Below, one piece after another: positions 1 to 37,136 of a stretch of DNA of 37,136 bases. This stretch comes from Bacteroidales bacterium (GTDB lineage: Bacteria > Bacteroidota > Bacteroidia > Bacteroidales > UBA932): contig JALCMP010000019.1 in assembly GCA_022648545.1 (NCBI GenBank), forward strand, positions 1 to 37,136, written 5' to 3'. How positions within the stretch are numbered: position 1 is the stretch's first letter; each line of letters begins with the position of its first letter. Below the pieces are notes generated by a model, which was given only the letters and a program-made list of their open reading frames with translations, made no database searches and was not told the origin of the DNA. Made by a program: the position numbers and the translations under genes.

Positions 1-65
1 TCGACTTGCATGTGTTAGGCCTGCCGCTAGCGTTCATCCTGAGCCAGGATCGAACTCTTCATTGT
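1..65 (-). rRNA. rrs: 16S ribosomal RNA, 5' end (partial)
   Basis: The reverse complement reads as the universal 16S start: GAAGAGTT, then CGATCCTGGCTCAGGATGAA, then the stretch ending in ACATGCAAGTCGA. The gene runs off the left edge, so only about 65 nt are present. The mature 5' end is placed near position 65 by alignment with E. coli (ACAATGAAGAG against AAATTGAAGAG). The wording is typical of Bacteroidota. The base equivalent to E. coli position 14 is C rather than the usual T. Confidence 0.96.
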
Positions 66-295
66 ATATTGTTTTATATTATTTCGTAGCTCGTCTCTAA
101 GCTCACCATTTTTTCGAATAATCGATTTAATGGAATTAACGTTCATATTTTACCCGATTAACTTAAACTTTAAATAAATATTTCTACTCAAAAAAGTATT
201 AAGCAATCTCTAAATATCGTACTAAATTTTTAGTACGCTGCTTGTACTTTGTCTTCAATTTTTCAATGAACTGTCCTTCGTTTCCGAAAGGGGCT

Positions 296-328
296 GCAAA
301 GATAGGTAATTAATTTTTCAATTGCAAG
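296..328 (-). promoter_or_regulatory. rRNA promoter P1 (Bacteroidota sigma-ABfr type)
   Basis: Reading the minus strand, CTTG (325-328) is followed after 20 nt by TATCTTTGC (296-304). This matches the Bacteroidota primary-sigma consensus TTTG, 19-21 nt, TAnnTTTG. It is the promoter nearest the 16S gene and implies a leader of about 225 nt. The leader contains a perfect 9-bp inverted repeat (218-226 / 229-237). Confidence 0.82.
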
Positions 329-431
329 TCTTTTTATTAAAAATTTCAAAAGAAATTAAAAGTAAAAATAACGCTCTGAATAATGTCTGTCTTTGTTTTT
401 AAGAACTGGCCGCTTCATTTCCGAAGGGGCT

Positions 432-463
432 GCAAAGATAGGCATTCATAATTAAAATGCAAA
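432..463 (-). promoter_or_regulatory. rRNA promoter P2
   Basis: On the minus strand, TTTG (460-463) precedes TATCTTTGC (432-440) by exactly 19 nt, a perfect match to the Bacteroidota vegetative promoter. The sequence just downstream of the -7 box is nearly the same as at P1 and P3, so the three promoters look like copies of one unit. Confidence 0.86.
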
Positions 464-569
464 ACTTTTTTAATATTTTTTCAATAAAAATTTAACATCG
501 AAAAAACGTCCTGCACCGCACCCAAACTCTGTTTTTTAAAAGAACTGCCGCTTCATTTCCGAAGGGGCT

Positions 570-601
570 GCAAAGATAGATATTTATTTTTCAAAAACAA
601 T
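570..601 (-). promoter_or_regulatory. rRNA promoter P3 (distal)
   Basis: On the minus strand, ATTG (598-601) precedes TATCTTTGC (570-578) by 19 nt. The -7 box and the bases after it are the same as at P2. This is the most distal of three tandem promoters aimed at the 16S gene. Confidence 0.8.
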
Positions 602-724
602 AATAAATGCAAAATTTTCGGAATTATTTTAATCATTTTACAAAGTCGACAGGGATACCTATATATAAATATTAAGGGGGATCTGTTTTTTCATTTTTTA
701 TGTACGTTTTTAAGAATTTTATCT

Positions 725-1020
725 TACATTTGCCCCCGATGTTTGGACATAGTCACATATATCAATTCAGTGTAAAGGAATGGCGAATCCGATGCCATTC
801 GTATGAGACTTCTACTTTGGTCCGAAAGTAGAAAGTATATCTATCCAGACACCAATCCGTTAAATATAATATATCCGGCCGTTAACAGCAGTTGCAGGCA
901 TATTCACTAGGCAGAATTCCGCAATTACATTATTTCAAGAGGGATAATATTGTATAATCTCAGGAAAAACATATAACATATAAAAAATAATAATTAAGAT
1001 CCTGGTTTAATTAAAAGAAA
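725..1020 (+). promoter_or_regulatory. candidate promoter and structured leader of the arginine operon
   Basis: A TACATTTG box at 725-732 fits the Bacteroidota -7 element on the plus strand, although no good TTTG lies 19-21 nt upstream. It would give a leader of about 280 nt before the first start codon at 1021. The leader holds two perfect stems: gaatggc/gccattc (778-784 / 794-800, loop 9) and tctacttt/aaagtaga (811-818 / 825-832, loop 6). No peptide ORF or known riboswitch class was recognised. With the rRNA promoters this accounts for the gene-free stretch 66-1020; 605-720 is AT-rich with nothing evident. Confidence 0.5.
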
Positions 1021-1695
1021 ATGAAAGTAAATGTTTACGTGGCAAATGAGTCTCACCAGAAGTACGCTGAGAGAATTTGCGAATTGATGTACATTTCGGC
1101 ACAGGAAAGAGGTACGGGAATAGCAAAACGTAACCCCGAATACATTAAAGAAAAGATGAAAGACGGAAAGTCCATAATAGCTATAGCAGAAGACGGCAGT
1201 TTCGCAGGGTTCTCTTACATCGAATCATGGAGCCATACCAAATTCGTAGCAAATTCCGGGTTGATCGTAGCCCACGAATTCAGAGGCATCGGACTTGCCA
1301 AGCGTATAAAGGAAAGAATCTTTCAGCTTTCAAGGGAAATGTTCCCTTATGCAAAGATATTCAGCATTACGACGGGAATTGCCGTCATGAAAATGAATTC
1401 CGAACTCGGTTTCCGTCCCGTTCCTTTCTCTGAACTAACTACGGACGAAGAGTTCTGGCATGGCTGTCAGGGTTGCAGAAATTACGATATACTGCAAAGG
1501 AACAACTTTAAGATGTGTTTGTGCACGGCGCTGTTATATGACCCCGCACAGCACAAAAACGATTCTAAAAAAAGTTCGGGCATGCCGGTAATGAATTGGG
1601 TTGGAAAAGGAGTAGCTCTCCCCTTCAAGGGAATAAGCAAAACAGTCAAGTATCTCAGTCATAAAACATTCAGTACCCCGACAGAAGGAAAATAA
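1021..1695 (+). CDS. GNAT acyltransferase, candidate N-succinyl(acetyl)glutamate synthase
   Basis: A 224-residue single-domain GNAT protein. The acyl-CoA pyrophosphate loop is visible as RGIGLA (residues 88-93) after the strand GLIVAHEF. The C-terminal part carries four cysteines in the pattern C149-x2-C152-x13-C166-x-C168, which could bind a metal but may simply be conserved. It is the first gene of an otherwise complete arginine operon with no argA or argJ, so the missing first step (acylation of glutamate) is its likely job. From memory, the Bacteroides thetaiotaomicron homologue at the same locus was linked genetically to N-succinylglutamate synthesis. The fold is seen in sequence; the substrate is inference. 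The start at 1021 lies directly behind an A-rich stretch with no Shine-Dalgarno. The next gene begins 31 nt downstream. Confidence 0.75.
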   Translation: MKVNVYVANESHQKYAERICELMYISAQERGTGIAKRNPEYIKEKMKDGKSIIAIAEDGSFAGFSYIESWSHTKFVANSGLIVAHEFRGIGLAKRIKERIFQLSREMFPYAKIFSITTGIAVMKMNSELGFRPVPFSELTTDEEFWHGCQGCRNYDILQRNNFKMCLCTALLYDPAQHKNDSKKSSGMPVMNWVGKGVALPFKGISKTVKYLSHKTFSTPTEGK

Positions 1696-1726
1696 AAATA
1701 TAATGAAATCATAAAATACAGCAGGC

Positions 1727-2941
1727 ATGGAAAATCAAAAAGAAAAAATCGTACTTGCGTTCAGCGGTGGGTTGGACACGTCTTTCTGCGTACCATATCT
1801 TACAAACGAAAGGAATTTTGAAGTACACACCGTAACCGTAAACACCGGAGGATTCAACGCCGAAGAGGTAAAGACCCTTGAGAAAAAAGCCATAACCCTC
1901 GGAGCAAAATCGCATACAACGATAGACGCAACAAAAAGCTATTATGAGAACGGCATAAAATATATGATCTTCGGCAATTGCCTTAGGAACAACAGCTATC
2001 CCCTTTCGGTAAGTTCTGAAAGAATTTTCCAGGCCATGGAAACTCTTAAAGTGGTAAAAAAGACCGGAGCGAAATATGTAGCACACGGCAGCACCGGAGC
2101 GGGAAACGATCAAATTAGATTTGATATAGTTTTTGATATCCTAGCCCCTGAAGTCGAAATAGTAGCACCTATAAGGGAACTTCAAAGCAGCAGGAGATTC
2201 GAAATAGATTACTTAAAGAAACATAATTTCGATTATAGCTGGGACAAAAGCAAATATTCTCTCAACCAGGGAATATGGGGAACCAGCATATGCGGAGTCG
2301 AAACCCTTTCTTCCGATGGGGTCCTGCCGGAAGAAGCTTTTCCGCACAAGGTTGAAAAACAAAATCCAGAAATGATAACCATAGGTTTCTCCGAAGGCGA
2401 ACCGGTTTCACTTAACGGAAAGGAAATGGAGCCGCTGGATGTAATACGTTCCCTGGCTAAAATTGCCGATCCCTACGGAATAGGCAGAGACGTAAATGTA
2501 GGAGATACCATAATAGGTCTTAAAGGCAGGGTTGGATTCGAAGCAGCCGCTCCAATGATAATAATAAAAGCTCACCACCTCCTTGAGAAGCATACTCTTA
2601 CTAAAAGCCAACAATACTGGAAGGAAATGATAGGCAATTATTACGGACAACTTATGCACGAAGCGCAATATCTCGATCCTGTGATGAGGAACATGGAAGT
2701 ATTCCTTAAGAGCACACAAAAAAACGTAACTGGAACGGTAAAGGTAATACTCAGACCATATTGCTTTGACGTTGCCGGATGTTCCAGCAAATACGACCTG
2801 ATGAATGCCAAATTCGGAGAATACGGAGAAATAAACAAATCATACGGAGCCAGGGATATAATAGGATTTACCAAAGTTCTTGCCAACCCGTCAAAAGTAT
2901 ACTACACTCTCAACGAAAAAGAGAAAGAACTTTTAAAATGA
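1727..2941 (+). CDS. argG: argininosuccinate synthase
   Basis: A 404-residue protein that joins citrulline and aspartate, using ATP, to make argininosuccinate, the penultimate arginine step. The N-terminal PP-loop reads AFSGGLDTS (residues 11-19), the ATP-pyrophosphatase signature of ArgG. The family motif GAKYVAHGSTGAGNDQIRF follows around residue 110, and full length is near the usual 400 residues. The stop codon overlaps the argC start (ATGA at 2938-2941), indicating translational coupling. In Bacteroidota with succinylated intermediates the enzyme acts after deacylation of the acyl-citrulline. Nothing looks damaged. Confidence 0.96.
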   Translation: MENQKEKIVLAFSGGLDTSFCVPYLTNERNFEVHTVTVNTGGFNAEEVKTLEKKAITLGAKSHTTIDATKSYYENGIKYMIFGNCLRNNSYPLSVSSERIFQAMETLKVVKKTGAKYVAHGSTGAGNDQIRFDIVFDILAPEVEIVAPIRELQSSRRFEIDYLKKHNFDYSWDKSKYSLNQGIWGTSICGVETLSSDGVLPEEAFPHKVEKQNPEMITIGFSEGEPVSLNGKEMEPLDVIRSLAKIADPYGIGRDVNVGDTIIGLKGRVGFEAAAPMIIIKAHHLLEKHTLTKSQQYWKEMIGNYYGQLMHEAQYLDPVMRNMEVFLKSTQKNVTGTVKVILRPYCFDVAGCSSKYDLMNAKFGEYGEINKSYGARDIIGFTKVLANPSKVYYTLNEKEKELLK

Positions 2942-3924
2942 TAAAAGCGGCAATAGCGGGAGGAACCGGATATACCGCCGGGGAATTATTAAGGATCCTT
3001 CTGAATCACAAAGATGTAACGGTAACGGCGGTTTTCAGCACCTCAAGTGCCGGCAAATACGTATATTCCGTACACAAGGACCTGTTGGGGGATACCGACT
3101 TGAAATTTACAGGAGAAATAGGTAATCCCAACGTTATTTTCCTGTGCCTGGGACACGGAGTATCCAAGGAATTTCTCGGAAAACACAAACTACCTGAAAA
3201 ATGCAAGATCATTGATCTGGGAAACGATTTCCGTCTTGATTCCGATTTCGAAGGAAAACATTTCACATACGGACTTACCGACGTGTATCTCCATGAGATA
3301 GAAGGTTCGGATTATATAGCAAATCCGGGATGCTTCGCAACCGCTATACAAAGCGGACTCGCCCCTATCGCAAAGGCAGGACTGTTAAAAGATGAAATAC
3401 ATGTTACTGCCATCACAGGATCCACGGGTGCAGGGAAAAGACTCGGAGAAACATCCCATTTCAGCTACCGCGACAACAATATATCCGTATACAAACCTTT
3501 CACTCACCAGCATCTGGGTGAGATAAGAAAAACCCTCAGGGATATTTCAGGAGAAGAACCTCCGCAAATAAATTTCGTTCCGATGAGAGGAGATTTCGCA
3601 AGAGGGATTTTCGCCAGTATTTATACGAAGTGGAATTGCTGCAAAAACGACGAGCAGGCACTTGAAAACGCCAGGGGACTCTTTAATGAATTTTACAAGG
3701 ATTCGCCATTCACATTCGTTTCCGACGATCCCATAAGCATGAAACAAGTTGTAAATACAAATAAAGTTCTGCTGCATCTTGAAATACATCAGGGATACCT
3801 GCATATAACATCTGCCATAGATAATCTGGTTAAGGGGGCATGCGGTCAGGCTGTAGAGAACATGAATATAATATTTGGCCTCGACAGAACCGAGGGCCTC
3901 AAATTCAAACCAAGCGCTTTCTGA
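2938..3924 (+). CDS. argC: N-acyl-gamma-glutamyl-phosphate reductase
   Basis: A 328-residue NADPH-dependent reductase making N-acyl-glutamate semialdehyde from the acyl-glutamyl phosphate supplied by ArgB. The N-terminus gives a dinucleotide-binding loop, AGGTGYTAGEL, and the catalytic cysteine sits in NPGCFATA (C132). The start is placed at the ATG overlapping the argG stop, because the protein then begins directly with the first beta strand MIKAAIAGGTGYT. An upstream in-frame ATG at 2779 would add 53 unrelated residues read out of frame from argG, and is rejected. The next gene follows after 12 nt. Confidence 0.95.
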   Translation: MIKAAIAGGTGYTAGELLRILLNHKDVTVTAVFSTSSAGKYVYSVHKDLLGDTDLKFTGEIGNPNVIFLCLGHGVSKEFLGKHKLPEKCKIIDLGNDFRLDSDFEGKHFTYGLTDVYLHEIEGSDYIANPGCFATAIQSGLAPIAKAGLLKDEIHVTAITGSTGAGKRLGETSHFSYRDNNISVYKPFTHQHLGEIRKTLRDISGEEPPQINFVPMRGDFARGIFASIYTKWNCCKNDEQALENARGLFNEFYKDSPFTFVSDDPISMKQVVNTNKVLLHLEIHQGYLHITSAIDNLVKGACGQAVENMNIIFGLDRTEGLKFKPSAF

Positions 3925-3936
3925 TAAAATAATTAA

Positions 3937-5064
3937 ATGATGAAAATTTTCGAAGTATATAATTTATGGAATATCGAACCCGTAAAAGGTAAAGGATGCA
4001 GAATCTGGGATAAGGAAGGAACGGAATATCTGGACCTGTACGGAGGCCATGCAGTAATAAGTATAGGGCACTGCCACCCCACATACACGAAAATGCTTAA
4101 AGAGCAGCTCGACAATTTGGGATTTTACTCGAATGCCGTACAGAACCATCTGCAAACCGAACTTGCCGAAAATCTCGGAAAAATGTGCGGTTACGAAGAT
4201 TATTCGCTGTTTCTTTGTAATTCAGGAGCCGAGGCAAACGAAAATGCATTAAAGCTTGCATCTTTCCATACCGGCAGGAAAAAGGTTATGGCCATGAAGA
4301 AGGCCTTCCACGGAAGGACTTCCGGAGCCGTAGAAGCCACAGACAATCCTGCAATACAATCGGGATTCAACAGAAACGGCAACGTACATTTTGTACCGAT
4401 GAACGATATCGAAGCCGCGGAAAAAGAACTCGCAAAAAAAGAGTATTCCGCACTCATAATAGAGGGCATACAGGGAGTCGCAGGTATTTATGTCCCTGAC
4501 AAGAAATATCTGCAGGCTTTGAGGAAAGCATGCACTGAAACAGGAACTGTCCTTATTATTGATGAGATCCAATCGGGATACGGAAGAAGCGGAAAATTTT
4601 TCGCGCATCAACATACCGGAATTAAAGGAGATATAATAACGGTAGCAAAAGGAATAGGGAACGGTTTCCCTATGGGGGGAGTTCTCATATCCCCTGCCTT
4701 TAAAGCGATAAAAGGCATGCTGGGTACAACTTTCGGCGGAAATCATCTTGCGTGCACGGCGGCTCTGGCCGTACTTAAGGTTATGAAAGATGAAAGACTC
4801 ATCGAAAATGCAGCGTCAACCGGCAAATACTTATTGGACAATCTAAAAGGAAACAAGGCTATAAAAGACCTCAGAGGAATAGGGCTTATGATAGGCGTGG
4901 AACTCAGGGACGAATACCTGGATTTGAGGAACAGACTGTTATTTGAAAAACACATTTTTACCGGTGGCGCTGGTAAAAACGTAATAAGATTACTACCCCC
5001 ACTTTGCCTGAAAAAATCCGATGCCGACATTTTTCTCGAAGCTTTCAATGATTTAACCAAATAG
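3937..5064 (+). CDS. argD: N-acylornithine aminotransferase (class III)
   Basis: A 375-residue PLP-dependent class III aminotransferase converting N-acyl-glutamate semialdehyde to N-acylornithine with glutamate as donor. Visible features are the cofactor-phosphate site NSGAEANENALKLA, the acidic LIIDEIQSGYGRSG segment, and the PLP lysine K238 in VAKGIGNGFPMGG. It starts with two consecutive ATG codons, and the first is used here. Position between argC and argF' fixes the assignment over related ornithine or GABA aminotransferases. The acyl group is probably succinyl rather than acetyl, judged from ArgF' downstream. argF' starts 3 nt after the stop. Confidence 0.93.
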   Translation: MMKIFEVYNLWNIEPVKGKGCRIWDKEGTEYLDLYGGHAVISIGHCHPTYTKMLKEQLDNLGFYSNAVQNHLQTELAENLGKMCGYEDYSLFLCNSGAEANENALKLASFHTGRKKVMAMKKAFHGRTSGAVEATDNPAIQSGFNRNGNVHFVPMNDIEAAEKELAKKEYSALIIEGIQGVAGIYVPDKKYLQALRKACTETGTVLIIDEIQSGYGRSGKFFAHQHTGIKGDIITVAKGIGNGFPMGGVLISPAFKAIKGMLGTTFGGNHLACTAALAVLKVMKDERLIENAASTGKYLLDNLKGNKAIKDLRGIGLMIGVELRDEYLDLRNRLLFEKHIFTGGAGKNVIRLLPPLCLKKSDADIFLEAFNDLTK

Positions 5065-5067
5065 AAA

Positions 5068-6021
5068 ATGAGAAATTTTATTACCGTAGAAGATGCAGGA
5101 GATCTCAACGAAGCGTATGAAAAAGCCGAATATGTAAAGAAACATCCTTTCGCAGACCAAAAACTGGGGAAGAACAAAACCATGCTGCTGGTCTTTTTCA
5201 ATTCGAGCCTGCGGACACGTCTCAGTACACAAAAGGCAGCCCTCAATCTGGGGATGAACGCCATAGTTCTTGATATAAATCAAAATTCATGGAAACTCGA
5301 GACCGAACGCGGTGTTGTTATGGACGGAGACAAGTCTGAACATATTATGGAAGCCATTCCGGTAATGGGACAATATTGCGATATAATAGGAGTAAGATCT
5401 TTTTCCGGACTTAAAGATAAAAAGTTCGATTATGCAGAAACCATACTTAATCAGTTCGTGGAATTATCCGGAAGGCCTGTAGTAAGTATGGAAGCCGCTA
5501 CTCGTCATCCTCTTCAAAGTTTTGCGGATTATATTACCATAGAAGAATATAAAAAGAAAATACGCCCAAAGGTTGTATTGACATGGGCCCCCCACCCCAG
5601 GCCCCTGCCTCAGGCAGTTTCAAACTCGTTCGTAGAATGGATGAAGAAAGCAGATTATGATTTTGTCATAACTCATCCCAAAGGATACGAACTTGATCCC
5701 CGTTTCACCGAAGGTTGCCATATTGAATATGATCAGAAAAAAGCATTCGAAGGTGCCGATTTCATATATGCAAAGAACTGGTCGGCTTTTTCGGACCCTA
5801 ACTACGGCAAGGTCATTTCCACAGACAAATCATGGACTGTAAATAGTGAAAAAATGGAATTGACCGACGACGCATATTTCATGCATTGTCTTCCTGTAAG
5901 AAGAAACATGATAGTCTCGGATGAAGTAATAGAAAGCAGAAACTCGATAGTAATTGCAGAAGCAGGCAACAGGGTCGTTTCCGCCCAAACGGCACTGCGG
6001 GAAATTCTTATGGGCTTATAA
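5068..6021 (+). CDS. argF': N-succinylornithine carbamoyltransferase (ArgF')
   Basis: A 317-residue transcarbamylase very similar in length and wording to the Bacteroides fragilis enzyme that carbamoylates N-succinylornithine. The carbamoyl-phosphate loop is FFNSSLRTRLS (residues 43-53) and the HCLPVRR motif begins at H273. Residue 90, in VVMDGDKSEH, is serine. As recalled from published work, this position is Pro in the B. fragilis succinylornithine enzyme and Glu (E92) in the Xanthomonas acetylornithine enzyme, and changing that Glu to Ser or Pro switches the enzyme to succinylornithine. Ser90 therefore favours succinylornithine here, but that is inference. The gene sits in the middle of the arginine operon. 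Confidence 0.92.
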   Translation: MRNFITVEDAGDLNEAYEKAEYVKKHPFADQKLGKNKTMLLVFFNSSLRTRLSTQKAALNLGMNAIVLDINQNSWKLETERGVVMDGDKSEHIMEAIPVMGQYCDIIGVRSFSGLKDKKFDYAETILNQFVELSGRPVVSMEAATRHPLQSFADYITIEEYKKKIRPKVVLTWAPHPRPLPQAVSNSFVEWMKKADYDFVITHPKGYELDPRFTEGCHIEYDQKKAFEGADFIYAKNWSAFSDPNYGKVISTDKSWTVNSEKMELTDDAYFMHCLPVRRNMIVSDEVIESRNSIVIAEAGNRVVSAQTALREILMGL

Positions 6022-6032
6022 AGCATCATTTT

Positions 6033-6872
6033 ATGGACAAAAGGACTATAACTATAGTAAAAATAGGAGGCAACGTTATTGACAATCCTGATTCGCTGGA
6101 TAAATTCCTTAAGGATTTCGGAAACCTTAGGGGATTTAAAATTCTGGTGCACGGAGGAGGTAAAATCGTAAGCGAACTTCTGAAAGAACTCGGGATAGAA
6201 GTAAAGATGTACAGGGGACGCAGGATTACGGGGCCGGAAACAATAAGGATTGCAACAATGGTATATGCCGGCCTTATAAACAAAACTATAGTAGCCACCT
6301 TGCAAAAGAACGGATGCAATGCACTTGGACTTTCCGGAGCAGACGGCAATTGCATAAGGGCAAACAAAAGACCTCCGCTCATAGTCGGGGACGATCCTGA
6401 AGCTGAACTTTTATGCGGAAAGGACAACAGGGGCAAAACTGTTATAGACTGGGGATACGTAGGAGATCCGGATTCTTCGGGAATCAACAGCAAGCTTCTG
6501 GGGGGATTGCTTGAAAACGGGTATTCTCCGGTTCTGTCAGCCATAACACATGACGGCAGCGGTTCCCTTCTGAATACTAATGCGGACACTATTGCGGCAA
6601 ATATCGCAGCAGCTTTATCAAGCGAATATGATGTAAAATTAGTATATTGCTTTGAAAAAGCAGGAATACTGCGCGATCCTGATAATGATGATTCCGTTAT
6701 TCCGGTAATCACAAGGGATTTATACAAAAAACTGCTTGACGGGAAGATTATAACCGGAGGAATGATTCCCAAGACGGGAAACGCTTTCGACGCACTTGAA
6801 AAAGGCGTAAGGGAAATTTATATAAAAAAAGCCGAAGATCTTCTCAATGATAAAGGAACCGTTATAAAATAA
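6033..6872 (+). CDS. argB: N-acylglutamate kinase
   Basis: A 279-residue amino-acid kinase phosphorylating the gamma-carboxylate of N-acylglutamate. The N-terminal VKIGGNVIDN contains the catalytic lysine K10, and the glycine loop HGGGKIVSELL (from residue 40) and the NTNADTIAANIA segment are typical of ArgB. The C-terminal GKIITGGMIPKTGNAFDAL fits the nucleotide-binding part. It starts 11 nt after argF'. No N-terminal extension typical of arginine-inhibited hexameric forms is visible, so feedback control, if any, may lie elsewhere in the pathway. Confidence 0.95.
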   Translation: MDKRTITIVKIGGNVIDNPDSLDKFLKDFGNLRGFKILVHGGGKIVSELLKELGIEVKMYRGRRITGPETIRIATMVYAGLINKTIVATLQKNGCNALGLSGADGNCIRANKRPPLIVGDDPEAELLCGKDNRGKTVIDWGYVGDPDSSGINSKLLGGLLENGYSPVLSAITHDGSGSLLNTNADTIAANIAAALSSEYDVKLVYCFEKAGILRDPDNDDSVIPVITRDLYKKLLDGKIITGGMIPKTGNAFDALEKGVREIYIKKAEDLLNDKGTVIK

Positions 6873-6878
6873 CCGGAT

Positions 6879-6892
6879 TGCCCGTACGGGCA
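6879..6892. repeat. 14-bp perfect palindrome between argB and argE
   Basis: tgcccgtacgggca reads the same on both strands and lies in the 36-nt gap between argB and the deacylase gene. It has no loop and no following T-run, so it is not a normal terminator. It could be a protein-binding site or a transcript-processing hairpin; nothing decides this. Confidence 0.6.
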
Positions 6893-6908
6893 TCCCAAAA
6901 AAACATTT

Positions 6909-8030
6909 ATGGCAACGAATCATAGGATCCTAAAATATGAAAAAGAAGCCGAAGACCTTCTCAAAAAACTGATCCGCATCCCTTCTTATTCTTATGAAGA
7001 AAACGAAAGAGCGGATTTTCTTACCGGATATCTTAAAGAGAAGAGCAAACTTTCCGGAGCCGGCTTTTCCGTAGAACGGATAAAAAACAACATATTGCTT
7101 ATACCCCAACCCTATGACGGAAACAAACAGACGTTAATGCTCAATTCGCATATAGATACCGTTAAGGAAGGGAGCGATTATACTTTCGACCCATTCTGTG
7201 CAGAAGAAAAGGAAGGACGCATAATAGGATTGGGAAGCAACGACGACGGTGCATCTGTGGTAAGCCAGATCGCCGCTTTTTTGTATTTGGCAACGGAAAA
7301 GACGGAAGACGGAAAGAAATTCCTGCTGGAAAAGTTTAATGTAAACCTCAAATTACTGCTTACCTGCGAAGAAGAGAAATCCGGTCCCGATGGAATGGCA
7401 TATATGGCCGACAACGTAAAACCCTTCGCCGATTTCGTAATCATAGGCGAACCAACCGGAATGAAAGCGGCTTATGCAGAGCACGGATTACTGGTGCTGG
7501 ATGGAGTTGCAACGGGAAAAAGTGGGCATGCAGCAAGGAATGAAGGCATAAATGCACTATATATCGCTCTCGACGACATAAACACCCTTCGTAATTTCAA
7601 ATTCGAGAAACAATCGGAATTCCTTGGGGAATTAAAGATTACTGTAACGCAAATCAATGCTGGTACCGCACATAATGTAGTTCCGGACAAATGCTCATTT
7701 GTAGTAGACGTAAGACCTACCGAGGTGTACACCAATGAAGAGATCCTGGATATTCTGCAAAAGAGCGTGAAAAGCAAGCTTACTCCCAGAAGCCTTGTTC
7801 ACCGCTCATCTTCCACTCCGCAGGGACACAGGCTGCTGCAATGTATGGAAGAGCTCGGCATAGACCGTTATGTCTCTCCTACTACCTCGGATTGGATGTG
7901 CCTGCATATTCCGGCGATAAAAATAGGGCCGGGAGAATCTTCCAGAAGTCATAAGGCTGACGAATTCATAAAGATCGAAGAAATAGAAAACGGAATAGAA
8001 ACATATATAAGAATAATTGAGAATTTGTAG
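6909..8030 (+). CDS. M20-family deacylase, probable N-acyl(succinyl)citrulline deacylase
   Basis: A 373-residue M20 metallopeptidase of the ArgE/DapE kind. Two-metal ligands are visible: H81 and D83 in NSHIDTV, an acidic residue in NDDGAS (111-116), the EEE triplet at 154-156, E181 in GEPTG, and a C-terminal His in SSRSHKADEF. In this operon the transcarbamylase acts on the acylated ornithine, so the substrate should be the acyl-citrulline rather than acetylornithine. That role is inferred from the gene order and from Ser90 of ArgF'. The product, citrulline, feeds ArgG. The stop is 7 nt before the argH start. Confidence 0.85.
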   Translation: MATNHRILKYEKEAEDLLKKLIRIPSYSYEENERADFLTGYLKEKSKLSGAGFSVERIKNNILLIPQPYDGNKQTLMLNSHIDTVKEGSDYTFDPFCAEEKEGRIIGLGSNDDGASVVSQIAAFLYLATEKTEDGKKFLLEKFNVNLKLLLTCEEEKSGPDGMAYMADNVKPFADFVIIGEPTGMKAAYAEHGLLVLDGVATGKSGHAARNEGINALYIALDDINTLRNFKFEKQSEFLGELKITVTQINAGTAHNVVPDKCSFVVDVRPTEVYTNEEILDILQKSVKSKLTPRSLVHRSSSTPQGHRLLQCMEELGIDRYVSPTTSDWMCLHIPAIKIGPGESSRSHKADEFIKIEEIENGIETYIRIIENL

Positions 8031-8037
8031 TTTCATC

Positions 8038-9366
8038 ATGGACAGTAATACATTATGGAATAAGGGTACCGCAGCCACCGACAGCGTGGAATCCTTTACG
8101 GTTGGAAACGACAGGATACTCGACCTCAAGCTTGCGAAATACGATGTTAAAGGATCCAAAGCTCATATAAAAATGCTGGCATCCATCGGCCTGCTTGATA
8201 AAGAAGAAGAAAAGACTCTTCAGCAGGGTCTGGACGAGATACTCGAAAAGATAGATTCCGGCGATTTCAGGCTGGAAGACGATGTTGAAGATATCCACTC
8301 CGAAGTAGAACTTATGCTTACTGCAAAATTCGGTGAAGCAGGAGAAAAAATACATTCGGGAAGATCGAGAAACGATCAGGTTCTCACGGACATAAAGCTT
8401 TTTCTAAAAGATCAGGCACAGGATCTGAGAGACGAAATACTGGAATTGTTCGGCTCCTTACAGAAATTAAGCGAAAAATATAAGGATATTTTACTGCCCG
8501 GCTATACACACGGACAAATAGCAATGCCGTCTTCATTCGGCATGTGGTTCGGCGCTTATGCCGAAGCCCTGATAGACGACATGTATATGCTGGCAGGAGC
8601 CTACAGGGTCATAGATCAGAATCCTCTGGGATCGGCTGCCGGATACGGAAATTCATTTCCGCTCGACAGGGAAATGACCACGAGTTTGCTGGGGTTCTCC
8701 TCCCTTAACTATAATTCTGTGGCAGCCCAGCTCAGCAGAGGCAAAACAGAAAAGGCGCTCGCTGCAGCCATGTCGCAAATAGCATCTACATTAAACAGAT
8801 TCGCCGCGGACTGCTGCATGTTCATGTGTCCCAATTTCGGATTTATAAAATTCCCGGACGAATTTACCACGGGATCAAGCATTATGCCGCACAAGAAAAA
8901 TCCCGACGTATGGGAACTGGTAAGAGCCAACTGCAACAGGATAGAAAACCTTACTAACGAAATAAGCCTGCTGACTACAAATATACCACAGGGATATCAC
9001 AGGGATTTTCAACTTCTTAAAGACATATTATTCCCGGGACTTGAAAAGATGCACTCATGTCTTAAGATGACGAAATATATGATAGAAAATGTTTCCGTTA
9101 ATAAAAACATACTCGATGACCCCAGATACGAATATCTGTTTACCGTAGAAAAAGTCAATAAGCTTGTCCGGGATGGAATACCTTTCAGGGAAGCTTATAA
9201 GAAAGTCGGAAAGGAAGTTAACGAGGGGAAATTCCATTATGTCGCCAAAGAAGGAAAAGGCAATAAAATAACATCGGTAAAACAGCTCGGGCACACCCAT
9301 GAAGGCAGTATAGGAAATCTATGCAACGATAAGATAAAAGAGAAGATGGAAAAGGCAGTATTCTGA
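8038..9366 (+). CDS. argH: argininosuccinate lyase
   Basis: A 442-residue member of the fumarase/aspartase superfamily that splits argininosuccinate into arginine and fumarate, the last step of the pathway. The signature GSSIMPHKKNPD is visible from about residue 279, and EDIHSEVE and HSGRSRNDQ are typical N-terminal ArgH motifs. The start used is ATG 8038, giving MDSNTLWNKG. An in-frame TTG at 8017 would overlap the preceding gene and is less likely. It is the final gene of the operon, with a strong terminator 42 nt later. Confidence 0.95.
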   Translation: MDSNTLWNKGTAATDSVESFTVGNDRILDLKLAKYDVKGSKAHIKMLASIGLLDKEEEKTLQQGLDEILEKIDSGDFRLEDDVEDIHSEVELMLTAKFGEAGEKIHSGRSRNDQVLTDIKLFLKDQAQDLRDEILELFGSLQKLSEKYKDILLPGYTHGQIAMPSSFGMWFGAYAEALIDDMYMLAGAYRVIDQNPLGSAAGYGNSFPLDREMTTSLLGFSSLNYNSVAAQLSRGKTEKALAAAMSQIASTLNRFAADCCMFMCPNFGFIKFPDEFTTGSSIMPHKKNPDVWELVRANCNRIENLTNEISLLTTNIPQGYHRDFQLLKDILFPGLEKMHSCLKMTKYMIENVSVNKNILDDPRYEYLFTVEKVNKLVRDGIPFREAYKKVGKEVNEGKFHYVAKEGKGNKITSVKQLGHTHEGSIGNLCNDKIKEKMEKAVF

Positions 9367-9407
9367 TCTTTTACACACTTTTATACATGCGGGTATTACA
9401 AATATAA

Positions 9408-9439
9408 AATGGAGGGCGTTAAGTTTAACGCCCTCCATT
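9408..9439. terminator. bidirectional terminator between argH and rng
   Basis: A perfect 15-bp stem (aatggagggcgttaa / ttaacgccctccatt, 9408-9422 with 9425-9439) with a 2-nt nominal loop. It lies between two converging genes and is followed on the plus strand by taaaatttaaat; on the minus strand a T-containing tract follows as well. It probably ends both the arginine operon and the RNase G transcript. Confidence 0.85.
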
Positions 9440-9485
9440 AAAATTTAAATATGCACGTCCTTGCGCTCCAAGCAGCAATGACGCT

Positions 9486-11042
9486 CTACTCTTCTTCTAT
9501 TTTTTCTCCGGATGGATTCAACCATTCCGTCTGCAGCAGGGCATACTCTGAATTAACTTTGAGTTTGATCCTGCAGGAATATTTCCGGCACCATTTTTTT
9601 CTGATGCTGTCAAGAAATCCCTTATTCAAATAGGCTTCCAGAAGAGGATTCGTTTCCAGAATAAATGATTTAATTTTCTTTTCCTTAACGTAATATGCCA
9701 GTTGCCTTTCCAATGTCTTATCTATTACTATGCTGGGGGCTATTTCCCCCGTACCGTGACACATCGGACATTTTTCATTTACGTTGATTTCAGTAGCGGG
9801 TCTGACTCTTTGCCTGGTTATTTGCATAAGACCGAACTTCGACAGAGGAAGTACATTGTGTTTCGCCCTGTCGGTGGAAAGCAAATCCTGCATATGCCTG
9901 AAAAGCTTGTTCCTGTTATCGGGCGAATCCATATCTATGAAATCGACTATTACGATTCCGCCAAGATCCCTCAGCCTCATCTGTCTTGCTATTTCATCCG
10001 CGGCATTCATATTAACGGTAAATGAATTTTCTTCCTGGGATATACCGTTTTTAGCTCGTATTCCACTGTTTACATCAACAACGTTGAGAGCTTCGGTATG
10101 TTCTATAACGATATATGCCCCCTGTTTAAGAGGAACTATCTTTCCGAACGATCCCTTTATTTGTCGCGTTACATCAAAACGATCGAAGATGGGTTCGCCA
10201 CCCTTATACAGCTTTACTATTTTTTCAAGTTCAGGCGATATGGTGCTTATATACTCCTTCACTTCCCTGAAAACAGATTCGTCGTTTACGTATATGTTTG
10301 AAAAGGAATCGTTGAGAAGATCCCTTAAGACTACAATGGTTTTGCTTGTTTCGGAAAAAAGCAAATCGGGAATCTTACGTTTGGCAACTTTTGGCCATGA
10401 ATCTTCCCACTTTCTTATCAGGGATTTTAATTCGGTATCCAGCACTACCGCCCTTTTACCTTCCGCGGCAGTACGTATTATTACACCGTAATTCTTTGGA
10501 AGTATGCTGTATATAAGACGTTCAAGTCTCCTGCGTTCTTCCTTCGACGTTATCTTCTGAGAGATGTTGACTGATTTTGCAAATGGCAGAAGTACAAGAT
10601 TTCTGCCTGCCAGTGATATCTCCGCCGTCAACCTGGATCCCTTTGTTGAAATCGGTTCTTTAACTATCTGAACGATAACCGGCTGTCCAGGCTGAAGCAC
10701 ATCATTTATTCTACCTTCCTTTTCGAGGGGTTCACCTATTTTAATACCGGAGAAAAAAGATTTGGCATCCCTATTAGGGTTCATCTGCCTTACGAACGTA
10801 TCGAAGGCCCTGAAATTCAGACCGAGATCCAGATAGTGCATGAACGCTTCCTTGCTGTCGCCTATATCAACGAACGCAGCATTCAACGCAGGCATGACTT
10901 TTTTTACCTTCCCAAGGTAAACGTCACCCACGAGATAAGAACTGTCATTCTTTTCCTTGTTAAGCTCGGCAAGCCTATGGTTCTCCAACAAAGCTATTTG
11001 AACTTCGGCAGATTCTACATCAATTATTAAATCTTTCTCCAT
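9486..11042 (-). CDS. rng: ribonuclease G/E family endoribonuclease
   Basis: A 518-residue protein of the RNase E/G family, close to the length of RNase G and lacking the long scaffold tail of RNase E. It has the N-terminal S1 domain (GDVYLGKVKKVMPALNAAFV and DIGDSKEAFMHYLDL), the metal-binding aspartate motifs VVDVNSG and IVIVDFIDMD, and the zinc-link cysteines CPMCHGTG. It acts in rRNA 5' maturation and mRNA decay. It is the last gene of a minus-strand group with HU and the 30-residue basic protein. A possible internal terminator lies just upstream at 11058-11090, so its expression may be partly uncoupled from theirs. Confidence 0.95.
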   Translation of the reverse strand: MEKDLIIDVESAEVQIALLENHRLAELNKEKNDSSYLVGDVYLGKVKKVMPALNAAFVDIGDSKEAFMHYLDLGLNFRAFDTFVRQMNPNRDAKSFFSGIKIGEPLEKEGRINDVLQPGQPVIVQIVKEPISTKGSRLTAEISLAGRNLVLLPFAKSVNISQKITSKEERRRLERLIYSILPKNYGVIIRTAAEGKRAVVLDTELKSLIRKWEDSWPKVAKRKIPDLLFSETSKTIVVLRDLLNDSFSNIYVNDESVFREVKEYISTISPELEKIVKLYKGGEPIFDRFDVTRQIKGSFGKIVPLKQGAYIVIEHTEALNVVDVNSGIRAKNGISQEENSFTVNMNAADEIARQMRLRDLGGIVIVDFIDMDSPDNRNKLFRHMQDLLSTDRAKHNVLPLSKFGLMQITRQRVRPATEINVNEKCPMCHGTGEIAPSIVIDKTLERQLAYYVKEKKIKSFILETNPLLEAYLNKGFLDSIRKKWCRKYSCRIKLKVNSEYALLQTEWLNPSGEKIEEE

Positions 11043-11057
11043 TTATTAAAAAACAAT

Positions 11058-11090
11058 AATCTAAAGCAGATCCAGGACCCGCTTTAGATT
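11058..11090 (-). terminator. hairpin upstream of rng (terminator or attenuator)
   Basis: aatctaaagc (11058-11067) pairs with gctttagatt (11081-11090) as a perfect 10-bp stem with a 13-nt loop. On the minus strand it is followed by tattgttttttaataaat, so it resembles an intrinsic terminator. It ends 16 nt before the rng start and sits after the 30-residue ORF, where it would limit read-through into rng. Confidence 0.6.
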
Positions 11091-11112
11091 AATTTTACAA
11101 GACATGTAAGAC

Positions 11113-11205
11113 TTATTTGCGAGTCTTATGTCTATTTTTGCGTAAACGCTTCTTGCGTTTATGCGTAGACATTTTATGCCTTTTTCTTTTTTTTCCGCTT
11201 GGCAT
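11113..11205 (-). CDS. 30-residue highly basic protein, candidate Bacteroidota ribosomal protein
   Basis: A short ORF that size cut-offs miss. The minus strand encodes MPSGKKRKRHKMSTHKRKKR followed by LRKNRHKTRK and a stop: 30 residues, more than half of them Lys or Arg plus several His. Such composition is typical of tiny ribosomal proteins buried in rRNA. The same gene between HU and RNase G is, as far as I recall, widespread in Bacteroidota. It may be the phylum-specific ribosomal protein reported from a Flavobacterium ribosome structure (bL38), but I cannot confirm that from sequence. An internal ATG (codon 12) could give a shorter form. An imperfect hairpin (taagact / agtctta) overlaps its stop codon. 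Confidence 0.75.
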   Translation of the reverse strand: MPSGKKRKRHKMSTHKRKKRLRKNRHKTRK

Positions 11206-11233
11206 GATAATTAATTAATTAGTATATTTGTTA

Positions 11234-11518
11234 TTATTTCCTGCCGTCTTTAACCTTTGCGGCGAAAGCCTTGGAAGGCTTGAACGCCGGAACGTTGTGA
11301 GCCGGAATAATAATAGTCGTCTTCTTGGAAATATTTCTCGCAGTCTTTTTAGCACGTCTTTTTACAACGAAACTTCCAAAGCCGCGAAGATATACGTTAT
11401 TGTTTTTCGCAAGAGATCCTTTCACACTATCCATAAAGGACTCGATAACATTTTGAACGGCAATTTTTTCCATTCCTGTTGCCTTAGCAACCTCATTTAC
11501 GATATCAGCTTTTGTCAT
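11234..11518 (-). CDS. HU/IHF-family DNA-binding protein
   Basis: A 94-residue histone-like protein. It shows the HU fold: N-terminal helices (MTKADIVNEVAKATGMEK), the strand motif VYLRGFGSFVVKRRAKKTAR, and the DNA-intercalating arm with the conserved proline in IIPAHNVPAFKPSKAF. It binds and bends DNA as a dimer and organises the nucleoid. A very good Bacteroidota promoter sits about 54 nt upstream of its start, so it probably leads the transcript that continues into the 30-residue basic protein. Confidence 0.95.
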   Translation of the reverse strand: MTKADIVNEVAKATGMEKIAVQNVIESFMDSVKGSLAKNNNVYLRGFGSFVVKRRAKKTARNISKKTTIIIPAHNVPAFKPSKAFAAKVKDGRK

Positions 11519-11571
11519 GATTGAAAATTTATTAATAAATGATTAATTTATTTCTTTCCCTTTTTTGCGTT

Positions 11572-11603
11572 GCAAATTTAGAGGAATATTTTTAATTATC
11601 AAA
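11572..11603 (-). promoter_or_regulatory. promoter of the HU gene
   Basis: On the minus strand, TTTG (11600-11603) and TAAATTTGC (11572-11580) are separated by exactly 19 nt, a perfect Bacteroidota sigma-ABfr promoter. The implied leader is about 50 nt. Confidence 0.85.
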
Positions 11604-11653
11604 TGTTTATTGTCTTTTGGCTCCTTTTGCGGAATATCAATGACAATATTAAT

Positions 11654-11661
11654 TAAATTTG
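11654..11661 (+). promoter_or_regulatory. -7 box abutting the start codon of the outer-membrane protein gene
   Basis: TAAATTTG matches the Bacteroidota -7 element and ends only 4 nt before the ATG at 11666. The nearest TTTG upstream (11626-11629) is 24 nt away, longer than the normal 19-21. If used, the mRNA would have almost no leader. Confidence 0.45.
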
Positions 11662-11665
11662 CGGT

Positions 11666-13087
11666 ATGAAAGTTTACTTCCCATTCATACTGTTCCTTTT
11701 TATCTCCTACCAATGTTTATGCCAACCTGTTGGTAATTCGAAGATTTACATTTCCGATATAAGTATCGGAGGGAACAAAAGCGTAAAAAATATAACCATT
11801 TTAAGGGAGCTGGCTCTGAACGAAGGGGAGACTCTTACTTTACAGGAGCTGAACAGAGAAATAAAAATATCCAGGGATAATCTGCAGAATACATCGCTTT
11901 TCAATACAATACATATAAAATACGAGTTATTAAAACCTGACGGAAACGACATCAACCCCGATTTCGGGATCCCATGCAAAATAAGAATAGAAGTTCAGGA
12001 ACGATGGTACTACTGGCCGTGGATAAATATAAAGCTGGAAGACAGGAACCTTTCTTCGTGGCTGAAGAATTTCGACATGAACAGAGTTACATTGGATCTC
12101 GGACTTAAGATAGACAATATAAACGGCGTAGGACAAAAAATGATACTGGGATGCTCCGTCGGATACGAGCGCAGCCTTATGCTTTCTTATAAAAACATAA
12201 TACTCGATAGTGCCGGTAAAAATATAATAGGAGGAAAGATATATACCCACTCCAATAAAACTTCCAATTTCGGAACGTCATTCAATAAACCCCTGTATAT
12301 AAAAAGCGATAAGAAAATAGACCGTGCAACCGGAATTAATCTCAACTATACATACCGTGCGGACGTGAGGATAAAGCACACTTTTTCTCTGAATCTTGAA
12401 TATTCCAAAATAAACGATTCAATTTTATTCTACAATCCATATTATTGGGGACATAGAGGCAATACCGATTTCACTTATACGGTAAAGTATAAATTCGAAA
12501 ACGACCAGAGAAATTACTACGTTTACCCAACCAGCGGCTACTACCTTTCGGCGGAAGAAATAATAATGACAGGAGACAAATGTTCGCAATGGTCTACCAG
12601 AACTTCAACTACAGCTCAATATTTCAAGCCTTTGAATAAAAGATGGTTCCTTAGCGGTTCTCTTAAATTGTCGGCTTCCGCCTCGCGGAAAAGATCCTAC
12701 ATTCTGGAACGTGTAGTGGGATATGACGGCGTTTCGATCTGCGGCTATGATTATTATGTTATAGACGGACAACACTTCGGAGTTTTCAATTCCACCGTCA
12801 AGTTTCTGCTGCTTCCTAAAACGGAAAAATATTTCAAATGCCTGAGGAACATTCCAAAATTCAACCCCGTTCCTCTTACCATATATATAAAGGCTATGGG
12901 TGATGCGGGCTATATCCGCAACAGCCATGCCTATCTTACAAATAACATGTGCAATTCCATGCTTTTAGGTACCGGCATAGGAATAGACTGCATATCATAC
13001 TACGATATGCTGTTCAGTCTCAGTTATTGCATCAACCGCAGCGGAACTCGCGGAATATATTTCGGCATCAATATACCTATAATGTAA
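11666..13087 (+). CDS. BamA/TamA-like outer-membrane protein (POTRA plus beta-barrel)
   Basis: A 473-residue exported protein. The first ~20 residues are a signal peptide (MKVYFPFILFLFISYQCLC). Residues ~26-105 form one POTRA-like domain with the typical ISIGGNKSVKNITILREL and an LNREIKISRDNLQNTSLF helix. The rest is rich in alternating aromatic/polar strands, as in an Omp85 barrel. One POTRA, rather than five, excludes BamA itself; it is a short Omp85-family member of unknown cargo. No patatin or partner gene is adjacent. The C-terminus (FGINIPIM) lacks the classic terminal Phe. It stands alone on the plus strand, with 119 nt before lon. Confidence 0.75.
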   Translation: MKVYFPFILFLFISYQCLCQPVGNSKIYISDISIGGNKSVKNITILRELALNEGETLTLQELNREIKISRDNLQNTSLFNTIHIKYELLKPDGNDINPDFGIPCKIRIEVQERWYYWPWINIKLEDRNLSSWLKNFDMNRVTLDLGLKIDNINGVGQKMILGCSVGYERSLMLSYKNIILDSAGKNIIGGKIYTHSNKTSNFGTSFNKPLYIKSDKKIDRATGINLNYTYRADVRIKHTFSLNLEYSKINDSILFYNPYYWGHRGNTDFTYTVKYKFENDQRNYYVYPTSGYYLSAEEIIMTGDKCSQWSTRTSTTAQYFKPLNKRWFLSGSLKLSASASRKRSYILERVVGYDGVSICGYDYYVIDGQHFGVFNSTVKFLLLPKTEKYFKCLRNIPKFNPVPLTIYIKAMGDAGYIRNSHAYLTNNMCNSMLLGTGIGIDCISYYDMLFSLSYCINRSGTRGIYFGINIPIM

Positions 13088-13206
13088 TTCTGCACGTTGC
13101 CGTATTTAATGGTATGGCAGTTTGGCATAAAGATTGACCCACTATCGTACGGTTTCATTTAAAACCGCCATTTTACATTTTACTGACATTTTGACAAAAC
13201 ATTTTT

Positions 13207-15612
13207 ATGAAAATACCGAAATTAGAATTCAACGATCTTTTGGGAGCGACAATCAATGTTCTTCCGATTGCGAACATTGATGAAACTTCAAAAGTACATG
13301 AAGACGGATTGCCGGGGACTTTACCAATTCTGGCATTGCGGGACACGGTTCTTTTTCCGGGCACGATTCTCCCTGTAACAATTGGGCGGGACAAATCCTT
13401 GAAATTAATAAAATCATTATATAAATCGTCCAAAATCATAGGAGCCGTAACCCAGAGAGACGCAAAGAGTGAGGATCCGGGAAAAACCGAATTATTCAAC
13501 ATAGGGACCTCCGGCAAGATAATAAAGCTCATTGAGATGCCTGACGGGGCCATAACCGCTATAATTCAGGGTATAAAAAGATTCACACTCAAGGAAATCC
13601 TCTCCAAGGAGCCATATTTAATAGGAGTGGTGGATTACCTCAACGATATAATCCCTTCTAAAAACGACAAGGACATGGAAGCTCTTGCAGATTCCATAAA
13701 GGATGCTGCCATGTTCATTTTAAAGGAATCACCGCATATGACTCCCGATACGAGCATAGCTATAAAGAATATAGAAGGATATGAATTCCTGGTTAACTTC
13801 ATATCTTCCGGAATGGATACCGAGGATCCGGGAGAAAAGATGAAGCTTCTTAACGAAGGAAGTATAAAGCAAAGAGGTTACCTGCTTTACCAGATGCTGG
13901 ACAAACAGATAGAAATACTTAAGATAAAAGAAGATATCCAGCAGAAGGTAAAATCCGAAATGGATCAACAGCAAAGGGAATATTACCTTAACAATCAGCT
14001 GAAAACGATCCAGCAGGAGCTTGGAATGGACGGTAATATTCAGGATATAAGCGAATTGAGAGATCGCTCCAAAAACAAGAAATGGAGCGACGATGTAAAA
14101 AAGGTTTTTGAAAAAGAACTTTCGAAACTCGAAAAGATAGCACCCACCTCTCCCGAATACGGTATACAGTTGAGTTATCTGGAATTCATCCTTGATCTAC
14201 CGTGGAATACTGAAACAAAAGATAATCTGAATCTCAAGAATGCCGAGAAAGTACTGGACCACGATCATTACGGATTGGAGAAAGTTAAGGAAAGAATCAT
14301 AGAATATCTTGCCGTCCTCAAACTGAAAGGAGATATGAAGTCTCCCATCATATGCCTTTACGGCCCTCCGGGTGTCGGCAAAACATCTCTGGGAAAATCC
14401 ATTGCAAAATCCCTGGGCAGAAAATACGAAAGGATTTCGCTTGGAGGACTGCACGACGAATCTGAAATAAGAGGACACAGGAGAACATATATAGGAGCCA
14501 TGCCCGGCCGGATAATAGAGGCTATAAAAAAAGCGGGGTCATCCAACCCGGTCATAGTTCTGGATGAAATAGACAAGGTAAGCAACGATTACAGAGGAGA
14601 TCCGTCTTCCGCCCTTCTGGAAGTTCTTGACCCCGAACAGAACGTGGCTTTCCACGATAATTATCTTGACATAGACTACGACCTGTCGAGGGTTCTGTTC
14701 ATAACCACGGCCAACAACGTCTCTTCAATCCAGCCGGCACTGCGCGACAGAATGGAAATGATAAACGTTACCGGTTATATTGCGGAGGAAAAATTCTTCA
14801 TTGCAAGGGATTTCCTTATTCCTAAGCAGACGAAGGAACACGGACTGACGGAAAAACAGTTCAAATTCTCCGACGGGGCCATAAAATCCATAATAAACAA
14901 TTACACCAGCGAATCCGGGGTGAGGAATCTGGAAAAGCAAATAGCCAAACTTGCAAGGAACGTTGCCAAAGATATAGCGCTAGATAAGAAAGTTCCGGTT
15001 GAGATAACGGAAAGTACCGTAAAAAAAATATTGGGCCTTCCGACTGCAATACACGATATACAAAAAGGGAACGAAGGTCCGGGTGTAGTTACGGGACTTG
15101 CATGGACCGAAGTCGGAGGCGAAATACTCTTCATTGAATCCAGCCTCAGCGAAGGCAAGGGCACGCTTACCACTACGGGAAACCTCGGAGATGTAATGAA
15201 GGAATCGGTAATGATAGCATATCAGTATATAAAGGCACATCCATCGCTGATAGGTGTTACGCCCAAGCTGATAGCTTCAAAGAACGTACATGTTCATGTT
15301 CCGGAAGGCGCCATTCCGAAAGACGGGCCTTCAGCCGGCATAGCGATGGTGAGTTCCATGGCATCGGCCTTTAAGAAAAAAGCGGTAAAACACGGAATTG
15401 CCATGACAGGAGAAATGACACTCAGAGGCAAGGTTCTGCCTGTAGGCGGAATAAAGGAGAAAATTCTGGCGGCCAAGAGATCCGGCATCTCCACTATCGT
15501 AATTTCCAAAGAAAACGAACGCGATATAAAAGAAATCAAACCCCTATATATAAAAGGAATGAATTTTGTGTACGTAAAGACTATGGAAGATGTAATAAAA
15601 TTCATATTTTAG
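13207..15612 (+). CDS. lon: ATP-dependent protease Lon
   Basis: An 801-residue LonA protease that degrades misfolded and regulatory proteins. Domains in order: N-terminal substrate domain (LPILALRDTVLFPGTILPV), coiled region with QREYYLNNQLKTIQQELG, AAA+ module with Walker A GPPGVGKTSLGK and Walker B VIVLDEIDK, then the serine/lysine peptidase domain. The catalytic dyad is S709 in PKDGPSAG and K752 in GGIKEK. Length is normal. The first ~30 residues before the Lon domain are a short acidic extension, common in Bacteroidota. Transcription control is not evident: 13088-13206 shows no clear promoter match. Confidence 0.97.
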   Translation: MKIPKLEFNDLLGATINVLPIANIDETSKVHEDGLPGTLPILALRDTVLFPGTILPVTIGRDKSLKLIKSLYKSSKIIGAVTQRDAKSEDPGKTELFNIGTSGKIIKLIEMPDGAITAIIQGIKRFTLKEILSKEPYLIGVVDYLNDIIPSKNDKDMEALADSIKDAAMFILKESPHMTPDTSIAIKNIEGYEFLVNFISSGMDTEDPGEKMKLLNEGSIKQRGYLLYQMLDKQIEILKIKEDIQQKVKSEMDQQQREYYLNNQLKTIQQELGMDGNIQDISELRDRSKNKKWSDDVKKVFEKELSKLEKIAPTSPEYGIQLSYLEFILDLPWNTETKDNLNLKNAEKVLDHDHYGLEKVKERIIEYLAVLKLKGDMKSPIICLYGPPGVGKTSLGKSIAKSLGRKYERISLGGLHDESEIRGHRRTYIGAMPGRIIEAIKKAGSSNPVIVLDEIDKVSNDYRGDPSSALLEVLDPEQNVAFHDNYLDIDYDLSRVLFITTANNVSSIQPALRDRMEMINVTGYIAEEKFFIARDFLIPKQTKEHGLTEKQFKFSDGAIKSIINNYTSESGVRNLEKQIAKLARNVAKDIALDKKVPVEITESTVKKILGLPTAIHDIQKGNEGPGVVTGLAWTEVGGEILFIESSLSEGKGTLTTTGNLGDVMKESVMIAYQYIKAHPSLIGVTPKLIASKNVHVHVPEGAIPKDGPSAGIAMVSSMASAFKKKAVKHGIAMTGEMTLRGKVLPVGGIKEKILAAKRSGISTIVISKENERDIKEIKPLYIKGMNFVYVKTMEDVIKFIF

Positions 15613-15635
15613 ATTATTATAATTCGCATACCGAA

Positions 15636-16304
15636 ATGAACGTACAGATAGAAGAGTCTTGGAAAAAGGTTTTGCAAAAAGAATTTGAAAAACCATACTT
15701 CGAGACTCTTTCGAATTTCCTACATAGAGAAAAAAAGGCAGGCAAAATCATTTATCCGCCGGGAACTCTTATTTTCAACGCCTTCCGCCTGACACCTTTC
15801 GACAGGCTGAAAGTTGTCATACTGGGGCAGGATCCGTATCATAACCCGGGACAGGCCCACGGCCTTTCTTTTTCCGTTCCAGACGGAATTCCATCCCCTC
15901 CCTCCCTAAAAAACATATACAGGGAAATAGAAGAAGATCTGCATATTAAAATAAATAAAAACGGTAATCTTGCGGGATGGGCCGGTCAGGGGGTTTTTCT
16001 ACTTAATGCAATACTGACGGTAGAAGCCGGCAAGGCTGCATCACATTCACGCATAGGCTGGACCACATTTACCGATGCGGTAATAAAATGCATATCCGAA
16101 AATAAATCAGGCGTGGTTTTTATGCTGTGGGGCAATTTTGCAAAAGGCAAGAAGAATCTTATCGATCCTTCAAAACATCTGATATTGGAAGCAGCCCACC
16201 CTTCACCTCTTGCCGGAGGAGCATTTTTCGGATGCAGACATTTTTCCAAATGCAACGATTATTTAAAAAAACAAGGCTTGCCGCCTATAGACTGGAGCCT
16301 ATAA
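15636..16304 (+). CDS. ung: uracil-DNA glycosylase (family 1)
   Basis: A 222-residue UDG that removes uracil from DNA to start base-excision repair. The water-activating motif GQDPYHNPGQAHGLSFSV contains the catalytic Asp, and the DNA-intercalating loop appears as HPSPLAGGAFFGCRHF with its His. Length matches the family (about 220-230). It lies 23 nt after lon and 28 nt before coaD, so these three probably share a transcript, although the functions are unrelated. Confidence 0.96.
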   Translation: MNVQIEESWKKVLQKEFEKPYFETLSNFLHREKKAGKIIYPPGTLIFNAFRLTPFDRLKVVILGQDPYHNPGQAHGLSFSVPDGIPSPPSLKNIYREIEEDLHIKINKNGNLAGWAGQGVFLLNAILTVEAGKAASHSRIGWTTFTDAVIKCISENKSGVVFMLWGNFAKGKKNLIDPSKHLILEAAHPSPLAGGAFFGCRHFSKCNDYLKKQGLPPIDWSL

Positions 16305-16332
16305 AAACAAAAAAACAACAAAAAGTAAAGAT

Positions 16333-16818
16333 ATGAGGACAGCTATCTTTCCGGGGTCCTTCGACCCTTTCACACTGGGGCATATGGATGTTCTGGAATC
16401 ATCATTGAAATTATTCGACAACATCATAATTGCCGTAGGATTCAACAGTGCAAAGGAAAAAGGATATTTCAAACCCGAGCTAAGGGTTGAAATGATAAAA
16501 GACATAATAAGGGACAAAAAGAACATAAGTGTATGTTCTTATAGCGAGCTTACCGTCGAGTTATGTAAGAAATTGAATGTAAATTATATAGTAAGGGGTC
16601 TAAGGACTACTACCGACTTCGAGCTAGAGAGTGTAATAGCACAGGCGAACAAAAAGATGAAAAAAGATATCCTTACAGTATTCATCCCTGCGTGTCAGGA
16701 ATATTCGTTCATATCTTCAACCGTGGTAAGAGACGTACTGATTCATAATGGAGATGCATCCATGTTCCTGCCGGAAAATATTGATATAGAAAAATATATA
16801 GAGATGAACAGGAAATAA
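16333..16818 (+). CDS. coaD: pantetheine-phosphate adenylyltransferase
   Basis: A 161-residue nucleotidyltransferase that makes dephospho-CoA from 4'-phosphopantetheine and ATP, the penultimate CoA step. The opening motif FPGSFDPFTLGHMDV has the (T/H)xGH nucleotidyl-transfer signature, VRGLRTTTDFE is the pantetheine-binding segment, and SSTVVRD is the ISS/TxxRE-type motif. It is full length, in the usual range of 155-165 residues. Confidence 0.96.
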   Translation: MRTAIFPGSFDPFTLGHMDVLESSLKLFDNIIIAVGFNSAKEKGYFKPELRVEMIKDIIRDKKNISVCSYSELTVELCKKLNVNYIVRGLRTTTDFELESVIAQANKKMKKDILTVFIPACQEYSFISSTVVRDVLIHNGDASMFLPENIDIEKYIEMNRK

Positions 16819-16842
16819 TTAATTTAATGCATCCCTGGGGAA

Positions 16843-18912
16843 ATGAGACTAAAAAAATACATACTGCTTTCAATCATATTAATTATTCCGGCAATAAGCC
16901 TGTATGCCCAAAAAGGATACGAGGTATCCTTCCAAATGGAAAGACAGGCCTTAAAGAACGGCGCTAAAACAAGAAAACCGGAATCCATCTTCCGGCTCGT
17001 CAGATTCGGATGGAATAAAAATACGGTTATTGATTCGGTAAAGACAAGATTCGCAGACGGAAAAGCAAAGATAATATTCAGGGGAAAAACAGATCTTGTT
17101 CCGGGAGAATATAAGATAAGCTGCAGGGACGGACAAGGGAATAAAATAGAAAAAGACGTTAATTTTTTCGTCTCGTCCGAAGGTAAAGTAAAAGAAAGAA
17201 TCATTGCAGGTCCGTCCGGAATAAAGCAGGTTAAGGGAAGTAAGGAAAACGAAATATATTTTTCACTTCAGGATTATCTCAATGAAGAAAAGCCATCCGA
17301 AATAAAAAGCACTTTAAAGAAATTCTGGACCGAAAGCTCCGAAAGATGCCCAAATTCCCTGCTTCACGCATTCCTTAAATATACCGTAGCCAGACGCTTT
17401 TCATTTGATTCGACATCAATCTATTCAATTGCATCTGAAATAGGCCTTGACGACAGACTGCTTAATACCTCTTTTGGGGGAAATTTCATAAAATCAATAC
17501 TGGGAGAGGCAATGTTTTCTCCTGTAGATTCCATAATAAGAATTGCAGACTCCCTTCTGCAAGAACCCGGGGGAAATAATAATCAGTTAAATACATATAA
17601 ATCGGCTGCAGGAAAAATAATATTCGATTTCTTCAGATCTCCCCGCATAATGGGTGAAGAAAGGGTTGCTTTTTATGTTGCGGAAAAGTATTTTCTCACC
17701 GGCAGACTGCAGGCCGGGAAAAACGACTATTTCGTTTACCGTTCATATGTTAAATTCAACGAACACTCGCTTATAGGCATGAAAGCACCCGAGCTCAAGC
17801 TCAGGGACCTCTCGGGTAAAGTGTGGAGTCTTAAAGCTCTATGCAGTACCGGAGAATATACCGTAATATTTTTTTATACCAATGACTGCATCGAATGCAA
17901 AAAAGAGAGTCCAAAACTGATTGATTTTCTAAATTCGTACGAAGACGGAATAATAAATGTCTTTGCCGTATATACCGAGAGTGACACAACTGCGTGGAAA
18001 AAATATGCAGGACAGGAATTTGAAATATATAATCCTTTCATAAACTGGATTAATGTCGCCGATAAAGACTATAAAAGTAATTTTGCTTTTTTGTACGGCG
18101 TGATATCCACTCCCAGGATTTTCCTCTTGGACGGGAACGGCATAATAATCGGAAGAAACCTCGATACAGAAAGCCTTAAAAATCTTTTAAAGGTAAGAAA
18201 CGAACGCAGGAATAAAGAATATGAATTTTTCGACGGTTTTTTTTCCGGCAATAAAGATATACATGCAGGCATAGATGAATTTTACAAAAGAAGCATTTCG
18301 GACACTTCCTCTTTCAGGGAAATTTTCGGCGAATTATATAATTATCTTAAAAATTCGGATTCTTACGATCTTCAGGAAGGAGCAGCATATCTGGGAGAAA
18401 AGTACATAGTAAACAAGGCCTGTCTCTGGAAAACGAATCCGGAATATGTTTCGAAAATAAAAAGGGCGATAAAAGTTTTCAATATGAACAGGCTCGGAAG
18501 CCGGGCCGAGAACCTCACCCTGAGCAACGAAGTTGGCGCACCGGTTTCCATTTACGACATAAAAAGCAAATACAAGGTACTGTTCTTTTACAGTACGAGC
18601 TGTCAGGAATGCATAAGCAGTACCAAAATAATGAAGGCCCTTTACGAAAAAGCCGGAAAGGCAGGCATTGAATTCTTAGGAATATATACCGGAACAAATT
18701 ACGGCGCATTTATTAAATTCATTACGGAGAACAATTTAAAATGGGTAAATCTTTGGAATAAAAATAATGAAGAAAATATATTCGGCAAATATGCACTTCT
18801 TGGCGTACCTTCCATTTATATTCTCGATAGAAACAATATCGTAGTCGCCAAAGATATAAGTCCGGCAACGTTAAGTGAAATTATAAAGAAGAAAATAAAT
18901 AAAGATAAATAA
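16843..18912 (+). CDS. exported protein with two thioredoxin/TlpA-like domains
   Basis: A 689-residue protein with a signal peptide (LLSIILIIPAISLYA), so periplasmic or envelope-bound. A beta-rich N-terminal region (~25-120) precedes a helical middle and a first thioredoxin-like domain from ~residue 313 with active-site C349-I-E-C352 and cis-Pro in GVISTPRIFLL. A second domain follows near residue 560 with C587-Q-E-C590 and cis-Pro in GVPSIYILD. Both CxxC pairs are intact, with a glutamate before the second cysteine. Bacteroidota carry many such TlpA/DUF-containing proteins of unknown substrate. It is followed 1 nt later by the dehydrogenase gene, which suggests co-transcription. Confidence 0.75.
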   Translation: MRLKKYILLSIILIIPAISLYAQKGYEVSFQMERQALKNGAKTRKPESIFRLVRFGWNKNTVIDSVKTRFADGKAKIIFRGKTDLVPGEYKISCRDGQGNKIEKDVNFFVSSEGKVKERIIAGPSGIKQVKGSKENEIYFSLQDYLNEEKPSEIKSTLKKFWTESSERCPNSLLHAFLKYTVARRFSFDSTSIYSIASEIGLDDRLLNTSFGGNFIKSILGEAMFSPVDSIIRIADSLLQEPGGNNNQLNTYKSAAGKIIFDFFRSPRIMGEERVAFYVAEKYFLTGRLQAGKNDYFVYRSYVKFNEHSLIGMKAPELKLRDLSGKVWSLKALCSTGEYTVIFFYTNDCIECKKESPKLIDFLNSYEDGIINVFAVYTESDTTAWKKYAGQEFEIYNPFINWINVADKDYKSNFAFLYGVISTPRIFLLDGNGIIIGRNLDTESLKNLLKVRNERRNKEYEFFDGFFSGNKDIHAGIDEFYKRSISDTSSFREIFGELYNYLKNSDSYDLQEGAAYLGEKYIVNKACLWKTNPEYVSKIKRAIKVFNMNRLGSRAENLTLSNEVGAPVSIYDIKSKYKVLFFYSTSCQECISSTKIMKALYEKAGKAGIEFLGIYTGTNYGAFIKFITENNLKWVNLWNKNNEENIFGKYALLGVPSIYILDRNNIVVAKDISPATLSEIIKKKINKDK

Positions 18913-18913
18913 C

Positions 18914-21790
18914 ATGTTAACGGGGACTTATAAAGACTTCTACGAAAAGATTTCAAAGGAAATACCGGCATCTAGAATAATGTCGGATCCCCTCTGTACT
19001 CTGGCATTCGGCACTGACGCATCATTTTACCGCCTTATACCCAAAATAGTTATAAGGGCATATGGATTAAATGAAGTAAAATTCATAATTAAAACTGCAT
19101 TTCTGGAGGGTGTCCCCATTACATTCAGAAGCGCAGGAACGTCGCTCAGCGGCCAGGGCATTACCGATTCGGTTCTTGTTATAACTTCACATGGTTTCGA
19201 AGATTATGAAATTCTCGATGAAGGAAGGAAAATCAAACTCCGGCCGGGGATAAGAGGTGGAAAAGCAAACCGCATCTTAAAAAAGTACGGAAGGAAAATA
19301 GGTCCTGATCCCGCATCCATTGAATCGGCAATGATTGGCGGCATAGTAGCAAACAACGCAAGCGGAATGAGCTGCGGTATATCATGGAATTCATACAGGA
19401 CCATAGATGATATGGAACTTATTCTTTCCGATGGTACGTTGCTAGACACCTCCAGCGAAGTTTCCAGAAGAATGTTCAGAACCACTCACGGCGAACTGCT
19501 TAGGAAGCTGGATTCTATTGCGGACGAAATAAGAAACAATCCGGATCTTAAAAAACGCATAGAGAAAAAATATAGTATAAAAAACACCACCGGGTACGGA
19601 CTTAACTCCTTTATAGATTATACCGATGGTTTTGATATCCTCAAACACCTGATAGTAGGATCCGAAGGGACTTTGGCTTTCATCTCTGAAGTAACTTTCA
19701 ATACCGTAGAAGATCTGCCTGTAAAATCGCTGGCCTGCGCTATTTACAAAAACATAGAGGATGCCTGTACGGCCGTGGAAATACTGCAAAAACAACCGGT
19801 TTCCGCAGTGGAACTTATCGACAGATCTAATCTTAAGCTTCTGGAAAATCTTCCGGGAATTCCTTCCTTCCTCAAGAACGTTCCGCTGGACGCTTGCGGA
19901 TTACTTATAGAAACATCAGGAAAAGAGAAAAACGAAGTAAGGAAACAGGCGGCACAAATAAAAGCAAGCATAGATGCCATAGAACCGGCAATGCCATACG
20001 AATTTACGGAAGACCCCGCAATGCAGGGGATACTATGGAAAATAAGACAGGATACCTTCCCTGCCATTGCAGGACAAAGGGAAAGCGGAACAACAGCTCT
20101 AATAGAAGACATATGCTTTCCACCAGAACAACTGGCCGAAGCCGTTGGAGATCTCCACAGGATATTCGTAAACGACGGATATGAAAACGCGGTAATATAC
20201 GGACATGCGCTGGCCGGCAATCTTCATTTCGTTTTCAATCAGGATTTCGGCAATCATGAATCGTTACAGAAGTACGAAAAATTCATGAACGACATAACCG
20301 AAATGGTTGTAGGCAAATATGACGGTTCACTAAAAGCAGAACACGGAACCGGGCGTAATATGGCTCCTTTCGTAGAACTCGAATGGGGAAAACGGCCTTA
20401 TGAAATAATGCAGGAGATAAAAGAAGCCTTCGACCCAAGGAAAATAATGAACCCCGGTGTTATATTAAATAAAAACAGGAAAATCCATCTGGAGAACCTG
20501 AAACCATGTTTCCCTATCTCCGAAACAGCCGATAAATGTATGGAATGCGGATTTTGCGAAAGATCATGCGTATCCGAAGGTCTTACGCTTTCCCCAAGAC
20601 AGCGAATAGCCGTACATCGCGAAATAAAAAGGCTCGAAGCCGAAGGTAAGACTCCTCATATATTAGGCGAACTGAAAAGGAGATATGAATACTGGGGCAA
20701 AAACACATGTGCCACCGACAGCCTTTGCATGCTCGGATGTCCGGTACATGCAGATGCAGGAAAATTAATAAAAGAACTTCGCAGCACGGGACACACCGAA
20801 TCACAAAAGGAAAGGGCCATGAAAATGGCCGAGAACATGGACAAGGTAACGTCATGGATGAGGATCATGCTGAACGTCATATATTTTCTACGATTGCTTC
20901 TGGGTAAAGAAATATTCGGAACGATGGCACGAGCTTTCCGCAAGGCGGTGGGCCCCAAAGTCCCCATGTGGAACGAATATATGCCTAAAGGAAGCCGCCG
21001 GTTTGATTTTTCACATGTGGAAAAAACGGGGGAAGAAGAACTGCCGGGTGATGAAAATCATGTAGTTTATTTCCCTTCATGCATAACACGCACCATGGGG
21101 AAATCAAAATCACATTCGAAAGAAGTAGAGCTTTCCGAAGCTACTGAAAGCATCCTCAAAAAAGCGGGGTACAAAATCATCTATCCCGAGAACTCCGACA
21201 AATTATGCTGCGGAATGGCCTTTACGAGCAAGGGATTCGTCGAAGCCGGCATGAAAGCTTCCGATACATTGAAAAAGGCTTTGTACAAAGCTTCAGGAAA
21301 CGGAAAATATCCGATAGTATGCGATATGAGCTCATGCCTGTACACTATGAAGTCCAATATGGAGGGGGAACTCAGATTATACGATACCGCCGAATTCATA
21401 TATAAATTCATCCTCGACAGACTGGACATAAAGAAAGTTCCCGAAAAGGTAGCCGTTTTCGGAGTATGCGCCTCAAAACACATGGGCACTGAGAATTATC
21501 TATACGGCATTGCCGAAAGATGTGCGGAAAAAGTCGTCGTTCTGGATGCGAACTGCTGCGGTTTTGCAGGAGACAGGGGATTTACCGTACCAGAATTGAA
21601 TGAACATGGATTGAGGGATATAAAAAGACAGACCGACGGATATGAACCCGACGGGGGCAAAAGCGCACCGTGCAGCGAAGGCTTTGCCACTAACAGAACA
21701 TGTGAAATAGGATTGTCAAGAGCAAGCGGCATTGATTTCAGATCCATAATCTATCTGGTAAACAGGGCCGGATCTCCTAAAAAAGAATAA
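18914..21790 (+). CDS. FAD-binding / Fe-S fusion dehydrogenase (GlcD/Dld-II type)
   Basis: A 958-residue fusion. The N-terminal PCMH-type FAD domain has the phosphate loop FRSAGTSLSGQGI and IGGIVANNASGMSCG. A FAD-linked oxidase C-terminal domain ends near residue 530 (KAEHGTGRNMAPFVE and FDPRKIMNPGVIL). A ferredoxin segment follows with C542MECGFCERSC552 and C599..C605..C609P, enough for two 4Fe-4S clusters. Last come two cysteine-rich CCG domains (LCCGMAF and CCGFAGDRGF). This layout is that of D-lactate or D-2-hydroxyacid dehydrogenases feeding quinone (Shewanella Dld-II and YdiJ-like enzymes). The exact substrate cannot be told from sequence. No lactate permease is adjacent. Confidence 0.82.
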   Translation: MLTGTYKDFYEKISKEIPASRIMSDPLCTLAFGTDASFYRLIPKIVIRAYGLNEVKFIIKTAFLEGVPITFRSAGTSLSGQGITDSVLVITSHGFEDYEILDEGRKIKLRPGIRGGKANRILKKYGRKIGPDPASIESAMIGGIVANNASGMSCGISWNSYRTIDDMELILSDGTLLDTSSEVSRRMFRTTHGELLRKLDSIADEIRNNPDLKKRIEKKYSIKNTTGYGLNSFIDYTDGFDILKHLIVGSEGTLAFISEVTFNTVEDLPVKSLACAIYKNIEDACTAVEILQKQPVSAVELIDRSNLKLLENLPGIPSFLKNVPLDACGLLIETSGKEKNEVRKQAAQIKASIDAIEPAMPYEFTEDPAMQGILWKIRQDTFPAIAGQRESGTTALIEDICFPPEQLAEAVGDLHRIFVNDGYENAVIYGHALAGNLHFVFNQDFGNHESLQKYEKFMNDITEMVVGKYDGSLKAEHGTGRNMAPFVELEWGKRPYEIMQEIKEAFDPRKIMNPGVILNKNRKIHLENLKPCFPISETADKCMECGFCERSCVSEGLTLSPRQRIAVHREIKRLEAEGKTPHILGELKRRYEYWGKNTCATDSLCMLGCPVHADAGKLIKELRSTGHTESQKERAMKMAENMDKVTSWMRIMLNVIYFLRLLLGKEIFGTMARAFRKAVGPKVPMWNEYMPKGSRRFDFSHVEKTGEEELPGDENHVVYFPSCITRTMGKSKSHSKEVELSEATESILKKAGYKIIYPENSDKLCCGMAFTSKGFVEAGMKASDTLKKALYKASGNGKYPIVCDMSSCLYTMKSNMEGELRLYDTAEFIYKFILDRLDIKKVPEKVAVFGVCASKHMGTENYLYGIAERCAEKVVVLDANCCGFAGDRGFTVPELNEHGLRDIKRQTDGYEPDGGKSAPCSEGFATNRTCEIGLSRASGIDFRSIIYLVNRAGSPKKE

Positions 21791-21806
21791 ACAAATCTAA
21801 ATATAA

Positions 21807-22256
21807 ATGATGGAAACAATAGCTATCGGAAGCGACCATGCCGCTTTCGAATTCAAGGAAGAGATAAAGAAATATCTGGAATCAAAAGGATACGGAATCA
21901 GGGATTTCGGAACATATTCTCCAGAACGTACGGATTATCCGGATTATGCATTTAAGGTCGGAGAAGCCGTTTCGGCCGGCGAATATGAAAAAGGTATGCT
22001 GTTTTGCGGAACCGGAATAGGAATGTCCATAAGCGCAAATAAGGTTAAGGGCATAAGAGCCGTCGTGTGCAGCGAACCTTTTTCCGCCAAAATGGCCAGA
22101 GCGCACAACAATTCCAACGTGTTGTGTCTCGGAGCGCGCGTAGTGGGAATAGAACTTGCGGAAATGATAATCGACACGTGGCTGAATACGAAATTCGAAG
22201 GGGGCAGGCATCAGGAAAGGGTTGAGAAAATCACAAAATACGATTGCGGAAGATAG
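21807..22256 (+). CDS. rpiB: ribose-5-phosphate isomerase B
   Basis: A 149-residue RpiB/LacA/LacB-family sugar-phosphate isomerase interconverting ribulose-5-phosphate and ribose-5-phosphate. The start motif GSDHAAFEFKEEI, the active-site LFCGTGIGMSISANK with its Cys, and NVLCLGARVVG are all present. A second ATG follows the first; the first is used. It ends 8 nt before the converging lnt gene. Confidence 0.94.
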   Translation: MMETIAIGSDHAAFEFKEEIKKYLESKGYGIRDFGTYSPERTDYPDYAFKVGEAVSAGEYEKGMLFCGTGIGMSISANKVKGIRAVVCSEPFSAKMARAHNNSNVLCLGARVVGIELAEMIIDTWLNTKFEGGRHQERVEKITKYDCGR

Positions 22257-22264
22257 TACATTAT

Positions 22265-24004
22265 TTATTCCGCCTCTTTCCCTTTCTTTCCCATAAGGAA
22301 CCTCGATATACCCAGAAGGAACATAAGGAAAAATACGAATTCGGATATTCTACCTATTACATCACCGTATTTTACGAACGGAGTTATCTTGTCGTTAAGT
22401 TTTAGAGATCCGTTCAGATAAGCTTCCTTCCACCACGGAGTTTCCGCTATTATCTCACCTCTCTGGTTTATGAGGGCTGATATTCCGGTATTGCCGCAAC
22501 GGGCTATCGACCGTCGGGTTTCTATGGCGCGGAGACATGAGTAAGACAGATGTTGTCTGTATCCGGGAGTATTTCCCCACCATCCGTCGTTAGTTATAAC
22601 ACTCATTACATTAGCTCCGGCTAATATGTAATGTCTGTAGAAATCTCCGAAAACGGACTCGTAGCATATGGCCGTCCCTATTTTTACGGAATCAGTGGTG
22701 GTAAAGACCGTACGTTCCTTCTGCGTACCAAAACTGCTTATATATTTCTCCAGATCTATTATATGGTGTTTTTTGAGAAATCTCAGGAAAGGTTTATAAG
22801 GAGAATTCTCTACTATTATCACCAATTTGCTTTTGTTGTAGAAATCTATATCGTGCCTGGCATTTATAAAGATTGCCGTATTAAATCTGTCGTACCAAAG
22901 GCCTACTCCGAATTTCCGGGCCGATGCCGACGGCCTTTCTTCGGAATCACCGCCCACGGAAGGATTTATGGAAGTATTATATACGAACGTCGTTACTGCA
23001 CCGTAGATCATATTGAGATTCAGGCTGTCGCCGCCTTCCGACTTGAGAAAGCCGTCGAGTTTTCTGTGATATTTATTTGATCTTATGTTGTTCAGCAGAA
23101 TATCTTCGCCTACTTCTGTAGGGTAAACCATTGTTTCCGGTCCTATTATGAAATGGGACAGATTCCCGGTTCCAGGTGCGGATGAAAGTGCTTTTCCGGA
23201 GAGTGTAAGAAATTTATTGATTTGCATATCCATTGACATCCCTCCGAACTTATCTATGTAAGGATCTATGTTGGGCTGTATTATTGAAAAATACCTGCTG
23301 CCGCGGGCATTTACTTTTTTCGACGGTTCGTATGAGGACTCCTTGTAATTATAGAATATTATTTCAGATGTTATAAGGGGAGCAAGGAAAAAGAAAAAGG
23401 ACATAAAGGCAGTCGATATCCATCTGCGTCCGGTAATGGCCAATATTATAGTCCTGAATATAAGGACATTCACAAGAAGGACCCAGAAAGAACCGCCAGC
23501 AACACCAGTTGCGCTGTACCATTGTACAGTTTTTATTGACGTAGCAAAAGAATTTCCGAGGTCGAGCCAAGGCCACGAAACATCCCATGTTGAATATGCA
23601 TGTTCCCATGCAAGCCACGAGACTATAAAAAACACATATGGAAGAAATCCCCTGAAAATCTTACGGAACCATCTGAATAATCCGAATATTACGGCCATTT
23701 GCAGGGCATTGAGCACTATTGCAGCAACGGCTCCCGCCAACGTGGCCTTGTAAATCCAGAAAGTTGTAAATAAGTTCCAGATGAGAAAACACACATAATA
23801 ATAGGTAAAGAAGTGTTTTTTCGAATGCAGGCCGGCAAGATATTCGGCAGCAAAAAGGGGGACAAAAGCAACCAGAGAAACAAGTCCGGCATGAGGTACA
23901 AGAAACGGGACGGATAATAAAACCGACGATAAAAAAACAAGGATCCATAGTGACGTTCCCAATTTCTCCCCTTTTACGGAATCGTATCCATTTTGTAGAT
24001 CCAT
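22265..24004 (-). CDS. lnt: apolipoprotein N-acyltransferase
   Basis: A 579-residue inner-membrane enzyme that adds the third acyl chain to lipoproteins. Several N-terminal transmembrane helices (residues ~15-220) precede a periplasmic nitrilase-like domain. Catalytic residues are visible: E290 in IIGPETMVYP, a lysine in FYNKSKLV, and C447 in GTAICYESVFG. A final membrane helix follows (FVFFLMFLLGISRFL). It is somewhat longer than E. coli Lnt (512), mainly through loop insertions in the soluble domain. The gene stands alone between converging rpiB and diverging LysE. Confidence 0.93.
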   Translation of the reverse strand: MDLQNGYDSVKGEKLGTSLWILVFLSSVLLSVPFLVPHAGLVSLVAFVPLFAAEYLAGLHSKKHFFTYYYVCFLIWNLFTTFWIYKATLAGAVAAIVLNALQMAVIFGLFRWFRKIFRGFLPYVFFIVSWLAWEHAYSTWDVSWPWLDLGNSFATSIKTVQWYSATGVAGGSFWVLLVNVLIFRTIILAITGRRWISTAFMSFFFFLAPLITSEIIFYNYKESSYEPSKKVNARGSRYFSIIQPNIDPYIDKFGGMSMDMQINKFLTLSGKALSSAPGTGNLSHFIIGPETMVYPTEVGEDILLNNIRSNKYHRKLDGFLKSEGGDSLNLNMIYGAVTTFVYNTSINPSVGGDSEERPSASARKFGVGLWYDRFNTAIFINARHDIDFYNKSKLVIIVENSPYKPFLRFLKKHHIIDLEKYISSFGTQKERTVFTTTDSVKIGTAICYESVFGDFYRHYILAGANVMSVITNDGWWGNTPGYRQHLSYSCLRAIETRRSIARCGNTGISALINQRGEIIAETPWWKEAYLNGSLKLNDKITPFVKYGDVIGRISEFVFFLMFLLGISRFLMGKKGKEAE

Positions 24005-24077
24005 TAGTTATATTTTAGATTAATTTGTCTAAATTTGTAGATGTCTTATCAGACAAAGATACAAAATAGATGCAAAT

Positions 24078-24731
24078 ATGTTTTTACAACTACTAAAAGG
24101 ATTCATAGTGGGTATAGCTGCATCCATACCTCTTGGACCACTCGGGATATTGTGCGTACAAAAGACTCTGAGCAAAGGACGTAATTCAGGATTCATTACA
24201 GGGCTCGGAGCTTCTGTGTCAGATACTTTTTATGCAGGAATATCCCTGATAGGACTGGCGTTCATTCAGAATTTCGTAAAGGAATACAAAACGAGCGTAA
24301 TGATTATAGGAGGTATAATTGTCATATTAATTGGCCTGAAAATATATTATACGAATCCTATAAAGCAAATAAGACAGAAAAATTCCAAGCGTAAGCATGC
24401 AGAAGATTTTCTGGAAGCCTTTATTATGACTATTACTAATCCGGGCTCGATAGTGCTTATGATAGGAGTAATGGCGGCCGTTGGCGTTGATGTATCGGAC
24501 GATCAGGCCAAAAGCCTTATTCTTACCACCTTGTGGGGCGTTTTCCTTGGAAGTGTAACATGGTGGTTCATTCTAAGTTCCACCATAACCCTTTTCAGAA
24601 AAAGATTCCGGATAAAACAATTGGTAACGACCAACCGCATATCCGGGATCATTATAATGGCTCTGGGACTGATTTCCGCCTTCGGAGGTCTGGTAGATAT
24701 CCTCCTTAAGTTTCTTCACCAGAAAATCTAA
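24078..24731 (+). CDS. LysE/RhtB-family exporter
   Basis: A 217-residue membrane protein with about six hydrophobic helices. The opening GFIVGIAASIPLGPLGILCV matches the LysE-family first helix with its PxGP motif. The family exports amino acids or other small polar molecules; the substrate is not evident. A TAAATTTG -7-like box lies at 24030-24037 but without a good TTTG upstream. Its stop codon overlaps that of the converging ugd gene. Confidence 0.85.
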   Translation: MFLQLLKGFIVGIAASIPLGPLGILCVQKTLSKGRNSGFITGLGASVSDTFYAGISLIGLAFIQNFVKEYKTSVMIIGGIIVILIGLKIYYTNPIKQIRQKNSKRKHAEDFLEAFIMTITNPGSIVLMIGVMAAVGVDVSDDQAKSLILTTLWGVFLGSVTWWFILSSTITLFRKRFRIKQLVTTNRISGIIIMALGLISAFGGLVDILLKFLHQKI

Positions 24732-26053
24732 CAGGAGACCTTCCCTATCGAATAATATTCGAATCCGAGCTTTTTCATATCTTTTGCAACATAAATGTTC
24801 CTTCCGTCTACGAATATATTTCCATTCATGGATTTCTTAACTTCGTTCCAGTTAGGTACGCGGAATTGTTTCCATTCAGTAATCAAAGCAACGGCATCGG
24901 CACCCTTTGCCGCATCGTAAATATTATCGGCATAATATATGCGATCTCCAAGATAACGCAATCTGGCTTCATCCATTGCAATAGGATCGTATGCCCTAAC
25001 GGATGCCCCTGCTTCGAGCAGCTTATTTATTACTACTACAGAAGGAGCTTCCCTCATATCGTTGGTCTCCGGTTTGAACGACAGACCCCATATGGCAACG
25101 ACCTTTCCTTTCAAATTCCCGTCGAAAGCTTTTTCCAATTTATCGAATACGATTTTTTTCTGCTCTTCGTTTACATCTTCCACCGCCTGTATGACCTGCA
25201 TCTTATATCCTTTTTCAGCACCGGTCTTTATCAAAGCCTTTACATCTTTCGGGAAGCATGACCCACCATAACCGCATCCGGGATAAAGAAATTTGCTTCC
25301 TATTCTGGTATCGGAGGCCATCCCCGCCCTCACATTATCTACGTTGGCCCCGGTGAGTTCGCAAAGACGCGCTATTTCATTCATAAAGCTTATTCTGGTA
25401 GCAAGCATGGAGTTGGCCGCATATTTCGTCATTTCCGCCGACATTACATCCATAATTATAAGCCTGTTCTTGTTCATCTGGAACGGGCGGTATATTTTGG
25501 CCATAAGGGCTTCGGCTTTTTCCGAACTTACCCCCACGACAACCCTGTCGGGACTCATGAAATCCTTTACAGCCGATCCTTCCTTAAGAAATTCAGGGTT
25601 GGATGCAACTTCAAATGGAATATCTTCACCGCGTTTCTTCAGTTCTTCTTCGACAGCCTGTTTTACCTTAAGCGAGGTTCCTACGGGAACAGTGCTCTTG
25701 GTAACCAGCAAAGTATATTTCTTTATCATTTGTCCGAACTCCCGTGCAACAGTAAGAACATATTTAAGATCGGCACTTCCGTCTTCGTCCGGCGGAGTTC
25801 CTACGGCTATAAAAACAACGTCGGCATTATCTATGCAAGCACCAAGAGATGTCTCGAAATGAAGACGGCCTTCCCGCATGTTATGCTCTATAAGCTCGTC
25901 GAGTCCGGGCTCGTAAATAGGCACTATACCTTTTCGAAGCCCGTTGATTTTCGTCTCGTCCACGTCTACACATGTAACGTTTATTCCCATTTCGGAAAAG
26001 CATGTACCGGAGACAAGTCCGACATATCCTGTTCCTACCAATACTACATTCAT
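24728..26053 (-). CDS. ugd: UDP-glucose 6-dehydrogenase
   Basis: A 441-residue NAD-dependent enzyme oxidising UDP-glucose to UDP-glucuronate for surface polysaccharides. The Rossmann start VVLVGTGYVGLVSGTCFSE, the linker PEFLKEGSAVKDFMSPDR, the catalytic Cys in YPGCGYGGSCFPKDVK, and the C-terminal GLSFKPETNDMREAPS are all typical. GDP-mannose dehydrogenase is the main alternative, but the wording fits the UDP-glucose group better. The 3' end overlaps the LysE-type gene by four bases in convergent orientation. Confidence 0.92.
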   Translation of the reverse strand: MNVVLVGTGYVGLVSGTCFSEMGINVTCVDVDETKINGLRKGIVPIYEPGLDELIEHNMREGRLHFETSLGACIDNADVVFIAVGTPPDEDGSADLKYVLTVAREFGQMIKKYTLLVTKSTVPVGTSLKVKQAVEEELKKRGEDIPFEVASNPEFLKEGSAVKDFMSPDRVVVGVSSEKAEALMAKIYRPFQMNKNRLIIMDVMSAEMTKYAANSMLATRISFMNEIARLCELTGANVDNVRAGMASDTRIGSKFLYPGCGYGGSCFPKDVKALIKTGAEKGYKMQVIQAVEDVNEEQKKIVFDKLEKAFDGNLKGKVVAIWGLSFKPETNDMREAPSVVVINKLLEAGASVRAYDPIAMDEARLRYLGDRIYYADNIYDAAKGADAVALITEWKQFRVPNWNEVKKSMNGNIFVDGRNIYVAKDMKKLGFEYYSIGKVSC

Positions 26054-26120
26054 ATTTAAAAATATTTTAAATTCGCTCCCAAAGTTATAAATAAATAACT
26101 ATATTCGCCCCAACTTACAC

Positions 26121-26520
26121 GGGGATGTTTTGGTCTTGACATCAGATTAACCGGATGGTAAGCATACCGAGCGTTGCGAGTATGGCTCGTTAATCTCAAC
26201 TCCCGGCCAATTAACTGGCGAAAACAATTTTGCACTCGCTGCGTAATCGGGCAAAGCTCAATTACCTTAATCCGTTCGGCCTAGGTTGCCGGACCGACGA
26301 GTATCCCGCCGTCCTTTAGTTCGGTTATGGTTCGGCATCAGGGATATCATTAAAACCGGATGCACGCATTCACTCCTCTAAGGTGCGCCAAGATTTAAGA
26401 GGATAAGGGTTATGTGGCCTGCCGACCGGCAGCATTTCCTCTAAAAATAAAGGTCGGATAAGTATGTAGAAAGCTTTTCGATGGTCTGCATGGACGGCGG
26501 TTCGAGTCCGCCCATCTCCA
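26121..26520 (+). ncRNA. ssrA: transfer-messenger RNA (tmRNA)
   Basis: The 5' end GGGGATG pairs with CATCTCC near the 3' end to form the tRNA-like acceptor stem, and the T-arm GGCGGTTCGAGTCCGCC sits just before it. The tag reading frame at 26217-26246 encodes GENNFALAA followed by a stop (TAA). About 400 nt in all, with pseudoknot-rich sequence between. The terminal CCA is not encoded (the discriminator A is followed by CAA). It rescues stalled ribosomes together with SmpB. Bacteroides tags are usually given as GENNYALAA, so Phe for Tyr is a small variation. A TATATTCG box at 26100-26107 may be its promoter. Confidence 0.96.
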
Positions 26521-26521
26521 C

Positions 26522-26557
26522 AAAAAGGTGCCCGGTCTTCTGATCGGCACCTTTTTT
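26522..26557. terminator. bidirectional terminator after ssrA
   Basis: aaaaaggtgcc (26522-26532) pairs with ggcaccttttt (26546-26556), followed by a further T on the plus strand. The A-run before the stem gives a T-run on the minus strand, so the same hairpin can end the converging HD-phosphodiesterase transcript. Confidence 0.87.
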
Positions 26558-26589
26558 ATTGTAGTGATATTTATTTGTTACTATAATCG

Positions 26590-28665
26590 CTATTCCGTAG
26601 TTTCATTCACCTTTACTTCGGATTTATAATCTTTATTTTTCTGCGGATAAGCTATGCGGGTATGGTATATTTCCGCAAGCTGTCTCTTGAAGACTTCCTT
26701 GACTATATTTATTTCCTTAATGGTTATATCCGCCTGTGCAAGCTGTGAATCGGATATCCTCTTGCTAAGGATGGATTCCACCATATCGGATATGCTTTTT
26801 GGCGAATAATCCGATAGACTTCTGGCCGTAGCTTCCACTGCATCGGCCATCATAACAACAACCTGTTCCCGGCTTGTGGGCAGCGTTCCATGGTAAGTAA
26901 ATTTATCCACATTGGCTGGATCTCCTCCTTCATTGCAATATTTATTGTAAAAATATGCCGTCTGCGATTGTCCGTGATGTGATGTAATAAATTCGATAAT
27001 AACTTTGGGCAGGGAATATTTGCGGGCATATTCCACTCCCATATCCACATGTTTTATTATTTCCTGAGCACTCTCCATGGGAGAAAGGCCCTTATGGTAA
27101 TTTACTCCCGGAGCTTCATTTTCTATAAAACACTGGGGATTATATATTTTACCTACATCATGGTACATTGCTCCAACCTTTACCAATCTGGAATCCCCGC
27201 CTATTGCCTTAACTGCCCTCTCGGCAAGATTGGCAACCTGCAGGGAATGCTGGAACGTACCGGGGGCGAGCCGTGCAAGTTCCTGAAGCAGAGCATTATT
27301 AGTATCGGACAAATCCCTGAGTGTTGAATTCGATACAAGGGAGAACATTTTTTCAAGAAGAAAAACCAGAGGATAACATGCGACCACAAGCAATGCATTA
27401 AGAAGCAAATACGCAAGAGCCGTAAAATTTAGCGAATCAGTGGCGGCATTTTCCGGAAACTTAAATGAAAAATATACTGTCATCATTCCGATAAAAATCA
27501 GAAGGGAATTAAGGAATTGTTTCCACCCTCGGTGAAGATACCTAAAAGCCAACAGAGTAACACCTCCGCCGACGACGTTTATAACATACAGTTCCACACC
27601 GAATTCCGATATTAGAAGGACAGGCAACAAAGAAACCATGTATACGGGAAACACAAGTTTGGTATCGAAAAAGGCCACCATATAAAGAGCGAATACCGCA
27701 TAAGGAACCATAAACAGATAGGAAGAACTCCATCTGTTTACCATAACGGTTATGATAAAAATAAGGACTACTATAAAAAGGATGAAATCAAATTTGTTCC
27801 ATTGCGGAAGGACATCAATATCGCCGAAAAAAACCGCGGCGGTGACCAACAACAGCAATATGAACACAAACATCATGTGTCCGGCGGATATCAGAAGCTT
27901 ATCTCCGTTACCGCCTACGCTGTTTCTGTACTCCGATTTATATGAATCAAGAATCTGGGCAGTTTCCGGGGTTACTATCTCACCTTTTGAGATTATAAGC
28001 TCTCCGGCATAAATCGTTCCTTTCGTGGGAGATATATCATCTACCACTCTTTTATGCATAAGTTCGGTAGTAGATTGGTCGAAGGTTACGTTAGGAACTA
28101 TAAGGCTTTTAATATTTATTATATTAAGGGCGGAATCTACATTGAATTCCGGAAATGCGGCAGTCATATCGGTCTGCAACGCAAGCAAGGCACTGTTTTT
28201 CGTATACAACTGTGAAACGAGTTGCTTTACCGTTCCGGATCCTCTTTTAACATATACATATTCCGATGATCCGTTTTCATCTATTATCCCCTTTTCATAA
28301 AGCCTGCCAAGCGAACCGGCGATAGCAGCTTCGAAATCGGATGGCATGCCGGAAAAAGAATGCATCTTATTAAGATACTGTATCTGATTTGCTTCGGTTT
28401 CACCGTTTAGTATATAATATGGGACAATGCTTTCCGCCGCTTTTGTCTTTTCATCCTGCATTTCCTTTGCAGACTTCAATATGGGAAAATCTATCGGGGA
28501 AATGAGAGTTTCGTAAAGCCACGGTCTGCCTATCTGATAAGAATATTTAAATCTGCCCACATTGGGAAAAAAAATCATTATAACCACGAACGCTATGGCG
28601 AGATTAAAATATATTTGCTTATGATTCAAAGCCTTTATGGCTTTTCTTTTATTCAGGATTTCCAT
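26590..28665 (-). CDS. 7TM-HD phosphodiesterase, PgpH/YqfF type (c-di-AMP hydrolase)
   Basis: A 691-residue membrane protein. One N-terminal helix (~residues 18-34) precedes an extracytoplasmic 7TMR-HDED domain (~40-265), then about seven helices (270-450), then a cytoplasmic HD domain. The HD residues are visible: H473 in FQHSLQVANLAERA, H502-D503 in YHDVGKIYNP, and a further His pair in FITSHHGQ. The architecture is that of PgpH, which hydrolyses the second messenger c-di-AMP. The family assignment is firm; activity in this organism is inferred. The gene is monocistronic and converges on ssrA. Confidence 0.92.
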   Translation of the reverse strand: MEILNKRKAIKALNHKQIYFNLAIAFVVIMIFFPNVGRFKYSYQIGRPWLYETLISPIDFPILKSAKEMQDEKTKAAESIVPYYILNGETEANQIQYLNKMHSFSGMPSDFEAAIAGSLGRLYEKGIIDENGSSEYVYVKRGSGTVKQLVSQLYTKNSALLALQTDMTAAFPEFNVDSALNIINIKSLIVPNVTFDQSTTELMHKRVVDDISPTKGTIYAGELIISKGEIVTPETAQILDSYKSEYRNSVGGNGDKLLISAGHMMFVFILLLLVTAAVFFGDIDVLPQWNKFDFILFIVVLIFIITVMVNRWSSSYLFMVPYAVFALYMVAFFDTKLVFPVYMVSLLPVLLISEFGVELYVINVVGGGVTLLAFRYLHRGWKQFLNSLLIFIGMMTVYFSFKFPENAATDSLNFTALAYLLLNALLVVACYPLVFLLEKMFSLVSNSTLRDLSDTNNALLQELARLAPGTFQHSLQVANLAERAVKAIGGDSRLVKVGAMYHDVGKIYNPQCFIENEAPGVNYHKGLSPMESAQEIIKHVDMGVEYARKYSLPKVIIEFITSHHGQSQTAYFYNKYCNEGGDPANVDKFTYHGTLPTSREQVVVMMADAVEATARSLSDYSPKSISDMVESILSKRISDSQLAQADITIKEINIVKEVFKRQLAEIYHTRIAYPQKNKDYKSEVKVNETTE

Positions 28666-28733
28666 AATACATCAACATCTGAACAAAATTATACAAAATA
28701 TGACATTAAATTACATATCTAATGCTAAAATGC

Positions 28734-28764
28734 TTTTTATAAAACTAAAAATAAATTATCTTTG
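28734..28764 (+). promoter_or_regulatory. tRNA-Ser promoter
   Basis: TTTT (28734-28737) and TATCTTTG (28757-28764) are separated by 19 nt. The -7 box matches the Bacteroidota consensus fully and the -33 box in three of four positions. It lies about 50 nt before the tRNA. Confidence 0.7.
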
Positions 28765-28819
28765 CGCCGTCTTTATTCAAAACGGCCCGTCAACCGGGAC
28801 CATCAGACACACAACCACT

Positions 28820-28907
28820 GGAGAGATGCAGGAGTGGTTGAACTGGCACGCCTGGAAAGCGTGTAAACCTCTAAAGGGTTTCAAGGGTTCGAATCCCTTT
28901 CTCTCCG
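28820..28907 (+). tRNA. tRNA-Ser (anticodon GGA)
   Basis: The acceptor stem GGAGAGA pairs with TCTCTCC (28900-28906), with discriminator G. The anticodon arm CACGC-CTGGAAA-GCGTG gives anticodon GGA for serine UCC/UCU. A long variable arm follows (cctctaaagggtttc region), as expected for a class II tRNA, then the T-arm with GGTTCGAATCC. CCA is not encoded. Confidence 0.96.
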
Positions 28908-28915
28908 CAAACGAA

Positions 28916-28945
28916 GAAAAGAGCGACTGAAAGGTCGCTTTTTTC
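28916..28945 (+). terminator. intrinsic terminator after tRNA-Ser
   Basis: agcgac (28922-28927) pairs with gtcgct (28934-28939) across a 6-nt loop and is followed by ttttttc, with A-residues on the other side. It closes the single-tRNA transcript. Confidence 0.8.
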
Positions 28946-29019
28946 ATATGCGCCCCTGGCGGCGAAAGCTTGCTTTCGGAAAGCGAAGAGCCGCATATGA
29001 AAAACACCGGCACCGCCGG
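28945..29019. repeat. GC-rich nested palindromes downstream of the tRNA
   Basis: catatgcg (28945-28952) and cgcatatg (28992-28999) form the outer arms of a ~55-nt cruciform. Inside is a 7-bp stem, cgaaagc/gctttcg, with a 2-nt loop. A separate ccggc-acc-gccgg stem lies at 29007-29019. The stretch is GC-richer than its surroundings and contains no convincing gene. It resembles an intergenic repeat element, but no second copy is in the window. Confidence 0.55.
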
Positions 29020-29210
29020 CGCTTTTCTAAAGTTTGCAAGGAACCCCGCGGGAGCGCAGGGAATGCGCAGGCGAAGCTGAGCATCATCCCGAAGGAGCTT
29101 TTCCCTCATAATTCATAAAAACGATCAGGGTGCAGAAATACGCCCATCGGATACCAAGCATAAACAACCGATAATAAGAACATTACATCAAAAGTTATCA
29201 CAAAATCCAT

Positions 29211-29385
29211 TTGCATCCTGACGGCCTGTTTTTCGCCGATCGGCCTCTCATGTGCCTGCAAGCCTCATTGTGAAAAAACGTAAAATCAGGATGCGGAAAC
29301 CTTTCCGTCGGGTTTCCACATTAAAGCACTCACTTGCAACAAAATACCCACGAAGTCATTATAGCACCGATCTGCATCCTGACGG
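29211..29385. repeat. direct and inverted copies of a gcatcctgacgg motif
   Basis: tgcatcctgacgg occurs at 29212-29224 and again at 29373-29385, and an inverted partial copy (tcaggatgc) lies between them at 29286-29294. Next to the inverted copy is a 7-bp stem, ggaaacc/ggtttcc (29295-29301 / 29311-29317). No gene is seen in the whole stretch 28908-29700; apart from these palindromes and the cassette-boundary motifs it holds nothing recognisable. Confidence 0.55.
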
Positions 29386-29462
29386 ATTTTTAAAAAATCT
29401 ATCATAGACTTAATCTAATTTTTTAAATATTTCCATAATTTGAGTGTTATTTTGGTATTGTC

Positions 29463-29593
29463 CATAACGGTTGGTGTATGAGGCGTTGGGCATTTCAACA
29501 CACTTCACTGTCAAACCGCTGATATGTTTATTAAATGTACTCACTTTTAATTAAACGCCTTCTGTCCAATAACTTATACACATTGTTGTGCGG
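29463..29593. repeat. left boundary palindrome of the accessory cassette
   Basis: The left part (ggtgtatgaggcgtt, 29473-29487) is partly complementary to the right part (aaacgcc near 29553, then ttatacac near 29575), giving an imperfect long palindrome. It contains GCGTTGGGC (29483-29491) and ends with TGTTGTGCGG (29584-29593), whose exact reverse complement lies at 34131-34140 beyond the helicase gene. The layout recalls recombination sites of gene cassettes; identity is not established. Confidence 0.5.
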
Positions 29594-29633
29594 TCGTACT
29601 TTTTCTTCAGTCTGGGTAGGCAAGGCATACTCT

Positions 29634-29676
29634 TTTGCAATTTTGGGTTGAAGCGTTGGCTTGTGCGAATTGCAAA
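29634..29676. repeat. hairpin with AGCGTTGGC core, 3' of the TPR-CSD gene
   Basis: tttgcaatt (29634-29642) pairs perfectly with aattgcaaa (29668-29676). The core AGCGTTGGC (29652-29660) lies in the loop region. The same nine bases recur in the same orientation at 34031-34039, just outside the other end of the two-gene unit. Confidence 0.55.
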
Positions 29677-29700
29677 TGTGTATGGTTTTAGCGTGGGCTT

Positions 29701-31134
29701 TCATTTCAATAGTCTTAGTATTCTTACTTTTTTTCTGTCTTTTGCAGGAATTACCTTGAAAATTACTTTCGTCCCAACTGTTAACTCAGTTGTCAAATGC
29801 CAATTTGGTGAAGCTGAAAAATAAAATTCATTGTCGTCCGATTTGATGAAACCATCTTTTCCACGTTCATTGTCGTGAAGTAACTTAATAATTTCTCCTT
29901 GTAAATTTTCAGAATTACTACTGTGTTTTGGAGCCTTCTTTCTATTGTCATTTTTGTTGAATCCATTCCAATATTTTTTAAGTTCTGATTTTAAATTCTT
30001 TAACTCGCTTAATGAAATTTCACTTTGTCCAAATTGATTTAATTCGTCAAAGACTTTTTGAGGAACTTTCCATTCTTCGTCTTGACGAACAAGTTTGGAA
30101 AGGCTAAAATGCTTGAATGCCAAGTCAGATTGACCTTGCTTATTTAAAATCTTTCCGATTAAGTAAAGTAGGTCAACTTTGAATTCAAGAGGACCGAAAT
30201 TGTTAATGGCATCAATTGCCATTTTAAATGCTGCGTCCAAATCGTCTTTCTCAAAATAGAGTTCTGCCAATTCCTTCTGAATAAACCACTCTCGTTTCTT
30301 TCTTAAGATAGTTTTAAGTTCTTCAATTGTATCTTCCGCATTCCCAAGATTCTTCTTTGACAGAGCTACTCGCCTTGAAAACCAAATGTCATTGGAATAA
30401 TGGAAGTTATCAATCTTTTCAAGTGCTTCTTTGGATGTGTCAAAACACTCTTGCCATTCGCCTAATTTCATTAAAGCTTTTGTTTTGTAAGCGTACCAAT
30501 TTTCAAAATCGGATGCCAATTCCATATCCTGGGTACGTCCTTTTCGTTCAACCTGAATAGTTGAACAGTCGGTTGAAAGCTGAATTGGGACAAATTGGTT
30601 GCAAAAATCATTTACAAGTTTCCAGTTAGGAGCAGGCTTATTCTTCTCTGATTTAAGAACAATTGAAAACAAATTTGAAACAAGCGTTTTTGAAAAATCA
30701 CTATTCAATCCCAGAAGAATGGGAATCAGCGTTTCTATTCTTTCAATGAGTTCGCTTTTGTCATAGTGAAAATTCTGTTGCTGAAAATCTTCTTCATCTT
30801 CATCAAAAAATTGCGTTTCATCATCAAAGTTACTGGCGTTCTCATTTTCTGCTTTGTACTTTGACCATAAAAGCCAACCATACGCAGTTAAGATTCTTTC
30901 CTTTTGGCTGTCATCAATTTTGATGTCATATATGTTTAAGAATTGAAACCCAGCATCAAATTGATTGGTGTATCTGAGGCAAGAAATTAAATCAGATACG
31001 ATATATTCATTATTTGAAAGTTGTTCTTTGGAGAAACTGGTTTTATTCTCTTTAAAATAAGAAAGTGCTTCCGAGTACTTTTTAGCTTTCTTAAGATCTG
31101 ATATCTGTCTGCTAAAATCAAATAATGATGCCAT
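29701..31134 (-). CDS. TPR-repeat protein with C-terminal cold-shock-like domain
   Basis: A 477-residue, probably cytosolic protein with no signal peptide or membrane segment. Most of it is helical and TPR-like: alternating pairs such as ALMKLGEWQECFDTSKEALEK and AELYFEKDDLDAAFKMAIDA, spaced about 34 residues. An acidic stretch (DDETQFFDEDEED) lies near residue 105. The last 65 residues (413-477) look like a cold-shock/OB domain: GEIIKLL, GKDGFIKS (RNP1-like), EFYFSAS (RNP2-like), then VGTKVIFKVIPAKD. Such domains bind single-stranded RNA or DNA. The start codon directly follows the helicase stop with no gap, so the two proteins are surely made together. Function unknown; a nucleic-acid-binding partner of the helicase is the natural guess. 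Confidence 0.8.
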   Translation of the reverse strand: MASLFDFSRQISDLKKAKKYSEALSYFKENKTSFSKEQLSNNEYIVSDLISCLRYTNQFDAGFQFLNIYDIKIDDSQKERILTAYGWLLWSKYKAENENASNFDDETQFFDEDEEDFQQQNFHYDKSELIERIETLIPILLGLNSDFSKTLVSNLFSIVLKSEKNKPAPNWKLVNDFCNQFVPIQLSTDCSTIQVERKGRTQDMELASDFENWYAYKTKALMKLGEWQECFDTSKEALEKIDNFHYSNDIWFSRRVALSKKNLGNAEDTIEELKTILRKKREWFIQKELAELYFEKDDLDAAFKMAIDAINNFGPLEFKVDLLYLIGKILNKQGQSDLAFKHFSLSKLVRQDEEWKVPQKVFDELNQFGQSEISLSELKNLKSELKKYWNGFNKNDNRKKAPKHSSNSENLQGEIIKLLHDNERGKDGFIKSDDNEFYFSASPNWHLTTELTVGTKVIFKVIPAKDRKKVRILRLLK

Positions 31135-33999
31135 TTAACTGTCTTTTAGTTTGTTAATGATTGTCTGAAAATCAGTCCATAAACTTGGTTCAGTTGATGA
31201 CAAAGCGGAAATGGTTGAGAAAAATCCATCTCCGTCATAATACAGGTCAATTGTTAGCTTATCGCTTGAACGAATCAGTTGAACAGTATCTTTATATGGA
31301 GCTTGGATAATATAGCTTATTGCTAAGTCTTTCTCTTTAAGAATTTCATTCAATTGACTATATGCTGAAACTCTCCAGTTGTCTTTAATAAAGCTGAAAT
31401 CATCAATGGAATTATCTGCTTTCAAAGTATTCAGTAGTTCTTCTCCAAATTCTTTGGGTTGTGATTTCATCAAAGAAGGCATTTTGAATTGACCTTTTTT
31501 ATTGTAGTAGATTGAAATAGTGGCTGTTTCACCAGAGTTCCCTTTTAGCTCATATAATTCCTGATAATTTGGATGATTAATGGAATTGATGCTTATTTTT
31601 TTGCTTGTTAGCTTTCCTTCGATGAATTGATATAATTGAAGAAGATAGGATTTAAAATCATCATCTTTAAATTTGTATTTATCCGCTACTTCTTTATTTA
31701 GATTACTTAAATCAATAGATGTGTCAGCAATGTAGAATAAGTCCTTCCCCTTTGAATTTGAAGGTATTGTTGGTTTTAAATCAAGTTTATAGAAAGGCGA
31801 AATTGGAGTGTAATTGATAAGGCTAACTTTTGAGGTTGCTCTTATCAACCCTGTATAAATCCATTTGAAGTAGATTTCGTTCGTTTTGCCACCGCCTGTT
31901 TCTACGTTAAAGAATATTTCATCCCATTTGTAGGACATTGATTTGTGAACCGTTAAAGCCCAACCAAATCGCAACTGTGCAGCATTTTTAAATTTGTAAT
32001 AATCGGTTGATGGCATATTGCTTAAAGAACGTTGAATTTTACGGGAAACTTTCGTTTTTACTCTTTTACCATCTGCCAATTTTTGCAACAAGTCTTTCAG
32101 CTCTTCATCAACGTGATATTTGCCATTTTTAAAATTGTCCAACTCCTTTTCTGCCAATTGAGCCAAAAGAATTTTATAGGATATGATTTCTTCCTTGGAA
32201 AGTTCGCCTTTATCACTTAGTCTGAAATTTTCTAAGCTGAGAAAACTGAGTGTATGATTCGATTCCTGTAAGTTGATGGTTACTTCACGGAAAGTTAAAG
32301 GTGTGATTAGTTTTTCCGTTTGGGTAATTGTATTTGACACAGATACAATTTCACCAAATTGTCCATTGAAAATTTTTTTCGGTTCAGCAAAAGGGTCGTT
32401 TTCATCTTCAACTCTTATGTTGTTCCCAAAAATGACTAAATCACCTTTTGTTAAGTCGTTCCCATTTTTGAGAATTGAGTTCTTTATCCAGAAATTAACT
32501 TTCTGAGCATCAAAATTTGAGTAGCAAAGAATATGAGAACTTGACGTTGATCTAAATGATTTTTCAATTCTATCTTTCAATTCATCCTTTGATAGGATTT
32601 CTAAAGAACCGGAAATCTCAAATTTTAAGTTGTTGTACGATTGATTGCGAATGCAATTGACAGCTTTTAGTCCTTCAGCAACAATTGGAGATTTCTTTTC
32701 TTTATCAATAAGTTGAAATGTTTTAGCTTCAAAGTTGTATTCATCAGCTAAATATTCAGGATTGAGTGCAGATTTTTCTTTTTTACCAATCGAAAGTTGA
32801 AAGCTATCTCCTACGAAAATAATTTTTCGTTTTGAATTTTTTAGGTCTGCAAACTCAATGAAATCTTTCAATAACTTGCCTGAGCCAAATCGCAAGTCAA
32901 TAGATTGGTAGTAATTATCTGAAATTAGATGAGATTCGTCCACTATGAATATTGCGTCTTCTGTGTCGTCAGACTTTTTGAGCGGGACAACTTCTAAGTC
33001 TATTTTGTCTTCGTTTTGATTTTCAGTTTCTTCTTTTTCTTCGGTTTCTGAATTAGTTATGTTTCCACCGTATATGTAAGAATAGATACTGTCAAATTCT
33101 AAGTTTGTATTCTTCAATAAGTTGTTGGAAACTCGTCCAGATGATGCAAATAGTTTAGCTTCTGGAATTCGATTATTATATGCTATATCCTGTATAAATG
33201 GAATCAAATGCGTTTTTCCGCTTAAAGATGTTCCTTGAAGCACAAAAAAACGGTCGTCTTGAGATTTTATGAAAGATTCGATTTCTTGAAGTGCAGACTT
33301 TTGGTCAGGATAAAGGTTCTCAAAATCCAATTCCGTTTCATAAGTCATAAAATCAGTTGTTTCTCCATAATTTTCAGAAAGGTCAAAACTGTCCGCTCTG
33401 AAAACTTCCTTAAATACATCATAGGACTCTTTTGTTAAAGAAACATCTTTATCAGAAATGTCAATAATGTCCTTAATTTTTTCAAGGTAATTGGCTTTGT
33501 CAATTATGAAGAAGTTGAGCTCTTCCTTTGGTGGAATGCTTCCAATTAATTCAATCGTTTTCTGAAAACAAACCATTTTTATTGTATGATGAGGATTGAA
33601 ACAGTCATATGCTGGCAATCTGTCTAATATCTGATTTTCTACAACATTTATAAATCGGTCTTTTTGTTTTTTTAGTTGAATAAATGGATTTATGGAACTA
33701 CCGCCTTTGATTATACCACCTTGCTCATTAGTCCACTTGCCACAATTAAATTCTGATTTTGCATTTTTGGGTAATGTTATTTTTCCGCCAAAATTTTTAA
33801 AGTCAATGATACAAACTGCTTTTTCAGTAATTAGCAAAGCATCAATTTGAAGCCTTTTTTCAGCTTCACATTCAGAGTTTGCAATTAGAAGTCCGTCAAG
33901 TGAATACTTGTCAAATAAGTTTTTAAGGTTTTCTGCAAACTCCCTAAAAAATATATTCTCGTAATTCTTTGCCGCTGTTCCTTTTCTTATTTCAAGCAT
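31135..33999 (-). CDS. NERD nuclease-like domain fused to SF1 helicase
   Basis: A 954-residue protein. Residues ~10-150 form a NERD domain: QIDALLITEKAVCIIDFKNF supplies D53 and D66-x-K68, the PD-(D/E)xK-type residues. An SF1 helicase follows: Walker A GTSLSGKT (256-263), Walker B FIVDESH (351-357), motif III FVGDSFQLS (395-403), and late motifs GWALTVHKSMSYKWDEIFFN (679-698) and YTGLIRATSKV (715-725), the RecD/UvrD_C_2 arrangement. An acidic insertion (318-333) and a ~220-residue C-terminal region of unknown fold are extra. The sequence is AT-richer than the core genes. It shares an operon with the TPR/cold-shock protein. NERD-helicases occur in several phage-defence contexts; that role here is inference. 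Confidence 0.82.
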   Translation of the reverse strand: MLEIRKGTAAKNYENIFFREFAENLKNLFDKYSLDGLLIANSECEAEKRLQIDALLITEKAVCIIDFKNFGGKITLPKNAKSEFNCGKWTNEQGGIIKGGSSINPFIQLKKQKDRFINVVENQILDRLPAYDCFNPHHTIKMVCFQKTIELIGSIPPKEELNFFIIDKANYLEKIKDIIDISDKDVSLTKESYDVFKEVFRADSFDLSENYGETTDFMTYETELDFENLYPDQKSALQEIESFIKSQDDRFFVLQGTSLSGKTHLIPFIQDIAYNNRIPEAKLFASSGRVSNNLLKNTNLEFDSIYSYIYGGNITNSETEEKEETENQNEDKIDLEVVPLKKSDDTEDAIFIVDESHLISDNYYQSIDLRFGSGKLLKDFIEFADLKNSKRKIIFVGDSFQLSIGKKEKSALNPEYLADEYNFEAKTFQLIDKEKKSPIVAEGLKAVNCIRNQSYNNLKFEISGSLEILSKDELKDRIEKSFRSTSSSHILCYSNFDAQKVNFWIKNSILKNGNDLTKGDLVIFGNNIRVEDENDPFAEPKKIFNGQFGEIVSVSNTITQTEKLITPLTFREVTINLQESNHTLSFLSLENFRLSDKGELSKEEIISYKILLAQLAEKELDNFKNGKYHVDEELKDLLQKLADGKRVKTKVSRKIQRSLSNMPSTDYYKFKNAAQLRFGWALTVHKSMSYKWDEIFFNVETGGGKTNEIYFKWIYTGLIRATSKVSLINYTPISPFYKLDLKPTIPSNSKGKDLFYIADTSIDLSNLNKEVADKYKFKDDDFKSYLLQLYQFIEGKLTSKKISINSINHPNYQELYELKGNSGETATISIYYNKKGQFKMPSLMKSQPKEFGEELLNTLKADNSIDDFSFIKDNWRVSAYSQLNEILKEKDLAISYIIQAPYKDTVQLIRSSDKLTIDLYYDGDGFFSTISALSSTEPSLWTDFQTIINKLKDS

Positions 34000-34028
34000 T
34001 TTGTTATTCTATTATTTCCTATTTCAGT

Positions 34029-34140
34029 CGAGCGTTGGCAAAAAAAACAGCTCTTTTGGTTTTTCAAGGTCTGGCTTTTGTGTCGGCAAAAACCAAATGT
34101 GCTGTTTGTGCGTAGGCTCTTTTTAGTATGCCGCACAACA
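34029..34140. repeat. right boundary palindrome of the accessory cassette
   Basis: cagctcttttggttttt (34048-34064) pairs with aaaaaccaaatgtgctg (34088-34104) in 15 of 17 positions, and the outer gagc (34030-34033) can pair with gctc (34116-34119). AGCGTTGGC lies at 34031-34039 and the terminal CCGCACAACA at 34131-34140. Together with the left boundary it brackets the two-gene unit. Confidence 0.6.
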
Positions 34141-34144
34141 TCTA

Positions 34145-34191
34145 TATATACGACACCCTCGTTGTATATGCGACATAAAATGTCGTATATA
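34145..34191. repeat. two mutually exclusive hairpins
   Basis: tatatacgaca (34145-34155) and tatatgcgacat (34165-34176) are near-copies, and both are complementary to tgtcgtatata (34181-34191). Only one pairing can form at a time, either an 11-bp stem with a long loop or a short-loop stem (cgacat/atgtcg plus flanks). No T-run follows closely. The rest of 34192-34595 is AT-rich, holds no gene, and shows no further clear signal. Confidence 0.5.
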
Positions 34192-34595
34192 TCCGCCTTA
34201 GCCGTAGGTGTCTATTTTTCTATATATTTAATATTCAAACAAATACACACAACGCGTATTCGCCCGTAGTTTCGTATACACAATTCCCTCATGCACGGAT
34301 ACCTACCGCCCACTACCCGCCTGTATAACAATACCGATCGTATTACCCCAATTTTAATAACCGGGTAACAAACCGGAATCTTTAGAAAATAACTATAACA
34401 ATGGTGATTTTTAGTTTAAGTTAGGTTACCTCTAATTGAGTTTAAAGTTATGAAATTTTTCTTTATGTTGTTATCGCAGAATCATTCTTTTGCCTTGATA
34501 ATGATAATATTGCCGGCGTCCGCAGCCTGCTGACCGGAGCCTGATATTGCTTAAAATCCCCCTCCAACATAACTCAGCATCGGAAATACCCTCTC

Positions 34596-35249
34596 CTAAT
34601 TCACATATCCGAATTCTTTCAGATCCTCAATATTATTTATCCTGTAACTAGTACAATCCTTTATAAGATACAGGATATCGCTTACCTCCGTTATGTATCT
34701 GTACATATGATCGGTAATAATAATTCCTTTGTTCTGCTTTTCCTGCTTTATGATATCAATAAAAGTAGAAATATTCTTAGGTGATAAACATGAAAACGGC
34801 TCGTCGAGTATGCAAAATTCGGTTTTGCTTTTCAGTATAAGAAAAGTCTCGAGCAGCCTTACGGTTCCTCCGGAAAGTGCTTTTATCTTAAGATTCTCCC
34901 ATTTCCCAAACTCTTCGAAATATTCGCAAAAGTCCCTGAAATCCAAACCGAAATAATCGAATACTTGTCCTACCTTAAGATGCTTAGGCAGAAAATTGAA
35001 TTGAGGCAGCATTCTCATTTCCGCAGGATTTCTGTTATCGCCATACAACCCCCGTCCGTTTATTCTTACGGATTTTTCACTATTCCGTATCTCACCGAAA
35101 ATCAATTTCAACAAACAAGACTTTCCGCACCCGTTCCTCCCCAGAATTCCCGTCACGTTTCCTGTTTCGGCCTCAACATAAATGCCGTTCAACACCGATT
35201 TTTCTCTAAAACTCAGTTGGACGCTGTCTATTTCAAGTTTATTCCCCAT
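34596..35249 (-). CDS. ABC transporter ATP-binding protein
   Basis: A 217-residue single nucleotide-binding domain. Walker A is GRNGCGKS, the Q-loop MLPQFNFLP, the signature ALSGGTVR (LSGGT rather than LSGGQ), Walker B FCILDEP, and the switch His in ITDHMYR. It is a stand-alone ATPase with no large permease next to it. Its start overlaps the 3' end of a small 3-TM protein gene by 11 nt, and that protein is the only visible membrane partner. Whether the pair is an exporter, a regulator of an outside permease, or a remnant of a larger system cannot be told. Confidence 0.88.
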   Translation of the reverse strand: MGNKLEIDSVQLSFREKSVLNGIYVEAETGNVTGILGRNGCGKSCLLKLIFGEIRNSEKSVRINGRGLYGDNRNPAEMRMLPQFNFLPKHLKVGQVFDYFGLDFRDFCEYFEEFGKWENLKIKALSGGTVRLLETFLILKSKTEFCILDEPFSCLSPKNISTFIDIIKQEKQNKGIIITDHMYRYITEVSDILYLIKDCTSYRINNIEDLKEFGYVN

Positions 35250-35547
35250 AAAAACTCAAAGCAATTATAGCAAGAAGAAAAAAGACCGTCAGATCAAAGA
35301 TTATGGAAAATATCCACAATTTCCTTTCACCTACGCCAAGATTCTTGTAAAAATAAGACTCGTCAGCCTTATAATTTCTTATATAAAAGAATATCAGCAT
35401 CAAGGTTATAATCTTAAACCAGAACAGAGATGCAAGAGCATAGATGCCATACGAAAATAAGAAGTAAGCACACACGATGGAAATCGACAGCGAAACAAAT
35501 CCGAACGATTTATAAAAGGTAAAATATAACCTCAACTTTTTATTCAT
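35239..35547 (-). CDS. small membrane protein (3 predicted TM) paired with an ABC ATPase
   Basis: A 102-residue protein with hydrophobic segments at about residues 14-35, 37-56 and 77-99, and a charged loop (RNYKADESYFYKNLGVGERK) between the second and third. The 3' end overlaps the ABC ATPase start by 11 nt, so the two are translationally coupled. The family was not recognised. It is too short for a normal ABC permease, though a multimer or a fragment are both possible. A weak promoter-like TAACTTTA lies in the ~95 nt upstream on the minus strand. Confidence 0.65.
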   Translation of the reverse strand: MNKKLRLYFTFYKSFGFVSLSISIVCAYFLFSYGIYALASLFWFKIITLMLIFFYIRNYKADESYFYKNLGVGERKLWIFSIIFDLTVFFLLAIIALSFYGE

Positions 35548-35644
35548 ATCATTAATCCCGAAAGCACTCGTTTTTCATCGGTCTTTAATATTATATAAAG
35601 TTATCTCTTTTTACCGATTTATCTAAATTTAATGGACATCATCG

Positions 35645-37136
35645 CTATTTTTCTTTCACACATCTTACGGAAAATCCGCCCGCACGGTTACTATAATTAT
35701 AAGGATCAACAATACTGCGGCTGAAAGCGGCAGCAGAAGAATAAGAATTTACAACGGAAGCAAGCCAATAATTCCCATTAACACCAACAAGGAAAAAAGC
35801 CCCGCTGCCCCAATAACGGAATCCGGTTGCCGGATAATACATATTAGCAGGAACAGATTCGGTATAAATCCTTCCATAAGAACTTTCCCAAGCTGATGAG
35901 TACCATGGAAAATAGATATATGAGTTTTGGCTATCTCCAACATCGCCGGTATCAAAACTTTTCCATGGAGAAATACCATCTTCAAAGTATGGAACTCTCC
36001 AACCTTCGGGACACGGGTCGAATATAGTTTTGCCCGACGGTTTTGATTCAGAAGTACTACTTCCCCATAATCCGGAATTCAATAAATCTGCATTATCGGT
36101 AGAAGTATACCAGTCATAACTTATGTTATCTCCTTCCACACCGTAATAAAATGTCATGGGGCTTTTTATCGAATTTCTCAAATTCAATACTTTATCCGAC
36201 AATGTCGTTTCCAGAGCCTGTGCATGTTTTATTCCACTACCCGACGTTCCGCTTTCTTCCGTAAGGGCGGTTCCGTTTTGATTATATATCGGCAAACTTG
36301 TATAAGTGTTATTAGAAATCCCGGTATAATTACCTGCTCCCGGAAATGGATCTTTTCTACCCCACTGATAAAGCAGACCCAGCGTCGTGGTTGTTGAAGG
36401 TGTCACCGTTATTGCTCCAAGATTACGGTCCATCCATATGTATGAGCCACTTGTATTTGTTATTGTATATACGTCTCCGTTTTCCACGGGAGTTTCATCA
36501 GGATTATAATCAGTAACCCATATGTGCCAGCTCCAAAGGATATCTCCCGAACAATCGGCTCCCGAATATGCAGCTATTACAGCATTACCCATCGCTCCGC
36601 CTGCAGTTACATTTATTTTCTTATCACTGCTTAAACTCCCCAGTATTATCAGATTTCGAGAAGTCTCCCATAGTATCCCGACAGATGAAGGAGATATACT
36701 CGTACTCAATCCAGTTCCGGCAACCTCTCCTCCGTTACCCCTCACATTTACCGGAATAATCCGGCTGTTATCCGGGGGTATCATATAACAATTGGAGGGA
36801 GAATGAACTTTCGGAACGGAACTACCTATTGTAATGTTAAAAATATATTGCGTGCCGGCGAGCAAACCCACTGTTGAAGCATCTTCAACAGTCCCGGTTA
36901 TATCTTCTCCGTCTACAGTAAACGTAAACTTAAGGCTTCCGCTCAACGCCGTTTCGTTCGGAACCATCAACACATATACCGTTGAAGAATTTCCGGCTGA
37001 GATACCGGTTATCCCAACATCGTTTATCGTCACCGTTCCTTTATTCTCATCCGAGGGTGTACCTGCTTTATCCGTCAACAAATTATAAGTATTGGAAGAA
37101 ATAATATCGGGGTTTTCTATCTTTATTTTACTTATG
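35645..37136 (-). CDS. fimbrillin-like / FISUMP-domain surface protein (5' end outside window)
   Basis: The frame is open to the right edge, so the N-terminus, including any signal peptide, is missing; at least 496 residues are present. The visible N-terminal part (ISKIKIENPD, TFTVDGEDITGTVED and LLAGTQYIFNITIG) resembles the beta-sandwich of Bacteroidales fimbrillin-like adhesins. A middle Ig-like region leads to a C-terminal FISUMP domain: YIWMDRNLGA, YQWGRKDPFPGAGNY, FDPCPEGWRVPY, GNYWLAS, and the terminal GFSVRCVKEK. Such proteins are cell-surface or pilus-associated lipoproteins. Nothing in the flanks identifies a partner. Confidence 0.82.
   Translation of the reverse strand, partial: ISKIKIENPDIISSNTYNLLTDKAGTPSDENKGTVTINDVGITGISAGNSSTVYVLMVPNETALSGSLKFTFTVDGEDITGTVEDASTVGLLAGTQYIFNITIGSSVPKVHSPSNCYMIPPDNSRIIPVNVRGNGGEVAGTGLSTSISPSSVGILWETSRNLIILGSLSSDKKINVTAGGAMGNAVIAAYSGADCSGDILWSWHIWVTDYNPDETPVENGDVYTITNTSGSYIWMDRNLGAITVTPSTTTTLGLLYQWGRKDPFPGAGNYTGISNNTYTSLPIYNQNGTALTEESGTSGSGIKHAQALETTLSDKVLNLRNSIKSPMTFYYGVEGDNISYDWYTSTDNADLLNSGLWGSSTSESKPSGKTIFDPCPEGWRVPYFEDGISPWKSFDTGDVGDSQNSYIYFPWYSSAWESSYGRIYTESVPANMYYPATGFRYWGSGAFFLVGVNGNYWLASVVNSYSSAAAFSRSIVDPYNYSNRAGGFSVRCVKEK

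Follow-up and report, generated by a model that had tools for sequence, protein, structure and literature searches.

A two-gene unit of the predicted TOTE defence family, with a NERD nuclease-helicase, on an integron-like gene cassette in a Bacteroidales bacterium

The DNA analyzed here, referred to as the window, is a stretch of 37,136 nucleotides from a Bacteroidales bacterium (contig JALCMP010000019.1 of assembly GCA_022648545.1). It holds two minus-strand genes, for a helicase protein of 954 aa and a TPR protein of 477 aa, and the positions of both ORFs were confirmed as the initial annotation had given them, including the spacer of 0 bp between the stop codon of the first and the start codon of the second. 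The genes and the features which surround them are listed in Table 1.

Table 1. Features of the cassette and its surroundings, in window coordinates.
Feature	Coordinates	Strand	Evidence or remark
Block resembling the region 5' of the C8 recombinase ORF	34309..34512	-	68%; recombinase itself missing here
attI-like site, core G at 34139	34139..34238	-	Aligns over 117 bp at 82% with contig C8 of the own genome (G000:C8)
Whole gene cassette, 4,671 bp	29468..34138	-	Begins with TT of the attI core, ends with G of the attC core
Hairpin-forming inverted repeat, 5' untranslated part of the cassette	34045..34107		Look-alike at ~29605-29690
NERD - SF1 helicase - tandem TBP-like protein (PDC-M16A)	31135..33999	-	954 aa; profile matches and alignment
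NERD nuclease domain, residues 20-120, with D53/D66/K68	33640..33942	-	PF08378, 1.8e-7; invariant in 6/6
Tandem TBP-TOTE domains, residues ~786-857 and ~874-948	31156..31644	-	PF22721, two matches over cut-off
TPR/DUF7017-like protein with C-terminal OB (cold-shock-like) region	29701..31134	-	PDLC01170 2.3e-45; PDC-M16B 1.1e-5; DUF7017 8.9e-6
3' untranslated cassette end	29581..29701	-	DNA comparison; 83.8% identical to Mesonia despite different partner ORFs
attC that closes the cassette (3' end; model match 29465-29588)	29460..29595	-	33.8 bits; ends complementary 9/9

The helicase protein begins with a nuclease-like domain, as first proposed, and the Pfam NERD match lies above its cut-off. 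The SF1 core is related to the RecD2/Dda helicases (1.1e-28 to a PHROG Dda-like helicase); within Pfam, ResIII matches just above its cut-off, and UvrD_C_2 and AAA_30 both remain below theirs. The C-terminus carries tandem TBP-TOTE domains (PF22721, 2e-37), which the initial annotation had overlooked. The PADLOC profile PDC-M16A covers almost the full length of the protein (3e-99, residues 51-946), and no YprA-type family appears in its Pfam, NCBIfam and PADLOC match lists, on the assumption that these libraries hold YprA models. The catalytic residues D53, D66 and K68 of NERD and the Walker A lysine K262 are located where they had been placed and are invariant in all six aligned full-length homologues, as are the core residues of the other helicase motifs (D354, E355 and S356; G397, D398, Q401 and L402; T683 to K686; Y715, T716, R720 and A721), while S687 is not invariant. 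Among helicase relatives the N-terminal module varies, being NERD, DUF4145 or none.

The partner matches PDLC01170, described in PADLOC as 'TPR fused to cold shock-like OB', over residues 189-470, and the alignment extends to profile position 356 of 368; the match to PDC-M16B is far poorer. Pfam matches of TPR type are weak, with DUF7017 just below its cut-off and TPR_12 (6e-4) under its own. Because Pfam CSD alone is not significant, found in one of six partner family members at E 0.069 and not in the window protein, the OB assignment is based on PDLC01170 and on a conserved GFIK...YF stretch. In this form the predicted TPR protein ending in an OB-type domain was recovered. Among the profiles that had been named for the two proteins, NERD and TPR-CSD (the latter in PADLOC) were borne out, UvrD_C_2 stayed below its cut-off and Pfam CSD was not significant. 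The description of a dedicated, mobile, probably active nuclease-helicase with a TPR/OB partner in accessory DNA appears right.

The two genes are adjacent in all 23 testable loci, which come from three phyla, and homologues are thus far from being rarely found together. In each locus the next gene on the same strand, at a gap of -20 to +17 bp, encodes a TPR protein that either matches the PDLC01170 or PDC-M16B profile itself or resembles a protein that does. The 23 loci include nine with a full-length relative whose downstream flank is on the contig (the window, L005, L006, L008, L009, L010, L011, L012 and L016, where L008 is counted with a contig that begins within the helicase gene and leaves NERD outside), ten NERD-less Bacteroidota loci and four plasmid loci out of 70 matched plasmid records. 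The plasmid copies are from Escherichia, Sulfurospirillum, Leisingera and Pseudomonas, and DUF4145 replaces NERD in them. L007 and L051 (contig ends), L054 (no helicase match) and L034 (stops break the match) were left out, and L013 and L018, which belong to the same genome as L009, were counted once.

Judged by its domains, the pair is a two-gene unit of the TOTE type (PDC-M16), in a NERD variant, of a predicted defence family. The initial annotation had not recognized it as a named defence system; however, PDC-M16 is found in PADLOC and TOTE in Pfam. TOTE denotes TPR, OB, TBP and Effector, and the available part of PMC12458937 treats these as predicted conflict systems. Each component has a counterpart in the window: the two PF22721 matches for the TBP-like part, PDLC01170 for both the TPR part and the OB part (S1/CSD-like), and the NERD domain as the putative effector. 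Compared with the TOTE systems in that part of the account, the window packs everything into two genes, fuses NERD to an SF1 helicase and TBP repeats, and is an attC cassette. With PDC-M16 it shares the helicase match and the side-by-side A and B proteins, the latter in 23/23 loci, and it differs in that its partner fits PDLC01170 better, whereas the Mesonia partner is of the PDC-M16B type. TALON, as presented in the same part of PMC12458937, likewise has NERD, TPR-CSD and TBP, but has a YprA-family helicase where the window has an SF1 motor of RecD2/Dda type fused to NERD and TBP. A literature search, thin on subscription journals, found no experimental report on TOTE, PDC-M16 or the pair.

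The pair is patchy, mobile and horizontally spread, and does not sit at one fixed core-genome locus. At 1e-40 the helicase is found in 4 of 395 genomes of the phylum, its own included, and at E 0.001 TBP-TOTE is found in 16 of 395 (13 over cut-off) and in none of 14 controls. Within the same family, helicase relatives occur in 2 of 149 genomes at 1e-20, its own and G003, and among the 11 other genomes of the same genus in that draw only G003 has a relative, which is NERD-less. The helicase protein is 91% identical to that of Mesonia and 73% to that of Dysgonomonas; over the parts present it is 88% and 86% identical to proteins on contigs binned as Thiothrix and Oceanicaulis, labels that could reflect misbinning. 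Purifying selection acts on both genes: in comparison with Mesonia the helicase has a dN/dS of 0.09 (0.037 in its NERD part), and the TPR gene has 0.096 against L008. A phage origin was considered and rejected, as the viral_contigs search, which finds close relatives only, gave no confirmed helicase relative; phage records held eight weak partial matches to the helicase core.

Several relatives adjoin known defence genes. CRISPR arrays or cas genes adjoin 7 of the 11 NERD-less Bacteroidota loci, four of the seven being from one genus, so that four genera are represented. A script found arrays in L045, L048, L049, L053 and L100 (the continuation of L017, the one locus that was extended in this way), and those in L045, L049 and L053 were also seen in a second, separate look; L047 has Csm4, and L051 has a Cas4-like gene below cut-off and what we take, by our own reading, to be Cas1 and Cas2. 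The repeat detector gave no CRISPR array in the window, in any of seven NERD loci or in any of 16 control loci; since it also rings in L115, L116 and L118 of the window's own genome, an array call alone is not proof. In G003, which belongs to the window's genus (L017 and L100), the NERD-less pair lies directly upstream of a 1295-aa protein that matches PDB entry 8d49, presumably Cas12a2, at 6.6e-181. Two arrays of 12 and 17 repeats are present at this locus. The available part of PMC10910872 reports that some Cas12a2 genes have a UvrD helicase and a TPR protein as neighbours, and we infer that such a pair is TOTE, a name that this part does not use; the window copy differs in having NERD and no array. 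Additionally, type I restriction genes (HsdR-like and an HsdM/S fusion) lie directly downstream of the TOTE pair of G332 (L016:1324-6373).

A defence role in some form is, from these sequence-based observations, likely for the pair. One way in which it could be played is abortive infection, where recognition of an invader would turn NERD against the DNA or RNA of the host cell itself and so kill it. This would suit the same-genus pair upstream of the 8d49-like protein, as Cas12a2 is an abortive effector in the available part of PMC10910872, and the weak likeness of the TBP-like region to the N-terminus of the RnlA toxin (E 5.9e-4, below cut-off). However, the NERD cassette has no third gene as a possible antitoxin, and we consider abortive infection unlikely. 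A housekeeping role, as a mobile helicase-nuclease for DNA repair or RNA processing, would agree with the RecD2/Dda relationship, and repair and transcription proteins likewise make use of OB and TBP-like domains. Rarity among relatives, in 4/395 and 2/149 genomes with the own genome included, argues against such a role, as do the restriction or CRISPR genes that adjoin in several genomes and the carriage on cassettes and plasmids, and we regard it as improbable.

The setting had been described as AT-rich accessory DNA downstream of a tRNA and bounded by repeats. The first part holds, with a GC content of 0.334 in the cassette and 0.413 in the rest of the window, whereas an attI-like site and an attC, rather than a tRNA and repeats, form the borders. 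A tRNA-Ser does lie at 28820-28908, but a tRNA-borne genomic island was rejected, as no repeat of the tRNA 3' end is listed within 28500-35700 and the tRNA-Ser is missing from all 16 same-genus neighbourhoods of the adjacent 7TM-HD gene that were examined. Of the 39 genus genomes, 37 carry this flanking gene and 9 the flanking ABC gene, the own genome included in both counts, and the attI of contig C8 was used for comparison in place of an empty site from the flanking genes. A dispersed repeat at ~29188-29410, near the 3' side, recurs at eight other places in the genome, and near copies of it are found regularly spaced CRISPR-like repeats whose units are nearly identical at three separate places (L115:3754-4356, L116:3394-4386 and L118:687-1942).

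At the upstream border, DNA similarity to both Mesonia and 'Thiothrix' begins, in operon orientation, at base 34139, the G of a GTT, and likeness between the window and C8 drops directly after the ATG/TT core, so that in all three comparisons homology starts or ends at the G/TT core. The flanking blocks are spaced ~520 bp apart on C8 and ~70 bp in the window. At the other border, a covariance model (R1) built from four C8 sites, with the window site excluded though spotted by eye beforehand, gave the attC an E of 1.4e-5, the next best match in the window scoring 10.5 bits. When up to 89 candidates were scored in each of the 39 genomes of the genus, R1 at E 0.001 found sites in the own genome only: five on C8, four of them training sites, one on C49, and that of the window. 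The cassette also obeys an end rule, its start GTTGTGCGG and its end CCGCACAAC being complementary at 9 of 9 bases. Single-strand folding of the window attC is no better than that of shuffled sequences (z -0.6), nor clearly better for one Vaginella site (z -1.0), but is better for one Mesonia site (z -3.4). Look-alike hairpins of the form ACATTTG...CAAAAGAG occur in both untranslated cassette ends and in a C8 cassette (L114 ~6450-6499).

A longer cassette array with at least eight attC sites lies on C8 in the same genome (L113:12352-18001 and L114:1-9642). Among its cassettes are those for an O-methyltransferase, HEPN_RiboL-PSP/LprI, Mrr_cat-nSTAND3 and an HTH protein, the last with a large ORF behind it where the contig ends, and this cargo is partly defence-like. 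The attI-like stretch lies ~90 bp beyond a truncated tyrosine recombinase ORF (163 aa) and precedes the gene run, in which the genes are separated by sites of 68-139 bp. The first 9-mer of each site complements the opening bases of the cassette to which the site belongs, with all eight adjacent pairs agreeing at 8 or 9 of 9 positions, against 8 of 73 non-adjacent pairings.

Similar arrays are seen with varying clarity in relatives. Applied to ten loci, R1 returned its training sites with three reverse-strand echoes of them, another two sites on C8, which score 43.4 and 28.4 bits, and three Vaginella sites (E 0.006-0.06, with no better than 0.06 for the site that follows the TOTE pair); even at E up to 1 it gave no site in L005, L007, L008, L009, L010 or L011. 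By eye, attC-like sequence was seen on the 5' side of L007 and the 3' side of L008 and L010, and none in L005 and L009. Around the Vaginella TOTE pair, 15 attC-like matches are spread along 41 kb on a single strand, a count that includes the query, several partial matches and maybe a few cases of two pieces of one site. This array ends ~0.6 kb from a recombinase, its TOTE cassette obeys the end rule at 9/9, and 7 of 8 adjacent pairs reach at least 8, against 12 of 73 non-adjacent ones. The Mesonia copy lies among eight attC-like matches on one strand, the query included, with the nearest IntI-like recombinase 16 kb from the last array element; none of four adjacent repeats there reaches 8 of 9 in the end rule, and the copy's own attC looks degenerate, with ~10 bases from CCGCACAAC to the next GTT as read by eye.

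The borders might instead be ordinary dispersed repeats, as the other dispersed repeats near the 3' side, a recombinase that is not a canonical IntI, the unremarkable folding of the window attC and the failure of R1 and the end rule in part of the relatives could suggest, but this is very improbable given homology limits at the G/TT core in three comparisons, an attC match 23 bits above the next, no R1 match at E 0.001 among the up to 89 candidates scored in each of the genus's 38 remaining genomes, and an end rule kept at 9/9 in the window, 8/8 on C8 and 7/8 in Vaginella. The pair is an integron-like gene cassette rather than a tRNA-bounded island. An attC at the cassette 3' end and insertion at the G/TT of an attI core are found, whereas no IntI integrase that bears the IntI-specific domain lies beside the attI. 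The available part of PMC9668308 treats this domain as defining, and we use the term integron-like rather than canonical integron because the nearby recombinases are without the IntI-defining insertion.

No match to the integrase profile TIGR02249 was found on the contig of the window. Profile positions ~175-245 are covered by the 'Thiothrix' IntI but skipped by the recombinases of C8, Vaginella and Mesonia. On its own the profile is unspecific, matching 14 of 14 control genomes (none over cut-off), and it exceeds its cut-off in one of 11 genomes tested ('Thiothrix'). The distance between two active-site motifs, measurable in 29 of 30 related loci, is 58-63 residues there and thus shorter than the 65-66 in three loci that we label Xer-like, a pattern that the 'Thiothrix' IntI escaped. 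Bacteroidota tyrosine recombinases without the IntI-specific insertion (L149-L178) are widespread, in 94 of 296 phylum genomes at 1e-35, and some lie beside same-strand intergenic repeats. At least two same-strand repeat copies were found in 12 of 20 recombinase loci, nine of them wholly outside ORFs, against one of 16 control loci, with both copies inside ORFs; this method missed the known L113 array, and most controls were shorter than the test loci. In 12 repeat families, at least one adjacent pair reached 8/9 or more in the end rule only in L191, L194, L195 and L198; the array is most clearly seen in L191, which has a high background of 11 of 31 non-adjacent pairs.

The comparison with Mesonia also bears on the partner. 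From 34139 to 31141, the end of the helicase gene, the DNA is 89.4% identical; the partner ORF then shows no DNA match (477 aa in the window and 851 aa in Mesonia), and the match resumes at the stop codon and runs from 29701 to 29581. The Mesonia partner is of PDC-M16B type (5e-105) and 58% identical to the partner in G332, where the helicase is only ~42-45% identical to that of the window. As helicase and cassette ends are conserved and the partner differs, the simplest reading of the sequences is a gene-for-gene partner swap between conserved cassette ends. This suggests that the partner may set specificity and that the helicase may be a common effector.

The reading that we favour, as rather probable, is that the TOTE-type NERD unit on its integron-like cassette would be an ATP-driven nuclease-helicase which destroys invading nucleic acid once an exchangeable TPR-OB sensor has recognized it. 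The TPR-OB protein would act as sensor and scaffold, with the OB region holding the RNA or single-stranded DNA of a virus, plasmid or other invader. In the effector, the tandem TBP-like domains would clamp the nucleic acid, and the SF1 motor would move along it with ATP, probably 5'-to-3' on DNA because it is of the RecD2/Dda type. The PD-(D/E)xK site of NERD would then cut, and the invading DNA would be destroyed.

Integrons have previously been reported in Bacteroidota (PMC8618304, available part), and integron cassettes are known to carry phage defence (Darracq, Kieffer and Getz 2025, cited in the available part of PMC12444791). The window resembles the latter in carrying defence genes as an attC cassette, but it is from Bacteroidota, has a two-gene cassette of 4.7 kb and is associated with recombinases without the IntI-specific insertion. 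TOTE is not mentioned in the available parts of the integron accounts PMC12444791, PMC8618304 and PMC9668308. A wider picture, which we offer tentatively and as doubtful, is that a second kind of Bacteroidota integron, run by tyrosine recombinases without the IntI-defining domain, spreads compact TOTE cassettes among distant bacteria, their sensor gene being swapped while effector and cassette ends stay fixed, and that nuclease-less TOTE has been recruited repeatedly into CRISPR-Cas, as a shared chassis for innate and CRISPR immunity.

With this locus a predicted defence family gains a complete and compact example that is intact, has exactly defined borders and could be expressed as it stands. 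The natural swap, in which a 91% identical helicase is paired with a different partner, makes it directly testable which gene sets specificity. Cassette carriage could explain closely similar copies in distantly related bacteria, and attC cassettes are thereby suggested as a route by which TOTE moves between distant Bacteroidota. Additionally, the finding raises the testable question of whether recombinases without the IntI-specific domain may work attC-like arrays.
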